Of a DNA stretch of 64,000 bases, positions 1 to 64,000 are shown piece by piece. Made by a program: the position numbers and the translations under genes. The notes under the pieces were generated by a model. It did not search any database. It saw only the letters and a program-made list of their open reading frames with translations, and was not told the DNA's origin. The stretch's first letter is position 1, and every line of letters starts with the position of its first letter. This DNA comes from Spirochaetota bacterium (lineage in GTDB: Bacteria; Spirochaetota; Brachyspiria; Brachyspirales; JACRPF01), in assembly GCA_016214035.1 (NCBI GenBank), contig JACRPF010000005.1:62001-126000 (forward strand). Direction: 5' to 3'.

Positions 1-1
1 A

Positions 2-580
2 TCGCTTTTTTCCGATATCAAAAAGTACAGTTACTTCGACTACGAGACCCGGGAAGCCCTCCACCTTACCCCGCGGGAAGAAAAGATAATGTGGTCGCTT
101 TTCAAAAAGATGAAGACGGAGAGCCGGAACAATCAGGACGAATTCAGTAAATCCATTATCCTGTCGCACCTGGACTCGATGCTGAAATATGCGCAGCGGT
201 TTTATGCGCGGCAGTTCATCGACCGAAAACCTCTATCGGGGACAACAATAAAAAAGTTTACGGAATGTCTGGAAGCGTATTACGTAAACGGGGAGGCCGC
301 AAAAATCGGGATCCCCAGTGTCGCGTATATGGCGTCCACGCTTTCATTATCCCCGAAGTATTTGAGCGACCTATTAAAGCAGGAGACCGGCAAAACGGCA
401 TTGGAACTGATACATCTCCACACCATTGCGGAGGCAAAGAATAAACTTGCTGCAGGCGATGAGAATGTCTCAGCAATAGCATATCAACTCGGATTTGAAA
501 ATGTACCGTATTTTTCGAAATTATTCAGAAGAGAGGTCGGACTAAGTCCACGGGATTATCGGAATCGAATGCACAATTAA
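2..580 (+). CDS. AraC-family transcriptional regulator, C-terminal part, cut by window edge
   Basis: The reading frame is open from base 2 to the stop at 578-580, so the true start lies left of the window. The last 100 or so residues form an AraC/XylS double helix-turn-helix: the first helix pair around 'YLSDLLKQETGKT', the second around 'VSAIAYQLGFENVPYFSKLF', ending in the family signature 'GLSPRDYRN'. The visible upstream part would be the end of a cupin-like sensor domain of a roughly 300-residue regulator. It ends 17 bases before the aldo/keto reductase gene on the same strand, so it may control or be co-transcribed with it. The effector is unknown. The first internal ATG (base 89) is unlikely to be the start because coding-like sequence continues upstream. 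Confidence 0.85.
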   Translation, partial: SLFSDIKKYSYFDYETREALHLTPREEKIMWSLFKKMKTESRNNQDEFSKSIILSHLDSMLKYAQRFYARQFIDRKPLSGTTIKKFTECLEAYYVNGEAAKIGIPSVAYMASTLSLSPKYLSDLLKQETGKTALELIHLHTIAEAKNKLAAGDENVSAIAYQLGFENVPYFSKLFRREVGLSPRDYRNRMHN

Positions 581-597
581 GGAGAGACATATCATCT

Positions 598-1814
<1,217 letters not shown>

Positions 1815-1817
1815 TCA

Positions 1818-2837
1818 TTAAAACCGCACGTGCACCCGTTTGCCTTTCCGCGAGCTCTCGATCGCCGCAAAGACCATGGCCACGCTTTTGATATTGTCCG
1901 TGCACACTGTCTCGGGACTCCGGCCTTCATTGAGCGCCGAAAACATCTCGTCGAGACAGCCGTTATGTCCTTCCCGGCCGTTCCATCCGGGCGTCACATC
2001 GAACCGCGCGGTATCGCTTTTGAATTTCTTTTCAGCAGACGGGACTACCGTCTCTCCATACGGCATGCCGCTGCCTTCCCATATCGCGCTGCCGGAACTG
2101 CCGGTAACGCGCCAGACGGCTTCCCAAGATGTATTGAGGCCTTCCGCGCACCATGAACCGCGGTATGAAAACATGATGCCGTTCTCAAATTCAAACGTGC
2201 ACACCGCGGCGGCGGCGCCTTTGTACCATGAGCCCGGGGGATTGAATTCGCGGCAGTAGACGGCCACGGGGTCGGCGCCGATGATGAAACGCGCCTGGTC
2301 GAATGTGTGTATCGCCATGTCGAGTACGAGCGGACTTTCCATCGCATCGCGGAAACCGCCGAAATGCGCACCGATGAAAAAGTCGGCGGTGAAGAATCCC
2401 GGTGTGCCGATCTTTCCTGAAGTGAGCGTCTCGCGGAATGCGCGTATGTTTTTGAGATAACGGCGGTTCTGCATTACCGCGTATGTTTTCTTTGCGCGTA
2501 CGGCGGCGTTCGTCATCGTACGGGCGTCGGGAAGCGAATCGGCCATCGGCTTTTCGCCGAAAACATGGCATCCGTTGTTGAGCGCGGTGAGTACGGTCTT
2601 TTTATGCGCCGCGGGTATGGTGACATCGAACACGATTGATGCACCGGTGGCGCGTATCGCCTCGGCAAGATCGGTGAATGCGGGGGCACTGACAGCGAAC
2701 TTCTGTGCGGCGGCCTCGGCGCTTTCTTTTCGTATATCCATGAATCCGACGATTTCGGCGTCATCGCGTGTCTTTGCGTGTTCTATCCAGGCTTTCGACA
2801 TACTGCCGCATCCGGCGACGATTATTTTGTGTTTCAT
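1818..2837 (-). CDS. Gfo/Idh/MocA-family oxidoreductase
   Basis: A 339-residue NAD(P)-dependent sugar or inositol dehydrogenase-like protein. The Rossmann glycine motif (VAGCGSMSKA, residues 7-16) opens the protein and the family EKP motif follows (FGEKP, residues 93-97), then the two-layer C-terminal substrate domain including DMAIHTFDQARF. It is the second gene of a two-gene minus-strand operon behind a xylose-isomerase-like TIM-barrel gene; such pairs usually oxidise and isomerise an unusual sugar or cyclitol. A GAGGAT ribosome site precedes the ATG. The intergenic gap holds a stem-loop (2869-2896). Convergent with the aldo/keto reductase, with 17 bases between the stops. Confidence 0.9.
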   Translation of the reverse strand: MKHKIIVAGCGSMSKAWIEHAKTRDDAEIVGFMDIRKESAEAAAQKFAVSAPAFTDLAEAIRATGASIVFDVTIPAAHKKTVLTALNNGCHVFGEKPMADSLPDARTMTNAAVRAKKTYAVMQNRRYLKNIRAFRETLTSGKIGTPGFFTADFFIGAHFGGFRDAMESPLVLDMAIHTFDQARFIIGADPVAVYCREFNPPGSWYKGAAAAVCTFEFENGIMFSYRGSWCAEGLNTSWEAVWRVTGSSGSAIWEGSGMPYGETVVPSAEKKFKSDTARFDVTPGWNGREGHNGCLDEMFSALNEGRSPETVCTDNIKSVAMVFAAIESSRKGKRVHVRF

Positions 2838-2868
2838 GGTATCCTCTCGATGTAATATTTTTATCGTG

Positions 2869-2896
2869 CGGACACTTCGACGGTGCTCAGTGTCCG
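2869..2896 (-). other. Intercistronic stem-loop
   Basis: CGGACACT and its reverse complement AGTGTCCG frame a 12-base loop in the 66-base gap between the isomerase stop and the oxidoreductase start. No T-run follows on the minus strand, so an mRNA stability or processing hairpin is more likely than a terminator. Confidence 0.45.
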
Positions 2897-2903
2897 AAGC
2901 GGC

Positions 2904-3791
2904 TCACTTCGGGTTCGGGATGAATTCCCCGCCGCGGCACTGTTTGAGATATCGCAGGCCGCTCACCTGTCCCGACATCTCAAGGTCGCCCCGATGCACC
3001 GGGTCATGCCATCCCTCGATGTCGATGCTTCCATTATAACCGTTCTGCATGAGCACGGTGATGATATCCGACCAGTTGCTGTCGCCGAAACCCGGCGTAC
3101 GGTGCCACGCGAACGTCTGCGGACCGCCGATGCCGTGTTCACGGACCACATCCCAGGCGACGGTCGCGTCCTTGCCATGTACGTGAAATACTTTCTTCAC
3201 CCATTTTCTGAGCTGCGGGACGGGATCGATGAGCATCACCATCTGATGGCACGGCTCCCACTGCAGTCCTATGTTGTCGTACGAAGCGAGCGCCGAGAAC
3301 ATGAGCTCCCACGCAGCGGGTGAGTGCGCGATGTTCCAGTCGCCGGTATTCCAGTTGCCGCCCATGGAGCAGTTTTCGAATGCGAGGCGCACGTTTTTCG
3401 CTTTCGCGCGTGCCGCGAGCGCCCCGAACACCTCGGTGAAACGCGGTATCGATTCGGGTATCGGTTTTCCGGTGATGCGTCCGGTGAAGCCGGTGACGAG
3501 ATCGGTGTTGAACAAATGCGCCGCGTCGATGAGGCGTTCCCAACTTGCGAGCGTATCGGCATTCTTGCCTTCGCCGGTGAGGGGATTGCCGAATATCGAT
3601 AGTGAGGATATCGTTACGCTTTTTTCCGCACAGATGACGTTCAGCCGTTTGGCGAGATCGGCAAGGTCGATACTGCCGGTAGTCTGCCAGAACGTGAGCG
3701 AGAACGATTCAAATCCGTGCGGAATGATCTGCGGGATTACCCGAAGTGCGTCGTTTCCCGCCACCAGTGTGCCTATTTTAATGTGGTTCAT
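2904..3791 (-). CDS. Sugar phosphate isomerase/epimerase-like TIM barrel
   Basis: A 295-residue AP-endonuclease-2/xylose-isomerase-like protein of the IolE/IolH-type superfamily. Visible family features are the alternating strand-helix pattern, LAFENCSMGG in the middle, GLQWEPCHQ, a VHGKDA metal-ligand-like segment and the terminal strand NGSIDIEGWHDP, where the acidic and histidine residues would bind a divalent metal. Likely role: isomerising or epimerising an uncommon sugar or cyclitol for the Gfo/Idh enzyme encoded next. The start has a strong AAGGAG 6 bases upstream. It is transcribed away from the AraC gene at 3902, through a promoter whose -35 overlaps a direct repeat (3833-3861). Confidence 0.85.
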   Translation of the reverse strand: MNHIKIGTLVAGNDALRVIPQIIPHGFESFSLTFWQTTGSIDLADLAKRLNVICAEKSVTISSLSIFGNPLTGEGKNADTLASWERLIDAAHLFNTDLVTGFTGRITGKPIPESIPRFTEVFGALAARAKAKNVRLAFENCSMGGNWNTGDWNIAHSPAAWELMFSALASYDNIGLQWEPCHQMVMLIDPVPQLRKWVKKVFHVHGKDATVAWDVVREHGIGGPQTFAWHRTPGFGDSNWSDIITVLMQNGYNGSIDIEGWHDPVHRGDLEMSGQVSGLRYLKQCRGGEFIPNPK

Positions 3792-3810
3792 GTGAACTCC
3801 TTGTGGCTAT

Positions 3811-3861
3811 AGTATAGCGACGTTTCCGGCTTCCGTGCATGGCGGTCATTGACCGTGCATG
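3811..3861 (-). promoter_or_regulatory. AraC-type class II operator and promoter of the isomerase operon
   Basis: On the minus strand a TATACT -10 lies at 3816-3811. With a 17-base spacer its -35 would fall at 3839-3834, which has no TTGACA-like sequence but is covered by CATGCACGG (3833-3841). A second identical CATGCACGG lies at 3853-3861, exactly 20 bases further upstream. Two direct half-sites two helical turns apart, the proximal one replacing the -35, is the textbook layout of AraC/XylS class II activation. The divergent AraC gene at 3902 is the obvious regulator. The repeats and -10 are seen directly; binding is inferred. Confidence 0.6.
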
Positions 3862-3868
3862 AACGCTA

Positions 3869-3896
3869 TTGACATCGTTCATATGCTGTCTATAAT
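3869..3896 (+). promoter_or_regulatory. Promoter of AraC gene, start codon 5 nt after -10
   Basis: TTGACA (3869-3874), 16-base spacer, TATAAT (3891-3896), both perfect consensus. The ATG at 3902 follows the -10 by only 5 bases, and no Shine-Dalgarno fits between them, so the transcript should start at or next to the A of the ATG. Confidence 0.75.
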
Positions 3897-3901
3897 AACG
3901 C

Positions 3902-4681
3902 ATGCGCATCAGTGAATCAGGATTCATATCGACAGCCGCGGGACGTTTCGGTGCGCATGCGCATTCCGATGAACATGAATTCCATTTCATCGTTGACGGC
4001 ACCGGTGATTTCCGCAATCAGAAGAAACGGCATCCGGTAACCACGCGCGCGCTTGTGTATTCGCGTCCGCATGAAGAACATGAGTTCGTGCGCGGCGGAA
4101 ACTGCCGGAAGCTTTCCTTCTATTTCATCAGATTCATGCCGTCAGCCGCCGAGATGAAGACGATGAGCCTGCTGCAGAAGTGTTTCATGGCGGGCCCGCT
4201 CGACGGCAATGACGAGATGCAGGCGGTATTCGCCTCGCTTGAGCGTAAAACAAATTCCGCGAATGTCCATTTCAAGGACTCCGCGGCGCATCAGCTCATG
4301 GCGTTCATCTGCGAGCTTGTCGGCGGCGGTGCTGTTACGCCGTCGGCAGAGAACCGGTATGTGCGCGATGCAGTTGCATATATGCGCCGGACGCTCAATA
4401 CCACATTCGACTTCCCTGCGCTGGTGAAGGAACTCGGCATCACGGCGTCATATTTTGACCGGCTGTTCAAGCAACACACGGGCATGCCCCCGCGCCGGTA
4501 TTTTCTCGGTTTGAAGATGAATACCGCCAAATTCCTTCTGCGCGAAACGGATACACCGGTGTACCGCATTGCCGACGATCTTTCGTTCAGCGACGAATTC
4601 CATTTCAGCAGGATGTTTAAACAGTTCGCCGGTGTGCCGCCGAAGATATACCGCGATCGTTTCGGCAGACGCGGCGCATGA
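3902..4681 (+). CDS. AraC-family transcriptional regulator
   Basis: A 259-residue regulator with an N-terminal cupin sensor (AHAHSDEHEFHFIVDGTGDF, residues about 17-40) and a C-terminal AraC double helix-turn-helix (residues about 155-255, including ITASYFDRLFKQHTG and FSDEFHFSRMFKQFAGVPPKIYR). It is divergent from the isomerase/oxidoreductase operon and probably activates it through the repeats at 3833-3861; the same repeats sit just upstream of its own -35, suggesting autoregulation. The start is taken at the first ATG because the frame begins there and the promoter gives no room for an upstream start; this implies a leaderless mRNA. Confidence 0.88.
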   Translation: MRISESGFISTAAGRFGAHAHSDEHEFHFIVDGTGDFRNQKKRHPVTTRALVYSRPHEEHEFVRGGNCRKLSFYFIRFMPSAAEMKTMSLLQKCFMAGPLDGNDEMQAVFASLERKTNSANVHFKDSAAHQLMAFICELVGGGAVTPSAENRYVRDAVAYMRRTLNTTFDFPALVKELGITASYFDRLFKQHTGMPPRRYFLGLKMNTAKFLLRETDTPVYRIADDLSFSDEFHFSRMFKQFAGVPPKIYRDRFGRRGA

Positions 4682-4702
4682 TGATGACGCTGCGGTCAAT
4701 CG

Positions 4703-4731
4703 TTGTCGATACTGCATTATTTTGTTATAGT
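4703..4731 (+). promoter_or_regulatory. Promoter of adenylate cyclase gene
   Basis: TTGTCG (4703-4708), 17-base spacer, TATAGT (4726-4731). The ATG at 4740 is 8 bases past the -10, so the transcript would have no leader or one of a base or two. An AGGGA lies within the gap but would not be transcribed, or only partly. Confidence 0.6.
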
Positions 4732-4739
4732 AGGGACAT

Positions 4740-6812
4740 ATGAAAGTACGACATCTGCGATTTCTGTTCTGTCTTATATTCATGGGCGTGCCGGTATTTC
4801 CGCTTGCCGTCATCAGCAGCGTATCGGACGCATACAGCATCGGCAGGCAGCTCATGCTGCTGGAGGATACGAACGCCTCGCTGAACATCGATGATATTCT
4901 GTCGGGAAAACAGGACGCGCGGTTCACGCAGAGCCGCTCGGATGTCCCGCGTTTCGGGTATACCCATTCCGCGATTTGGGCGCGGACAGACATCAGCAAT
5001 ACCACGAAACAGACGGCGTTCGTGCTCGAGATCCCGCGGCCGATGATAGACACCATCAGCGTGTATGTCGCCAACGGCACAAAACTGATAGCGATGAAAC
5101 AGGGCGGCTGTTATTTTCCGTTCAGCATACGCGAATATCCCGATCCGAATCCCGCATTCGGTATTGCAATTCCGCCGGGCGCAACGGTGACCCTTGTTGT
5201 ACGCCTCTACAGCATCAACTCACTGCAGGCGCCGATGAAGCTCTGGTATGAGCAGGCGTATGTCGAACATATATCCACGAGGAAACTGCTCTGGGGTCTC
5301 TATTTCGGCATCATGGGGATGGCGGTGGTTATCAGCATCATGCTGCTGTTCATCACCCGCCGCTGGGATTACATCGTGTTCTCGTTCTTTCCGAGCTTTC
5401 TCATCGTGATTCCGCTCCTCATCGAAGGCATTGCTTTTCAGTATCTGCATCCGTCGATCCCCGCGTTCATCACCTATGGTTTGCCGCCGGCGCTTGCCGC
5501 CGTGGGCTCTGCGTTAAGTCTGTTCGCACTTTTCTACTACCGAACACCGCAGAAGAACCGATTACGTGAGATCATACTCGTGGGGCTGTGCGCGATCAAT
5601 GTGCTCACTGCTCTGTTGCAGATTGTGATTGACTACCGGATTGCCGCACGCATCGCCATCATAACGCTCGTGGTGACCGCCCTTGCGGTGTTCGTCTACG
5701 CCGTGTGGATGCTCGTCGCCCGCGGTAACGCGCGCTCGCGCTTTTTCATCGGCGGCTGGGCGGGCCTCATGCTCGGCACCATCGGCGCTGTTGTCGGGCG
5801 CAACGGCGTACTTCCCGATAATGGCGTGACCGAAGTGATGCCCTGGGTGGGCGCCGGCGTGCTCCTGATATTTCTCTTTTTGATACTCAACGACCGCATG
5901 GCATATCTTATCCGCGTTAAACTTGAAACGGCGACGAATCTCAGCGACACGCTCGATGTATACGCCCGTTTCGTGCCGGTGGAATTCCTGTCGCAGCTCG
6001 GCAAGAAAAAGATTACGGAGATAAAATTCGGTGATCATGCGCTCACGGAAATGGCGGTGCTTTTCACGGACATACGTTCGTTCACGAAAATATCCGAAGC
6101 CATGACGCCGGATGAGGTATTCCGTTTCATTAACTCGTATCTCACCAGTGTCGGCCCGCATATACGCCACAACAACGGTTTCATCGACAAATATATCGGC
6201 GATGCGGTCATGGCGCTTTTCCCCCGTTCGTCCAATGATGCAATTACCGCCGCCATTACGATGCAGCAGGAAATCAACTGGTTCAACAAGCTCCGGGCCG
6301 GCAAGAACCTTCCGCCTATCGCGGTGGGCATGGGGATACACTTCGGGCAGCTCATGCTCGGCGTCGTGGGAGAGCACAAGCGTATGGACACAACGGTGCT
6401 GTCCGATGCGGTCAATCTTGCCTCGCGTATCGAAAAGCTCAACAAAAAATATTCGTCGCGCATACTCGTGAGCTATCCGGCGATCATGCAGCTCAAGTCG
6501 TCGACGGCATTCACCTATCGGTTCGTCGATTACGTGCGTGTCATCGGTAAGGAGCATCCGGTGCGCATATTCGAGATACTCGCCGAAGGGCTTGACGCAA
6601 CCGTGTCCTTGAAGATCAAAACGAAACGGGAATTCGAGGCCGGTGTGGCGGCGTTTTTCTCAAAGCATTTTACAGCCGCACACGAACATCTCGCGCGTGT
6701 TCTCGTGGAGTGTCCCGACGATACCGTGGCAGCGCGGTATTATCAGCGGACACAGGAACATATGGATAGAGAACTGCCGGCTGAATGGACCGGCATTGAG
6801 ATTCAGGAATGA
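4740..6812 (+). CDS. 7TMR-DISM membrane sensor with class III adenylate/guanylate cyclase domain
   Basis: A 690-residue inner-membrane receptor cyclase. Order: signal/TM segment (1-20), extracytoplasmic 7TMR-DISMED2-like beta domain (about 30-165, with SHSAIWARTDISN-like strands), seven membrane helices (about 180-390), then a cytoplasmic class III cyclase domain (about 415-600). The cyclase has the metal-binding VLFTDIRSFTK near residue 440, DKYIGDAVMALF near 480, and TTVLSDAVNLASR near 550; the Lys before YIGD and the Thr at the second purine-specifying position suggest an ATP-using class IIIb enzyme, although GTP cannot be excluded. The outer domain resembles carbohydrate-binding modules, so it may sense an extracellular saccharide. 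It overlaps the convergent FAD gene by 10 bases at the stops. This architecture is frequent in spirochaetes. Confidence 0.88.
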   Translation: MKVRHLRFLFCLIFMGVPVFPLAVISSVSDAYSIGRQLMLLEDTNASLNIDDILSGKQDARFTQSRSDVPRFGYTHSAIWARTDISNTTKQTAFVLEIPRPMIDTISVYVANGTKLIAMKQGGCYFPFSIREYPDPNPAFGIAIPPGATVTLVVRLYSINSLQAPMKLWYEQAYVEHISTRKLLWGLYFGIMGMAVVISIMLLFITRRWDYIVFSFFPSFLIVIPLLIEGIAFQYLHPSIPAFITYGLPPALAAVGSALSLFALFYYRTPQKNRLREIILVGLCAINVLTALLQIVIDYRIAARIAIITLVVTALAVFVYAVWMLVARGNARSRFFIGGWAGLMLGTIGAVVGRNGVLPDNGVTEVMPWVGAGVLLIFLFLILNDRMAYLIRVKLETATNLSDTLDVYARFVPVEFLSQLGKKKITEIKFGDHALTEMAVLFTDIRSFTKISEAMTPDEVFRFINSYLTSVGPHIRHNNGFIDKYIGDAVMALFPRSSNDAITAAITMQQEINWFNKLRAGKNLPPIAVGMGIHFGQLMLGVVGEHKRMDTTVLSDAVNLASRIEKLNKKYSSRILVSYPAIMQLKSSTAFTYRFVDYVRVIGKEHPVRIFEILAEGLDATVSLKIKTKREFEAGVAAFFSKHFTAAHEHLARVLVECPDDTVAARYYQRTQEHMDRELPAEWTGIEIQE

Positions 6813-9694
6813 ACTGTAGCTGACAATACCTGTTGTGCACATTCGGCATGCGGGCCGCTCCATCCGTGTCCGATGCGATTCAGCGTATCGGCCGCAAGCG
6901 TTCTGTCGCCGCACCGGAACAGAGCGACGGCGGTGATGAGTGTCCGGATACGAAGATCATCAAGCGTCGGCGATGGCGGCGGAACAGTGTCCATCCCGGA
7001 CGATTCCTTTCCCTCGAATATCTCGGCAGCATCCTCGGTGCCGCCCACAGTGTCTTCCTGTTTGCGAAGCATGTCATTATACTTCGAAAGAAATTCGGTA
7101 AGTGATTCCACCGCGCATGTATCGCCGATACGTCCGAGCGAGACTGCGAATGCTCGATACTTCAGAAAATCAGCGGGCGGAATATGGTCGGCGAGTGATA
7201 TTATCGCCTGTGCCGCACGCTCATCCCTGATGAATCCAAGCGCCCAGATGATGCGCTCAACGTCATCGGGATCGCTCTGCGACCGCACCTGTGTCACCCG
7301 TGTTCCGATTGCAGTGGATGTGTCAGTAATGTGTCTGCATGCATCGATCAGACAGTCGAGACCGCACGCGTCTCCGAGCAGGGCGAGTATTTCAGCGTAA
7401 CGGACTTTATCCGTACCGTCGGCGGATGCAAACGCCGTGCGGAGCAATGGCAGCGAGTCTTCCGGCTGCGCGAGCAGTATTTCAAGATGCAGAAAATCCT
7501 TAAGCACATCGATGACAGCGGAGATTACTTTTTCTTTCGGCATCGGAAATGAATCTGCATCATCAATGACGGATGCGGGCAGATTGCCGATATACACCAG
7601 ATGCCGCTGCAATGCTCTGATATCAATCGAGCGAAGCGGTTTTCGATTCCGTACCGACATGGCAGCGGCGGTGCCCGCGGCAAAACCGAGATTATGAAGG
7701 TCCGGCTGCATGCGGACGATGGGTATCGCATCCCGGTGCGCGCTCATGCCGAGACCGATGACGAGCATGCCGTCGATGCCTTTAGGGATTATTGAGCGGT
7801 ACGGGACATAGCTTGTGAACTGTTTGTCATAGCCGCCTTTTACCCGCGCCGGCCGCATGAGAAAAAAAGGATGTATCTGATACCCATGACTGTCGTAATC
7901 GCTTTTGCCGAGACAGATGCTGTCCGGGAATGTGCGTTCAGTTATCTGATCGAGCCAGTCGAGTACATACTCGCCGACGACACGACGCCGTTCGCGCGTA
8001 TTAAAGATCGGCGACCAGTCGAACGGTGTTTCCGAACGTTTTGTCAGCGCGCTTCGCAGCTGGTGCGGGTCATCGTCGGCCACCGAGGGGCGTCCGCCGT
8101 TCGTGTATGATGAACCCACCTCGCGCCGGGCGAAATGTGATTCCTGGAACGCGAAATCATCTTCGACATACATCGTCGGTGCGCCGGCTGCGCGTGCGAT
8201 GTCGGCATTACCGGTAGCGTCGATTACCGTCTGTGCGAGTATCAGAGCCGGGCCGTCCGACGTTGCTACAACAATTCCAGTTATTCGGTTTTTCTCCATC
8301 AAAGCCCCGAATGAAATGACGCCGAACCATATGTCGGCGCCGGCACTGCGAAGCTCATGGCGATACCATTCCATGCGCGTTTCGATCGGATTCTCCGGCA
8401 CCGCTTTCGTGAATCCCGCACGATTCCCTTTCCAATATGAACCGATCATGCCGAGCGTGCTGACGCCGCCGAGACCGTAGAGCGTTTCGATGACAAGTGT
8501 TTTAGCGCCCATACGCGCCGCGGCTATCCCCGCGGGAGCCCCGGATGTTCCGCCGCCGACAACGACAACATCGTATGCGCCAAGGACCGGAAGCAGTCCG
8601 CCCCGCGCTTCTATCGTTCCCTGTTCTATCGCATTCCGTAAACCGTATCGGGCTTCCCGTATCGTGCCGCGTATCGCTGCTTTTCCCGGCATATGATATA
8701 CCGAAACTGCGTCAGCAGATGGGGCGGTGATCATCGATGCTTCAGCCGCCGCAGCGGCACCAATCAACGTGCCGGTTTTCATGAATGAAACGGGACGCAT
8801 AAGCTTTGAAGCGTCTTCGAAAGACATATCGACAGCACCGCTTAGGATCCAAAGACGATCTAAGCTGGACCGGTATGCAGCATGTTCCGAACTGCCGTTT
8901 CCGACGATGCATTCATCGGGAACGATGAACGGTATTTCTGATGCGTACAGCTGTGTGGGATGATATGTCCGTTCACGAACGATCTGTTCAATGGCGGTAC
9001 GTGACGATGATGAGTTCTCATGTTCCGGAAGCGCTATCGTATACTCGAACCATTGCGCCTTTGATGCAATCGGAGCGCGTCCCATTTTGTCATACACGGT
9101 GAGCGGCAGGTTGAGGACGCGCGACTCTATACCGGGGCCTTTCATCTGTTTCTCGGCGATGGTAACCCAGCGCGCGATGCGCGGCGTTGTTCGTGCGCGA
9201 AATTCCGCATCTGCGATACGGGCGAGCATGCCGTTCTCCGTGGCATCGATGACCGTTTTTGCAATAACGGCCATACGCCCGGCGCGATTCGCAAATACCG
9301 CACCGGCGGCACGGCCGTTTTTATCGACAATGATATCTGTTGGAATTGATGAATACAGAAACTCCACACCCGCAGTAACGAGCATCTCTTCAAGTCTTTT
9401 TTTTACGACGGCCGGCCGAACGTATTTTTCCGTTCCCCACACTTTTTCCGCCGGTGTTCCCGGTGCCGATTCGCCGTCCTCAAGACACAGCCTGAGCGTT
9501 CCGGCGGCATCTTCTCCGAAATAGGTGCGCGATGCGGCAAGAAATACACGCGCCTTCGTCTGTACCGCGCGTACGGCAGCTGCGACCGCGGCGCACGAAC
9601 CGCCCGCAATGAGCACATCGACCGATGCGATAACCGGTATGGCCGCGGCGGGCAATGCGGCATATGCCATTGCCCGCGATTGATGCTTTTTCAT
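6803..9694 (-). CDS. Double FAD-domain oxidoreductase with C-terminal HEAT-like repeats
   Basis: A 963-residue FAD_oxidored-type protein of unusual make-up. A first, imperfect dinucleotide-binding motif (LIAGGSCAAVAAAVRA, near residue 30) opens a complete flavin fold that includes KTVIDATENG; a second, canonical one (VVVVGGGTSGAPAGIAAARMG, near residue 378) opens another, with TVIDATGNADIARAAGA. The last 200 or so residues form alpha-helical HEAT/PBS-lyase-like repeats (ALGFIRDERAAQAI, SLGRIGDTCAVESL). The start at 9694 is preferred over the ATG 12 bases upstream because GGAGG (9700-9704) lies 5 bases before it. A basic then alanine-rich N-terminus could be a signal sequence. Similar FAD proteins in saccharolytic PVC bacteria lie in sugar or sialic-acid clusters; the substrate is unknown. 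Divergent from the AraC gene at 9863. Confidence 0.82.
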   Translation of the reverse strand: MKKHQSRAMAYAALPAAAIPVIASVDVLIAGGSCAAVAAAVRAVQTKARVFLAASRTYFGEDAAGTLRLCLEDGESAPGTPAEKVWGTEKYVRPAVVKKRLEEMLVTAGVEFLYSSIPTDIIVDKNGRAAGAVFANRAGRMAVIAKTVIDATENGMLARIADAEFRARTTPRIARWVTIAEKQMKGPGIESRVLNLPLTVYDKMGRAPIASKAQWFEYTIALPEHENSSSSRTAIEQIVRERTYHPTQLYASEIPFIVPDECIVGNGSSEHAAYRSSLDRLWILSGAVDMSFEDASKLMRPVSFMKTGTLIGAAAAAEASMITAPSADAVSVYHMPGKAAIRGTIREARYGLRNAIEQGTIEARGGLLPVLGAYDVVVVGGGTSGAPAGIAAARMGAKTLVIETLYGLGGVSTLGMIGSYWKGNRAGFTKAVPENPIETRMEWYRHELRSAGADIWFGVISFGALMEKNRITGIVVATSDGPALILAQTVIDATGNADIARAAGAPTMYVEDDFAFQESHFARREVGSSYTNGGRPSVADDDPHQLRSALTKRSETPFDWSPIFNTRERRRVVGEYVLDWLDQITERTFPDSICLGKSDYDSHGYQIHPFFLMRPARVKGGYDKQFTSYVPYRSIIPKGIDGMLVIGLGMSAHRDAIPIVRMQPDLHNLGFAAGTAAAMSVRNRKPLRSIDIRALQRHLVYIGNLPASVIDDADSFPMPKEKVISAVIDVLKDFLHLEILLAQPEDSLPLLRTAFASADGTDKVRYAEILALLGDACGLDCLIDACRHITDTSTAIGTRVTQVRSQSDPDDVERIIWALGFIRDERAAQAIISLADHIPPADFLKYRAFAVSLGRIGDTCAVESLTEFLSKYNDMLRKQEDTVGGTEDAAEIFEGKESSGMDTVPPPSPTLDDLRIRTLITAVALFRCGDRTLAADTLNRIGHGWSGPHAECAQQVLSATVHS

Positions 9695-9828
9695 CGGTTC
9701 CTCCATGCGTACAGCGGACAGTATCGGACAATAATACTATATATACAAGAGCGCCGGCCTGCATGCCGGATACTCCGGAAAACATTGCTGAAAATGCATG
9801 GCGCGGTGAACCGGAACGGCGGCAATTG

Positions 9829-9856
9829 TTGACATTCCGCCGCATGCATGTAAAGT
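9829..9856 (+). promoter_or_regulatory. Promoter of AraC gene, start codon 6 nt after -10
   Basis: TTGACA (9829-9834), 16-base spacer containing GCATGCATG, TAAAGT (9851-9856). The ATG at 9863 follows after 6 bases with no Shine-Dalgarno, the same geometry as upstream of the AraC genes at 3902 and 42628. Confidence 0.65.
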
Positions 9857-9862
9857 AAAACC

Positions 9863-10723
9863 ATGCACTTCAGATCAGGCATCAGCGATCACTTTATGCC
9901 AACGCCGGGCGCATTCTCCGCCGATCTCAAGCTGTTTGCCTTCGCCATTACAAAAGCGGACAAAGCGTTCACCTACGCGCGGCATACGCACACGTCATAC
10001 GAACTGGTCTATGTCGCGGGCGGTACCTATCGATCCACGGTCAACGATGTCAGTCTCACACTGAAGCCGGGTCATGCGCTTGCGATAAAGCCCGGTGATA
10101 CGCATGAGGATATCTGTGCCCCCGGACTTACGTATTATTCAGTCAAGATAGCAATTCCGTATTCAGCCGACACTGCGGGCAGCATTTTCGCCGACGGCAT
10201 CACGCCCGCGGACCAATGCGTGAAGGTGCCGCGCGCGCTGTTCGACCGGCTCACCTCATCCATGGAGGCGGAAGCGAAACGCGGCGACGAGATAGCCATG
10301 CATATCATCGCCGAACGTTCAAAGGAGCTCTTCTGGCAGATGATGCGTTCGTATCCGGCGCGCGTGCTCGCCCCCGCCTTCATCGCGCGTCCCGCGGGCG
10401 GTGATTTTACGGCGCAACTGCATGCGTTATTCGCGCGGTCGCTTGCGGCACGGCTTTCAGTGCAGGCGATGGCGGATAATTTCGGCATGAGCGAAAGCAC
10501 ATTCTTTCAGCACTGCGCGCGTGTGCTCGGTGTCGGTCCCGCCAAGGCGTTCGCCAATTACCGGCTTGACCGGGCACGGACAATGCTTATCGAATCGGAC
10601 GATTATATACGCGATATCGCGTCACGGTGCGGCTTCATCAATCAGTTCCATTTTTCACGGATATTCGCGTCGGTGTACGGCGCCTCGCCGCAGCAGTATC
10701 GCCGCATGACGCGGAAAAAGTAA
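9863..10723 (+). CDS. AraC-family transcriptional regulator
   Basis: A 286-residue regulator: cupin-type N-terminal sensor (YARHTHTSYELVYVAGGTYR and a LKPGHALAIKPGDTHED strand pair, residues about 35-85) and AraC double helix-turn-helix at the C-terminus (about 185-283, with MSESTFFQHCARVLG and ASRCGFINQFHFSRIF, ending YGASPQQYRRM). It is transcribed divergently from the double-FAD oxidoreductase and lies just ahead of the secreted esterase gene, so either could be its target. The start codon sits 6 bases after a -10 element, implying a leaderless transcript. Confidence 0.87.
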   Translation: MHFRSGISDHFMPTPGAFSADLKLFAFAITKADKAFTYARHTHTSYELVYVAGGTYRSTVNDVSLTLKPGHALAIKPGDTHEDICAPGLTYYSVKIAIPYSADTAGSIFADGITPADQCVKVPRALFDRLTSSMEAEAKRGDEIAMHIIAERSKELFWQMMRSYPARVLAPAFIARPAGGDFTAQLHALFARSLAARLSVQAMADNFGMSESTFFQHCARVLGVGPAKAFANYRLDRARTMLIESDDYIRDIASRCGFINQFHFSRIFASVYGASPQQYRRMTRKK

Positions 10724-10802
10724 TACTTTCCGGACGAATAGTAATGCGATGATGCCGCCCCGGGAGTATACTTATCGTACAGACGTATTTCAAGGAACAG
10801 TT

Positions 10803-12776
10803 ATGAGACAGTATGCAACCATCGTCATTGCCGCCATCATGAGCGCGCTGAACGTCTTCGGCGGCATTACGCTTCCGAAAGTAATCTCTGATAGTGTTGT
10901 GCTGCAGCGAAACCGTCCGATAACTATCTGGGGCGCATCCTCAGCGGGCGCGGCGATCAGCGTCGCCATCGTCGATGATGCCACGGGAGTCATCGTACGC
11001 AGCGGGAAAACGGCCGCCGGTGCCGACGGACGCTGGAAACTGAAACTGGAAGCGATGGAAGCATCGTTCAAGAAACACCGTATCACTGTCTCCGGCGATG
11101 GAAGCGATATCACCGTGAAGGACGTGCTTGTCGGCGAAGTGTGGTTCACGTCGGGACAATCGAATATGCAGCTCGAGCTTCAGTACATCATCGGCGGAAA
11201 GGAAATGCTTGCTCGGGCGACGAATGCAAATATCAGGATCTTCTATCAATCATCTGTTGACAAACAATGGTATACCAATGTCTCCTTTGAGCCTTGTGAT
11301 GATGTCAGCCGCGGATACTGGGCTCCTGCAAATGCGGGAAGCAATGTCGCCTACTGTTCCGGCATCGCATACACGTTCGCGCTTGCGCTTTTCAATGCGC
11401 TCAACCGCAACGCGGAGATACCGGTGGCGGTGATGAACTCTGCGGTGGGCGCCACCGGCGTCATGGCGTGGATGAGCCGGGCTAAGGCGCAGAGCTTACC
11501 TGAACTCGCCGCCAAACTGCCGGCGAAGTGGAATGAGGGCACCTGGGGACAGTGGTACAAGCCGTGGAATCAGGCTACGGCGCTCTTTAATCATAAAGTC
11601 GCCCCATTCACCGATTTCGCGGTGCGCGGATTTCTCTGGACACAGGGGGAGAACGATGCGGGCTTCGGCGAGGCGGGAGCGGCATTCTACCGCACGGCGC
11701 TTGCCGCGCTCATCGACGATTGGCGGACGCAGTGGAATGACACTGCCGCGCCGTTCATCTTCTCCCAACTGCACGCGTATGACAACAACGGCACGATGAC
11801 GGAGGACAAATTCGAGAACTGGGCATATATGCGCGAGGCCCAGCTTGAAATATCAGCCCGTGTATCGAACACCGCGGCTGTCGCCATTCATGATGTGGAC
11901 CTTGTCTGGGATCAGGGTGCATTCGGATCAAAAAGCCCCGTTCATCCGCTCACTAAAAAACCTGTCGGTGAACGCATGGCGCTTGCGGCGCGCGCCATCG
12001 CATACGGCGAGCAGATTGAATACTGCGGGCCGGTGTTTGACCGTATGAAGATAGACGGCGGAAGGATACTGCTCAAGTTCACCCATAGAGGAAACGGTCT
12101 CATGAACAGGGACGGCGGCACTGCGGTTACGGGATTCGCCATATGCGGCAGCGACCGCGTTTTTCTTCCGGCAGCTGCGATAATTAATGGGGCAGTCGTC
12201 GAGGTGTCGAATCCCGGGATAACTGCACCCGTTGCGGTGACGTACGGTTTCACCTCGATGAATAACTGCGCAAATCTTTTCAGTACAGATGGGCTGCCCG
12301 CAGTGCCGTTTCGCACCGATAGAGTGAAGTCGCAGTTCATGAAAGGCTGTGCTGCGGGAAAAAAGCCTGATGCGGCAGATATGAACAAAAACGTTGTCAC
12401 CACGTTCGTGGCCTCGGGTGTCTGGCAGAACAGCGCGGCGGTCACCTACGAAGGTAAGCCGACGGTGATGACGAAAAAAAAGGGATCGTCCGCAAAAGGT
12501 GTTCTTTCCGTCGCGTCCGGCAGTTACAAGATTTCATACTTTATGGCGGTGAGCGGTGCGCCGTATGATGACAATGCGGTGCGCATTGATGTGAAGCATA
12601 ATGGTAAAACCGATACGACTACGCTCGATTGTTCACGCGCTCCCGGCGGCTGGACGGATGTCGGCGTTTTCGATTTTGCCGGTACCGGAGAGGAATGCGT
12701 GATCATCACACGGACATCGCCTGACAGCGAGACCGTCGCCACACGGGCGATTGCGGTACGCGCCGCGGCTCAGTGA
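10803..12776 (+). CDS. Secreted sialate O-acetylesterase-like SGNH hydrolase
   Basis: About 657 residues from the ATG at 10803, which is preferred over upstream ATGs because AAGGAAC precedes it and the protein then begins with a normal Sec signal (MRQYATIVIAAIMSALNVFGG). It matches the SASA (DUF303) carbohydrate-esterase family: nucleophile serine in TSGQSNMQ near residue 118, conserved WTQGEND near 280, and a C-terminal catalytic region with SPVHPLTKKPVGERMALAARA near 380. Expected role: removing acetyl groups from sugars outside the cytoplasm (sialic acid, xylan or pectin side groups). The C-terminal 120 residues look like an extra beta-sandwich. It follows the AraC gene by 80 bases and converges on glpK. 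Confidence 0.85.
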   Translation: MRQYATIVIAAIMSALNVFGGITLPKVISDSVVLQRNRPITIWGASSAGAAISVAIVDDATGVIVRSGKTAAGADGRWKLKLEAMEASFKKHRITVSGDGSDITVKDVLVGEVWFTSGQSNMQLELQYIIGGKEMLARATNANIRIFYQSSVDKQWYTNVSFEPCDDVSRGYWAPANAGSNVAYCSGIAYTFALALFNALNRNAEIPVAVMNSAVGATGVMAWMSRAKAQSLPELAAKLPAKWNEGTWGQWYKPWNQATALFNHKVAPFTDFAVRGFLWTQGENDAGFGEAGAAFYRTALAALIDDWRTQWNDTAAPFIFSQLHAYDNNGTMTEDKFENWAYMREAQLEISARVSNTAAVAIHDVDLVWDQGAFGSKSPVHPLTKKPVGERMALAARAIAYGEQIEYCGPVFDRMKIDGGRILLKFTHRGNGLMNRDGGTAVTGFAICGSDRVFLPAAAIINGAVVEVSNPGITAPVAVTYGFTSMNNCANLFSTDGLPAVPFRTDRVKSQFMKGCAAGKKPDAADMNKNVVTTFVASGVWQNSAAVTYEGKPTVMTKKKGSSAKGVLSVASGSYKISYFMAVSGAPYDDNAVRIDVKHNGKTDTTTLDCSRAPGGWTDVGVFDFAGTGEECVIITRTSPDSETVATRAIAVRAAAQ

Positions 12777-12788
12777 TATCCGTAAGGA

Positions 12789-14294
12789 TCAATCCACCCA
12801 GCCCAGTGATTTGCTGACCGCCTTTTTCCAGCCCTTCATGAGCGCATCACGTTTTGTTTTTTTCATCACCGGTTTCCATTCCCTTCCCGCGCGCCAGTTG
12901 TCAGCGGCGGATTTTTTATCCTGCCAGAAACCGGTTGCGATGCCCGCAGCGTACGCCGCACCGAGCGCCGTCGTCTCGGTTACCGCCGGGCGCACCACCG
13001 GAACACCGAGCATGTCAGACTGAAACTGCATGAGCAGTTCGTTTTTCACCATGCCGCCGTCCACTTTCAAAATGCGTATGGGCATTTTCGCGTCTTTGAT
13101 CATCGCGTCATACAGTTCGCGGGTCTGATACGCGGTAGCCTCTATCGCCGCGCGTGCGATATGACCTTTATGTATATACCGTGTGAGCCCCGCGATGATG
13201 CCGCGCGCGTCTGAACGCCAGTACGGAGCGTAGAGCCCTGAGAACGCCGGGACGATGTAGATGCCGCCGCTGTCATTCACCGTGCCGGCAAGGTCTTCCA
13301 CCGCGGCCGATGAGGTGATGATGCCGAGATTATCGCGAAGCCACTGCACGAGCGCTCCGGCGATTGCCACCGAGCCCTCAAGCGCGTACACGGCTTTTTC
13401 TTTCCCGATTTTGTATCCGACGGTGGTGATGAGTCCGTACTTGGATAGAACCGGTTTCTCGCCGATATTCATGAGCATGAAGCAGCCGGTACCGTACGTG
13501 TTCTTCGCCATGCCCTTTGCAAAACACGCCTGACCGAACAGCGCCGCCTGCTGATCGCCGAGCACGCCGGCAACGGGAACCTCGGCGCCGAACGGACCGT
13601 TTTTCGTGGTATAGCCATAGAACGACGGGTCGCTTGACGGCCGTATCTCCGGAAGCATCGACATCGGTATCTTCATCGCGCGAAGGAGTTCCTTATCCCA
13701 GGAAAGCGTTTTGAGGTCCATGAGCATGGTGCGGCTTGCGTTGGTGACATCGGTGATATGCTTGCCGCCGGTGAGATTCCACACGAGCCACGCGTCGATG
13801 GTTCCGAAAACAGCATCGCCGTTTTTTGCCGCGGCACCGAGCCCGGGAATGTTACGGAGCATCCACGACACTTTCGGTCCTGAAAAATAGGTGGCCACCG
13901 GCAGACCGGTTTTCCTCCGTATGAATGGTTCGCCGATTTTTTTGCCGATTGATGAACAGATGCCGTCGGTGCGCGTGTCCTGCCAGATGATGGCGTTTGC
14001 GTAGGGTTTCCCGGTATTGCGGTCCCAGACGACGGTGGTCTCCCGCTGATTCGTAATACCCACCGCGGCGACGGATGCACCGGTGGCGTCGGCTGCGTGA
14101 AGCGCGTCCTGTATCACGGCAAACGTGTTGTCCCGGATCTCGTTCGCATCATGTTCAACCCATCCCGGTTTCGGGTACAGCTGCCGGTGTTCCTTCTGCG
14201 CCATCGATACAATACTGCCGCTCGCGTCGAACAGTATGGCGCGCGTGCTCGTGGTTCCCTGATCGATTGCCGCTATATATTTTTTATCCGCCAT
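12789..14294 (-). CDS. glpK: Glycerol kinase
   Basis: A 501-residue FGGY-family kinase that phosphorylates glycerol to sn-glycerol 3-phosphate in the cytoplasm. Diagnostic segments are the phosphate-binding [15 protein letters not shown] at the N-terminus, [15 protein letters not shown], the [10 protein letters not shown] substrate loop, and the C-terminal ATP-binding [17 protein letters not shown]. The start at 14294 (MADKKYIA) is chosen because AGGAGT (14301-14306) lies 6 bases upstream and the protein then has the usual glpK length; an ATG 36 bases further upstream would add a non-conserved extension. No glpF, glpD or regulator gene is next to it, which is unusual; it is a monocistronic gene convergent with the esterase. 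Confidence 0.95.
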
Positions 14295-14497
14295 GCGTGA
14301 ACTCCTGCCGATGCATCCTGATGAGCGCAATTATCCGCGTAAATATGAAATTGTCAATCCGGGACGGGGATTGTTTGATTTATTCTTCTTTTGATGTATC
14401 TTATGGGCATGTAGCGCGGCAGAGACATCAGGGACGTACATGATGGGTAGTGATGGTTCTGCTGCGGGTATGGCATTATGCAACACGGGCAGGCGGG

Positions 14498-17194
14498 ACC
14501 ATGAAGCGGATGAAAAAGGATTCTTCAGCCGTTCAAAAAAAACACACTGCGTCGAAGCGGAAACCGCCGGCAACAACAAAACAACAATCACTGACGAACG
14601 ACGACACCTATCGCAATCTTTTCCTCAACGCCGCACTCGGTATTTTCCATTCCACATTCGACGGCAGATTCATCGATGTGAACCCCGCGCTTGCGAAGAT
14701 GATGGGATACAGCTCTCCCGAAGAGGTGGTCCGGTCGATTACCAACATCTCCGAGCAGGTGTACGCTGAGCCGCCGAAGTGGCGCGAGACGGCGAAAGCC
14801 GCGATGGAAGCGGGCGGCGTCTTCAGCGCGGAGAACCGCTATCGCCGGAAGAACGGTGAGGTGTGGTTCGGCAAACTTCATCTGCGCATCGTTTCCGATG
14901 CACAGGGGAAACCGGGTTATTATGAGGGATTCATTGAGGATATCACCGAGCGTACGCGCGCGGAAAACGAACTGCGCGACAGCGAACGGCGGCACAAGGT
15001 GTTTCTCGATCTCGCCGTGGATGCAATACTCATCGGAAATCCCGCGGGGATAATTATCGAGGCGAATGAAAGCGCCGTGGTATTGACCGGATATCAGCAG
15101 TCGGAACTTATCGGCGCGTCGATTAATCTTCTATTTACCGAAGAAGAACGCCGACGTGTGCCGCTCATGTATGAAGAGCTTAAGCAGGGGAAAACCGTCC
15201 GCAACGAGCGCATGCTCCGGAGGAAAGACGGATCGTCCGTCGCCATCGAGATGCGGACCAAGATGATGCCTGATAGAACATATCAGACTTTCATTCGGGA
15301 TGTGTCCGAGCGCAAGCGGGCGGAATATCAGCTGCGGATAAAGGACTGGGCCGTCGAATCAACATTGGATGCCATCGCATTGTCGGATCTTGACGGCATG
15401 GTCAGTTATGTGAATCCGGCGTTTCTCAGGATGTGGGGATATGACAGCCCGGCAGAAGTGCTGGGAAGACCGGTGTCGGAATTCTGGCAGACGGGAAAAC
15501 AGGCGGCCGATGTCATTGAAGCGCTCCGTGTGCACGGCGGATGGCTTGGCGAGATGATGGGCAAAAGTAAATCCGGCAGCAAGTTTTTTGTGCAGACATC
15601 CGCGAGCATGATTAAGGACGCCGACGGCAGACCCATTCAGATGATGGCGTCGTTTATGGACATCACCGAGCGTAAGATTGCAGAAACGGCGCTCAGGGAC
15701 AGCGAAGAAAAATTCAAAACGGCATTCCAAACAAGTCCGGACTCCATCAACATAAACCGTCTTGACGACGGCAGATATATTTCCATCAACAGCGGTTTTA
15801 CACGTATCATGGGATACACCGAGAGCGACATCATCGGAAAGACGTCGTTGGAAATGAATATATGGGCGGATCCGAACGACCGCGCCAAACTGGTGGCTGG
15901 TCTCAGGCAGCATGGAAAGGTAGAAAATCTTGAGGCGACATTCATCGCGAAGAACGGCGAACCGCGATTGGGGCTCATGTCGGCAACCGTGATGTCGATC
16001 AACGGCATTCCGCATATCCTGAACGTAACCCGGGATATGACCGAGCGGCAGAAACTTGTCGAAAGTCTGAAACGTGCTGAAAAACTCGAATCGCTCGGCG
16101 TGCTTGCCGGCGGCATTGCGCACGATTTCAACAATCTCCTGGCGGGCATGTTCGGATTCATCGAGGCGGCGAAGCGCAATCTGCCGCAGGGGATTTCTTC
16201 CGAGCACCTGGACCGGGTGCTTGAACTCTACGGCCGGGCGAAAGGGCTCTCGCAGCAGCTGTTAACGTTCTCCAAAGGAGGCGCCCCGCTGAAAAAGACG
16301 GGCGCACTTGAGCCGCTCATCAGAAAAAGTGTATTGTTCGCGCTGAGCGGTTCGGTGGTGCAGGCAGATTTTACCATTGCGGGCGATCTCGCTCCGGCGG
16401 AATTCGATGAGAGCCAGATTGCGCAGGTGATCGGCAATATCGTCATCAATGCCGTACAGGCTATGCCGACGGGCGGTAAACTGTATGTGTCCGCCGGGAA
16501 TGCGACGGTCAGAGAAAACGAGCATCCGCCGCTGCCGGCCGGGTCGTTTGTCCATATCGCGATCCGTGATACCGGCATCGGCATGCCGCACGATATTCTG
16601 CAGCGTATTTTCGATCCGTTTTTCACCACAAAACAAACCGGCAGCGGTCTCGGGCTCGCCATTTGTTTTTCGATCATACAGAAGCACGGCGGCGTCATCG
16701 AGGCGGAGTCGTCACCCGGCAACGGCAGTACATTCCATCTGTATCTGCCGGCGAGCAGTACCGCCCGCTCCGGAGCGTCGCTGTCGTCTGCTGAACCGGT
16801 GCTCAGCGGCAGCGAACGCATACTCGTCATGGATGATGAGGATTATCTGCGCGAATGTCTCAATGACGGACTTGCCGCGTTCGGGTATGATGTGCACACC
16901 GCACGTGACGGCGCAGAGGCGGTGGTGAAGATCGCTGCGGCCCATGACGAAGGCAAACCGTTCCGCGCGGTGTTTCTCGATCTCACGGTACGCGGCGGTA
17001 TGGGCGGCAGGGAAGCCCTCCGGAAGATCCGTGAGCGCTTCGAAAAACTACCGGTGTTCCTGATGAGCGGTTATTCCGATGATCAGTCGACGGTCGACAG
17101 TGATCCGGGATTCAACGGCAGTCTGCAGAAACCGTTTTCCATCAATGATCTTATCATTCTGATGCGAAAATATGTGCCCCGGTCTTCGTTGTAA
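14498..17194 (+). CDS. Hybrid sensor histidine kinase with four PAS domains and a receiver
   Basis: About 898 residues from the ATG at 14498, which begins a basic, Ser/Lys-rich N-terminus; an ATG 48 bases upstream is possible. Four PAS/PAC units follow (roughly 35-155, 160-275, 285-400, 405-525), each ending in a D-x-TER or DVSER motif. Then a HisKA dimerisation domain with the phospho-acceptor LAGGIAHDFNNLL, an ATPase with N-box NIVINAVQAMP, G1 DTGIGMP and G2 GSGLGLAI, and a C-terminal receiver (ILVMDDEDY, phospho-Asp in FLDLTV, Lys in LQKPF). No membrane helix is seen, so it should be a cytosolic sensor. No separate output regulator is adjacent; signal and output are unknown. Confidence 0.92.
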   Translation, partial: TMKRMKKDSSAVQKKHTASKRKPPATTKQQSLTNDDTYRNLFLNAALGIFHSTFDGRFIDVNPALAKMMGYSSPEEVVRSITNISEQVYAEPPKWRETAKAAMEAGGVFSAENRYRRKNGEVWFGKLHLRIVSDAQGKPGYYEGFIEDITERTRAENELRDSERRHKVFLDLAVDAILIGNPAGIIIEANESAVVLTGYQQSELIGASINLLFTEEERRRVPLMYEELKQGKTVRNERMLRRKDGSSVAIEMRTKMMPDRTYQTFIRDVSERKRAEYQLRIKDWAVESTLDAIALSDLDGMVSYVNPAFLRMWGYDSPAEVLGRPVSEFWQTGKQAADVIEALRVHGGWLGEMMGKSKSGSKFFVQTSASMIKDADGRPIQMMASFMDITERKIAETALRDSEEKFKTAFQTSPDSININRLDDGRYISINSGFTRIMGYTESDIIGKTSLEMNIWADPNDRAKLVAGLRQHGKVENLEATFIAKNGEPRLGLMSATVMSINGIPHILNVTRDMTERQKLVESLKRAEKLESLGVLAGGIAHDFNNLLAGMFGFIEAAKRNLPQGISSEHLDRVLELYGRAKGLSQQLLTFSKGGAPLKKTGALEPLIRKSVLFALSGSVVQADFTIAGDLAPAEFDESQIAQVIGNIVINAVQAMPTGGKLYVSAGNATVRENEHPPLPAGSFVHIAIRDTGIGMPHDILQRIFDPFFTTKQTGSGLGLAICFSIIQKHGGVIEAESSPGNGSTFHLYLPASSTARSGASLSSAEPVLSGSERILVMDDEDYLRECLNDGLAAFGYDVHTARDGAEAVVKIAAAHDEGKPFRAVFLDLTVRGGMGGREALRKIRERFEKLPVFLMSGYSDDQSTVDSDPGFNGSLQKPFSINDLIILMRKYVPRSSL

Positions 17195-17226
17195 AAATGC
17201 ATTGATGCCGCGCATGCATGCATTGA

Positions 17227-17255
17227 TTGACAATTCCTGTCTGCCTGCATATACT
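17227..17255 (+). promoter_or_regulatory. Promoter of small membrane protein gene
   Basis: TTGACA (17227-17232), 17-base spacer, TATACT (17250-17255), giving an mRNA leader of about 46 bases before the ATG at 17308. This conventional leader contrasts with the leaderless promoters elsewhere in the window. Confidence 0.6.
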
Positions 17256-17307
17256 GATGATATGCCGCGCGGACTTCACCGCAGCAAATAAATCCAGGGA
17301 TGTTGCC

Positions 17308-17547
17308 ATGAATATGAAAACGATTTTGACCGCCATCGGTATTGTACTCGCAGTCGCGGGCGCGATAGGCGGGTATCACGGTTACACAATGCTCAATACC
17401 ACCGGTGCGAAGTTTACCCGTGGATTTACGAATGCGCTCGGCGGCGGGTTGACCAAAACCGATATGACCGCCTGGCTCTGGATAGTGCTCGGAGCGGCAG
17501 CAGTCATCATTGGTGTCATACTCGTGCTCATGAAGAAAAAAAAGTAA
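17308..17547 (+). CDS. Small two-helix membrane protein, DUF3185-like
   Basis: A 79-residue protein starting at the ATG at 17308 (AGGGA upstream) with two hydrophobic helices (residues about 6-26 and 52-73) separated by a short loop containing GAKFTRGFTNALGGGLTKTDMTAW, and ending in a run of lysines. Size, helix layout and the T-x-x-TW-before-helix-2 pattern resemble DUF3185 inner-membrane proteins, whose function is unknown. The longer frame that starts at 17227 is rejected because the promoter lies inside it. Confidence 0.7.
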   Translation: MNMKTILTAIGIVLAVAGAIGGYHGYTMLNTTGAKFTRGFTNALGGGLTKTDMTAWLWIVLGAAAVIIGVILVLMKKKK

Positions 17548-17561
17548 TTCAGCCGTTTTCT

Positions 17562-18737
17562 CTATTTGTTAGTCGCCGCGGACAATTCCTTAAGCGACTG
17601 TTCATACATATCCTCGATGGCCCACATCATCCGGTATTTCGGGAAACGCGTCATGAGCTCCTCGCAGCGTTTTTTCACTTCCTGCCAGTTGCCCATGTCG
17701 CGCACGGCGAGCAGCGCCTGATAGAAAAGCTCGGGAAGGAACGGGTCTTTGGCAAACACGCTCCGCGATTTTTCGGCGACGGCTATCATCTCGCGGCGCA
17801 TCAGCACCGCACGGTTCGTGTCCGAGAAGTTCTCCTCATACATGTCCGCAAGTTCCCCGAGCACGTTCTGCAGATTCCAGGTGCACTGCGCCGGCGTCTC
17901 TCCCTGCGTGTATGCGTAGAGTTCGCGGTCATACTGTTCTTTGCTGCGTTCCCTGAGTTTTACGAAATACGGATCGGCGGCTGCCGACGCGAATGATCGC
18001 CACGATGGCGCTTTCAGGCGCATGTCGAGTCTGCTGATTTTATCATACGCCTCGAGTATTTCGCGCTGGAACCGGATGCTTTTAAAGTCCTTCAGGAAGA
18101 CATATGATTCTTCAATTCCCTGCTGGGGCTTGATGTAATACGGATCAAACGCGGATGATTCCCGGAATTTCACCTGCGCCTCGGTTATGAGCTGCCGGTC
18201 GAGGAGATCGAGTCCCTCATAGTAGCTTCTGACCGCCTCGATGGACCGGTGTACGGACCCGGACTGAATGCCGCCCAGCGCCGTGATCACGTTCGATGCA
18301 AGCTCGTGTTCGACGGCGAGCGCCTTTGCCGTTTCACCAACAGCGGAAAAGGTCCGCAGTATCTTTCCGCTTGTGGTGTCGGTGAGTTTTGCGTCAATGC
18401 GTATGGTCTGCCCCGTCACGATGAACGACCCGTAGAGAAGCCGGGTCGCCGCGAGCAGTTTACCGATGGTGAGCGCTTTGGCGCTGTCCACGGCGCCGGT
18501 AAGACTCAGCTCCTGTTCCCGCAGCACGTTCTGCAGCTGCTGACGCTCAACAATGTCCAGAGGAACTCTGCCGCCGCTGATATCGGTTGTCAGCATATCG
18601 GCGAGACCTTTCGAGAGCCACGCATACGCGGTGTTCTTCGATGTGTTCTCGAAATAAAGCACCGATATCGTTTCCCGTGCCGACAGTGTGAATGTCAGAA
18701 GACATGCCGTCAGTACGGTGGTAACGTATGATCTCAT
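17562..18737 (-). CDS. CsgG/TolB-N-like exported protein
   Basis: A 391-residue protein whose start at 18737 gives a clean signal peptide (MRSYVTTVLTACLLTFTLSA) behind a GGGAG ribosome site; an upstream ATG would bury it. Residues about 24-150 follow the CsgG/LpoB/TolB-N fold used by periplasmic proteins of this group: ISVLYFENTSKNTAYAWLSKGLADMLTTDI, an IVERQQLQNVLREQELSLTG strand-helix, and LLYGSFIVTGQTIRIDAKLTDTTSGKIL. The rest is helical and TPR-like. Such proteins often take part in cell-envelope assembly or tolerate envelope stress, but no partner is encoded nearby. It ends 14 bases from the small membrane gene, convergently. Confidence 0.75.
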   Translation of the reverse strand: MRSYVTTVLTACLLTFTLSARETISVLYFENTSKNTAYAWLSKGLADMLTTDISGGRVPLDIVERQQLQNVLREQELSLTGAVDSAKALTIGKLLAATRLLYGSFIVTGQTIRIDAKLTDTTSGKILRTFSAVGETAKALAVEHELASNVITALGGIQSGSVHRSIEAVRSYYEGLDLLDRQLITEAQVKFRESSAFDPYYIKPQQGIEESYVFLKDFKSIRFQREILEAYDKISRLDMRLKAPSWRSFASAAADPYFVKLRERSKEQYDRELYAYTQGETPAQCTWNLQNVLGELADMYEENFSDTNRAVLMRREMIAVAEKSRSVFAKDPFLPELFYQALLAVRDMGNWQEVKKRCEELMTRFPKYRMMWAIEDMYEQSLKELSAATNK

Positions 18738-18872
18738 GAGATACTCCCGGGGGCTGGCCCTCCGCTCTATCATACCGTACCGCGATTGCCGCGTCAATGC
18801 GGCGCGGCAGCAATGGACTTTTTTTATTTTTTTGTTATACTTTTTCCGGAATAAAATTCAAGGAGTTTTCAC

Positions 18873-19043
18873 ATGGCTCATATTATCACTGATGAATGTG
18901 TCGCCTGCGGCGCATGTCTTTCGGAATGTCCCGAGAAGGCGATCTCTGAAGGCGATCCGATCTACAAGATCGACGCTTCGAAATGCGACGATTGCGCAAG
19001 CTGCGTGGCGGTTTGCCCGAGCGAAGCTATCAAAAAAGCATAA
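18873..19043 (+). CDS. 2[4Fe-4S] ferredoxin
   Basis: A 56-residue bacterial-type ferredoxin with two complete cluster motifs, CVACGACLSECP (N-terminal half) and CDDCASCVAVCP (C-terminal half), each Cys-x2-Cys-x2-Cys-x3-Cys-Pro. It is a low-potential cytoplasmic electron carrier of the clostridial type, suited to anaerobic enzymes such as pyruvate:ferredoxin oxidoreductase or radical-SAM activases. AAGGAG stands 8 bases before the ATG and TTATACTTTTTC upstream could be the promoter -10. It is followed directly by an intrinsic terminator, so it is a single-gene transcript. Confidence 0.95.
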   Translation: MAHIITDECVACGACLSECPEKAISEGDPIYKIDASKCDDCASCVAVCPSEAIKKA

Positions 19044-19060
19044 CGCTGGAAATGCATAAA

Positions 19061-19087
19061 AAAGGGAGCTTCGGCTCCCTTTTTTTA
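19061..19087. terminator. Bidirectional intrinsic terminator
   Basis: AAAGGGAGC, loop TTCG, GCTCCCTTT, followed by further T residues (and preceded by A residues, so also U-rich on the other strand). The UUCG tetraloop is an especially stable hairpin cap. It ends both the ferredoxin gene from the left and aroA from the right. Confidence 0.92.
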
Positions 19088-19107
19088 TTGTTGTTTATTA
19101 CGCACGA

Positions 19108-20397
19108 TTATTTCTTATAAATCGTTGAAAACACTGAAAAATAATCCGGGAACGTTTTCCGCACGCAGGACGGATTACTGATGACGACATTGTCGATAAA
19201 AAGACCGGCGAGCGAGAACGCCATCGCCATGCGGTGGTCGTCATAGGTGGCGATGCGCACGCCTTTGTATGACGGCGCCGGATGAACCGTGAATCCGTCC
19301 TGAAACACGGTTACACCGCCCCCCAGCATGCGTATCTCGTTTGCCACCGCCTCGATGCGGTTGGTTTCCTTGATGCGCATATTCTCAACGCCGCGAATGG
19401 TCGTGGGTCCCTCCGCCGCGAGCGCAACCACGGCCAGTGTCTGCGCGACATCGGGCATATCATTGAGCGATACATCCACGCCTTTGAGCTTTTTGTCCGG
19501 TGATTTCGATACTTCCACGAAGTTTTCGCCGCGCGTGACGGTGCATCCCATGGTCTCAAAAATATCAACGAGCTTGATGTCGCCCTGTTTGCTTTTGTAG
19601 GATATGTTCTCCACCCGCACCCGTCCGCCCACGACTGCGGGAATCGCGAAAAAGTACGATGCGTTCGAGGCGTCTGATTCTATCGTGTATTCCCCGGCGC
19701 AATAAACCTTTTCATTGCTGACGGTGAATGATTCGTAATTATTATTTTTCACGCTGGCGCCGAAATGCTCCATCAGGTCGATGGTCATGTCGATGTAGGG
19801 TTTGCTCACCAGTGTGCCGTTGATGGCCACCGTGAGCGGTTTTTCCGCGTACGGCGCCGAGAGGAGCAGTGACGACAGATACTGGCTGCTGTCGGTCCCC
19901 CTGAGCGTTACCGTGCCGCCGGGGAAATGTCCGCCTTCAATCATCACCGGCGGGTATTCATCATCCTTCGCCCGCACATTTACGCCCATGCTGCGCAAAG
20001 CCCGTACGAGATCGCCGATGGGACGTTTGAGCATGCGCTCGTTGCCGGATATGAAATAGGTGCCCTGGCCGAGCGTGAGCATCGAGACGAGGAAACGCAT
20101 CGCGGTTCCCGCATTCTGTATGTAGATTTCGCCGACATATCCCGGGAAATGACCGTCGCTGCCGATGACGGTGAGCGTCTGACTGCTCTCGTCATGCTGC
20201 ATCCAGAGTCCGAGTTTTTCAAGCGCACGCATCATGTGCGTGGTGTCGTCGCTCATAAGCGCGTTTTTGAGCGTCGTGGTCCCCTTGGCGAGTGCGGCGA
20301 TGACGAGTGCGCGGTTCGTATAGCTTTTCGATCCGGGAACACGCACGACCGCATCCACGTTCGCGGCGCGTTCAATACGTAAATCTTTGTTGTCCAT
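19108..20397 (-). CDS. aroA: 3-phosphoshikimate 1-carboxyvinyltransferase (EPSP synthase)
   Basis: A 429-residue enzyme of the shikimate pathway that joins shikimate 3-phosphate and phosphoenolpyruvate in the cytoplasm. Conserved pieces: VPGSKSYTNRALVIAALA at the N-terminus, NAGTAMRFLVSM (phosphate/PEP site), RMKETNR-type RIKETNRIEAVANEI, and the terminal TYDDHRMAMAFSLAGL. Glyphosate-class assignment is not attempted. It lies 54 bases downstream of recF on the same strand and probably belongs to a dnaN-recF-aroA transcript; this aroA position is not the usual neighbour of recF (gyrB). Expression would end at the terminator at 19061-19087. Confidence 0.95.
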   Translation of the reverse strand: MDNKDLRIERAANVDAVVRVPGSKSYTNRALVIAALAKGTTTLKNALMSDDTTHMMRALEKLGLWMQHDESSQTLTVIGSDGHFPGYVGEIYIQNAGTAMRFLVSMLTLGQGTYFISGNERMLKRPIGDLVRALRSMGVNVRAKDDEYPPVMIEGGHFPGGTVTLRGTDSSQYLSSLLLSAPYAEKPLTVAINGTLVSKPYIDMTIDLMEHFGASVKNNNYESFTVSNEKVYCAGEYTIESDASNASYFFAIPAVVGGRVRVENISYKSKQGDIKLVDIFETMGCTVTRGENFVEVSKSPDKKLKGVDVSLNDMPDVAQTLAVVALAAEGPTTIRGVENMRIKETNRIEAVANEIRMLGGGVTVFQDGFTVHPAPSYKGVRIATYDDHRMAMAFSLAGLFIDNVVISNPSCVRKTFPDYFSVFSTIYKK

Positions 20398-20451
20398 GGC
20401 AGTATCTCTTTCAGAAGTATGGGCACAGTCTATAGTGTAAGGATTGAAAAA

Positions 20452-21531
20452 TCAAATGATACGCGGCAGCAGTCCTGTTATGACCGGCACGTCGATGACC
20501 GTTCCCGATACACCGCCCGCGCGGCTCACGTCGGTGACGGTGATGAACATCTGGCCCCTGTCCTTCATGTAATCGAGCACGCGGGCGCGCCTTGGTGCGT
20601 CAAGTTCGAGGAGCGCGTCGTCGATGAGGAGTATCGGGCGCTCGTTGCGTTCACGCGCGATGACCGACTGCCGCGCGATGTTCATGATGACCGCGGCGAG
20701 CCGTTTCTCGCCCTGCGAGGAGAAATGACGTATCTCGGTATCGTGTGCGAACAGACGGAAATCGCCCCGCTGCGGTCCTATCGAGGTGGTGCGCATCTTC
20801 ACATCGCGTCCGGCCTGCGCCTTGAGCCTGGCTGCGAATGAATCCGCCGAGGTGATGTCGCCCGCGCCGTTCTCGTAACGTATCGCATAGCCGCCGGCCG
20901 TGCCGAACAGCGCCGTGAACGAGTCATTCATGGACCGAGCGATGATTTCAGCATAGGCGTTCGCGCGTTCGATGATGAAATATCCGAGCTCGGCAAGTCT
21001 GTCGTCGAACACCGTATAATCGGGGCTCTGCACTTTCAGCGCAGCGTTACGGTGCTTCAGTACGCCGTAATATTCCACGAGCGCGGCAAGATACGCCGCG
21101 TCGACGTTCGAGATGAGCATGTTGAAGAAATCGCGACGACGTGACGGTTCGCCGTCGATGAGCGATACATCGGCAGGCAGGAACACCACGGCGAGAAAAC
21201 GCCCGATGATCTCCCGGCGTGTGCGCACTTCCTTGCCGTCAACGGCCACGCGTTTTACTTTGTCGAATGAAGACACTTCAACGCGGCGTTCGTCGCCGTT
21301 ATCGGAGATGAAGACGCCTTTGACATAGTAACCGGGTTCTCCGTTCTTCACGAGGCGTTCGTCGCGCGCGGTGCGGAATGAACGTCCGTCGGCGAGAAGA
21401 TGTATCGCTTCAAGGAGATTTGTCTTGCCGCTGCCGTTGTCCCCGGTGAGAATGGTGACGCCGGGTTCAAATGAGAGATCGGCGGTGCTGTAATTACGGA
21501 ATCCGCGAAGGGTAAGCGATGATATGGTCAC
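20452..21531 (-). CDS. recF: DNA replication/repair ATPase RecF
   Basis: A 359-residue SMC-like ATPase that loads RecA at gapped DNA together with RecOR. Walker A is ILTGDNGSGKTNLLEAI near residue 30, the ABC signature is SSQGEKRLAAV, and Walker B is ILLIDDALLELDAPRR, where the first Asp pair lies in the usual ID-D/E-x-x-x-E-L-D arrangement. The start codon appears to be GTG at 21531 with no clear Shine-Dalgarno; a small ACGGGA/TCCCGT hairpin lies about 10 bases upstream and could hamper or shape initiation. It follows dnaN on the same strand after 219 bases and precedes aroA. Confidence 0.95.
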   Translation of the reverse strand: MTISSLTLRGFRNYSTADLSFEPGVTILTGDNGSGKTNLLEAIHLLADGRSFRTARDERLVKNGEPGYYVKGVFISDNGDERRVEVSSFDKVKRVAVDGKEVRTRREIIGRFLAVVFLPADVSLIDGEPSRRRDFFNMLISNVDAAYLAALVEYYGVLKHRNAALKVQSPDYTVFDDRLAELGYFIIERANAYAEIIARSMNDSFTALFGTAGGYAIRYENGAGDITSADSFAARLKAQAGRDVKMRTTSIGPQRGDFRLFAHDTEIRHFSSQGEKRLAAVIMNIARQSVIARERNERPILLIDDALLELDAPRRARVLDYMKDRGQMFITVTDVSRAGGVSGTVIDVPVITGLLPRII

Positions 21532-21623
21532 GGTTTTTTACGGGAAACATCCCGTGGTATTTTATAACTGGAAATATGTGCGGGTTGGACACACAATATT
21601 TTCTTCAAGTTGCTGTCGCTTTC

Positions 21624-21643
21624 GCAATCCATCCATGGATTGC
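21624..21643. repeat. Perfect CCATGG-centred hairpin between dnaN and recF
   Basis: A 20-base sequence with 9-base arms (GCAATCCAT / ATGGATTGC) and a 2-base centre, followed by a second GC-rich stem candidate (GCTCG ... CGAGC). A similar CCATGG-centred hairpin (23044-23061, arms CCGTCC/GGACGG) followed by a GGCGCG/CGCGCC stem lies on the other side of dnaN. Confidence 0.5.
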
Positions 21644-21750
21644 TTGCGCTCGGCGCCAACGCGAGCATCAATTATCCCCGATATTGTACCGCATCCATGC
21701 GTTCATAGGTCCTATTTCCTTTTTTGATCGGGTCTGCAGAAAAGCTCGCG

Positions 21751-22881
21751 TTATGCTTCTTCTTCAGCCTTCATCGGCATGACGATATAGAAATAATCGT
21801 TGCGTTCAATTTCCTTGACCATGGCCGGCGACGTGTCGTCGTTGAAGCGGAACGTGATGATGTCCGCGTCGATCTGGCGCATGATGTCCTGTATGTAGGT
21901 GTAGTTGAACGATATCTGGCACGGGTCGCCCTGATAGTTCACTTCAATCTCTTCGCTTGATTCCCCGAGCTCCTGGTTCACGCCCTTCACGTTGAGCGAT
22001 CCTTCGCCCACTTCCATGATGAGTTTTTTGGAGCGGACGTCCTGGATCATCGGCGTTACGCGGCGTACGGCGTCCATGAGGTCGTTCTTGTTCACGCGGA
22101 ACGAATTGCCGAAGTCCTTGGGGACCACCTGTTTGTAATTGGGATATTTTCCCTCGATGAGCGTGCTTACGAATTGGAACGATCCGCAGCCGAACGATAC
22201 CTGCTGCGCGCCCACGGTCATCGTTACGTTCTCGGCGTCTTCGCCCGATGCTATCGATATCATCTCGGTGAGCACTTTCGGCTCGATGATGATGCCGAAA
22301 CCGCCCTTGGGTACGCCCTCGAATTCGCGTTCGATGAAGGCGAGACGTTTGCCGTCGGTGGCTATGGCGCGTACCGCGTTGTCTTCTTTCTCGAAATATA
22401 TCCCGCGGAGCACCGGTTTGAACGTATCGCGCGCGGTGAACGACAGACACTTATTGACCATCGTGACGAATTCCTTCGCCGGGATGACCACGGGTTTCGC
22501 CGTGTCCTTGATGTCCGGAAACGCGGGGAAATCGTCGGGTTTGATGCCGATGATGGTATGTTTGATCTTATTGTTCTCGGAAGCGATGCGTATCTTGTTC
22601 TGCTTGTCGATCTCTATGGAAAGGAAGCCCTCGGGCATTTCCTTGATGATGCTCACGATCTTTTTCGCGAACACGCCAACCGTGCCTTTGCCCGAATATT
22701 CGGAGAGCTGGAGCACGCCCTTCACCCAGACGCTGTTGTCGGTGGCGGTGAGCGTGAGCACGTTCTCGTTGAGGTCGAACATCACGTTGCTTTCAATATT
22801 ATAGACGATCTTCCCTTCAACAACGTCTTCGGTGACGGCTATCACCTTCAGTATGTCTTTTTTGAGGCATTTGAACTTCAT
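21751..22881 (-). CDS. dnaN: DNA polymerase III beta sliding clamp
   Basis: A 376-residue sliding clamp that tethers the replicative polymerase to DNA. The start at 22881 (MKFKCLKKDILKVIAVTEDVV) matches the family N-terminus and has GGGAG 8 bases upstream; the open frame continues 75 codons further but crosses the inverted-repeat element and is not conserved-looking. The three clamp domains can be followed, with YSGKGTVGVFAKKI, DTFKPVLRGIYFE, ATDGKRLAFIEREF and the C-terminal YFYIVMPMKAEEEA (equivalent to the VMPMR end of other clamps). TATACT upstream is a plausible -10. No dnaA gene and no oriC-like DnaA-box cluster is next to it. Confidence 0.96.
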   Translation of the reverse strand: MKFKCLKKDILKVIAVTEDVVEGKIVYNIESNVMFDLNENVLTLTATDNSVWVKGVLQLSEYSGKGTVGVFAKKIVSIIKEMPEGFLSIEIDKQNKIRIASENNKIKHTIIGIKPDDFPAFPDIKDTAKPVVIPAKEFVTMVNKCLSFTARDTFKPVLRGIYFEKEDNAVRAIATDGKRLAFIEREFEGVPKGGFGIIIEPKVLTEMISIASGEDAENVTMTVGAQQVSFGCGSFQFVSTLIEGKYPNYKQVVPKDFGNSFRVNKNDLMDAVRRVTPMIQDVRSKKLIMEVGEGSLNVKGVNQELGESSEEIEVNYQGDPCQISFNYTYIQDIMRQIDADIITFRFNDDTSPAMVKEIERNDYFYIVMPMKAEEEA

Positions 22882-23004
22882 AATCCGCTCCCGATGATCT
22901 ATCGATGGTATGCGGGTATAGTATATTAGGGGTATTGTTTTTGCAAGACCGAGGGTGCCGGAGGCGCTGAGGCGAGGGGATTGAAAAGGACGCTTTATTG
23001 CTCT

Positions 23005-23174
23005 GGGGGAAATGTATTTCTTCGCACCGCGTTTGTGCCTCAGCCGTCCTTCCATGGACGGATTCGGCGCGCTCGCGCCATCCTGGCGCTCGCTCATATT
23101 TATCACAAATTATGACTGTTGTAATGCGATGTTTTATTGATAAAAAACGCGGTGCGAAGAAACACATTTCCCCC
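23005..23174. repeat. 170-bp element with 30-bp inverted arms upstream of dnaN
   Basis: Left arm 23005-23034 and right arm 23145-23174 are reverse complements with a single mismatch (A/G). Between them lie 110 bases that include a CCATGG-centred hairpin (23044-23061) and a GGCGCG/CGCGCC stem. No open frame worth naming is inside. It could be a small non-autonomous mobile element, or a very stable RNA structure, since the whole would fold as one long stem. Similar-sized elements with unrelated arm sequences are at 25174-25324 and 32709-32866. Confidence 0.7.
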
Positions 23175-23448
23175 TCGCATATCGCTTGATGAGATAATGG
23201 TGGTATAGTAAATGATGATAAAGTAGTTCCAACGCTCGAACGCCGTCTTGTCTTATGTTTTACGCCTGCTTGGAAATAAATGAGAAAAAAGAGTGTAGGC
23301 CATCATTAATAACGGGTGTTCTCCTGCCCTGCGCAGCCGGGGAATGGCGGTGGGCCGGGCGTAGTCGAGGCCAGCTGGAGGAAGGGGCGCTTTCCCGCAG
23401 TCGAAAAAAAGACACAGGTTGCTGTTAGTTACCGGTTTGTATTATAGT
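23175..23448. other. Intergenic stretch without recognised gene
   Basis: This interval holds no convincing coding frame. Bases about 23325-23405 are clearly GC-richer than their surroundings and contain several short GC stems (for example CTGCGCAG), which could belong to an untranslated RNA, but I recognise no RNA family (no SRP, RNase P, tmRNA or 6S hallmark). Confidence 0.4.
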
Positions 23449-23985
23449 CTAAAATTTTAAGCACAGACCAAATGTGTTTTGAAATGCGAATGGTGATGAT
23501 TGATTATATGACCCAGTCAATATGCTTTTACCATCGATATATAAACCAAGCCTAAATCCAAGGATTGACAATGCAGGGTTTATAAAAAAACCTAGTGCCA
23601 ACAGCGCTGCTGCACCTTCACTTGGACTAAAAGTTAATAATAGCAAAGGAATTGCTGTATATACTAACGGGAATAGAAATGAAAACAAAGACCCGTATCC
23701 CGAATATATATTTTCCTGGTCTTTAAAATATAAATATTCGGCAAGAGGCATAAAAATAATTTCAGAAACTATCCAAGAACTCACTAAAAAAAACACTCCT
23801 TCATAGCCGCCAATACGTAATGTTGGGGTAATGGCAAGGCGTGCTATTGTTCCAATTCCAACTCCCGCTACGAAATTCCATGAAAGATAATCAAGCTCAG
23901 TCCACTTTTTTTGCTTACTACTGTTTATTTCAACAGCAAGTATTGGAGATGTTAACAAAATCAACAATGCTATTATTATTTTCAC
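23449..23985 (-). CDS. Low-GC hypothetical membrane protein
   Basis: About 178 residues if translation begins at GTG 23985, which has AGGAAG 4-5 bases upstream and yields a typical signal sequence (VKIIIALLILLTSPILAVEI). The rest has three or four hydrophobic segments (AGVGIGTIARLAI, FFLVSSWIVSEIIFMPLAEYLYF, FSFLFPLVYTAIPLLLLTF, AALLALGFFINPALSILGF) and then a beta-like tail. I do not recognise the family. Base composition is strikingly AT-rich compared with all neighbours and its codons differ (many AAT, ATT, TTA), so recent acquisition is likely. The longer open frame starting at 24222 is not adopted because its first 80 residues look non-coding. Confidence 0.6.
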   Translation of the reverse strand: MKIIIALLILLTSPILAVEINSSKQKKWTELDYLSWNFVAGVGIGTIARLAITPTLRIGGYEGVFFLVSSWIVSEIIFMPLAEYLYFKDQENIYSGYGSLFSFLFPLVYTAIPLLLLTFSPSEGAAALLALGFFINPALSILGFRLGLYIDGKSILTGSYNQSSPFAFQNTFGLCLKF

Positions 23986-24158
23986 ATGGCTTCCTAGCTG
24001 CGAAATGGAGCCTGTTTGGAAATAGATATTATTCGCATATCCCGATAATCTGTCCTGAATCATAACGCGACCCTTTCGCAAATATTTATAAAGACCAATA
24101 AATATTATTCTATCGCCGAGCATCGTATTGTCAAGCAGAATAGAATTGGTCTGTATGC

Positions 24159-24186
24159 TTGACGCGCCGGACTGCGGACTTATACT
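24159..24186 (+). promoter_or_regulatory. Promoter of DMT transporter gene
   Basis: TTGACG (24159-24164), 16-base spacer, TATACT (24181-24186), with a leader of about 50 bases to the GTG at 24242. Confidence 0.55.
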
Positions 24187-24241
24187 GCGGTATCCATTGT
24201 GCGGCGGAAGATGATGCCGCATAGGACAATAAGGAGCTTCT

Positions 24242-25093
24242 GTGGGCTTTCTCTATACGCTGTTCGTCGTCGCGGGAATAACCGCCGTCGCATTGATCGG
24301 GAAACTTTCGGCGCGTAAGGGCATTCCGGCGCTCGACCTGTCATTTGTCATATTCTCCGCGGCAACGGTGATGTGCGCCGTCTGGCTCAGATTCAGCGGT
24401 GCGTCGGGTTCATCATTCACGGCCCCTGTAATTATGTACGCGGTGGTCGCCGGTATCGGCGGGTCGCTGGCGGTTTTCCTCTTCAACCATGCGATACGCA
24501 TCGGGCATTTCGGTTTTTCAAACGCCATTTACCGTTCATCGTTCATGATGCCGGTGCTTTTCAGCATGATATTCCTTGCAGCACGTCTGCGGTACACAAC
24601 CGTTGCCGGTATTATGATAATCGTGACAGCTATTTTTCTGATGTCGTGGTCGAACGGGTCGTTTGCATCGGGACAATCCGGCGGCTGGCGGTGGTTTCTC
24701 GTCATCGCCGCGGCGTTTGTTCTCAGCGGACTACCGCGTATCGGACAATTGCTCACCAATACGCACAAAGAGAACTTTTTTGTCTATCTGTTCCTGTCAT
24801 ACGCCGCGGGAGCGATCGCGCTCATTCCGGCTGTTGTCGCACGACGTCGTGTGGATAAACGCGCGCTCGCGTACGGCAGTATCGCCGCGGCGGCAAGTAT
24901 TGTCGGCGTGTATTGTACGCTCATGGCGCTGAACCATCTGCCTGCATATGTAGTCTATCCCATCACACTCAGCGCACCGATTATGCTCGGCATACTTATT
25001 TCGTATTACTTCAAGGAAAAAATAAAACCGTGGGGGTGGATAGGAATTCTGCTGGGCATCAGCGGCATCCTCATCCTCGCCATCTGGAAATGA
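24242..25093 (+). CDS. EamA/DMT-superfamily transporter
   Basis: A 283-residue inner-membrane protein with about ten hydrophobic helices in two similar halves, the pattern of drug/metabolite transporters. The two halves each begin with a helix such as FLYTLFVVAGITAVALIGKLSA and WFLVIAAAFVLSGLPRIGQLL, and the protein ends in a typical IKPWGWIGILLGISGILILAIWK. The start is GTG at 24242 behind AAGGAG. The transported compound cannot be predicted; the family exports amino acids, nucleotide sugars and drugs. Monocistronic, with its own promoter. Confidence 0.82.
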   Translation: MGFLYTLFVVAGITAVALIGKLSARKGIPALDLSFVIFSAATVMCAVWLRFSGASGSSFTAPVIMYAVVAGIGGSLAVFLFNHAIRIGHFGFSNAIYRSSFMMPVLFSMIFLAARLRYTTVAGIMIIVTAIFLMSWSNGSFASGQSGGWRWFLVIAAAFVLSGLPRIGQLLTNTHKENFFVYLFLSYAAGAIALIPAVVARRRVDKRALAYGSIAAAASIVGVYCTLMALNHLPAYVVYPITLSAPIMLGILISYYFKEKIKPWGWIGILLGISGILILAIWK

Positions 25094-25173
25094 TGATACG
25101 CCGTGCTATCTCCGGCAACATCCGTTTTTCACCCATCCCCTTATTTTTTTAATATCCAACGCGCGATAGCGAA

Positions 25174-25324
25174 GGGGAGAGAAGTCTTTTTTAAAACCGG
25201 TACATTTGTTTGAGCAGAAACGGCAATAACATAATAAGAAAATATATATTAGACGTAGAACACAATCCTGCATCGCAAATAAAGTGCGAGTTATGTACCG
25301 GTTTTAAAAAAGACTTCTCTCCCC
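25174..25324. repeat. 151-bp element with perfect 32-bp inverted arms
   Basis: Arms 25174-25205 and 25293-25324 are exact reverse complements over 32 bases; the 87-base centre is AT-rich. Each arm carries GGGGAGAG then T6 and A4, so a transcript entering from either side would meet a T-run. It sits between the DMT gene and the end of ftsK. See also 23005-23174 and 32709-32866. Confidence 0.75.
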
Positions 25325-25342
25325 GCGCGTCACCGCGCGGGG
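25321..25342 (-). terminator. GC-rich hairpin downstream of ftsK
   Basis: CCCCGCGCG, loop, CGCGCGGGG, nine perfect base pairs, 8 bases past the ftsK stop. On the minus strand it is followed after about ten bases by TTTTTT inside the inverted-repeat arm. The distance to the T-run is longer than in a standard intrinsic terminator, so the role is likely but not certain. Confidence 0.5.
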
Positions 25343-25350
25343 CCCCGCCC

Positions 25351-28212
25351 CTACGCCGTCTTATCTCCCTTATCCGCCAACAACACTTCCCGCGGCTTGC
25401 TGCCGTTCTCGGGTCCGATGATGCCGCGCTGTTCCATTATCTCAACGATGCGTGCCGCGCGGTTGTAGCCTATCTTAAGCCGCCGCTGCAGGAACGATGC
25501 GCTCGCTTTGCGTGTGCGCACCACGAGCGCCACCGCGTCTTCCCAGAGCGAATCGTCGATGGCGTCTTCTTCGATGCTGTCGTCGCCCTCTTTCGCCTCG
25601 AGCATGGCGATGACTTCTTCGTCATACATCGGTGCAAGCTGATTGGATATCTCGTCGACCACTTTTTTCACTTCGGTGTCGGAAACGAACGCGCCCTGCA
25701 CACGCTCGGGCATCTGCACCGCGGGCGAGCAGAAGAGCGAGTCCCCTTTGCCGAGGAGCTGTTCCGCGCCGCCCATGTCGATGATGATGCGCGAGTTCAT
25801 CTTGTTGGGCACCTGGAACGCGATACGCGTGGGAAGGTTCGCCTTGATGACGCCGGTGACAACATCAGCCGACGGGCGCTGCGTTGCGATGATGAGGTGA
25901 ATACCGACGGCGCGTGACATGCCCGCGAGCCGCGAGATGAGATCTTCCACCTCTTTTGACGCGACGATCATGAGGTTATGAAGCTCGTCGATGACCACCA
26001 CCATGTACGGGAAGAACTCAAGCGGCTCGCCCTCGAAATCCTTTTCGCCTGATTCGATGAGGCTTTTCACTTTTTCGTTGTAGGCCTTTACGCTCCGCAC
26101 ATAGAACTTTTCCATCTTCTCGTAGCGCTTTTCCATGATGTCTACGATGTGCCGGAGCACGACGGTAGCCTTCTTTTCGTCGGACACCACCGGCGCCATG
26201 AGATGCGGGATGCCGTTGTATATGGAAAGCTCAACACGTTTCTTGTCGATGAAGATGAATTTGAGTTCATCGGGACGGAAACGATAGAGCAGTGACAGGA
26301 TGACGGTTGACAGACACACGCTTTTTCCGGAACCGGTAGTCCCTGCGACGAGGAGATGCGGTGCGGCGGCAAGATCGCCCACCACATTGTTGCCGTAAAT
26401 GCCTTTGCCGAGCACGAAGGGGATATCCGCTTTCGACGAGCGGAAATCCTCGCTCTCAAGGACGTCGCGGAGGAGGACCGCGGTGCGTACTTTGTTGGGT
26501 ATCTCGATGCCGATGACTGATCGTCCCGGTATCGGCGCGATGATGCGCACACTTTCGCTTGCAAGCGCGAGTGCTATGTTGTCCGTGAGGTTTGCCACTT
26601 TCGAAACGCGAGTGCCGGCCTCAAGTTCAAGCTCATACCGTGTGATCACCGGTCCGCGCGATGCGCCTACCACACGCGCCACGACATCAAAATCCGCGAG
26701 CGTCTGTTCCAGCCGCACGGCGGTCGCTTTGATGTTCTCGCCGGCGGTGCCGTCGTTTATGACGATGGAACGTTTGAGCAGATCGATCGACGGGCCTTTG
26801 TATTTTTTATCCACCACGCGCGGATCGTAATTGTCCTGTATCAAGGACGGCATTACATCCGATTCCTTCACCTTTTTCGGAACGATGTGACGCTCGGGCA
26901 GCGTATCCACTCTGCCGTCACGGTCGCCCGGCTGTTCCTGTATCCGCGCCTTAACTTCATTGATGAGGATATTGTTTTCATCATCGTCGACCGGTGTCTC
27001 TGCTTTTGCGGCAATGGGTTCCGCATCAGTTTCTTCTATTACCTCATCAGCTTCGTCAATGTCGTTATCGTCAGTCTGATCTTCATCGCTATCGGCTGAC
27101 GCAGCTTCTGTTTCTTCTAATTCAACCACCGGTTCAGCCGCATCCTCAATGAGATCTTCCTCATCAACAGTGCCGGTGACTTCCATTATGGCTGCCGCCG
27201 GAGCGGTTTGCACAGATTCCGTTACAGGTTTTTCAAGAATAGGGAACGGGTCGGCTGTAACGGCTGCGGGCGCAATGGATACTGCCGAAGCGGCGGGCAT
27301 TGACACGGTGCCGCGTACCTCTTCATCGCCGTAGATGTCGCGGTCGAACGGGGGTATCATTTCCATGATCGGGCCTTTCGCGGCCGCACTGACGCCGAAC
27401 TCGGCGGCGGGTTTGCGTTTCATGACGACATTTCTGACGGTCACCTTTTCCACCAGCGGAAGAACACGGAGTCCAAGTGCGCCCACTTCGCGTTTTCTCA
27501 GAAGCGGTGCGACCCCGGGTATCGGCGGCAGTTTTCCGCTTTTCATCCTGAGCGGCGGCTTTTGCACGGGAACGGCCGCTTCTTCCGGCATTTCTCCGGA
27601 GGTTTCAGTATTCTGCGCTTCACGGCGGGCTGTAAGCGTCTTTTCGGCGGCGTTTTTGATGCTGCCGGCAAAGCGGGTGATATAATCCTTGAACGAGAAT
27701 TTGAACATGAATATGGCGTCCGCAAGCAGAAGGAATCCGAACAGCGCGTATGAACCGATGCCGCCCAGAAGCGATTGTGATGATAATGATATCGCATTGC
27801 CCACAGCACCGCCGCGGAAATAGGTCTCGCTGCTCATGAGCACACGGTCGAACAGCGCGCCGAAGACGAGCATGGCGGCGAGAATGCCTCCCACGATGCC
27901 CAGCGATCCGCGAAGCGATCCATGCAGTGTCTGATGTATGCCCGCCCAGAGCAGAAGCCCCGCGATGAAATATGCTGAAAAACCGAACCCCGCGAACAGG
28001 AGCGACGCAACCTTAACGCCGATGCCGCCGGCGAGGTTATGCGTGGTGACGTTCGGTGACGATGAGAACATCGTGCTGTCATTGGGCGAAAAACTTATCA
28101 GCGATAGGAAGATAAGTCCCGCGATGAGCACGAAGAGAAGCCCCAGTATTTCCTGCCACACCGTTGAACTTCTGATGACCGCAAGAAACGTGCTTTGTAT
28201 AGGTTTTTTCAT
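25351..28212 (-). CDS. ftsK: DNA translocase FtsK/SpoIIIE
   Basis: A 953-residue chromosome-segregation motor at the division septum. The N-terminus has four membrane helices (residues about 20-185), followed by a long linker rich in Ala, Pro, Glu and Asp (about 190-450, with a strongly acidic patch DSDEDQTDDNDIDEADE), then the RecA-like motor with Walker A LLVAGTTGSGKSVCLST near 627, Walker B MVVVIDELHNLM near 740 and LIIATQRPSADVVTG. The winged-helix gamma domain (KASASFLQRRLKIGYNRAARIVEIME, about 880-945) reads KOPS-like polarity sequences. Full length for the family. It stands alone, with its own upstream region shared divergently with nrdD. Confidence 0.95.
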   Translation of the reverse strand: MKKPIQSTFLAVIRSSTVWQEILGLLFVLIAGLIFLSLISFSPNDSTMFSSSPNVTTHNLAGGIGVKVASLLFAGFGFSAYFIAGLLLWAGIHQTLHGSLRGSLGIVGGILAAMLVFGALFDRVLMSSETYFRGGAVGNAISLSSQSLLGGIGSYALFGFLLLADAIFMFKFSFKDYITRFAGSIKNAAEKTLTARREAQNTETSGEMPEEAAVPVQKPPLRMKSGKLPPIPGVAPLLRKREVGALGLRVLPLVEKVTVRNVVMKRKPAAEFGVSAAAKGPIMEMIPPFDRDIYGDEEVRGTVSMPAASAVSIAPAAVTADPFPILEKPVTESVQTAPAAAIMEVTGTVDEEDLIEDAAEPVVELEETEAASADSDEDQTDDNDIDEADEVIEETDAEPIAAKAETPVDDDENNILINEVKARIQEQPGDRDGRVDTLPERHIVPKKVKESDVMPSLIQDNYDPRVVDKKYKGPSIDLLKRSIVINDGTAGENIKATAVRLEQTLADFDVVARVVGASRGPVITRYELELEAGTRVSKVANLTDNIALALASESVRIIAPIPGRSVIGIEIPNKVRTAVLLRDVLESEDFRSSKADIPFVLGKGIYGNNVVGDLAAAPHLLVAGTTGSGKSVCLSTVILSLLYRFRPDELKFIFIDKKRVELSIYNGIPHLMAPVVSDEKKATVVLRHIVDIMEKRYEKMEKFYVRSVKAYNEKVKSLIESGEKDFEGEPLEFFPYMVVVIDELHNLMIVASKEVEDLISRLAGMSRAVGIHLIIATQRPSADVVTGVIKANLPTRIAFQVPNKMNSRIIIDMGGAEQLLGKGDSLFCSPAVQMPERVQGAFVSDTEVKKVVDEISNQLAPMYDEEVIAMLEAKEGDDSIEEDAIDDSLWEDAVALVVRTRKASASFLQRRLKIGYNRAARIVEIMEQRGIIGPENGSKPREVLLADKGDKTA

Positions 28213-28332
28213 GAAAGGATGGTCCTTTTTTGTGGTGCTTGGTACTATTATCGGTATGCTGAATACCGATGTTAGTACTTTTATAGATGCCCGATATCGT
28301 ACCGGCCCGCGTTTGTATGATATGTATCACAA

Positions 28333-28445
28333 TATGTTAACCAGCGCTGCCGGTCTCGAAAAAATAATCATAATAAGGAAGCGAGGGAGGTTGACAATGT
28401 TTGCATAATTTAATACAATACACTGTATCGGCTCTGGTTAACATA
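28333..28445. repeat. 12-bp perfect inverted repeat flanking the nrdD promoter
   Basis: TATGTTAACCAG (28333-28344) and CTGGTTAACATA (28434-28445) are exact reverse complements, 89 bases apart, and bracket the nrdD -35, -10 and NrdR-box-like site. The core GTTAAC is itself palindromic. They may be twin binding sites of one regulator. Confidence 0.45.
28391..28428 (+). promoter_or_regulatory. nrdD promoter with NrdR-box-like site
   Basis: TTGACA (28391-28396), 17-base spacer, TACAAT (28414-28419). ATACAATACACTGTAT (28413-28428) overlaps the -10 and agrees with the published NrdR box (acaCwAtATaTwGtgt) at 12 of 16 positions by my count, including the C and G of each half. NrdR represses ribonucleotide reductase genes by binding such boxes over promoters. 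A second box at the usual 31-32 base spacing is not seen. The rest of 28213-28522 holds an mRNA leader of about 97 bases and the ftsK upstream region. Confidence 0.6.
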
Positions 28446-28522
28446 ATCTTCTGCTTGCCGTGTAAACGCATTCACGTTCGGGATTATACATCACTGCCGC
28501 AGCTATCATCGGAGGGAAATTC

Positions 28523-30973
28523 ATGATCCAAATCAGAAAGCGCAATGGGCATATTGTTTCGTTCGATCATCAAAAAATAACCGAAGCTATTTTCAAAGCC
28601 GCGAAAGCGTGCGGCGGAAACGATTTTGCGATGGCCCAGAACCTTTCTGACAAGGTGGCGAATCTCCTCAATAAAAAATTTCATGCGAACTCGATACCCG
28701 CGGTGGAAGAAGTCCAGGACGCCGTTGAAAAGGTGCTCATCGAAGAGGGGCATGCGAAAGTAGCCAAGGCGTTCATCCTCTATCGCGAACAGCACAAACG
28801 TCTGCGCGATGCGAAGAACCTGGTACTTGATATCTCAAAGACGATGGACGGTTATCTCAAGCAGTCGGACTGGCGCGTGAACGAGAACGCGAACGTCAAT
28901 TATTCGCTCGGCGGTCTCATCCTCCATAATTCGGGCGCGGTGACGGCGAATTACTGGCTCAACAGCATTTATACCGCGGATATCGCCGCGGCGCATAAGA
29001 ACGGCGAATTCCATATCCACGATCTTTCCATGTTTTCCGGCTATTGCGCCGGCTGGTCGCTGCAGCAGCTCATCCGCGAAGGTCTCGGCGGCGTTCCCGG
29101 CAAGATCACGAGCAAACCGGCGAAGCATCTTGCCACGCTCGTGCATCAGATGGTGAACTTTCTCGGCGTGCTCCAGAACGAGTGGGCGGGCGCGCAGGCG
29201 TTCTCAAGCTTCGATACCTTTCTCGCACCGTTCGTCAAGGCGGACAACCTTTCGTTCGACGATGTGAAGCAGTCGATACAGTCGTTCGTGTTCGGTGTGA
29301 ATATTCCGTCACGCTGGGGTTCGCAGTCCCCGTTCACCAACATCACGCTCGACTGGATGTGTCCCGGTGATATGAAGGACCGGAAGGCGCTTGTGGGCGG
29401 ACAGGAAATGGATTTCACGTACGGCGACTGTCAGCGTGAAATGGATATGGTGAACAGGGCGTTCCTCGAGACGATGATGGAAGGCGACGCGCACGGCCGC
29501 GGCTTCGCATATCCCATACCGACATACAACATTACCCGCGATTTCAACTGGGATAATGAGAACGCCAATCTTCTCTTCGACATGACCGGAAAATACGGCA
29601 CGCCGTATTTTCAGAATTTCATCAACTCCGATCTCGATCCGTCCGACGTGCGCTCCATGTGCTGCCGGCTCCAGCTCGACAAGCGTGAACTGCGCCACCG
29701 CGGCGGCGGTCTTTTCGGCGCTGATGAGCTCACCGGTTCAATCGGCGTGGTGACGATAAACCTCCCGCGCATCGGCTATCTCAGCAAGGACGAGACCGAG
29801 TTCTTCGCGCGGCTCACCAACCTCATGGATCTCGCCAAGGAATCGCTTGAGGTAAAACGCACCGTGGTTACCAAGCTTATGGATGCGGGACTGTTCCCGT
29901 ACACGAAGCATTATCTCAAATCGTTCGCGAATCATTTTGCGACCATCGGCCTCAACGGCATGAACGAATGCGTGCGCAATTTCTTCGGTAAAGACCTCAC
30001 GAGCGACATCGCGCGTGATTTCGCAATCAAGGTGCTCAATTTCATGCGCGAGCGGCTCATGGTGTATCAGGAGGAGACCGGCAACCTCTACAATCTTGAA
30101 GCGACACCCGGCGAGGGAACATCGTATCGTCTCGCGCGTGTGGATGCTGAAAAATACAAGGACATCATCACCGCCGGTTCCAAGGAAGCGCCGTATTACA
30201 CCAATTCAACGCAGCTTCCGGTGGGCTACACTGCCGACCTTTTCACCGCGCTCGACATGCAGGACCCCATTCAGTCGCAGTATACCGGCGGCACGGTGTT
30301 CCATACATTCATCGGCGAGAGCATTGACCGCGACGTGTGCAAGGCGCTCGTGAAAAAGATAGCCTACAATTACCACATGCCGTATTACACGATTACCCCC
30401 ACGTTCAGCATCTGTGAATCGCACGGCTATATCCGCGGCGAGGAATTCGCCTGCCCCGAATGCGGCAAGGAGACTGAAGTCTATTCGCGCATCGTGGGCT
30501 ATTACCGGCCCATCAAGAACTGGAACACCGGAAAACACGCCGAGTATACCGAACGTCAGGAATATGCCGGCTTCGACACCGCGCTCGACGTAGCTGCGCA
30601 TCAGGCGGCCGCGTTTGCCATCACGCATGACGACACGGTCGCATCAATGGAAAGTTTTCCGATGAGCGCTGTCGGTCAGCCGGAGATGACGTCGGCAGTC
30701 ACCGGTGCGGCCGCTGCCGCCGTCGCGTCTAAAGTATCGCGCTACACGTTCCTCTATTCGAAGCATTGCCCCAAATGTCCGTCAGTGAAAGAGTATGTAA
30801 ACTCGCTGCCGGTACAGGGCGAAATGCTCAACGCGCTTGAGGACGACCGCGCACGTTCGCTGCTTGAAGAACATCAGATACGCTCGGTGCCGACGGTATT
30901 CCTTTATGACGATGACAGCAAGATCATATCTATTGCACACAGTGTGGAAGATATCAGGAAAGTGATGGCGTAA
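28523..30973 (+). CDS. nrdD: Class III (anaerobic) ribonucleoside-triphosphate reductase fused to a CPKC redoxin
   Basis: An 816-residue oxygen-sensitive ribonucleotide reductase. Residues 1-95 are an ATP-cone (MIQIRKRNGHIVSFDHQKITEAI). The central ten-stranded barrel includes NGMNECVRNFFG, the finger loop with the radical cysteine. Near residue 640 lies a metal site (SICESHGYIRG, then FACPECGKE), followed by EVYSRIVGYYRP, whose Gly is the glycyl-radical position. These motifs look like the Thermotoga-type enzyme. After an Ala-rich linker (about 700-735) comes a thioredoxin/glutaredoxin-like domain with YSKHCPKCPSVKEY and cis-Pro SVPTVFLY (about 738-816). The fusion suggests the reductant is this redoxin rather than formate. 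GGAGGG precedes the ATG. No activase gene nrdG is within the window. Confidence 0.93.
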   Translation: MIQIRKRNGHIVSFDHQKITEAIFKAAKACGGNDFAMAQNLSDKVANLLNKKFHANSIPAVEEVQDAVEKVLIEEGHAKVAKAFILYREQHKRLRDAKNLVLDISKTMDGYLKQSDWRVNENANVNYSLGGLILHNSGAVTANYWLNSIYTADIAAAHKNGEFHIHDLSMFSGYCAGWSLQQLIREGLGGVPGKITSKPAKHLATLVHQMVNFLGVLQNEWAGAQAFSSFDTFLAPFVKADNLSFDDVKQSIQSFVFGVNIPSRWGSQSPFTNITLDWMCPGDMKDRKALVGGQEMDFTYGDCQREMDMVNRAFLETMMEGDAHGRGFAYPIPTYNITRDFNWDNENANLLFDMTGKYGTPYFQNFINSDLDPSDVRSMCCRLQLDKRELRHRGGGLFGADELTGSIGVVTINLPRIGYLSKDETEFFARLTNLMDLAKESLEVKRTVVTKLMDAGLFPYTKHYLKSFANHFATIGLNGMNECVRNFFGKDLTSDIARDFAIKVLNFMRERLMVYQEETGNLYNLEATPGEGTSYRLARVDAEKYKDIITAGSKEAPYYTNSTQLPVGYTADLFTALDMQDPIQSQYTGGTVFHTFIGESIDRDVCKALVKKIAYNYHMPYYTITPTFSICESHGYIRGEEFACPECGKETEVYSRIVGYYRPIKNWNTGKHAEYTERQEYAGFDTALDVAAHQAAAFAITHDDTVASMESFPMSAVGQPEMTSAVTGAAAAAVASKVSRYTFLYSKHCPKCPSVKEYVNSLPVQGEMLNALEDDRARSLLEEHQIRSVPTVFLYDDDSKIISIAHSVEDIRKVMA

Positions 30974-30978
30974 TTGCT

Positions 30979-31028
30979 CGGACAGTTGGAGGACAGCGGG
31001 GCATGCCCCGCTGTCCTCCAACTGTCCG
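30979..31028. repeat. 50-bp perfect palindrome after nrdD
   Basis: Beginning six bases past the nrdD stop, 25 bases read identically on both strands with no mismatch, centred on GCATGC between 31003 and 31004. The arm contains GGACAGCGGGG. As RNA it is a 23-bp hairpin with a tetraloop. There is no T-run, so it is not a textbook terminator; it could still end transcription or protect the 3' end. GCTGTCCTG is repeated right after it. Confidence 0.7.
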
Positions 31029-31059
31029 CTGTCCTGTTAATACATTAGCCCAGCATTTC

Positions 31060-31087
31060 TTGACAGTCTCCGGAGGTGACATATACT
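31060..31087 (+). promoter_or_regulatory. Promoter of barrel protein gene
   Basis: TTGACA (31060-31065), 16-base spacer, TATACT (31082-31087), giving a leader of about 18-20 bases before the ATG at 31112 that contains CGGAG. Confidence 0.6.
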
Positions 31088-31111
31088 GCCTTCACCGGAG
31101 TTATTATTGTC

Positions 31112-32089
31112 ATGCAGAAAATAAAACGTTTATTCCTGTTGACCGTAGCGCTGCTCCTGCTCGGTACCACGTTGCCGCAGCAGAAACTGTATGCGGGACC
31201 GATGGCTGCCGGTTTCATACTCATCATCCTTGAACTTGGAAGTCTGGGGCTTGTTGCACTTGGAGTTGTAGTCACAGCTGCTATATATCATGGAGTTAAT
31301 GAGAATATGAAAAGCGGGCAGCTTGAATTCGAAAAGAGACTAAATTCCTTGCAGAACGTACTGTGGAAAATATATAAAAAAGATGGAACTAAGGTTTTGG
31401 CCGTCAGCCTTACACGTGATGAATATAATAACTATTGGCTGAAGGATAGCTCCGGAAGGATGTTTACATTGAATCAGGACGATATAAATTTCGTTCGCTG
31501 CTTTTATGATTCGGAAGAGAGCATATTCACTTATTCTGACAATTCGGTATTACGGACGTCGGGGAACACGATCTCGATAGCCGGAGATATTATTCCAGGC
31601 GGAACATATTATGAGTCTTCGCTCTTTAACTTTTCTGTAAGATACAGTATGCCATTGCCGTTGAGATTTGAGCTTGGTGTAGGTACCCGCTTTTCACTGT
31701 GGGAATCATCCGGACGTATTTCACTGAGATCACTCCATGCCTTTTCCGATGTCCGTTGGTATCCATTCAGCAAAGAGCCGAAAGATTTTTTTATTCAAGC
31801 AGCATTGTCTGCAGGAGTATATCACTTTATTCCCAATCCGTTTTTTTACAATGCTAGTCAGTCGGAGTCGTATAGTGCATTGTGTGATGGAAGCTTCTAT
31901 GTCGGTTGGAAATTTGAATGGCTTCCGTTGTTTCTTACTACTGCGATAGGTGTTTCCGAGACGGTCCAATACAATATCAATTCAAAACAATTTGCTCAGG
32001 GTTGGTCTGTTCTCCTTCGCTGCGAGATTGGACTTGATTTCAGTACGACGACGACCCCTGCGGCATACATCGCATCGAATTATAAGTAA
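31112..32089 (+). CDS. Hypothetical exported beta-barrel-like protein
   Basis: A 325-residue protein starting at the ATG at 31112, which follows a good promoter and opens a signal peptide (MQKIKRLFLLTVALLLLGTT). A second hydrophobic helix follows (about 32-58), then a charged stretch (EFEKRLNSLQNVLWKIYKK) and, from about residue 165, alternating amphipathic strands with many aromatic ends (RFELGVGTRFSLW, FSDVRWYPF, SFYVGWKFEW, SVLLRCEIGLDF), the look of an outer-membrane barrel. I recognise no named family. GC content is lower in its middle than in the flanking genes. The gene-poor repeat region follows at once. Confidence 0.65.
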   Translation: MQKIKRLFLLTVALLLLGTTLPQQKLYAGPMAAGFILIILELGSLGLVALGVVVTAAIYHGVNENMKSGQLEFEKRLNSLQNVLWKIYKKDGTKVLAVSLTRDEYNNYWLKDSSGRMFTLNQDDINFVRCFYDSEESIFTYSDNSVLRTSGNTISIAGDIIPGGTYYESSLFNFSVRYSMPLPLRFELGVGTRFSLWESSGRISLRSLHAFSDVRWYPFSKEPKDFFIQAALSAGVYHFIPNPFFYNASQSESYSALCDGSFYVGWKFEWLPLFLTTAIGVSETVQYNINSKQFAQGWSVLLRCEIGLDFSTTTTPAAYIASNYK

Positions 32090-32131
32090 GAACTGCTGGG
32101 CACGGAATTGCAATAAACGGCTCAACAAGCC

Positions 32132-32362
32132 GAAGCAGTGGCATAATGCCTTGAAGCAATGATGCAACGAGTAAAAGCAACCGCTCAAAGAGTCGAAGCA
32201 ACGGTATAATGAGTGGAAGCAACCACAGAACAAGCTGAAGCAGCCGGTTAATGAGACGAAGCAGCCGCGCAATGACCAGAAGCCAGTGTATAATGAACGG
32301 AAGCAACGGACGAATGACAGAAAGCGGCGATAGAACAACCGGAAGCGACCGCCAAAGAATAG
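32132..32362. repeat. Array 1: eleven 21-bp degenerate tandem repeats
   Basis: Eleven units, each exactly 21 bases, begin with GAAGCA or a close variant (32132, 32153, 32174, and so on to 32342) and share a second block near AATGA at positions 14-18. Units differ at many positions, yet not one base has been gained or lost. A twelfth, weaker unit may precede (32111-32131). On the plus strand every frame soon meets stops; on the minus strand all three frames stay open over much of the array, which is a property of such repeats and not proof of coding. Together with array 2 and the element at 32709 it fills the 828-base gene-free interval 32090-32917. Confidence 0.85.
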
Positions 32363-32416
32363 GGGTGATGTAAATGCAATACCGCACAGACGATATGCTT
32401 GATTGAACCATCATTG

Positions 32417-32647
32417 TTCCCTATCGCTTGGACACTATTCCCCATGGAACGGATGTCATGCGCTGATGCATGGAGTACGTTCCCTGCTGCACGGATAATA
32501 TTCCCTGCTGCATGAGTGTTCTGCGCTCACGCACGGATGATATTCCACAGCGCACGGTTTATATTCTCTCAAGCACGGATATTGCGCGATAGTGCACGAC
32601 CTCTATTCCCCATTGCACGAACGTTATTCACCATTTCATCGGCGTTC
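32417..32647. repeat. Array 2: eleven 21-bp degenerate tandem repeats of a different sequence
   Basis: Eleven units of exactly 21 bases starting at 32417 (TTCCC or variant) with a second block GCACGGAT around positions 10-17. Length, unit number and strict register equal those of array 1, 54 bases away, but the consensus is different. Read on the plus strand the units spell a degenerate heptapeptide of the type F-P-x-A-R-x-I/L in ten of eleven units, with one TGA (32513-32515) inside unit 5 and no good start codon upstream. Confidence 0.85.
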
Positions 32648-32708
32648 AATTCCATTATATATGGGGGGGGGAGCGGAGCGAACGAGTAACCACGTATACC
32701 GCGTCATG

Positions 32709-32866
32709 GCGGGCGTAGCGGGGGTGTTTTCCTCACGCGTCAGCGTTGTGCGAGCATAGCCTACGCAACAACGTGGAGAAAGCTATTATGCCGGAAAAGC
32801 AATAACGGGGAATATACGGAAGTGAGTTACGCTGATGCGTGAGGAAAATACCTCCGCGAAGCCCGC
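32709..32866. repeat. 158-bp element with 38-bp imperfect inverted arms
   Basis: Arms 32709-32746 and 32829-32866 are reverse complements with 5 mismatches in 38 bases; both include TTTTCCTCACGC. The 82-base centre shows no gene. It lies downstream of the LuxR-type gene and after the repeat arrays. It is the third element of this size class in the window. Confidence 0.65.
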
Positions 32867-32917
32867 GCCAGCGCGGGGATGCGTGTCCCGAGTGAGCGCA
32901 GCAGGGGCGGGCGGGTC

Positions 32918-33817
32918 TTACCGCTGCAGCGACTTTTCCTTTATCAGCAGCATCAACTCCACCCTGTTTCTGATATAGCACTTGCGATATATGTTGTACA
33001 CATGCCCGTCAACGGTCTTCTTTGAGACATTGAACGTCTTTGCTATTTCCCGCGAGTTTTTCCCCTTCACCAACGCCTGAATGATTTCCTGCTCACGCGC
33101 CGTCAGGCCGTAGAGATGGATGAAATGTTTGGTCAGTCCGCCGTCGGTGGGAACAGGTCTGTAAAATACGCGTACGGTATATACCAGCATGCCGAGGTTC
33201 CAGAGGAGCAGATACGCTCCGTAGAGGAATGCCGCATACCGGCCATGGGCGAGTATCTGCTCGATTATCGCGAAAGGCAGCACGAGTACGCTTACCGCCA
33301 CGAAATAGAGCATGGGGCGCTTTGAAGCGTCGGCAGCGATACTCCGTGCATGCATGAGCGCCATGACGAACCAGGCGCAGTAGAACAGCCGCATGATGAT
33401 GTCGATAATGCGTATCGTGAGCGTCTCGGTCCCGGCGATGAAGCCCGCTATCGACGGAACAACGATGGCGAGGAAGAGCGCAATGGAAACCAGCAGGAAT
33501 ATCGATGAATAGCGCTTTTTTACTTTTCGTCCGATAAGCGTGAGCGTAAAATGCGGAGCGGCATACATGGTGGCGCTGAGGCAGAGGGCGAGTATGATAA
33601 GGTCGATGTGGTATGTGGTGAGCGGAGAGGGGACATAGCGCTGAATAAAAAAAGCCAATGCGTATACCAGAAAGAATACGATGGACGTGCTGAGCAGAAG
33701 CAGATAATAGCCGAAATACGCTGTCGTATAACGCGGGTACAGGAGCAGCGCCGAGACGAACGATGCCACGCTCACGAGGACGGTTATGGTGTAAAACCAG
33801 AATGCGAATTGTTCCAT
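32918..33817 (-). CDS. Membrane-anchored LuxR-type transcriptional regulator
   Basis: About 299 residues from the ATG at 33817, directly followed by a membrane region of seven predicted helices (MEQFAFWFYTITVLVSVASFVSALLL onward to about residue 220), then a C-terminal LuxR/GerE helix-turn-helix (LYGLTAREQEIIQALVKGKNSREIAKTF, VSKKTVDGHVYNIYRK, about 232-295). A DNA-binding domain tethered to a multi-helix membrane sensor suggests it reads a membrane or extracytoplasmic cue. The frame is open 141 codons further upstream, but that part is Arg/Ser-rich, overlaps the next gene and lies upstream of a good promoter, so it is discarded. AAGGAG is 13 bases before the ATG, which is longer than usual. 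Confidence 0.8.
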   Translation of the reverse strand: MEQFAFWFYTITVLVSVASFVSALLLYPRYTTAYFGYYLLLLSTSIVFFLVYALAFFIQRYVPSPLTTYHIDLIILALCLSATMYAAPHFTLTLIGRKVKKRYSSIFLLVSIALFLAIVVPSIAGFIAGTETLTIRIIDIIMRLFYCAWFVMALMHARSIAADASKRPMLYFVAVSVLVLPFAIIEQILAHGRYAAFLYGAYLLLWNLGMLVYTVRVFYRPVPTDGGLTKHFIHLYGLTAREQEIIQALVKGKNSREIAKTFNVSKKTVDGHVYNIYRKCYIRNRVELMLLIKEKSLQR

Positions 33818-33846
33818 GCGGCCGGAAATACTCCTTCGTATATCCG

Positions 33847-33874
33847 ATAATATCCTGTTCCCGCCAATCGTCAA
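33847..33874 (-). promoter_or_regulatory. Promoter of membrane LuxR-type gene
   Basis: On the minus strand TTGACG (33874-33869), 16-base spacer, TATTAT (33852-33847), about 29 bases before the ATG at 33817. Confidence 0.55.
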
Positions 33875-33942
33875 GGCGCGGTGACTGGAATTTCCGCATG
33901 ACGCACTTGACGATAATGGTAAACGGGATGCCGCTGCTGCGG

Positions 33943-36117
33943 TCAATCCTGATAGGGGATGTCGATATTTGACAGAGCCGATTGTCCGAGCCGTTCCCGG
34001 AGCTGCTGCCGGTAGAGCGAACGCGGACTCACATAACGGTCGAGTGACTCCCCGTATGCATTGCCCATGAGCGCTTTGTCTTCGTAGTAGTATTTTTTTC
34101 CGTCCATACCCTTGAATATCGTTTCCATAGTTGAGATGATGCCTTTTTTGTTGGGCAGATCGAGCGGCTGAAACCCGATGACCATGTTCTGCGCCGTCGG
34201 CGGGTTCATCGCGTAGACGAGAGAGGATGAGCAGTTCCACATAAGTGTGTTCGCGGTTGCCCAGCCGTGCGCTCCCTTGGCGAGAAAACCGCGCCAGGTG
34301 GCGCAGAGTATGCCGAACGGCCCGCGGACGGTGACGTTGTCATACAGAACGCCGGTGGACCAGCAGAGGTGCGGTTCGCAGAAGTTGTATGTTTTGTCGG
34401 CGAGACAGTTCACGAAGGCGTTGGGCCCCGGCACCTGATACTGCACCACGAATGCGTGCCGGTCGTTTCTGGTGTAGCATCGCTGTACAAGATTCTGCTG
34501 ACCATAGATGCAGAAACTGTAGCGCCGTCCGCCCTGAAGCCGGCTGACCGCGTCAAGACACTGACTGTCTTCCACGGTGATCCGGCTTGCCTTGTGCGAC
34601 AGCCGCACCAGTGAATACGAGAAATGGTACGAGCGCAGTTTTCGCGCCCATCCGCCTGCTATCGCCCCGAACTGTACCGCCACCCATGAGTGGTTCTCGT
34701 CGCTGTTGTAAGCGAACGGTTCTATATTCAAATAACCGAAATCGATCTGATAGTCCTTCGGATCGCGCATGACATTCACATCGTAACAGGAGACAAGAAG
34801 CATGTTCTCAATGCCGCAGCGGGAAATGCGGCCGTTCCATTCATATGCCGCAATGCTGCCGCCGCCGTAGATGCTGTTCACGGCGTCCACCAGCGGGACG
34901 TCTATGGTGACTTTCGACCCGGAAATACCGGTGATCGTGCGCAGATAATTATAAGAATACGATTGCGTATTCCATCCATCGAGTCCCTTCAGTCCGGTGT
35001 CCTCCAGCCATGTATCGTTGACACGCTTCAGCAGCAGGATATTGTCACCGGCTTTGAATCCGCCCGTGTCCTGTATATCGAATGAACGTGTGCCGACGGG
35101 TACATAGGGCGTAGTGATCTCCTGCCCGGTGCCGGTTTTCTGCGCCGCACCGGAACCGCCGATCTCGATGAATACCGAATCCTCACCCGATGCCTTTGTT
35201 GTAGAGATGAGCACGGTTCCTGATGTATCGTTCCCTTCACCGCGAAGCACAATACCGCCCGCATGTACGAATATCTTTCCGGCGATGATGTATACGCCGC
35301 GTTTCAGGAGCACCGCGCCGCGGAATCCGCCGGCATCGGGGCTGCGCCGTGCCAGCGTATCGATGGCGTTCTGAATCACCTTTCCCGCATCACCGTTTTC
35401 CGGCGGAGACACGGTTATCGCCACGGGTACGACGGGTATCGCAACGCCGCCGCCCTCATACCCGCAATATGACCAGTCGGGCAGGCGGTCGCCGCGGTCG
35501 TTCCAGGGCTTATAGACGATGCCGTTTCCCGTGTTCGATGCGAGCATGCTCATCGCGGGTTTCTCCGCTTCTACGGGTGCTGCGATTTCGGGAATCGATT
35601 CATGCCGCGGCAATGCGCCGAATATCGCATGCGCCTGCGCTTCGGTGAATGTACCTGATTGCGCATCAGACCGCTCACAGCTGAACGACGCGATCTTCCC
35701 CGAACCGCTCATACTGTCCAGCTTTATCGAGTAGATCACACGTCCGCCTCGTATGGTGAATGCGGCGGCCTCGGTTCGCTCGCCGTTTCCGGAAAAACGG
35801 ATCGATGCATACGGTTTTTTCCAATCTTCAAGCACTTCCACCAGCATGCCGCCCGAACCGGTCACTTTCAGGACATAGTCGCCGGACGGCAGTGACCGGT
35901 ACATATACAGCTTCGCATCGGCGCCGGCAGCCTGCAATGTGCACCCGTCATTCTGTTCACTATTCACCGTTATTGCAGGTGTACGTTTCCAGTCGTTAAG
36001 TGTGTATGTTTTTGTAAAGTCGAAGGTCTGCGCCGATATTCTGGGAGAATATGCCGCCGCAATGAGACCGGCGAGAAGACATCGTAGTATGTGCTGATCT
36101 GTTTTTTGCATCATCAT
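33943..36117 (-). CDS. Secreted right-handed beta-helix (pectate-lyase-like) protein
   Basis: A 724-residue exported protein. The signal peptide is residues about 1-30 (ILRCLLAGLIAAAYSPRISAQ). Residues 35-150 form a beta-sandwich-like module. From about 230 the pectate-lyase-superfamily N-cap appears (NGDAGKVIQNAIDTLARR, GAVLLKRGVYIIAGKI, LRGEGNDTSGTVLIS), followed by coils rich in N-x-L-V, e.g. RITVEDSQCLDAVSRLQGG and YGQQNLVQRCYTRND, as in polysaccharide lyases and GH28-like enzymes. No catalytic residues can be assigned with confidence. Its place between a LuxR-type regulator, a rhamnosidase operon and a sugar-nucleotide-type epimerase fits action on pectin or a similar polymer. Confidence 0.75.
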   Translation of the reverse strand: MMMQKTDQHILRCLLAGLIAAAYSPRISAQTFDFTKTYTLNDWKRTPAITVNSEQNDGCTLQAAGADAKLYMYRSLPSGDYVLKVTGSGGMLVEVLEDWKKPYASIRFSGNGERTEAAAFTIRGGRVIYSIKLDSMSGSGKIASFSCERSDAQSGTFTEAQAHAIFGALPRHESIPEIAAPVEAEKPAMSMLASNTGNGIVYKPWNDRGDRLPDWSYCGYEGGGVAIPVVPVAITVSPPENGDAGKVIQNAIDTLARRSPDAGGFRGAVLLKRGVYIIAGKIFVHAGGIVLRGEGNDTSGTVLISTTKASGEDSVFIEIGGSGAAQKTGTGQEITTPYVPVGTRSFDIQDTGGFKAGDNILLLKRVNDTWLEDTGLKGLDGWNTQSYSYNYLRTITGISGSKVTIDVPLVDAVNSIYGGGSIAAYEWNGRISRCGIENMLLVSCYDVNVMRDPKDYQIDFGYLNIEPFAYNSDENHSWVAVQFGAIAGGWARKLRSYHFSYSLVRLSHKASRITVEDSQCLDAVSRLQGGRRYSFCIYGQQNLVQRCYTRNDRHAFVVQYQVPGPNAFVNCLADKTYNFCEPHLCWSTGVLYDNVTVRGPFGILCATWRGFLAKGAHGWATANTLMWNCSSSLVYAMNPPTAQNMVIGFQPLDLPNKKGIISTMETIFKGMDGKKYYYEDKALMGNAYGESLDRYVSPRSLYRQQLRERLGQSALSNIDIPYQD

Positions 36118-36190
36118 GCATCCTCATGTCCCGCGAATATGACGGGATGATGCTATATTAACACAGGACCGCATTTTTGTCATTGAAACT

Positions 36191-36264
36191 ATATGACATT
36201 CTATTGCAAAAATATGACAGGCGATGGCTCAGGTACTAATACTGGTATGAAACCTCCTGTTTCA
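36191..36264 (+). promoter_or_regulatory. Promoter of epimerase gene with 21-bp-spaced direct repeats and 5' hairpin
   Basis: ATATGACA occurs at 36191-36198 and again at 36212-36219, 21 bases apart; the second contains an ATGACA that, with a 17-base spacer, serves as -35 for TAATAC (36237-36242). A third ATATGAC lies at 36137-36143. The expected RNA 5' end coincides with a TGAAAC/GTTTCA hairpin (36248-36264). The layout resembles an AraC-type class II operator. Confidence 0.5.
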
Positions 36265-36338
36265 GGTATCTTTTCCTATGTCCGCGGGCACCAATCATGG
36301 CTATACTGGAGGTGAGAAGAAAGAAAAGGAGCACTGCT

Positions 36339-37328
36339 ATGAAACAGGTATTGGTCACCGGCGCCGGCGGAACGGTTGGCCGCGAAGCGCTGAAGGAACT
36401 GGTCAGGGAAGGAACATGGAACGTACGTGTGTTTGAAAAGCGTTCAAAGGCAGTGGAACGTGTTCTCGCACCGTTTGCAGGGGCGATCGAGATCATCTGG
36501 GGCGACATTACAGACAAAACATCGGTTGCCGCTGCAATGACCGGCGTTGATGCGGTCATCCATCTCGCCGGCATCATACCGCCGCTTGCCGATATCCGGC
36601 CTGATTTGGCCCGGCGCGTGAATGTGGGCGGCACGGAAAACATCATCGCCGCCGCGTGTGCAAGCGCCTTGAATCCGTTCATCATATTCGCCTCATCGGT
36701 TTCCGTCTACGGCGACCGGCTGAAAACGCCCTGGATACGCGTAGGTGACGCTCTTGCTCCGGGGCATGACGCCTATGCCGGGACTAAAATAGCCGCCGAA
36801 GAGGCGCTGACCGGCGCAATGCTGCGAACAGCGATATTCCGGCTGAGCGCGGTCATGTACCCGACGATAGCGATGAATCCGGCGATGTTCCACATGCCGC
36901 TCGATACATCGCTTGAGATCGTTACCTCGGCTGACACCGGCTACGCGTTCGCGCATGCGATAGACCATCCGGAACTTGCCGGCGGCATCTATAATCTCGG
37001 CGGCGGTGAGCGCTGCCGGACAACGTATCGTACCTATATCAATGACTGTTTCGAAGCAATGGGCCTCGGCCGCGGCTTCCTGCCTGAGAAAGCATTCGCT
37101 GTATCCGATTTCCATTGCGGATATTACGCGGACAGCGATGTGCTCAACGAGGCGCTGCACTTCCAGCGTATGACACTCACGGACCATCTTGCCGAGATGC
37201 GCGCCGCGCTTCCCTCATGGAAGCGATTTTTCGCGCGGATGCTGCGCCCGGTGATCAGAAGGCAAATACTGCGCGTGTCTGAACCGTTCATGCAGCTCAC
37301 ACGGGCTGCCGCACACGCGGCGTCATAA
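36339..37328 (+). CDS. NAD-dependent epimerase/dehydratase (extended SDR)
   Basis: A 329-residue protein starting at the ATG at 36339, preceded by AAGGAG; an in-frame ATG 42 bases upstream would put a basic tail ahead of the Rossmann fold. Features: VLVTGAGGTVGREAL (glycine motif), a DITDKTSV acidic site, HLAGI, FASSVSVYGDRL and the catalytic YAGTK. The C-terminal part has the family segment GIYNLGGGERC. Substrate is probably a sugar or nucleotide sugar. Downstream 7 bases away is the convergent ABC transporter gene. The C-terminus is longer than in short SDRs and includes a basic amphipathic helix. Confidence 0.85.
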   Translation: MKQVLVTGAGGTVGREALKELVREGTWNVRVFEKRSKAVERVLAPFAGAIEIIWGDITDKTSVAAAMTGVDAVIHLAGIIPPLADIRPDLARRVNVGGTENIIAAACASALNPFIIFASSVSVYGDRLKTPWIRVGDALAPGHDAYAGTKIAAEEALTGAMLRTAIFRLSAVMYPTIAMNPAMFHMPLDTSLEIVTSADTGYAFAHAIDHPELAGGIYNLGGGERCRTTYRTYINDCFEAMGLGRGFLPEKAFAVSDFHCGYYADSDVLNEALHFQRMTLTDHLAEMRAALPSWKRFFARMLRPVIRRQILRVSEPFMQLTRAAAHAAS

Positions 37329-37335
37329 CGATTGA

Positions 37336-39186
37336 TCAGCGGTACTGCGACGCCTGTGCGTTGAACATGGATGCGTAGAGTCCGCGCCGTTTCATGAGCG
37401 TACGGTGATTGCCCTGCTCCGCCAGATGACCTTCGTCGAATACGAGGATATTGTCCACCGAGCGGACGGTTGAGAACCGGTGCGACACGATGACCGTGAG
37501 CCGTCCCTCGGCAACCTTGGCAAGGCCGTTGAATATCTCCGCTTCGGCGAACACATCGAGCGACGCCGTGGGTTCATCGAGTACCAGCGCGGGGCTTTCG
37601 CTCATGTAGCCGCGTGCGAGCGCCACTTTCTGCCATTCGCCGCCGGAGAGGTCCGCCCCCGATTTCATGGTGCCGAAGAGACGTCCAAGCCACGAATCGT
37701 ATCCGTGCGGCAGCCGCTTGATGATAGTGTTGATGCCGGCGTTTGCGGCCGCGCGTTCCATCCGTTCTCTGTCTTCCGCATGGGGGAGATCGCCGAACAC
37801 GATATTCTCTTTCAAGGTGAGACTGTAGCGTACAAAATCCTGAAACACCACCGAGAAGAACCGGCGCACGCCTGCAAGATCATACTCTCTGAGGTCGCGT
37901 CCCTCGAGCAGTATCGTCCCCGACGTGGGGTCGTAGAGACGTGAGAGCAGTTTCACGAGCGATGTCTTTCCGGCGCCGTTTTTTCCCACGAGCGCCGTCG
38001 ACTGTCCGGGCAGCAGTTTGAAATTAAGTCCCTCGACAACCCAGCGCTCGCTTGCGGGATAGCGGAACGATACATTCCTGAACTCAATGCCTTTCGTGAG
38101 CGTCTGCGGCACCGGAACGGGTTTGACGTGACGCGTTTTTTTATGCGGAGACCGCAGCGCTCCATCGATCTTTTCGTTCGATATTTCAAGGAGCGTGTAG
38201 AGATTGTCCAGGAACAGGCTCTGCCCGTAGAGATTGCCGGCCGAGGTGAATATTCCCCGTGCGTTACCGCGGCAGCTTTCCACCGCGCTGGTGAAGAGCA
38301 CGATGTCCCCGATGGTGAGCGTATGCGAGATGACACGCGCGGCGATATATGCCCAGACAAGCGCCGATCCGGCGACCTCGATGAGCGTGAACGCTGAATC
38401 GACCAATCGTTCGCGGACGCTCATGCCCATCTCCTGTTTCCAGAAACGGGTGGCGTATTCCTGATATTTGCCGAGGAAGAGCTCGGCCAGCCCGAACGTC
38501 CGTATTTCCTTTATCACCGAACGGTCGGTGAGGAGATACGAGAAATACCAGCGCAGGCGTTCGTCCGGTGTGCGGTCCTTCTGCATCTGCCAGCGGACGC
38601 GCGCGAAAAATCCGCCGAGGAACGACTGCGGGAGCGTGACGGCGAATACGAGCAGCACCACGAGCCAGTGCAGTTTGAAGAGTACGAACAGGAACGACGC
38701 GAGCGTGAGCGACTGACGCACCATGCTGATGAGATACTGGAGCATGGACCACGCGCTCTGTGACGCCCCGCGCTGCGCGTTCTGAAGCACGTCGAAATGA
38801 TCGGGGTTCTCGAAGAAGGCGATGTCGAACGAGGCGCATTTGCGCATGATGAGGACGTTGCAGTGCATGTCCACGCGCGAGCGTATGAGCCCGGTGAGGA
38901 GATTGTTCGCGGCGTCAAGCCAGCGTCCGGTGAACCACGCCGCGCAGAGCACGCCGAGATACGGCCAGAGCTGTGCGATGGATGCGAGCCCGCCCGAGGG
39001 TGTGTTGACGAGGAGAATGATGTGGTCGATGAAAAGCTTCGTGGAATACACGGTAACGAGCGGCACGAGACCGATGACGATGTTCGCCGCCAGCGCGAGG
39101 AGCGAGAGCGACGGCGAGGCGTCGAATACCAGTTTCGCCGCACGGACGACGGAGCGGTATATGTTGAAGACCTTTTTAAATGGCAT
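37336..39186 (-). CDS. ABC exporter, fused membrane and ATPase domains
   Basis: A 616-residue half-transporter of the MsbA/lantibiotic-exporter type. Six membrane helices span about residues 15-320; the nucleotide-binding domain follows with Walker A LVGKNGAGKTSLVKLLSRLYDP, the ABC signature LSGGEWQKVALARG, Walker B ALVLDEPTASLD and the switch histidine in IVSHRFSTVRS. It should act as a homodimer, or with a partner not encoded here, exporting a lipid or small molecule. No substrate-processing peptidase domain is present. It is monocistronic and convergent with the epimerase. Confidence 0.92.
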   Translation of the reverse strand: MPFKKVFNIYRSVVRAAKLVFDASPSLSLLALAANIVIGLVPLVTVYSTKLFIDHIILLVNTPSGGLASIAQLWPYLGVLCAAWFTGRWLDAANNLLTGLIRSRVDMHCNVLIMRKCASFDIAFFENPDHFDVLQNAQRGASQSAWSMLQYLISMVRQSLTLASFLFVLFKLHWLVVLLVFAVTLPQSFLGGFFARVRWQMQKDRTPDERLRWYFSYLLTDRSVIKEIRTFGLAELFLGKYQEYATRFWKQEMGMSVRERLVDSAFTLIEVAGSALVWAYIAARVISHTLTIGDIVLFTSAVESCRGNARGIFTSAGNLYGQSLFLDNLYTLLEISNEKIDGALRSPHKKTRHVKPVPVPQTLTKGIEFRNVSFRYPASERWVVEGLNFKLLPGQSTALVGKNGAGKTSLVKLLSRLYDPTSGTILLEGRDLREYDLAGVRRFFSVVFQDFVRYSLTLKENIVFGDLPHAEDRERMERAAANAGINTIIKRLPHGYDSWLGRLFGTMKSGADLSGGEWQKVALARGYMSESPALVLDEPTASLDVFAEAEIFNGLAKVAEGRLTVIVSHRFSTVRSVDNILVFDEGHLAEQGNHRTLMKRRGLYASMFNAQASQYR

Positions 39187-39285
39187 CGTGCCGGCCTGAC
39201 AGCGTTAGTTCAGCATCGCGCATGGGCAAATGATAACCTAACGCGGTTCAGCTGTCAACCAACGAAGCAGGAGAAATTGAATTGA

Positions 39286-41487
39286 TTACAGCGAATATGC
39301 GTACGTGCCCCCGGCGTGCTGCTTTTCAACACGTCCGTCCGGCAACCTGACTTCCGCGCTCATTCCATCCGGTATTGTGACCGCGAGATCGATACCGCCC
39401 TGTTTGCGCCGCCACTCGACGTCGATCTTTCCGGCTATCGTCTTCTCTGACCCTTTCGCCCAATCAAGCCCTTCGACGAATGCGGGGCAGATGACCGTTT
39501 TCGCGAATCCGGGTGCTTCAAAAACCGGACGTATACCGACGATGTTCTTCATGACCCACGACATGAAATCGGAATACATGTGATGATTTTTGGATTGCCC
39601 CGGCTGCCATGTTTCCCAGAGCGTGGTCGCATCGCCGTCAAGCCACACACCGTAACCCGGGTATCCCTTTGCGGTGATTATCCGATAGGCGTAGTCCGGA
39701 AGACCGCAGATGGTGAGCGCATCGTAGAGATGACGCAGACCCACCATGCCGCAGGTGTGATGGAAATCGTTTTCTTCCACAAGACGCATGAGCTGCTTTT
39801 TCAGGGGAGCCATGTCGTCATAGATGCCGTGATAGATGAGCATGGCCGCGGAGCACTGTTCGTTCACCGTGCATGTACCGTCCCTGCCGATAAAGTGTTT
39901 TTTGACAAGGGCTGTCATCCGCGCTATCTCCGCCGTGAACGCCGTTTCGTCACCGGCGCTGTTGCTGAAACGGGCGGCAAGCACCGCAATGCGGAGGAAC
40001 TTAATGTAGAGCACCGCATTGATGAACTTCGCCGGCGTGCGTGATTTCCGATCCGGTGTGGGCGGCGCCCAGTCATCGAGACCGAAACCCACCAGACCTT
40101 CGGCGTCAGCCTGGGAAAGCAGATAGGCGAAATACCGTTTGAAATACGGGAGCGCTGTGACAAGGAGATCAGTCTTTCCCGTGAACAGATATATACGGTG
40201 CGGCACTTCGAACAGCACGCCGTCGGATACCGGTCCGTTGCCCCAGGTAAATCCCCATCCGTTGGTGGGGATGATTCCCGGCATGGCGCCGTCGCCGCGC
40301 ATCGCGTCAAAAATATCCTGCATCCATTTCTCGAAGAACTTCACGGTGTTGAAATTCGTCAGCATCGTTTCTGCGGAAGCCTGCGCGTCGTTGGCCCAGC
40401 CGAGCTTTTCGCGAGTAGGGCAGTCGGTGGGCATATAGAACAGATTCGATAATGTCGCCATCTGCCCGATGCGATAGAGTCTGTTGAGCATCTCGTTTGA
40501 AGATTCGAATGTTCCGATGAGCTCCACATCCTGATGCACAAATATGCCGCTCACCATATCCGCAGTGGGAGTTCCGGTGATACCCTCGCATTCAATGTAA
40601 CGAAAACCGTGATACACGAACATCGGCGACCACATAACCGATTCTCCGCTGCAGATGAACCTGTCGGTTTGAAACGGGCTTTGCTGATAGAACTTCTCCA
40701 TATCATTGAGTTGCCGCGAGCCGTCCGCGTTGATCTGTTCGGCATACCGTATCGTGATGACATCGCCGGAGTTCTGTTTTATTCTGAGACGGACATATCC
40801 CGAGATGTTCTGACCGATATCGAATACGTATCGCTTGTCTCCCGTTTTGATGATTTTTTTCGACGGATATTCCGCACATTCACGTATCGGTTCGCAATGA
40901 CATTCGCGCAATACACCTGTCGGCGGCGTGGTATCGACGACGGCTCTGTTCCAGGATGAATCGTCAAACGTGATCGTATTCCATGAAGGATCGTATAAAC
41001 GGGCGTCAAAATATTCGCCGCTGCGAAGTTGATTGAATATCGTGGCGGACTCAGGTCTGCATTTCCAGCTGTCATCGCTGACAAGAACGGTTGTGCCGTC
41101 CACATCCAGCTCAAGAATAAATTTGGGGTTGTCCCGCCACAGTGCTTCATTATGACCCCATGACGACTTGTGAGCCTCGTTGAAAAATCCGTTTCCGCAT
41201 GACACGGCGGCGACATTCGTTCCTTCAATCAGGAGATCAGTCACATCGTACACGGAATACCAGATGGTCTTTGTATAGTCACTTACCGGTGCGGTAAATT
41301 TATCCGGCGAAACCGGTTTGCCGTTTATCCAGTAATAGCCGTATCCGAGGCCGCATACGCGGAGTGTCGCCTTGGTAAAACGCGAAAGTGTGAATGTGCG
41401 TCGAAATAACGGCGCGGGATTGGTCTCCCGGTATTCACGGATGAACGGTATATCGGGTTTTATGAAACGGGCTTTTTCGAATATCAT
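39286..41487 (-). CDS. Alpha-L-rhamnosidase (GH78)
   Basis: About 733 residues from the ATG at 41487, chosen because CGGAGATG lies 6 bases upstream. GH78 modules can be followed: N-terminal beta-sandwiches (PLFRRTFTLSRFTKATLRVCGLGYGYYWINGKPV, FDARLYDPSW), then FDIGQNISGYVRLRI, the DCPTREKLGWANDAQ segment that precedes the catalytic (alpha/alpha)6 barrel, DWAPPTP, and TLWETWQPGQSKNHHMYSD near the C-terminus, where the family's general-base glutamate resides. It hydrolyses terminal alpha-L-rhamnose from rhamnogalacturonan, flavonoid or other glycosides. No signal peptide is seen, so it acts in the cytoplasm on imported oligosaccharides. It is the second gene of an operon, 44 bases behind the isomerase gene. 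Confidence 0.9.
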   Translation of the reverse strand: MIFEKARFIKPDIPFIREYRETNPAPLFRRTFTLSRFTKATLRVCGLGYGYYWINGKPVSPDKFTAPVSDYTKTIWYSVYDVTDLLIEGTNVAAVSCGNGFFNEAHKSSWGHNEALWRDNPKFILELDVDGTTVLVSDDSWKCRPESATIFNQLRSGEYFDARLYDPSWNTITFDDSSWNRAVVDTTPPTGVLRECHCEPIRECAEYPSKKIIKTGDKRYVFDIGQNISGYVRLRIKQNSGDVITIRYAEQINADGSRQLNDMEKFYQQSPFQTDRFICSGESVMWSPMFVYHGFRYIECEGITGTPTADMVSGIFVHQDVELIGTFESSNEMLNRLYRIGQMATLSNLFYMPTDCPTREKLGWANDAQASAETMLTNFNTVKFFEKWMQDIFDAMRGDGAMPGIIPTNGWGFTWGNGPVSDGVLFEVPHRIYLFTGKTDLLVTALPYFKRYFAYLLSQADAEGLVGFGLDDWAPPTPDRKSRTPAKFINAVLYIKFLRIAVLAARFSNSAGDETAFTAEIARMTALVKKHFIGRDGTCTVNEQCSAAMLIYHGIYDDMAPLKKQLMRLVEENDFHHTCGMVGLRHLYDALTICGLPDYAYRIITAKGYPGYGVWLDGDATTLWETWQPGQSKNHHMYSDFMSWVMKNIVGIRPVFEAPGFAKTVICPAFVEGLDWAKGSEKTIAGKIDVEWRRKQGGIDLAVTIPDGMSAEVRLPDGRVEKQHAGGTYAYSL

Positions 41488-41531
41488 ATGGTCATCTCCG
41501 GTTATAAGTTGGTATACTATCACTGCCCGCC

Positions 41532-42512
41532 CTATCGGGCAACAAGATGTTCCCGTATAAATGCGGCAACGGCGACGGGGTCGCGCTTCTTTATAAGCGT
41601 CTCCACGGCAGGTCTGCCCACGCGTTCAAGTATCGCCTGCATGCGCTGCACGAACAGCACGCTCGAACGCACCGCCGCGGCGCCGTCCTCACGGTACGGA
41701 TACTGGTCCATCGAATACCAGCCGCTGTATCCGGTCTTCTCGAGCCAGAACATCATCTCAAAATATTCCACGAGCCGCACGGAGCCGACGATCATGTCGT
41801 CGTCCCATGAACTGTAATTGTCATTGAAGTGCATGTGATAGAGTTTCTTTGCGCGGGAAAGAATAGCGATTGATTCGCCCACATTCTCATAGGCGAGGAA
41901 TGCGTGGCCGGTATCTATGGCGACGCCCACATTGTCCATGCCGCTTTCGACGGCGACGAGAAGCGTGTCCGCCGCGCGGGCTAGATACGAATGCGTGCGC
42001 GGTTCTTTCATCTTGTATTCTAGCGCGAGCCGTACGCCTTTCTGCTTCGCATACGCGGCCGATGTCGCTACGCTGTCGACGAGCCATTGACGTTCTTCCA
42101 TATAGTCGGCTGCGAGACAGTAGTCATACCCGTCCTGCCCGGGCCATACGGTGAGCATATCGCATTCCATCTCATGCGCCATATCAACGGCGGCTTTCAT
42201 CTCATCGAGCGCCTGCGCGCGTATCGCCGCATCAGCTGATGAGAGCGAACCCTTGCCCCAGCGCTTCTGCGAAAAAAGATCGGGGATGATGGATGAGCAT
42301 CGCAGTTTCCGGGAAGCGAGCTTTTTCTTCATGGCCGCCGCGGTCTCTTTCGTCACATCCCAGGTGCCGACGAGTTCTATACCGCTCACGCCGTCAATGG
42401 ACGCCGCCTGGTCGAGCATGACGTCCTTATCGAGCGATTCCTTATAGCCGCTTGAGAGGAAGCGGTCGCAGGTATTGCCGAGATTGCCGAGGATTATGCT
42501 ATATCGTTTCAT
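41532..42512 (-). CDS. Sugar phosphate isomerase/epimerase-like TIM barrel
   Basis: A 326-residue xylose-isomerase-like protein starting at the ATG at 42512 behind AAGGAG; the frame is open upstream but that part crosses the promoter. Family features: ASIDGVSGIELVGTW, MECDMLTVWPGQDGYDY, VRLALEYKMKEPRTHSYLA with the metal-ligand Glu, GVAIDTGHAFLAYEN, LYHMHFNDNY and YSMDQYPYREDG, which together supply a plausible divalent-metal site. With the rhamnosidase next in the operon it may act on rhamnose or another deoxy sugar, like RhaI-type isomerases, but this is inference from context. It faces the AraC gene at 42628. Confidence 0.85.
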   Translation of the reverse strand: MKRYSIILGNLGNTCDRFLSSGYKESLDKDVMLDQAASIDGVSGIELVGTWDVTKETAAAMKKKLASRKLRCSSIIPDLFSQKRWGKGSLSSADAAIRAQALDEMKAAVDMAHEMECDMLTVWPGQDGYDYCLAADYMEERQWLVDSVATSAAYAKQKGVRLALEYKMKEPRTHSYLARAADTLLVAVESGMDNVGVAIDTGHAFLAYENVGESIAILSRAKKLYHMHFNDNYSSWDDDMIVGSVRLVEYFEMMFWLEKTGYSGWYSMDQYPYREDGAAAVRSSVLFVQRMQAILERVGRPAVETLIKKRDPVAVAAFIREHLVAR

Positions 42513-42525
42513 ATGCGCTCCTTGC

Positions 42526-42573
42526 AGTATATAGTATCCATTGACAGCGTACCGGTACATGGACGGAATACCG
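42526..42573 (-). promoter_or_regulatory. Promoter and possible AraC operator of the isomerase-rhamnosidase operon
   Basis: On the minus strand TATACT lies at 42531-42526. The -35 position expected at 42554-42549 has no consensus, but is covered by CGGTACGCTGTCAA, an imperfect direct copy (10 of 14) of CGGTATTCCGTCCA 19 bases upstream. The arrangement recalls that at 3811-3861, although the repeats are weaker. Confidence 0.4.
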
Positions 42574-42593
42574 CCGCATTTGCACTTTTTCCA

Positions 42594-42621
42594 TTGACAT
42601 TGCATGCATACCCCGTAAAAT
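42594..42621 (+). promoter_or_regulatory. Promoter of AraC gene, start codon 6 nt after -10
   Basis: TTGACA (42594-42599), 16-base spacer containing GCATGCAT, TAAAAT (42616-42621); ATG at 42628, 6 bases later, with no Shine-Dalgarno. Confidence 0.7.
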
Positions 42622-42627
42622 AGCCCC

Positions 42628-43515
42628 ATGCCCGTCGACAAAAATTATTCTCTGAGTATGCCGCTCGGCACACAACGCAGCATGAACCGCCGTATCCTTT
42701 CTGTAGGGCTCGAATCGTACGAGAACGGCGTATTCAATTCGATGAACATCACGCTCCTCGGTTTCGGGAAGGTGATGCTTGACCGGCAATTCAGGAGCGA
42801 AGAGCGGCGGAGCTTCTGCAATGAGATGAACGTGGTGTTCAAAGGCCGCGGACGGCTACGGTATAATGGAAAGGAAACGATCATGACGCCGGGGAACGTG
42901 TATTTCTTTCCCGCCGGCGGGAGCATGTCCGCGTACGGCAATGAACCGCTTTACAAATATTATTTCCAGTTCCGCATGCTCATGAACGGCTGCGAAGTGT
43001 TCCGCGACGCGCGTGCGCTGTCCGTGAAAGCCCCACGGGATATCCTTGTCAAGCTGTCCGCCGGCACAGCATCCCGCCCGCCGGATATACTCGCCGTACG
43101 CGCGCATGCACTCGGCTGTCTCTCGCTTTTTTCCAAACAGCTCGGCAGCCTTATCGAGCACCGGCGCGGGGACTACAGCCGTTTCGAACCGTTTTTCCGG
43201 TATGTGAACGAACACCTCAACGGCGAGTTCTCGCTTGCGGATTACGGTGAACACAGCGGGCAGAGCGCCAAGAATTTTGCGGCACAGTTCAAGAAACAGT
43301 TCGGAGAATCGCCGAAAAAATATTTCCTTCGCGAAAAGGTGAACCGTATCAAGGAAGCGCTCTTCTATTCCGATCGTATGCTGAGCGAGATCGGCGATAC
43401 GTTCGGTTTTTCCGATCAGTTCTACTTCTCACGGTTCTTCAAGAAAATGACCGGCATTACGCCGAGCGATTACCGGTCGTCGATCGCGGGTGAACGTATG
43501 GCGGCACATCGATGA
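42628..43515 (+). CDS. AraC-family transcriptional regulator
   Basis: A 295-residue regulator with an N-terminal cupin sensor (EMNVVFKGRGRLRYNGKETIMTPGNVYFFPAGG, about residues 65-100) and the AraC double helix-turn-helix at the C-terminus (about 190-290: SGQSAKNFAAQFKKQFGESPKKYF, IGDTFGFSDQFYFSRFFKKMTGITPSDYR). It is divergent from the isomerase-rhamnosidase operon and is its likely activator. Promoter geometry implies leaderless translation, as for the AraC genes at 3902 and 9863. Confidence 0.88.
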   Translation: MPVDKNYSLSMPLGTQRSMNRRILSVGLESYENGVFNSMNITLLGFGKVMLDRQFRSEERRSFCNEMNVVFKGRGRLRYNGKETIMTPGNVYFFPAGGSMSAYGNEPLYKYYFQFRMLMNGCEVFRDARALSVKAPRDILVKLSAGTASRPPDILAVRAHALGCLSLFSKQLGSLIEHRRGDYSRFEPFFRYVNEHLNGEFSLADYGEHSGQSAKNFAAQFKKQFGESPKKYFLREKVNRIKEALFYSDRMLSEIGDTFGFSDQFYFSRFFKKMTGITPSDYRSSIAGERMAAHR

Positions 43516-43545
43516 TGCAATGGGCGCCGTAACCCGTTCCGCGCC

Positions 43546-44574
43546 TCACCATCCGTTCTGATGCAGATAATTCGTAAATAGATGATAGGCCGTTTTTTTT
43601 GAAAAATCATACCTGAGAAGACCGTATTTTTCGCTGTCAGGTCTGATGTCGCGCAGACAGAACCAGAAAAATCCGCCGGCCGCTCCGCGCTGCGTCAAAC
43701 CTTTAATGAGTATCGCATCAAGCATTTGTTCTTCCGATGTTCCGAATTCAGTGAACCATACCGGTTTCATCGGCACACCGTACGGACGCATCACGTTCGA
43801 GATCTTCGCGATAAGTTCAGGAAACCGGTCAGCCCATCCGTAGGGATGAAAATTGATGATATCCACGCAATTGAGCGCATGCAGATGGCACATCATCTGC
43901 ATGAATTTCTCCCACGGATAGCCGTCGGGTGACAGTCCGGCCATGAGTATGGCCGCGGCGGCATCGGCGCGGTGTATGCCGATATTCGCACGCGCAAGGA
44001 CAATGGCGTATTGTGCCGGGTTCACGGGTGCGTTCCAGCCGTACCCCTGCAGATTCGGTTCATTGAATATTTCCCAATAGCGGATGCCGTAGTTCGTGGG
44101 AATAGTGGTAATCTGTGAAAGAACGCCGCCGGGGCGGTAGCGGTTCGCAATGGCTTCGGCGAAACGCTCTATCCGGTTTGAAAGTTTTTCATAATCGTTA
44201 TTGATCCATCCGGGCCAATGATTTATTATCCCGAGTATCTGTTTGTTCTGATTGGCCACCTCATGCACGAGCGCGTCGCAGGTATGCCAGTCATACACGC
44301 CGTCACCTGTCTCGATATCACTCCACCGGATGTCCAGCCGTATCCAGGGAACGGACATATTCGATAACTCGGTCAACGTACGCACATCATCAAGCGGGAA
44401 AAGATTTATGCCGAGTACGTTCGCGGCGATACTGCCGGTTGTCGGAACGGCGGTGTCGCAGAGTGCGCGTATCATGCGCACGTCTTCCGCCCTGCCCGGG
44501 TCAAGCAGCGACAATGGCGTGTCGCCGCAGGATATCAGCAGGAGCAGCGCGCCGGCCGCAATGATAATTCTCAT
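43546..44574 (-). CDS. Lipoprotein glycoside hydrolase, clan-A TIM barrel
   Basis: A 342-residue enzyme with a lipoprotein signal (MRIIIAAGALLLLISCGD, Cys 16 as acylation site), so it should be anchored in the envelope. The barrel shows the clan GH-A pair: acid/base Glu in YWEIFNEPN and nucleophile Glu in PVWFTEFGTS, on strands 4 and 7, as in GH5, GH39 and related cellulase-like families. The precise family and substrate are not clear; FHPYGW and IRLDIRW fit GH39 or GH5-like glycosidases. Its ATG overlaps the stop of the barrel gene by 4 bases, showing translational coupling. Confidence 0.82.
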   Translation of the reverse strand: MRIIIAAGALLLLISCGDTPLSLLDPGRAEDVRMIRALCDTAVPTTGSIAANVLGINLFPLDDVRTLTELSNMSVPWIRLDIRWSDIETGDGVYDWHTCDALVHEVANQNKQILGIINHWPGWINNDYEKLSNRIERFAEAIANRYRPGGVLSQITTIPTNYGIRYWEIFNEPNLQGYGWNAPVNPAQYAIVLARANIGIHRADAAAAILMAGLSPDGYPWEKFMQMMCHLHALNCVDIINFHPYGWADRFPELIAKISNVMRPYGVPMKPVWFTEFGTSEEQMLDAILIKGLTQRGAAGGFFWFCLRDIRPDSEKYGLLRYDFSKKTAYHLFTNYLHQNGW

Positions 44575-45092
44575 AAACGCACCTGGAATGCGATCTTTAT
44601 TCCCGGACGGCTGACCACGGCGCCGCCCGGTTTAAAATTTTCAAATATCCAGGCATAATACGGGATCGCAAGCAGTTCGAACCGGTCGAGCCGATACCCG
44701 ATCTCAAGATACGGCCGCAGCAGCGGATCAAGCGCGGAATAATTGATATCATGCCAGACGGCATACGACTGTATTACCCCGGTTTCTAATCCGGCCGCAG
44801 CGATGATGTTGCTGCCCAGAAAACGCCATGCGGCGGATACCGTCAGCGGGAACGCGTACACCGAAGACATATCGATGACCCGCAAGTCAGTATCATACAC
44901 TTGGAATCCCAATCTGCCGCCGATTTCCAGCTGCTCAAACAGGAATGTATTTACACGCAATTCGCCGCCGACTGACGGGGTAGTGTAATCGCCGACGGGA
45001 AAGAAAATCTCGCCGCCGACTGACAGACCGATGCTGACAGGCTCCGCTGTCAATGTCAGACAGCACCAGATCAGAATTATATATTTTTGCAT
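44571..45092 (-). CDS. Small outer-membrane barrel-like protein
   Basis: A 173-residue exported protein beginning at the ATG at 45092 (MQKYIILIWCCLTLTAEP signal). The remainder alternates hydrophobic and polar residues with Gly/aromatic turns (SIGLSVGGEIFFPVGDY, GGELRVNTFLFEQLEIGGRLGFQVYD, YLEIGYRLDRFELLAIPYYAW), as in eight-strand outer-membrane barrels, and ends in a strand whose last residues are VRL rather than an aromatic. Family not recognised. The promoter ends 9 bases before the ATG. It is coupled to the downstream lipoprotein hydrolase. Confidence 0.65.
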   Translation of the reverse strand: MQKYIILIWCCLTLTAEPVSIGLSVGGEIFFPVGDYTTPSVGGELRVNTFLFEQLEIGGRLGFQVYDTDLRVIDMSSVYAFPLTVSAAWRFLGSNIIAAAGLETGVIQSYAVWHDINYSALDPLLRPYLEIGYRLDRFELLAIPYYAWIFENFKPGGAVVSRPGIKIAFQVRL

Positions 45093-45101
45093 GATATCGG
45101 G

Positions 45102-45129
45102 AGTATAGCCGAGCAGCACCGTATGTCAA
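45102..45129 (-). promoter_or_regulatory. Promoter of the barrel protein-hydrolase operon
   Basis: On the minus strand TTGACA (45129-45124), 16-base spacer, TATACT (45107-45102); the ATG at 45092 follows after 9 bases, leaving a leader of at most two or three bases and no Shine-Dalgarno. Confidence 0.65.
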
Positions 45130-45174
45130 CAATTCTGTTGCGATACGATGCAATTCACACGGTACTGACGGTAT

Positions 45175-46705
45175 CTACTTGTCTACTATCAGGAATTCTG
45201 TTCTCCTGTTCCTGCCGCGGCCGTCCGCCGTTGCATTATCTGCTATGGGCTGTTTCATGCCGTGTCCAACCGCGCGCAGACGTTCCGGACTGATACCGCT
45301 TTTGATGAGATAATCCATGACGGCATTCGCCCGTTTTTCTGATAATTGCTGATTGTATGCCGTATCGCCCGTATTGTCCGTATGACCCTGTATCTCGATA
45401 CGTATCCTCCGATTGCGTTTCAGCTGCGCGGCAATCTCGTCGAGTGTCGCTATCGACTGCCGGAGCAGGTATGATTGATTGAATTCAAAATAGATGTTCG
45501 GTACGACGATGTGTTCGCCTTTCGGAACATCGTCAAGGACAATGGTCTCCGGCGTTTGTTTCGCCGGCGCATTCGTATTCGTCGTGTTCGTGTCCGTGCT
45601 GCCGGATTTTTCCGATCCGTCATTGCCGAACGTTATGGCGCGGTCATAATAGGTGCCGACGGCATAGAGATAATTCCCCGCCGGGAGCATCAGCACGCCT
45701 TTCGACGCGCACGGCTGTGATGCACCGCCGGGAAACGGCGGCAGGAATTCCCAGAGCGGCGCACTGCTGCCGAATTGATACGCCCTGAGTGCGGCGAAGG
45801 TTATATCCTTACCGCCCACCTGTTTTGTGTAATTATATGCGATGTAGAGCTGATCGCGGACCGACACGAACTGCGGCGATGATCTGAAGCCGGTATCATA
45901 CCGTGATCGTATCCCGCCGTTTTCCGGAGACAGCACCGCGGTTATCTGATTGCTCAGCGTAACGACAATATCCCGTTCGGTGAATCCCGGGCATGATGTG
46001 ATCGGCTCGTCATATTCCTTCTGCCAGCGCTCGGCGCCGTCGGCCAACGCGAGGCAATAAAGTTTTCTGCCTGTGGGCATGTAGACGTTACCCCGGTTCA
46101 CTACCGGCGAGAAGAGCTGCATCGGATTCTCGATCTGTTTCTGCCAGATAAGCGATCCGGTCGACAGCGACAGACAGTTCACGGAGAACGTGTTCTTCCT
46201 GAAATCCCGCGACTGCACAAATATCCTGTCATCATAATAATTGGGAAATCCGCTGTAACTTTCTATCCCGAGATTCGTCCAGGCAATATGGCCGTTCGCT
46301 GTCGTTCGCGCGATAAACGTCTTCCGCGTTCCGTAATAGATAAGATTCCCTGTTATCACCGGGTCGGTGTAGATGCTGTCGATGACTGCGGAACGCTTAT
46401 TGCCTTCCTGAAAGCCCGTTCGCGCCCAGATTATTCTGCCGTTATTTTTATCGATGCTGTAAAGCGCCGTGGCATCCGAGATGAAGAGCATATTGCCGCT
46501 GATAGTCGGATATTTTATCTTACCGGCAACTCCGGCTGCCGAGGCGAACTGCCGTGAATACGACATCATATCGAGCGTCCACTGCATCGTCATTGTTGCC
46601 GGTGAAATACAGATTACCCTTGTAGGTCGGCCAATCGGAGGGATATGCGGCGGCGCATATGAGCATGAGCGAAGCGGCGATATACTTTGTTGCGTTCGTG
46701 TGCAT
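45175..46705 (-). CDS. PQQ-like beta-propeller protein with OmpA domain, frameshifted near the 5' end
   Basis: Two overlapping frames make up one gene. The first (ATG at 46705) has a signal peptide (YIAASLMLICAAAYPS) and the usual start of a PQQ-repeat protein (DWPTYKGNLYFTGNN). The second, entering near 46593, continues with MQWTLDMM and then repeated propeller blades (ALYSIDKNNGRIIWAR, CLSLSTGSLIWQKQ, CLALADGAERWQKE), a Thr/Asn-rich linker, and a C-terminal OmpA peptidoglycan-binding domain (IYFEFNQSYLL, GHTDNTGDTAYNQQLSEKRANAVMDYLI). The protein should span periplasm and cell wall. A single-base indel around 46590-46605 would restore it; this may be a sequencing error, a real mutation or a slippage site. 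Co-directional with glgP, 16 bases downstream of it. Confidence 0.75.
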
Positions 46706-46721
46706 CGCAGCCGGCGTGTAC

Positions 46722-49295
46722 TTACTTGTTTTCCGGCATAGTGATGGCGATGGGCTTCGTCCGCCAGATGCGGTCAACGTATTCCCGCACCGACCGGTCG
46801 CTTGAAAATTTGCCCGCACCCGCGGTGTTCATGATGGACATGCGCGTCCATCGTTCCGTGTCACGGTATGCCTTCTCCACGTTCAGCTGCGCGTTCGCAT
46901 AGGCGGCGAAGTCCGCAAAGAGACAGTACGTGTCGTCTGTCAGGAGGGCATTGACGATGGGCTGAAAGAGGTCCTTTTTATCGGGGGAGAAAAAACCCGA
47001 CGTAATTGAGTCGATCACCTTTTTCAATACCGGATCCTGCCAATAGTATGACCGCGGATTATAACCCTTTTCCCGCAGCGTGCTCACCTCCGCGGCGTTG
47101 AGCCCGAAGATGAACATATTGTCGCTGCCCGCTTCCTCGACCATCTCCACATTGGCGCCGTCGAGTGTGCCGATGGTGAGCGCGCCGTTGATCATGAATT
47201 TCATGTTGCCGGTACCCGATGCCTCCATGCCCGCCGTCGATATCTGTTCCGACAGTTCGCTCGCCGGCATTATCTTCTGCGCAAGCGACACGCGATAATT
47301 GGGGAGAAATATCACTTTCAGGCGGCCGTTCACCGATGGGTCCTGATTGATCACATGCCCCACCGAATGGATGAGCTTGATGATGAGCTTCGCCATCCAG
47401 TATCCGGGTGCTGATTTGCCGGAGAAGAAAATCGTCCGCGGGAGCACGTCGTCCGCCTTACCGTCACGTATGCGGTGATAGAGCGCGATGGCGTGCAGAA
47501 CATTGAGGAGTTGACGTTTGTATTCGTGTATCCGTTTTACCTGAAAGTCGAAGAGCGTTGCGGGGTCGACGCTTTCATGGAGTTCTTTTTCGCACCACCG
47601 GGCAAATGCTTCCTTGTTCTGCATTTTGACGGCGCGCCACTGCGTTCTGAACGATGCGTCATCCGCGAAGGGTCTGAGTTTGGTGAGCTCGGAGAGATCT
47701 TTCACCCAGCCGTCGCCGATGCGCGAGGTGATCAGCTTTGAGAGCAGCGGGTTTGAATGGAGTATCCACCGCCGCTGCGTGATGCCGTTGGTGATGTTCA
47801 CGAATTTATCCGGTTCAAACTCGTTGAAATCCCTGAATATCCTGTCTTTCAATATGCTCGTGTGCAGCGCCGACACGCCGTTGACGTTATGGCTTCCGAT
47901 GATGGCGAGATTCGCCATGCGCACCTGTTTATCCGCGCCCTCTTCGATGATGGACATGCGGCTCATCCTGCCGAAATCGCCCGGATACGTCGTCCATACC
48001 CTGTCGAGAAATCTGCGGTTGATTTCATAGATTATAGCCATGTGCCGCGGCAATACCACCGTCATGATGGCGACGCGCCACTTTTCAAGCGCCTCAGGCA
48101 TGACGGTATGATTGGTGTAAGCGCAGACATTACGTGTAATATCCCACGCCTTGTCCCAATCGATCTTTTCTTCATCAACGAGAAGCCGCATCAGTTCCGC
48201 AATGGCGATGGCAGGATGCGTATCGTTAAGCTGTACCGCAACTTTCATCGGGAATGCATCGAAGTTGTCGTGTGTTTTTCTGTATCGCCTGATAATGTCC
48301 TGCAGCGTCGCGGAAACGAAAAAATATTCCTGTTTGAGCCGGAGTTCCTTGCCCTGCGAGGTGTTGTCGTTGGGGTAAAGCACCTTTGATACGTTTTCGG
48401 ATCCGTTCTTTTCTTCCACCGCGCGGATATAATCACCGCGGTCGAAATAGGCAAGATTGAAATCGCGCGTGGATTTTGCCGACCAGAGCCGGAGCGTATT
48501 CACCGTATTGTTCCGGTAGCCGGGCACGGGAGTATCATACGCCATGGCGAGAATACTTTCCGTGTCGGTCCACTCATGACAGAGCCTGCCCTGACGGTCC
48601 GTGAACTGATTGACTTTGCCGTAAAAGCGCACCGGATAGATGAACTCGGGTCGCGCCATTTCCCAGGGGTTGCCGTAGCGCAGCCAGTTATCCGGTGTCT
48701 CAACCTGATACCCGTCGCGTATCGACTGGGAGAAGATGCCGTATTCATAGCGGATGCCGTAGCCGTAGAAGGGTATCTGCACCGTGGACGCGGAGTCGAG
48801 ATAACACGCGGCGAGTCTGCCGAGGCCGCCGTTGCCGAGGCCCGCGTCCCATTCCATCTCGCGCAGTTCCTCAAGACTGTAGCCGATCTCACGCATCGCC
48901 ATTTCGCATTCGCCGGTGATGCCGAGATTGATCATGCTGTTGCCGAGCGTCCTGCCGATGAGGAATTCCATCGAGAGATAGTACACCCGTTTGGCGTCCT
49001 GATGATAATATTCCTGCTGCGTCTGTATCCATCGCGCAACGAGCCGGTCGCGAACCGCATAGGCGAGGCTCAGATACGCGTCGCGGTCGGTGGCGGAGTA
49101 TTTGTCCTTGCCGAGCGTATATTTCAGCCGGTCGAAGAACGAATGACGTATCGCCTCGGCACTCAACTGTTGATGAAAATCGATCTCGGGTGAATCGTCC
49201 TGCAGATGACGGCGCCCGATAGCGGCGGCGGGCTGTTCATCACCGGGAACGGTGTCGTTTTCCATATCGTTGTCAGACGTATCGTTTTTTATCAT
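46722..49295 (-). CDS. glgP: Glycogen/alpha-glucan phosphorylase
   Basis: An 857-residue GT35 enzyme that releases glucose 1-phosphate from glycogen or maltodextrin. The N-terminal 35 residues are an acidic extension; then SAEAIRHSFFDRLKYTLGK, YYLSMEFLIGRTLGNSMINLGI, GLGNGGLGRLAACYLDS, QLNDTHPAIAIAELMRLL and the pyridoxal-phosphate signature EASGTGNMKFMINGALTIGTLDGANVE, with Lys in GNMKF binding PLP. Full length. Cytoplasmic. The start at 49295 lies 6 bases after a -10 element; a second ATG ten codons in (49265) is a possible alternative. It would be followed by the PQQ-OmpA gene on the same transcript. Confidence 0.95.
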   Translation of the reverse strand: MIKNDTSDNDMENDTVPGDEQPAAAIGRRHLQDDSPEIDFHQQLSAEAIRHSFFDRLKYTLGKDKYSATDRDAYLSLAYAVRDRLVARWIQTQQEYYHQDAKRVYYLSMEFLIGRTLGNSMINLGITGECEMAMREIGYSLEELREMEWDAGLGNGGLGRLAACYLDSASTVQIPFYGYGIRYEYGIFSQSIRDGYQVETPDNWLRYGNPWEMARPEFIYPVRFYGKVNQFTDRQGRLCHEWTDTESILAMAYDTPVPGYRNNTVNTLRLWSAKSTRDFNLAYFDRGDYIRAVEEKNGSENVSKVLYPNDNTSQGKELRLKQEYFFVSATLQDIIRRYRKTHDNFDAFPMKVAVQLNDTHPAIAIAELMRLLVDEEKIDWDKAWDITRNVCAYTNHTVMPEALEKWRVAIMTVVLPRHMAIIYEINRRFLDRVWTTYPGDFGRMSRMSIIEEGADKQVRMANLAIIGSHNVNGVSALHTSILKDRIFRDFNEFEPDKFVNITNGITQRRWILHSNPLLSKLITSRIGDGWVKDLSELTKLRPFADDASFRTQWRAVKMQNKEAFARWCEKELHESVDPATLFDFQVKRIHEYKRQLLNVLHAIALYHRIRDGKADDVLPRTIFFSGKSAPGYWMAKLIIKLIHSVGHVINQDPSVNGRLKVIFLPNYRVSLAQKIMPASELSEQISTAGMEASGTGNMKFMINGALTIGTLDGANVEMVEEAGSDNMFIFGLNAAEVSTLREKGYNPRSYYWQDPVLKKVIDSITSGFFSPDKKDLFQPIVNALLTDDTYCLFADFAAYANAQLNVEKAYRDTERWTRMSIMNTAGAGKFSSDRSVREYVDRIWRTKPIAITMPENK

Positions 49296-49301
49296 ATATC
49301 T

Positions 49302-49330
49302 ATCGTATTACGGCATTTCCGTAATGTCAA
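49302..49330 (-). promoter_or_regulatory. glgP promoter, start codon 6 nt after -10
   Basis: On the minus strand TTGACA (49330-49325), 17-base spacer holding an inverted TTACGGAAATGCCGTAA, TACGAT (49307-49302), then 6 bases to the ATG at 49295. No Shine-Dalgarno. Confidence 0.65.
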
Positions 49331-49525
49331 GCCGTTTTTTTCTTCGTCAAACATTAAAGAATAAAGGTTATATTCCCAGAATGCGCATGGATGCGCAGTA
49401 GTATGTAATAAAAGACAGCATCCGCGTTTCGCCGAGCGCAAGTGACGCAGGATGCATCACGAAAGCGACGATACGTTCTTCGTGTAGTATAGCAGTATGC
49501 AACGCAGTTCGCCGCCGAAACTCGC

Positions 49526-49554
49526 TTTACATCATCGCCTGCACGTTGTATTAT
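49526..49554 (+). promoter_or_regulatory. Promoter of sulfatase gene
   Basis: TTTACA (49526-49531), 17-base spacer, TATTAT (49549-49554), with a leader of about 22 bases that includes AAGGAAA before the ATG at 49583. Confidence 0.55.
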
Positions 49555-49582
49555 GGTCTCATTCTTCAATAAGGAAACCGTA

Positions 49583-51124
49583 ATGTCCCGCAAACCGAAC
49601 ATCATCATGATAATGACCGACCAGCAGCGCTATGATTCCATCAGCGCGAACGGCAGCACACGGGTACACACGCCGCATCTTGACGCACTTGCAGAGAGCG
49701 GTGTTACCTTCGAACGGGCATACGCGAACTGTCCCGAATGCGTTCCCGCGCGGCATGAGGTCATCTCCGGCAGAAATGCGCTCTCGACCGGCGTGCTCTC
49801 GAACTCGGTCGGTATGCTCGATCCTTCATCGCCGACGCTGATGAAGGTATTGCGCGAAAACGGCTATCACACGCAGGCTATCGGGAAGATGCATTTCAAA
49901 CCCACGCGGGAGCATTTCGGTTTTCATGACATGAAGCTTTCCGAGGAGGGTGCGTCGGCCAGCGGTGGCGACGAGCATATGGCGTATCTCAAGGCGAAAG
50001 GGTATCTGGACTATATTCCCGAGCCCAACGGAACGCGCAGTCATATGTACTATATTCCGCAGGTCTCGCAACTCCCGAAGGAGCATCATTCCACGCATTG
50101 GGTGGCCGATGAATCCATTGCCTATATCGATGCGAAGGCGAAAAGCCGCGAGCCGTTCTTTCTTTTCACCTCGTTCATACAGCCGCATCCGCCGTTCGAT
50201 CCGCCCACGCCGTACCAGTACGCGTATCTTCCCAATGAGATGGAGCCGCCGGTGCGGGGACCTTACGACAATGCGGATAATTATAATTTCTGGCAGATCC
50301 GGCAGAACTTGTATAAATGCAGCATCACCGATCCGTATTTCATCAAGACGATGCGGGCATATTATCACGGCTGCGTGAAGTTCGTCGACGACATGGTCGG
50401 GCGTATCGCCGATACACTTACGCGAAACGGCATGCGCGAGGATACGATAATTTTTTTCGTTTCCGATCACGGCGACTTTCTCGGCGATCACGGATGTTTC
50501 GGCAAACGTTCCTGGTTCGACGGGCCCGCACGTATTCCGTTCATATTCTCATATCCGGGGACCATCGCTCCGGGCGGACGGAACAGTGCGACGATAGCGG
50601 GTCATACGGACATCATGCCGACGCTTCTGGCGCTCGCCGGGATCACATCCGCCGCACCGACTGACGGTGTCGATCTTTCATCCGTGATGAACAATAATGA
50701 CTGCGCCCGCGGCACGTCGTTCGGGGTGCTCGATTTCGGTGAAAGGAACGGCAGCCTCCATGCGGTTATCGACGGTACCTGGAAATACATCTATTCCACC
50801 GCCGACGGCAGGGAAACGCTCCTCAACGTGACCGACGGCTCGAACGAATGTGTTCACTATGAACATGACCGCGCGTATGATGCGATAAAAACAAAACTGC
50901 GCGGACGATTGCGTGAGCATTATCGGAAACTCGGTGTTGAGCCGCGATACTTCAGCGGCGACATGCTCATCGATCAGCATCTGCCGATCGTCCAGGAAAT
51001 AAAAGATCGCTATCTGCATCCGGATAATGATTCGAATCAGGGAAGACTGTTTCAACTGCCTGCATGGTTCCCGCCGGCGAAAACCATGCAGGACCGCATT
51101 ACGGGAAAGGATAATATATTCTGA
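49583..51124 (+). CDS. Cys-type sulfatase
   Basis: A 513-residue sulfatase starting at the ATG at 49583 (AAGGAAA upstream). The N-terminus has KPNIIMIMTDQQRYDS, where the Asp pair binds calcium, and the modification motif C-V-P-A-R (in CPECVPARHEVISGR, about residues 53-60): its Cys is converted to formylglycine, the catalytic residue. FFVSDHGDFLGDHG supplies further metal ligands. It hydrolyses sulfate esters, probably of a sulfated polysaccharide or glycoconjugate. No signal peptide is seen, suggesting a cytosolic enzyme. No maturase (anSME or FGE) is encoded in this window. It precedes obg, which has its own promoter. Confidence 0.9.
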   Translation: MSRKPNIIMIMTDQQRYDSISANGSTRVHTPHLDALAESGVTFERAYANCPECVPARHEVISGRNALSTGVLSNSVGMLDPSSPTLMKVLRENGYHTQAIGKMHFKPTREHFGFHDMKLSEEGASASGGDEHMAYLKAKGYLDYIPEPNGTRSHMYYIPQVSQLPKEHHSTHWVADESIAYIDAKAKSREPFFLFTSFIQPHPPFDPPTPYQYAYLPNEMEPPVRGPYDNADNYNFWQIRQNLYKCSITDPYFIKTMRAYYHGCVKFVDDMVGRIADTLTRNGMREDTIIFFVSDHGDFLGDHGCFGKRSWFDGPARIPFIFSYPGTIAPGGRNSATIAGHTDIMPTLLALAGITSAAPTDGVDLSSVMNNNDCARGTSFGVLDFGERNGSLHAVIDGTWKYIYSTADGRETLLNVTDGSNECVHYEHDRAYDAIKTKLRGRLREHYRKLGVEPRYFSGDMLIDQHLPIVQEIKDRYLHPDNDSNQGRLFQLPAWFPPAKTMQDRITGKDNIF

Positions 51125-51137
51125 GTTCGCGGGAAAA

Positions 51138-51166
51138 TTGACATTTACGCTTTCTGCGGGTATAGT
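51138..51166 (+). promoter_or_regulatory. obg promoter, start codon 6 nt after -10
   Basis: TTGACA (51138-51143), 17-base spacer, TATAGT (51161-51166); ATG at 51173, 6 bases on. TAAATA occupies the gap, so no Shine-Dalgarno is possible. Confidence 0.7.
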
Positions 51167-51172
51167 TAAATA

Positions 51173-52246
51173 ATGGATCCATTTTTAGATGAAATAACAC
51201 TTACATTCACCGCGGGGCACGGCGGTAAAGGCGCGGTATCGTTCCGGCGCGAAGCAAATATGCCCAAAGGCGGCCCTGACGGCGGTAACGGCGGCAAGGG
51301 AGCCGATGTGGTCCTGCGCTGCGACCGGCGCGAGACAACGTTCTATCAGCTGCGCTCGAAAAAGATGCTCACCGCTCCCGACGGGAACTCGGGTACCGGC
51401 GGCATGAAGGACGGAAAATCCGGTGAAGACCTCATCATCGCCGTTCCCGAAGGGACCGTTGTCTATAATGAGGACGGAACGGTTGCGGCAGATCTTATCC
51501 GGGAAGGCGATCAGTTCGTCGCGGCACGCGGCGGTAAAGGCGGCAAGGGCAATGTGTTCTACGCCACATCGCGCAATCAGACGCCGGACTACGCGCAGCA
51601 CGGACTACCCGGCGAAGTGTTCTCCTGCAAACTCGTCATCAAGCTCATCGCGGATGTGGGGCTCGTGGGATTTCCCAATGCGGGAAAATCCACGCTCATA
51701 TCGCATCTGACAAAAGCGCATCCGAAGATAGCGCCGTATCCGTTCACCACGCTCACGCCGCATCTGGGCGTCTGCTACATCAGCGCCGACGCGAGTTTCA
51801 TCATCGCCGACATCCCCGGCATACTCGAGGGCGCGCACACCGGCGTGGGACTCGGGATACAATTCCTCAAACACATCGAACGAACGCGCATACTCGCGTA
51901 TATCATCGACTTGTATGAGAACGATCCGTTCCCGAATTACATGACACTTGTCAAAGAACTTGAAGCATACAAGACCAACCTCACGACAAAGCCGTCGGTC
52001 ATCGTGCTCAACAAGATAGACGTCGTCGACCGTGAGATGATACCCATGATCATCGAGGATCTGAAAGAGAAACTCGCCGCCGCGGGCATCGACACGGTCA
52101 AGGATATACTCCCCATTTCCGGCGTAACGTCCGAAGGACTTGCGCAGATGGCGCAGGTATTCTATCGTCTGACGGATGAATTGAAACGCGCCGAGTCGGA
52201 AAAACAGGCTGCCGCGGACAAAGTGCCGCCGACGTTCACCATGTAA
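51173..52246 (+). CDS. obg: GTPase Obg
   Basis: A 357-residue essential GTPase acting in 50S ribosome assembly and stress control. The glycine-rich Obg fold fills residues 1-158 (FLDEITLTFTAGHGGKGAVSFRRE, GGPDGGNGGKGADV, AARGGKGGKGNVFYATSRNQTPDYAQHG), followed by the G domain with G1 GFPNAGKSTLI, the TTLTPHLGV switch region, G3 DIPGILEGAHTG and G4 NKID. There is no C-terminal OCT domain, only a short Lys/Ala-rich tail, as in many bacteria. The gene appears to be translated from a leaderless mRNA and is followed by a 71-codon gene. Confidence 0.95.
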   Translation: MDPFLDEITLTFTAGHGGKGAVSFRREANMPKGGPDGGNGGKGADVVLRCDRRETTFYQLRSKKMLTAPDGNSGTGGMKDGKSGEDLIIAVPEGTVVYNEDGTVAADLIREGDQFVAARGGKGGKGNVFYATSRNQTPDYAQHGLPGEVFSCKLVIKLIADVGLVGFPNAGKSTLISHLTKAHPKIAPYPFTTLTPHLGVCYISADASFIIADIPGILEGAHTGVGLGIQFLKHIERTRILAYIIDLYENDPFPNYMTLVKELEAYKTNLTTKPSVIVLNKIDVVDREMIPMIIEDLKEKLAAAGIDTVKDILPISGVTSEGLAQMAQVFYRLTDELKRAESEKQAAADKVPPTFTM

Positions 52247-52263
52247 CAGACAGGAGTTTTGCG

Positions 52264-52479
52264 ATGGAACCGAAAAAACGCGATCCGAACGCCCCGAAAC
52301 ATCTTGAGATCACGCTGAAGGCGCCCGACGGTGCGCTCTGGAAAACGACACTCGCGCAGGAGAAGATATTCTCAACCGGCTCGGTGGGATTTTATGCAAG
52401 CGACAAGATCGAGAATCCGGTGAGTCATGAGCGGTATCAGATAAGCGTGAATATTACGTTGATTGGAAGTAAGCCGTAG
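52264..52479 (+). CDS. Small hypothetical protein downstream of obg
   Basis: A 71-residue protein with a strong CAGGAG ribosome site 8 bases before the ATG, 17 bases past obg on the same strand, hence probably co-transcribed. It is rich in charged residues and beta-formers (KHLEITLKAPDGALWKTTLA, RYQISVNITLIGSK) and looks like a small beta-sheet domain. I do not recognise the family. It ends 35 bases from the edge of the duplicated segment. The good ribosome site and spacing support a real gene. Confidence 0.65.
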   Translation: MEPKKRDPNAPKHLEITLKAPDGALWKTTLAQEKIFSTGSVGFYASDKIENPVSHERYQISVNITLIGSKP

Positions 52480-52513
52480 GCATGGATGCCTGAGGTGCGC
52501 GGCGCTACGGCTC

Positions 52514-53127
52514 GCGCGCTTTTTCATACCGTAGTGCATGGCATCTGCTTCCTTCAGAAGGTCATCAATGGGCAGTGTGCCGCCGTCGTTCGATACGCAC
52601 TGTGTATGCCCGATACTGAAGCTGACGCGATAGGGCTTGCTCAGCTGACGGTTCACCTCATCGGCGATACGGGAAAGACGCGCTAGAAAACCTTCGACAG
52701 CCGCTTCGGGCAGTTTTTTAGCGAAGATGACGAACTCGTCGCCGCCGAACCGCGCGGCGATATCGGTTTCCCGGCACGCCTGTTTGAGTATCGATGCAAT
52801 GCCTTTGATGGCAATATCTCCGTCGGCATGGCCGTAATTGTCATTGATCTTTTTCAGATAGTCGAGGTCGATGAGGAACAGTCTGCAGTTATCCCCGCCG
52901 CCGTTCGTCCCCTGCCAATACTCATTCACTTCGTCGAGAAATTCCCTGCGGTTGTACAATTCCGTGAGCCCGTCGAACATTCGACCGCATAGTTCCGGAG
53001 TAAGATATCGGTAGTCCGTCTGCATTCTAAAGACGGTATGGTCCACGCCGTGCTGTGCGGCATATTCGGCCATGCCGTTTATCCATGAATCGCTTATGGA
53101 GCTGACCGTCGAAGGAGTCAGCGCGGC
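52514..53127 (-). pseudogene. Truncated sensor-diguanylate cyclase gene (copy of the gene at 59826-62024)
   Basis: The remnant begins with the AALTPST sequence of the intact gene, right after a stop (TAA), so the original ATG and about 13 codons are gone. It then keeps the first part of the periplasmic-binding-like domain up to GRMFDGL and joins it directly to LYNRREFLDEVNEYW of the GGDEF domain. The join is at CTCA, present at both ends of the missing 1533 bases (511 codons, in frame). GGDEF itself and the RETD inhibitory site survive. A lost A in the A-run near the 3' end shifts the last residues. Its -35 is TAGACG instead of TTGACG. An internal ATG (53073) could still give a 233-residue protein, but function is doubtful. 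Confidence 0.85.
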
Positions 53128-53217
53128 TTATTGATAGTGCTGTCTTTTTTCAACATAGCGCAGAGTATAGTTCGGCACAGCCGTTACGTCTAGGATACAT
53201 GCCTGCGGGATCTTCTG

Positions 53218-53498
53218 TTACTCGTGCGTCAGCGGCGAGCGCCGGACCGTCCATCGAACCGCGCCGGTACACGGGTCTTCGATCACGGAAACCGTCTTGC
53301 CACTGACAAGCGCGTGTATGGCCTTCGCTTCGGGGGATTGCGGCGTATTCACCGTGCCGGCAGCCTGGCCGTCATCCGCGCGATAAACGACAAGTTCGAT
53401 GTTTGTCCAGTCGATACGGTCGGTCGATTGTGCTATAGCCGCATGCGGTAGTGCCGAACCGTTTCGTACGAGCATGACGATGGGCAGGGCGCCCGCGT
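53218..53498 (-). pseudogene. 3' fragment of GH31 glycosidase gene
   Basis: The translated sequence (IVMLVRNGSALPHAAIAQST, TNIELVVYRADDG, TVNTPQSPEAKAI, GKTVSVIEDPCTGAVRW) equals the last 93 or so residues of the GH31 protein encoded at 62124-64000 with about 15-20 per cent changes. It lacks the catalytic barrel entirely and is joined in frame to a broken Gfo/Idh gene at about 53498. Confidence 0.85.
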
Positions 53499-53821
53499 CG
53501 ATGACCGCCTGACATTCTTCGATTGTGTACGCCACCGCCTGTTCGCAGAGCACATGTTTGCCGGCCTGCCGTGATGGACTGCTTCGCATGCTGCTCGATG
53601 GGTGTTGCGATGACGATGATATCGAGGTCCGATGCCGCCATGGCGTCATAGTCGGTGTAACGCGCTTCGTCGGCAACCGTGAAAAAGTCGCCCAGTTCGG
53701 CAAGTTTTTCCCGGTTCAGGTCGCACAGCGCCGCTATCTCGATCTGCGGATGCGTGGAGAGTGCTTTGACCAGTTTATTACCGCGCGAAAGCCCCACGAT
53801 ACCGGTACGATATTTTTTCAT
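53499..53821 (-). pseudogene. 5' part of a Gfo/Idh/MocA oxidoreductase gene, frameshifted and cut off
   Basis: From the ATG at 53821 (GGGAG upstream) it encodes an N-terminal Rossmann half (TGIVGLSRGNKLVKAL, EIAALCDLNREKLAELG, DLDIIVIATPIEQHAKQSI). Near 53560-53568 an extra four bases (CGGC in GGCCGGC) shift the frame; the next frame continues perfectly with GKHVLCEQAVAYTIEECQAVIDA, the EKP-motif region (here EQA). After residue 110 or so the homology ends and the GH31 tail begins. The gene was third in an operon, 14 bases behind the SDR gene, and its C-terminal two thirds were replaced by the duplicated segment. Confidence 0.85.
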
Positions 53822-53835
53822 AGATGCTCCCGTTA

Positions 53836-54624
53836 TTAAAGTTTTATCTGTGTGAGAAGTTCGGGCCATGGTTTCTGTCCCGCCAGTTGTCCGCCGTCGA
53901 CGACGAATGTCTGTCCGGTGATGAACGACGCTTCATCGCTCGCGAGGAACAGGAACACCGGAGCGATCTCGCCCACGGTACCCACCCGGTTGAGCGGTAT
54001 ATACCGTTCCGCGAATTCGGCCACGAACGCGTCGCTGTCGACGGCAAGGTTGATGGCGGTGCGCACATATCCCGGGCACACCGCGTTCGAGCGTATGCCC
54101 AGATGCGCCAGTTCAATGGCTATCGTCTTTGTCAGGAGCACGAGCCCCGCTTTGCTCGCGTTGTAATGCGCGTGTCCGAACTCGCCGTCAAGCCCGTTCT
54201 TGCTCGACATATTGAGGACCACGCCGCGTTTTCGCTTCGCCATGCGCCGGCACACGCTCTGCGCAACGTAGAACGCGCCGGTAAGATTCACGCCGATGGT
54301 CCGGTGCCATTCCTCGGCGGATATGTTAAGGAACGGCGTAACGAGACAGATGCCGGCATTGTTCACCAGTATGTCGATGGGCGCTGCCCCTTCCGCTGAT
54401 GCAACCGCGGCGTCCACCTGCGTCTGGTCGGCTACATCACCGCAGAAACCGTTGACGGCATATCCCGACGTTCGCAGCTTTTCGACGGCTTCATCAAGCG
54501 CTTTCCGGTCACGGTCATAGAGCGACACCAGCGCGCCCTCGGAGGCAAACTGCCGTGCAATCTCAAAGCCGATGCTCATGGCGCCGCCGGTGATGAAAAC
54601 ATGCTTTTGTGCGAATCGTTTCAT
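53836..54624 (-). CDS. Short-chain dehydrogenase/reductase
   Basis: A 262-residue classical SDR: cofactor motif FITGGAMSIGFEIARQ (T-G-x3-S-I-G) near residue 11, NNAG near 86, catalytic Ser in LNMSSKNG, and Tyr-x-x-x-Lys as YNASKAG near 155. An Asp after the second strand (LYDRDRK) favours NAD(H). It probably oxidises or reduces a polyol, sugar or amino-sugar derivative. Its ATG overlaps the stop of the aminotransferase gene by 4 bases and the broken Gfo/Idh gene follows by 14 bases, giving a three-gene catabolic or biosynthetic operon. Confidence 0.88.
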   Translation of the reverse strand: MKRFAQKHVFITGGAMSIGFEIARQFASEGALVSLYDRDRKALDEAVEKLRTSGYAVNGFCGDVADQTQVDAAVASAEGAAPIDILVNNAGICLVTPFLNISAEEWHRTIGVNLTGAFYVAQSVCRRMAKRKRGVVLNMSSKNGLDGEFGHAHYNASKAGLVLLTKTIAIELAHLGIRSNAVCPGYVRTAINLAVDSDAFVAEFAERYIPLNRVGTVGEIAPVFLFLASDEASFITGQTFVVDGGQLAGQKPWPELLTQIKL

Positions 54625-55964
54625 AGAACCTCCATCGCTTCCGCATGCATCTGCAGCGAGTTCTGATAAATGTACAGGACATCGTGAAGTACCGTGAGCA
54701 CCCGGTCGATATCATCGTTCGTGTGCTTGATCGAATAGCCGTGATGCGCGGGACCGCCGCCGTAGTCGTGAAAATAGACGCCGCGTTCCCAGCAGCTTTT
54801 CAGGATTTCCAGGAACAGTCTGCTGTCGTGGCAGAATGTGTCTTCGTACCGGAGCGCAGGCTCCGTCCTTCCCAGAAGCATATTGAACCGCGCCCCGTGA
54901 TGCGTGACCGTCATCGACAGACCGTAGTCATGGATTATCGCATCGATCCCCGCATGAAACCGGTCTTCCAGGGACCGGAGCGACGGATAAAAATCCGGTC
55001 TCGCGGCTTCATCCAGGAACGCAAGCCCCGCGAGCACCGGCACGAGATGCGCATTGAACGTACCGCTGTGCTGCACCGGACCGACGGGCTGAAAAATATC
55101 CATGATCTCCGCCCGGCCGCAGAACGCCGAGAGCGGAAGTCCGCCGCCGAGAGCCTTGCCGATGGTGCACACATCGGGGATGACACCGAAATCCGCCTGC
55201 GCGCCGCCCAGCGATTTTTTGAAGGATGACTGTATCTCATCGAAAAAGAGGACGATGTCATTATCACGCGTGAGTTCACGGACGAATGCAAGATAGCCCG
55301 GTTCCGGTGTGATGCCGGCGCAGTTGAAATTCACCGGCTCCATGATGAGCATCGCCGTCTCATGCGCATGATCGTTCACCGCCGCGGCAAGCGCCTCGCG
55401 GTCGTTGTACGGCACCGGTATGATGAACTGCGCGTACTCTTTGGGAATACCGGGCGATTCGATATACGGTTCGCTGCGGTTGCGCCCGAATTCCGAACGC
55501 GGCGGCTGACCGCCGATATAGATCATCTCATGATAGCCGTGAAAATGGCCTTCGATGCGGATTATTTTTTCTTTGCCGGTGAACGCCCGGCAGGCGCGGA
55601 TGAGATGCAGCGTAGCCTCCGAGCCCGACGAGCAGAACCGTACGCGGTCGGCGCAGGGGATGTATCCGCATACGCGACGCGCGAGTTCCTCATGGTATTC
55701 GGTCTCAAACGAATTCACATAGCCTATCGAAGCCGCACGCCTGAGCGCCCCGTCGATGGCCGGATGCGCATTGCCGAGAAGACCGGCGCCGTGCGCGCAG
55801 CACATATCGATGTATTCCTTCCCTTCGATATCCCAGACCCTGCTTCCGCGTCCCTTCGAGACATAGAACGGTTTGCCGATGGCCTTATTAAAACGAGTCG
55901 ATGAGTTGACGCCGCCCGGCAGAACTTCTTTTGCCTTCAGGTAATGAGACTGCAGTGTATTCAT
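54621..55964 (-). CDS. Class III PLP-dependent aminotransferase, GSAM-like
   Basis: A 447-residue fold-type I aminotransferase close to glutamate-1-semialdehyde aminomutase and related sugar or keto-acid aminotransferases. Visible: GSRVWDIEGKEYIDMCCAHGA near residue 40, CSSGSEATLHLIRACRAFTGK (PLP phosphate site), VLFFDEIQSSF (Asp to the pyridine nitrogen), and the Schiff-base Lys in CTIGKALGGGLPLSAF. No other haem genes are nearby, and the coupled SDR and oxidoreductase make a role in an amino-sugar or amino-polyol pathway likelier than 5-aminolevulinate synthesis. The start has GGAAG upstream. First gene of the operon. Confidence 0.85.
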   Translation of the reverse strand: MNTLQSHYLKAKEVLPGGVNSSTRFNKAIGKPFYVSKGRGSRVWDIEGKEYIDMCCAHGAGLLGNAHPAIDGALRRAASIGYVNSFETEYHEELARRVCGYIPCADRVRFCSSGSEATLHLIRACRAFTGKEKIIRIEGHFHGYHEMIYIGGQPPRSEFGRNRSEPYIESPGIPKEYAQFIIPVPYNDREALAAAVNDHAHETAMLIMEPVNFNCAGITPEPGYLAFVRELTRDNDIVLFFDEIQSSFKKSLGGAQADFGVIPDVCTIGKALGGGLPLSAFCGRAEIMDIFQPVGPVQHSGTFNAHLVPVLAGLAFLDEAARPDFYPSLRSLEDRFHAGIDAIIHDYGLSMTVTHHGARFNMLLGRTEPALRYEDTFCHDSRLFLEILKSCWERGVYFHDYGGGPAHHGYSIKHTNDDIDRVLTVLHDVLYIYQNSLQMHAEAMEVL

Positions 55965-56127
55965 AGTGTCGCTTCCGTCCTGCGCATAATATACCCGCCG
56001 CGCATGCGTGTGACAATGGACGGAGCGGAAATTTTATAGACAAAACCGGCCGGCAGAGCGTACAGCTGCTGATGTATCAGTGAAAATCAGATCAGTGTCT
56101 AATGCTTTGGATTATACGCGCGGTTGA

Positions 56128-56793
56128 TCGCGGACGGCGGTAGGCGACTTTTATGATTTTTATACCGATGACAGCGGGATGATAACCGGGCTGGTCCTGT
56201 TCGACGTTTCAGGACACGGTGTCTCATCCGGCCTGATAACAACGCTGGTAAGGCCTATCCTGTACCGGACGTTCACCGCCGACCCGTCGGTTGCGCTGAA
56301 AGACATCATCACCACGGCGAACCGCATCATCAAGGCGAAAGGCGATGTCGATAACTATCTTACCTGCGTGATGCTCCGTTTTGCCGGCACTGAGGTGCAC
56401 TACATCAATGCGGGCCATCCCGATATCATAAAGAAAGACATCACATCGGTTGCGCCGGTCATCCCTTCCGGCATGCCCGTGCAGGGCGCCTTCATGGGTT
56501 ACGAAGGCATGATAGAATTTTTCGAGGAGAGCAGCAGGGAACACCGCTTTGCGATGAAACGCAATGATGTCCTTGTGCTTTTCACCGACTGTCTCGCCGA
56601 GACGAAGTCCTCCGACGGCAGTGAATTCGGCATCAGCGGCATCTCACGCGTGCTCAGCGACGCCCCGCAGACGGTGACCGCATCCGAACTGCTCGGATGC
56701 ATTGTCGCGGCGCATACGGCGCATCGCGGCAGTGCACCGCTGACCGATGATCTCACGATACTGGTCATCAAAGTCCGCGAAGGCGCGGAGTAG
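56128..56793 (+). pseudogene. 5'-truncated PP2C/SpoIIE-type phosphatase
   Basis: The frame after a stop at 56125-56127 encodes the catalytic part of an RsbU/SpoIIE-like Ser/Thr phosphatase: VGDFYDFYTDDSGM (a shortened form of the GGDFYD metal motif), LVLFDVSGHGVSSGL, INAGHPDIIKK, LFTDCLAETK, and the terminal TDDLTILVIK. The upstream sensor part and the beginning of the domain are missing; an ATG at 56179 would omit the first metal-binding Asp. The gene therefore looks like a remnant. Nothing recognisable lies in 55985-56127. In the family this enzyme acts in partner-switching control of sigma or anti-sigma factors. Confidence 0.7.
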
Positions 56794-56794
56794 A

Positions 56795-58168
56795 TTACTT
56801 TTTCAATCCGCGGAAAAGAAACGCGGGAAGCGCCGCCATACGCATCGGCCAGTCTTCGAACATCGCGGTGATCACATTGCGTGTCCGCGCGCTTGTCGGT
56901 TCTTTGATCCGCATCGCCAGCGGAACACAGAGTATTCTGAGCAATGCGCTCAGCAGGAACAGGTACTGATAATTATTCCACTCCCGCCCGAGCAGCATGA
57001 CGCTGTGCCCTTCCCAGAGCTTGAGGAGATATCCGCCCGCAACGGCGGCAAGACCGCCCGCAAGCCCCGGCAGCGAGGATATCGCCGCCACGAACATGCC
57101 GCGATTATCACGCGGGGCCATGCGGAGCATGAAGCCGTTCGTAGAAAGATTCTGTCCCACATTGAGCACGCTGTCGAGTATGAAGAAGAGCGACAGTCCC
57201 ACGAGCGCCGTATCACGCGTGATGATGAAAAATATTATCGGCGTAATCGGCTTGAGCGATGTGCAGAGCACCAGCACCGGACGGCTGCCGAAACGGTCGA
57301 TGAGACGTCCCCATGTTCTCGCGCTCAGCGCGCTCCCCAGCCCCGGCGTCATCCATATGAGCATGACCTGCCAGAGCGGCAGTCCCAGCACCTTCAGCAC
57401 ATAGAGCATCATGAACGCGGCGCCGATCATGGTGGAGGCGGAGTATGCCACATTCCAGATCATGTAACTTCTGAACTGATGCTGCTTCAAAGGTTCGAGC
57501 AGCGTCTCGAGCAGACGGCGTTTCCGCACCGGCGCGGTTTCCGGCTCCCAGACACCGTGGAAGAGAAGGATATCGGCAATGCCGACGGCGGTACCCAGTG
57601 CCGCGACGAACGTGAACGCCTGTGTCAGTGTCAGCCCGAATGTCTTATAGTAAAATCCGAAAAGGATGAGCGGAACATTGGTGAGCAGCCATGCGATGTT
57701 CGTCCACCGCAGACGTCCGCCCCAGAAGCGGCTGACGATACGCCGCGGGATAAGATCGCCCATCCACGAAAACCAGATCGGCGGACCCATGTTCTGCATC
57801 ATGCTCGATATCGCGATAAGCACCATCATACCGCCTACCCGCACCGCCGGCGACAGCCCCGGCACGAACGGCATGAAGATGCCGGCAATCCACAGGAGCC
57901 GTCCCGAGATGATCAGCGTCATATACACGTTCCGGCGCGAGACGAGATTGTTGCTCCAGAACGCGCCGACGAACTGCATCGCCAGCATTATCATCGGAAG
58001 ACCGCTCAATATGCCGAAATGTATCTCGCTGAAGCCGATGTGCCGGAAATAATCGGTTGCCATGGGGCTTGCGATGGCGGTGCCGTATACCATGGCAAGG
58101 CATCCGGATAATGTCACCAGACGCAGTGATCCATGCAGTCGTTTTCCATGCGGAGTGTTCTTTATCAT
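56795..58168 (-). CDS. Major facilitator superfamily transporter
   Basis: A 457-residue inner-membrane protein with twelve hydrophobic helices in two halves and a basic central loop (about 215-235, VRKRRLLETLLEPLKQHQF). N-terminal helices LVTLSGCLAMVYGTAIASP and GILSGLPMIMLAMQFVGAFWS and the loop 8-9 motif WGRLIDRFGSRPV are typical. The type resembles MFS proteins common in PVC bacteria near glycosidases; a mono- or oligosaccharide is likely but unproven. GAGGA lies before the ATG at 58168. A long Arg/His-rich frame on the opposite strand is a shadow. Confidence 0.85.
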   Translation of the reverse strand: MIKNTPHGKRLHGSLRLVTLSGCLAMVYGTAIASPMATDYFRHIGFSEIHFGILSGLPMIMLAMQFVGAFWSNNLVSRRNVYMTLIISGRLLWIAGIFMPFVPGLSPAVRVGGMMVLIAISSMMQNMGPPIWFSWMGDLIPRRIVSRFWGGRLRWTNIAWLLTNVPLILFGFYYKTFGLTLTQAFTFVAALGTAVGIADILLFHGVWEPETAPVRKRRLLETLLEPLKQHQFRSYMIWNVAYSASTMIGAAFMMLYVLKVLGLPLWQVMLIWMTPGLGSALSARTWGRLIDRFGSRPVLVLCTSLKPITPIIFFIITRDTALVGLSLFFILDSVLNVGQNLSTNGFMLRMAPRDNRGMFVAAISSLPGLAGGLAAVAGGYLLKLWEGHSVMLLGREWNNYQYLFLLSALLRILCVPLAMRIKEPTSARTRNVITAMFEDWPMRMAALPAFLFRGLKK

Positions 58169-58258
58169 GCAATGTCCTCGGTATGAACAAGGTAAGCTGC
58201 GACAGGCCGAATTGCAATGGATTTCGTGGAACTCTTATGGATTTACCGGCTTATATAT

Positions 58259-59659
58259 TCACGGCTCCAGATTATCCAGTATGTATTTACTTACCTGATC
58301 ACCGAGGACCCTGGATCCGTTGCCCGTGTAATGGAGTCCGTCTTTATGATAAAAACCGTCGACCTCCTGCGTTTTGACGAACGCGTACAGATCGAGCACC
58401 GGGATGTTGTAGCGTTGCATCACTTCGCGCGCCGCCTCATTGTACGTCATTACGTCCGCATCATGGCGGATGAACGTCTGACCGCTGTTGTTTTTGGCAT
58501 ACAGAGCATCGATGACCGGCGTGGTGGTTGACCAGATGACCTTGATGTTGTTTTCCCTGAGCGTCTTGAAGATGATGTCGAGGTTCGCCGCGTATGTCTC
58601 TACCGGGATCTGGAACGCGCCCGAAAACTTGTTCACAATGAGATCGTGCAGTCCCACGTTGATATGCACCAAATCGGGTTTTACATCCAGTATCCATTTT
58701 TTTATATTTTCCACGATGACGCCCGAGTGCCGGCAATTCTCCGCGGGCGCCGCTATGTTGACCTTGCCCTCAAGCGCGCTTTTCACATATGACTGATATC
58801 CCATACGAATCGAATCGCCGATCAGCACCACGGTTTTCAGGTTCGGGTTTACGGGAGCCGCAGGCGCGTCCGTACGATTTGCGGCCGTCGACGCTCCTCC
58901 AACAATGCCGTATTTGGCAAGCAGATGTTTCTCAATGCCGGTACGTTCAGCATCGCTTAAAACGCGATTGTAGATGATGATGAGTGAAAGATCGCCCGCA
59001 ATGGGTTTGCCCGGCCAGAACGGTATGGCCAGTTCACCGCGGCCGTGGAATGCGTCCACTTTCGGGGTGGGCACCTCTTTCGATCTTGCGCCGTTGAGAT
59101 AACTTATCAATTGAGAAACACCGTCATACTGTGCATACGCAAGCTCCGCAGCAGAAGCCGCAGTGGGCAGTGTCGCGTTGTTTTTTGTGTCGTTGTATAT
59201 CGTTCCCTGACGCTGGACATACAGGCGCGGCACACCGCCGTTGCCGTTTGCTGAATTGCCCGTGAATCCGAAGGATGCATTTGCCGAACGGGACAACATG
59301 AATATGGAAAACGGTTTTCCGGCAAGCTGTTTTGCAATGGTTCCCGGCACGGTCAGCTGATTGTCGGCACCGTCGAAGCGCACCGCCGGTTTTCCGTTCA
59401 TCGCATCCGCGGTAAACGTCGGTGCCGTTGCCGATCTGCCGTCGGGAAGCGCCGATACGCAGCGTTCTGCCGACGGACCGGCAACCGCCTTCCAGACATC
59501 AACCGCATCTCCGTTCTTATGCGTTGCTGAAAGCGTATCCGCTTCAAGCCAGAGCAGAAGCCCGTCGCGCGGTACGGCGGTATCCTGCGCGGCAAGTGAC
59601 GAGGGCATGAGCCCGGACATAACGGCAAGCAGAAACGAATTGGCAATGATCATTTTCAT
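58259..59659 (-). CDS. Secreted LamG-like/SGNH hydrolase
   Basis: A 466-residue exported protein. After a signal peptide (MIIANSFLLAVMSGLMPSSLAAQ) comes a concanavalin-like domain (about 30-255: GLLLWLEADTLS, PAVRFDGADNQL, LSLIIIYNRVLSDAERTGIEKHL), then an SGNH/GDSL hydrolase: block I VVLIGDSIRMG (Ser near 281), block III HINVGLHDL (usually GxND; here the Asn is replaced by His), block V DGLHYTGNG with the catalytic Asp and His near 443-446. It should be a periplasmic or surface acetylesterase that binds and deacetylates a polysaccharide. The change in block III is unusual and may alter the oxyanion hole. Confidence 0.82.
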   Translation of the reverse strand: MKMIIANSFLLAVMSGLMPSSLAAQDTAVPRDGLLLWLEADTLSATHKNGDAVDVWKAVAGPSAERCVSALPDGRSATAPTFTADAMNGKPAVRFDGADNQLTVPGTIAKQLAGKPFSIFMLSRSANASFGFTGNSANGNGGVPRLYVQRQGTIYNDTKNNATLPTAASAAELAYAQYDGVSQLISYLNGARSKEVPTPKVDAFHGRGELAIPFWPGKPIAGDLSLIIIYNRVLSDAERTGIEKHLLAKYGIVGGASTAANRTDAPAAPVNPNLKTVVLIGDSIRMGYQSYVKSALEGKVNIAAPAENCRHSGVIVENIKKWILDVKPDLVHINVGLHDLIVNKFSGAFQIPVETYAANLDIIFKTLRENNIKVIWSTTTPVIDALYAKNNSGQTFIRHDADVMTYNEAAREVMQRYNIPVLDLYAFVKTQEVDGFYHKDGLHYTGNGSRVLGDQVSKYILDNLEP

Positions 59660-59825
59660 GCAACCTCCGGCAGGAACGATAATGCATCATGTCAGTATAG
59701 TGCTTATTTCAATGGGAAAATACAATAGGGGAAACGGAACAGGTATGGATTATCCGGAACAGTATATGGATAATGAATTACCGGCAGGCATACACCATAC
59801 AGCGGTATATGTTGCCTGTGCATCT

Positions 59826-62024
59826 TCATGGATTCGGCGTGCGCGCTTTTTTCATACGGTAGAGCATGGCATCTGCTTCCTTCAGAAGGTCATCAATGGG
59901 CAGTGTGCCGCCGTCGTTCGATACGCACAGTGTATGCCCGAGGCTGAAGCTGACGCGATAGGGCTTGTTCAACTGACGGTTCACCTCATCGGCGATACGG
60001 GAAAGACGCGCGAGAAAACCTTCGACAGCCGCTTCGGGCAGTTTTTTAGCGAAGATGACGAACTCGTCGCCTCCGAAGCGTGCGGCGATATCGGTTTCCC
60101 GGCACGCCTGTTTGAGTATCGATGCGACACCTTTTATCGCAATATCGCCGTCGGCATGGCCGTAATTGTCATTGATCTTTTTCAGGTAGTCGAGGTCGAT
60201 GAGGAACAGTCTGCAGTTATCCCCGCCGCCGTTCGTCTCCTGCCAGTACTCGTTCACTTCGTCGAGAAATCCCCTGCGGTTATACAATCCCGTGAGTTCG
60301 TCGGTGCGGGATATCGCCTCGACCTTTTTGCTGTATCTGCTGAGTGTGGCAAGCGAGCGTTTGAGCTCGGCGATTACCTGTTCGCGAAGACTCAACAGCC
60401 GAATCGTGAGCACTGCTGAAGCGATGACTGATGATGTCAATTCGAAGGTCTGCAGCGGTTCCTGAAGTTTGCCGTTGATCTCCGCTATCTGGAATCCCAT
60501 GTGTACATCGTTGGCCGAAAGCGGCATGACGATCCTTGCCGCCGGAGTGCCGTGCCGGGCAATAGTTTCGCGGAAGAATTGTGCGATATCCACTGCCGTC
60601 CGGGACGATGCATCATCAGCCGTAACATCCGGTCTTACAAAGAAAGGTTCAAGCATATCGGTGTGCATCCGCGAAGTCTCGGCTGATACCGCCTCCTCCA
60701 CGTACAGCCCGAGCATGAAAAAGGGTATTTGAAATGTTCTCAGAAAATGCTCCAGCCGGAGGCGCAGATCCGGCATCGACACCGCCTGCCCGAGCTGGGA
60801 TACAAAACCGCCGACTTGCAATGAAAAACTTTCCCTGCTCATTCGCCGCGTGACGATGATGCGGTCGACCAGTGCATACACCATTGACGTAGCAAGCATC
60901 GGAAGCGCGGGGTTGTCCGGCTTGTATTCCCTGATAAGTGACACAAGGCGCGGCAGCCGTTCTACCAGAGCGTGGTGATCCTGCTCACGCAGGAGATGAT
61001 GATACAGTGAGATGATAACGTCACGCTCGTTGGATTCGCCGGTGAGCACGGCTTTCAGTTCCGCTTCATGCGCATCGAAGCCGTCCGGCCGGTGTTCCGC
61101 CGCAGATGCATCGTGCGCCGCCGGCACGTCGTCATGATACGAGGCGAGTTCCGGCGAACATCCGCAGCTGTTCCGTATCGTCAATGAACAGGGTGTGCTT
61201 ACATCGCGGTCGACCGGTTCTCCGCGGCAGAGACGGAGTATGCACTCAACCGAACGCGCGCCGACGGATCTCCAGTCCGGCTCGACGATGGTCAGCGGCA
61301 TGTGACAGTCATAGAACGCACCGGCCGAATAGCCGAATCCGGCCAGCCGTACGTCAACGCCGATGCGCAGTTTCATATTCCGGCAATACCGGTACAGCAA
61401 TACCAGCATCGGTTCATCGAATCCGAGGAACGCATCGGCCGGGCCGTATACGCTGTCATGTTCGGCGACCGCCGCCGCTACCATGTCGTCGTCGTTCTTC
61501 GGCAGAACGATGAGATGCTTTTCAGGGTCCATGCCGCGTGAGATAAGCTCGTCGGCAAATCCAAGATACCGGTCCTGCCAGGTGGACGGGATGACTCCCC
61601 GGGGATTCTTCCGCAGAAAGAATTTCGGACGTCTGCATGCGTGGCGGTCAAACATATGCGCCGTGAGACTTCGTATGCCGCCGCGACCATCCGAAGTGAT
61701 GCAGGGCGCATCCCCGACACGCACACCGATACTTACCGCATGCGGCGCCAGCGCTCGGTAACGCCGGAACAGATCGGCGACATCGGCGCTGCTGGCGGCG
61801 AATTCGTACACATCGCAGTTGATGATGAGCCCGTCGAACATTCGACCGCATAGTTCCGGAGTAAGGTAGCGGTAGTCCGTCCGCATTCTGAAGACGGTAA
61901 GGTCAACGCCGTGCTGTGCGGCATATTCGGCCATGCCGTTCATCCATGAATCGCTTATGGATCCGACCGTCGAAGGAGTCAGCGCGGCTATTCTATATGT
62001 TTTTTTCGAGCTGCTTGCTTGCAT
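59826..62024 (-). CDS. LacI-type ligand-binding domain fused to a diguanylate cyclase
   Basis: A 732-residue protein without membrane helix or DNA-binding domain. Residues 5-290 follow the LacI/GalR sugar-binding sensor (RIAALTPSTVGSISDSWMNGMAEYA, ADAFLGFDEPMLVLLYRY, PLTIVEPDWRSVGARSVE); a helical stretch and a GAF-like section (about 400-560) follow; then a GGDEF domain (about 565-725) with catalytic ARFGGDEFVIF near 650 and the inhibitory I-site RETD five residues before it. It should make cyclic di-GMP in response to a sugar bound in the cytoplasm. No Shine-Dalgarno is obvious before the ATG at 62024. A decayed copy lies at 52514-53127. Confidence 0.85.
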   Translation of the reverse strand: MQASSSKKTYRIAALTPSTVGSISDSWMNGMAEYAAQHGVDLTVFRMRTDYRYLTPELCGRMFDGLIINCDVYEFAASSADVADLFRRYRALAPHAVSIGVRVGDAPCITSDGRGGIRSLTAHMFDRHACRRPKFFLRKNPRGVIPSTWQDRYLGFADELISRGMDPEKHLIVLPKNDDDMVAAAVAEHDSVYGPADAFLGFDEPMLVLLYRYCRNMKLRIGVDVRLAGFGYSAGAFYDCHMPLTIVEPDWRSVGARSVECILRLCRGEPVDRDVSTPCSLTIRNSCGCSPELASYHDDVPAAHDASAAEHRPDGFDAHEAELKAVLTGESNERDVIISLYHHLLREQDHHALVERLPRLVSLIREYKPDNPALPMLATSMVYALVDRIIVTRRMSRESFSLQVGGFVSQLGQAVSMPDLRLRLEHFLRTFQIPFFMLGLYVEEAVSAETSRMHTDMLEPFFVRPDVTADDASSRTAVDIAQFFRETIARHGTPAARIVMPLSANDVHMGFQIAEINGKLQEPLQTFELTSSVIASAVLTIRLLSLREQVIAELKRSLATLSRYSKKVEAISRTDELTGLYNRRGFLDEVNEYWQETNGGGDNCRLFLIDLDYLKKINDNYGHADGDIAIKGVASILKQACRETDIAARFGGDEFVIFAKKLPEAAVEGFLARLSRIADEVNRQLNKPYRVSFSLGHTLCVSNDGGTLPIDDLLKEADAMLYRMKKARTPNP

Positions 62025-62070
62025 AGTGGCTGCTTAAAAAGAGTGCTGTCGCTCGTTCACCATACAGCAG

Positions 62071-62099
62071 AGTATAGTTCGGACGCGCCGTTACGTCAA
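62071..62099 (-). promoter_or_regulatory. Promoter of sensor-diguanylate cyclase gene
   Basis: On the minus strand TTGACG (62099-62094), 17-base spacer, TATACT (62076-62071). An ATG (62063) follows 7 bases after the -10 and opens a 9-codon reading frame ending at 62034; the main gene begins at 62024. The copy at 53164-53192 keeps the -10 and the early ATG but has TAGACG for -35. Confidence 0.6.
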
Positions 62100-62123
62100 G
62101 AACGCGCCCGGCGGGATTATCTG

Positions 62124-64000
62124 TTACACATTCACCACTGGTGCGTGCCGGACCGCCCATCGAACCGCGCCGGCACTCGGGTCATCGATAACGGAAACGG
62201 TCTTACCGCTGACCCGCGCGTATATGGCCTTCGCTTCGGGTGATTGCGGAGTATTCACCATGCCGGCAGCATCGCCGTCATCAACACGATAGACGACAAG
62301 TTCGAGGTTCGTCCAGTCGATACCGCCTGTCGATTGTGCTATAGCCGCATGCGGCAGTACCGATCCGTTTCGTATGAGCAAGACGATGGGTATTGCACCC
62401 GCGCTGATGTGATGCCATTGTCCGCCATCGAATCGCCTGTCGGTCTGATAATCGATCCATATTCCGGGCGGTATATATACATCACGTGCACTCGTCCCTT
62501 CATCCATGAGCGGAGCGACGAGCATATCGGTACCGAAAAAATATTCATCCTCGATAAGCCACGATGTTCTGTCGTCGGGATATTCAAAAAACAACGTGCG
62601 CACCATCGGATATCCTTCACGCGCACTTGCCGCGGCCTGCGCATAGACGTAAGGCATAAGCCGGTACTTAAGTTCCGCCGCGGCGCGGAACGCATCGGTA
62701 AACGATTCGTTATAGAGCCACGGTTCTTTCGGCGGTTTGCCGTGACAGCGGCTATGGCTCGTGAGCATACCGAAGGGCAGCCACCGGCGATAGAGTTCTT
62801 CAGGTGACACTTTCACAAATCCGCCGATGTCATGACTCCAGAACGTGAAGCCGCAGAGGCCGAGCGATAATCCGCCGCGCAATGACGCCGCCATGCCGCT
62901 GTCGGTGTTCTCCGCGTCGCCGCCCCAGTGCAATGGATAACGCTGGCTGCCGGCCCAAGCCGAACGTCCCCAGATAATACCGGCGCCGGTTTTTTCATCA
63001 GTGATGCTGAATACCGTCTCGTTGTAGCGCAAGGGATACAGATTGTGTTCGAACCAGCCGGTCTTTCCCGACGCATACATCCCATGAAGCGGCGCTGCTT
63101 CGCCGAAGTCGGCTTTGATAGCCTCAACACCCATGTCAAAAAGTGATGCGAGATGGTTCCGGTACCACGCAACCGTCGATGGATTTGAAAAGTCGAGTAT
63201 CGCATCCTCGGTCGGTAGACCGCCTGCGGCATCGAGTACGGCAAGGCCGCGCGCGACGATCTCGCCGAACAGTCTGTTCTTCGGCGTAAAATACGGCAGC
63301 TGCCACAGACAGAAATGAAATCCGTCCTTCCGCAGGTCGGCGATCATCTTTGCCGGATCAGTAAAGCGTGCCGGCGAGAAACGGTAGTCGCATTGCCAAT
63401 CGGTCTCGAACCAGCCGGTGTCCAGATGTATCACGTCGCAGGGAATGCGGTGCGAGCGCAGCTCTTTCGCCACATCGCGCGTTTCCTCTTCCGACTTATA
63501 GGTTATCCTGCTCATCCAAAGCCCGAAACTCCAGAGCGGCGGCAGGGGACTTTTTCCCGTAAGTGTTGTGTATGCCGACAGTATCTCTTTCGGTTCTCCA
63601 ATAAAGATGAACAGATCAAGCATCTCGTCGCCGAGGTAGAGCGTTGCCGCTCCGTCATAACGCGCGCCGAAGTCGAATGTCATGGGCGTTGATGCATGGA
63701 CGAACATGCCGTACCCGCGGCTGCTCATGAAGAATGGCACGGGTTTATACATCGTTGATGACTGTACGCCGTGCGGGTCCACCGTGCAGAGCGGAATCGA
63801 CTGCCCGCGCTTGTCAAGCCGCGTGAAACTCTCGCCGCAGCCGAATATCTTTTCGTCATGCGCAAGCGAGAACGTCGCCGCAATGCGGTATGCAAAGTCC
63901 TCGTTGCAGCGCACCGCGCAGAACGGCAGCGGAAGACAGTTCTGCAGCGATCTCGTATCGCTGATATGCTGCGTCGCCGTGAGAAGTTTTCCGGACGCAT
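62124..64000 (-). CDS. GH31 alpha-glycosidase, C-terminal part, cut by window edge
   Basis: The frame runs to the right edge of the window without a stop, so the N-terminus is missing; at least 625 residues are visible. It has the N-terminal beta-domain end (DEKIFGCGESFTRLDKRG), the barrel with IPCDVIHLDTGWFE, nucleophile Asp in AIKADFGEAAP, and acid/base Asp in HWGGDAENT, preceded by WGRSAWAGSQRYP. The K-x-DFGE form is typical of alpha-xylosidases of the YicI type, so alpha-xylosidase is the best guess, with alpha-glucosidase as alternative. No signal can be judged. Transcribed towards the diguanylate cyclase, 100 bases away, which has its own promoter. Confidence 0.9.
   Translation of the reverse strand, partial: ASGKLLTATQHISDTRSLQNCLPLPFCAVRCNEDFAYRIAATFSLAHDEKIFGCGESFTRLDKRGQSIPLCTVDPHGVQSSTMYKPVPFFMSSRGYGMFVHASTPMTFDFGARYDGAATLYLGDEMLDLFIFIGEPKEILSAYTTLTGKSPLPPLWSFGLWMSRITYKSEEETRDVAKELRSHRIPCDVIHLDTGWFETDWQCDYRFSPARFTDPAKMIADLRKDGFHFCLWQLPYFTPKNRLFGEIVARGLAVLDAAGGLPTEDAILDFSNPSTVAWYRNHLASLFDMGVEAIKADFGEAAPLHGMYASGKTGWFEHNLYPLRYNETVFSITDEKTGAGIIWGRSAWAGSQRYPLHWGGDAENTDSGMAASLRGGLSLGLCGFTFWSHDIGGFVKVSPEELYRRWLPFGMLTSHSRCHGKPPKEPWLYNESFTDAFRAAAELKYRLMPYVYAQAAASAREGYPMVRTLFFEYPDDRTSWLIEDEYFFGTDMLVAPLMDEGTSARDVYIPPGIWIDYQTDRRFDGGQWHHISAGAIPIVLLIRNGSVLPHAAIAQSTGGIDWTNLELVVYRVDDGDAAGMVNTPQSPEAKAIYARVSGKTVSVIDDPSAGAVRWAVRHAPVVNV

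Follow-up and report, generated by a model that had tools for sequence, protein, structure and literature searches.

Introduction

Two neighbouring tandem arrays in the genome of a Spirochaetota bacterium, assembled from diverged units and bearing different consensus sequences, raise the question of what holds every one of their units to a length of exactly 21 bp. An earlier sequence-only reading of the window (the whole 64,000-nucleotide stretch of DNA that was analysed) described them as matched twin sets of eleven units in perfect register, took the constancy of their period to mean either selection on length or a templated origin of the units, and held that no described feature is known to have such a form. 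The arrays and their immediate surroundings comprise the following features:

31112..32089, plus strand: gene for an uncharacterised signal-peptide/membrane protein, with about 20-40 bp between its end and array 1
32111..32362, no strand: array 1, with 11 complete 21-bp units (32132-32362) and a weaker unit from 32111
32396..32647, no strand: array 2, with 11 complete 21-bp units (32417-32647) and a doubtful unit at 32396
32672..32920, no strand: imperfectly palindromic dispersed repeat of about 245 bp, directly after array 2
32918..33817, minus strand: LuxR-type regulator-like gene, named by eye from its C-terminal sequence without a profile

Form of the Two Arrays in the Window

The existence of two arrays at 32132-32362 and 32417-32647, each of 11 units of 21 bp, was borne out, and internal indels are absent from both (0 in array 1 and 0 in array 2). 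Their 21-bp periodicity is far beyond chance: against 2000 dinucleotide shuffles, the mean identity at lags 21, 42, and 63 is 0.648 in array 1 (shuffles 0.316 ± 0.023, maximum 0.397) and 0.610 in array 2 (shuffles 0.279 ± 0.022, maximum 0.362). TRF picks up the window arrays only piecewise. Conservation is clustered in certain columns beyond what even drift would leave (simulation p = 0.0002 for array 1 and p = 0.008 for array 2). The consensus sequences, GAAGCARCSGnnnAATGAnnn for array 1 (with columns 2-5 and 14-15 invariant) and TTCCCTATTGCACGGATGTTA for array 2, differ as had been read, and with a motif similarity of 0.26 against a null of 0.29 they are unrelated; a common origin of the two arrays was rejected for want of any such similarity. 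The idea of matched twin elevens did not survive, given the unrelated motifs, an offset from array 1 to array 2 of 285 bp (13 x 21 + 12) that leaves no common register, and partial extra units; the figure of exactly eleven is itself soft because a further unit starts at 32111 in array 1 and, arguably, at 32396 in array 2. Dyad symmetry of the units was looked for in both arrays and not found, both being non-palindromic, and alternation of even and odd units was likewise absent (p = 0.79 and 0.23).

The gene at 32918..33817 is convergent on the arrays, which therefore lie 3' of both of their neighbours. For the gene neighbouring the arrays, a search of named genomes yielded no relatives; within the same genome, a homologue of the 31112..32089 gene directly follows another 21-bp array (L057:7437-8552, contig C21). 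No cas-like gene was found beside the arrays among the gene calls, which came from a home-made codon-score caller. A strong hairpin at 30978-31029, just after a ribonucleotide reductase-like gene, gives chance matches to eukaryotic miRNA families in an Rfam scan and is probably a terminator.

A Genome-Wide Class of 21-bp Arrays

The window's own genome (G000) is a 5.2-Mb draft of 22 contigs with an estimated contamination of 4.65%, so that a few of its contigs could be foreign. In the periodicity scan that had been proposed for intergenic DNA, 1.24 Mb of this genome, taken without selection, was searched for tandem periods of 10-70 bp, the period-21 detector and its thresholds being set by the analyst and multiple comparisons being handled by permutation tests only. 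All 11 intergenic array loci (the window counted once) have a period of 21, with many different consensus sequences among them, whereas a control genome from the same order, scanned over 400 kb, has intergenic arrays with periods of 14, 16, 17, 21, 25, 27, 29, and 38; the constrained period is therefore a property of the genome and not of the locus. The mostly coding repeats of the same sample have periods of 12, 42, 54, and 63 besides 21. That the period is constrained is thus upheld by the scan, and the period recurs beside the protein-family genes of distant genomes that are described below. Pairing and a count of 11, by comparison, do not define the form, other arrays of the class being unpaired and of about 5 to 22 units, and the perfect register holds within arrays 1 and 2 but not in general, since L027, L122, and others show phase shifts. 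By form, the window arrays belong to this class.

Four contigs of the draft break inside 21-bp arrays (the start of C1 at L023, the end of C7 at L073, the end of C15 at L214, and the start of C16 at L215), and long homogeneous arrays are therefore probably collapsed or missing in the assembly. Control genome G018 contains two high-identity intergenic arrays of period 14 (L149:13276-13541 and L152:10268-10537).

A Small Helical Protein Family Beside the Arrays

The first lead to a partner was that two arrays adjoined genes for one kind of small protein (MALTETxxREFAQRIL...). A homology search recovered 15 copies of this family in the window's genome and 4 in the sister genus; 29 further genomes from the order gave no copy. 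An alignment search added distant members from a remote family within the phylum and from Elusimicrobia bacterium CG06; another Elusimicrobiota genome holds about 12 copies, and the range given here rests on samples of each phylum. A longer family of 258 aa has three copies in the window's genome, each directly followed by an array. Profile comparison did not establish homology between the 120-aa and 258-aa families (E 0.02-0.11); the predicted models of both run alike as helix, loop, long helix, and helix, and that of the 258-aa protein looks internally doubled (comparison of its N and C halves gives E 0.004, with a low probability).

The AF2 model of the family is all-helical, a long helical hairpin with a pLDDT of 92, in which no recognisable DNA-binding fold was seen and for which there was neither a structural match in the PDB at E <= 0.001 nor a significant match among viral structures. 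Comparison with Pfam, PHROGs, NCBIfam, PADLOC, and PDB sequences gave either nothing or weak, scattered, chance-like hits, and phages, plasmids, and viral contigs gave no match. One match among PDB sequences, to the designed repeat protein 8etq (2e-6 over 31 residues, no stretch of which passes alone), was read as composition. No literature on such arrays or on the family was found in a search that covered subscription papers and preprints thinly. The small helical proteins are an unannotated and uncharacterised family, and no described family fits them.

At many loci a gene read by eye as an ECF-type sigma factor stands divergent from the family gene (L063, L065, L067, L073, L076, and L078 in the window's genome; L064 and L068 in sister genus G001), and a sigma-like gene is also nearby at L087, in another family. 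A cluster at 31-40 kb of contig C21 (L008, L009, and L042) brings together fragments of RHS/YD-repeat genes, a family gene accompanied by an array, a transposase-like gene, and the dispersed element in several copies. The dispersed element, which in the window directly follows array 2, occurs about 15 times in the genome, whole or fragmentary, with copies 68-84% identical (L002-L018), carries long imperfect inverted repeats, and lies in several instances within about 1-4 kb of family genes that have 21-bp arrays; it has no Rfam match and is possibly a MITE- or REP-like element.

Association of Genes and Arrays

When about 1.5 kb on each side of every family gene was examined, with 21 required as the best period, an array was found near 34 of the 49 genes, compared with 21 of 351 control windows from the window's genome in which genuine arrays were included (Fisher 2e-23). 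The starting loci in that genome had been picked for having arrays; the 31 loci elsewhere were reached only through protein homology, and an array accompanies 17 (Fisher 2e-11). A detectable array is absent at 15 of the 49 genes. Recurring in three families of Spirochaetota (f1, f38, and f40) and in Elusimicrobiota, the association of gene and array is present in at least two phyla. Since most gene-linked arrays follow their gene on its 3' side, autoregulation of a promoter in the classical sense is not the role that suggests itself, and the 3' or convergent position of many arrays favours an architectural, insulating, or silencing role over simple promoter control.

Motif similarity between arrays tracks protein identity (Mantel p = 0.0002), a correlation carried for the most part by the close pair L077/L079 and by the group L064/L065/L067. 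Within this group, L064 keeps the motif of L065 and L067 in another genus, with proteins that are 66-75% identical. Part of this correlation could be common descent of the gene plus its array and not recognition.

Arrays without an adjacent family gene also occur, those of the window among them. Five such loci in the window's genome share a motif with a gene-linked array:

L044, resembling L081: similarity 0.89
L027, resembling L064 and L075: similarity 0.9
L133, resembling L077 and L079: similarity 0.86
L138, resembling L074: similarity 0.89
L061, resembling L076: similarity 0.76

Array 2 has a sister in the same genome on contig C22 (L213:5750-5979; similarity 0.88, z 9.4), and the assembly break between the end of C15 and the start of C16 holds a less similar relative (0.58, z 3.9); no family gene was found beside either in the DNA examined. 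For array 1 there is only a moderate relative, on contig C169 of the sister genus (L219:3270-3416; similarity 0.64, z 4.2). Assignment of the window half-sites to other motif classes, at an uncorrected z of about 3, was set aside as too weak to use.

Structure of the Repeat Units

Dyad-symmetric units are found in about 14 of the 19 single-domain, non-homogenised arrays (p < 0.05), a count from which homogenised arrays were excluded after the fact. Strongly homogenised arrays cannot be scored for dyad symmetry. The self-reverse-complement correlation in dyad-symmetric arrays is often 0.6-0.94, and AcaGAAgAAcgntTaTTCtgT, GGnGTAcGtTcAaCgTAcnCc, and nTGTAGAgnnnncnTCTaCAn are examples of their units. 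Covariation between half-sites was not found (z between -1.8 and 1.9); the half-sites vary independently, which would be expected of DNA sites recognised by a symmetric dimer but not of an RNA stem. Some arrays fold strongly as RNA (L027, L064, L042, and L080), and no significant fold was found in the window arrays, L023, L039, L057, or L069. An RNA hairpin as a common feature of the arrays was rejected, as several do not fold and half-sites do not covary; the window array region itself gave no Rfam covariance-model match even at E <= 1.

The arrays of the 258-aa proteins stand apart in not being significantly palindromic (p 0.08-0.83), and all three, at L039, L057, and L083, have a 42-bp super-period (p = 0.016 in two of them and 0.040 in one). 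If the predicted doubling of the 258-aa protein is correct, it would, as a conjecture from these three cases, fit an asymmetric site.

What the Arrays May Be

The best explanation, to which we assign a probability of roughly 0.5, is that the arrays are phased 21-bp DNA sites predicted to be bound by the small all-helical family, both locally and in trans. A site of 21 bp corresponds to two helical turns, so that bound units would line up along the same face of the DNA. The family protein would bind the array as a dimer and coat it into a phased filament, the gene-less arrays, including the two in the window, would serve as its targets in trans, and the outcome may be a local silencing, insulating, or chromosome-organising complex. 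Such arrays are probably maintained by concerted evolution, with whole units gained or lost and the motif drifting along with its binder. In favour of this explanation are the gene-array association in distant genomes, the dyad symmetry of most diverged units, the independence of half-sites, the agreement of motif with protein identity, the gene-less arrays whose motifs match gene-linked ones, and the position-specific conservation in arrays 1 and 2. Counting against it are a predicted fold without recognisable DNA-binding features, the 3' placement of most gene-linked arrays, the 15 family genes at which no array was detected, the non-palindromic units of arrays 1 and 2 and their want of a neighbouring family gene, and the possible share of common descent in the motif-protein correlation.

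Two other functions can be set against binding. The arrays might be transcribed and cut to 21- or 42-nt RNAs that load onto the helical protein, forming a guide- or scaffold-RNA system like TIGR-Tas, a reading that our analysis makes unlikely. TIGR arrays too adjoin a gene for a helical protein, and their repeats, alike at any one locus, differ from locus to locus (PMC12045711); the present arrays are often 3' of the gene, their conserved blocks alternate with variable stretches of 3-9 nt, and those of the 258-aa proteins alternate with a period of 42. Yet the half-sites are without covariation, neither window array folds significantly or alternates, the period is 21 and not about 36, the family has neither a Nop-domain match nor a structural match, and symmetric double-stranded dyads suit DNA binding better. 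A coding origin, with 21 bp equal to seven codons and the arrays encoding heptapeptide-repeat proteins or being their decayed remains, is highly improbable: some frames do stay open across an array, but in nearly all arrays examined the information content shows no dependence on codon position, most frames contain stops that differ between arrays, and the units of many arrays are palindromic. The sequence-only reading had named descent of both arrays from one degraded repeat-protein gene as a finding that would overturn it; no consistently open frame was found.

The arrays could also have no function at all, being selfish or neutral satellite DNA that descends from an ancestral gene-plus-array unit and keeps its period by inertia, units being added or dropped only as wholes. 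Strong homogenisation at L023/L063, L069, L044, L117, and L215, which points to active turnover, agrees with this, as do the dispersed gene copies, the transposase-like genes that adjoin some arrays, and the contigs that break at arrays. It is nevertheless rather doubtful, as diverged arrays keep position-specific conservation and dyad symmetry, motifs persist across genera, one motif class is dispersed at unlinked loci, and the period is common to Spirochaetota and Elusimicrobiota. If the arrays are instead bound by the helical family, the whole could amount to an undescribed system, present in at least two phyla, of multicopy helical-protein genes, each with a satellite-like array of 21-bp dyads phased at two turns, together with arrays of the same motif at unlinked loci that would be targets in trans; we regard this fuller description as tentative, at slightly worse than even odds. 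The system would in effect be bacterial satellite DNA with its own paralogous satellite-binding proteins.

Comparison with Known Systems

Eukaryotic satellite DNA likewise has monomers of fixed length that evolve in concert and fall into motif classes at unlinked loci, and it has satellite-binding proteins, whereas the arrays described here are bacterial, have 5-22 units, and come with several paralogous candidate binders, each encoded next to an array of its own. CRISPR repeats are near-identical, with unique spacers and cas genes, unlike the 21-bp units here, which have diverged and are not set apart by spacers as long as those of CRISPR. Archaeal Borg elements likewise carry many independent tandem arrays that are partly intergenic, but in Borgs the copies are perfect, and of the intergenic unit lengths just 14-38% are divisible by three (PMC9879509), whereas the present arrays hold to a period of 21 throughout and are built of diverged units. 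Closest in kind are the centromere arrays of plasmids and the TIGR-Tas arrays, each of which fails a tested defining feature. In the plasmid systems parC/ParR, tubC/TubR, and omega/parS, tandem short sites are coated by a small dimeric protein, of the ribbon-helix-helix or another known fold, that works with a motor protein (PMC5016525). Arrays of the present class may resemble them in that, at 34 of 49 family loci though not in the window, tandem sites lie near the gene for a small protein for which binding is predicted. They differ in that this protein is modelled as an all-helical hairpin without a match to known binding folds (ribbon-helix-helix, winged helix), no motor NTPase gene was noticed beside the family gene, and the copies are chromosomal and numerous, varying in motif at a single fixed period. 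TIGR units consist of two alternating 8-12-nt repeats with 9-nt spacers, yielding 36-nt RNAs that accompany a Nop-domain protein (PMC12045711); the likeness lies in an array that adjoins a helical-protein gene, with repeats conserved at a locus and variable across loci and with variable stretches between conserved blocks, and the difference in a 21-bp, mostly dyad-symmetric unit and family proteins in which Pfam detected no Nop domain. The view that no described feature has this form stands, none having been found in the databases and literature searched.

Were binding proven, a place among iterated-site arrays would be arguable; no described family fits now. Should the arrays make RNA instead, they would represent a new array-based RNA system. 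If the proteins do bind the arrays, they would constitute a new family with a readable code and many natural array-binder pairs in one genome, and would thereby offer a natural data set for the co-evolution of DNA motif and protein, as well as a satellite-like means of organising or silencing the bacterial chromosome.
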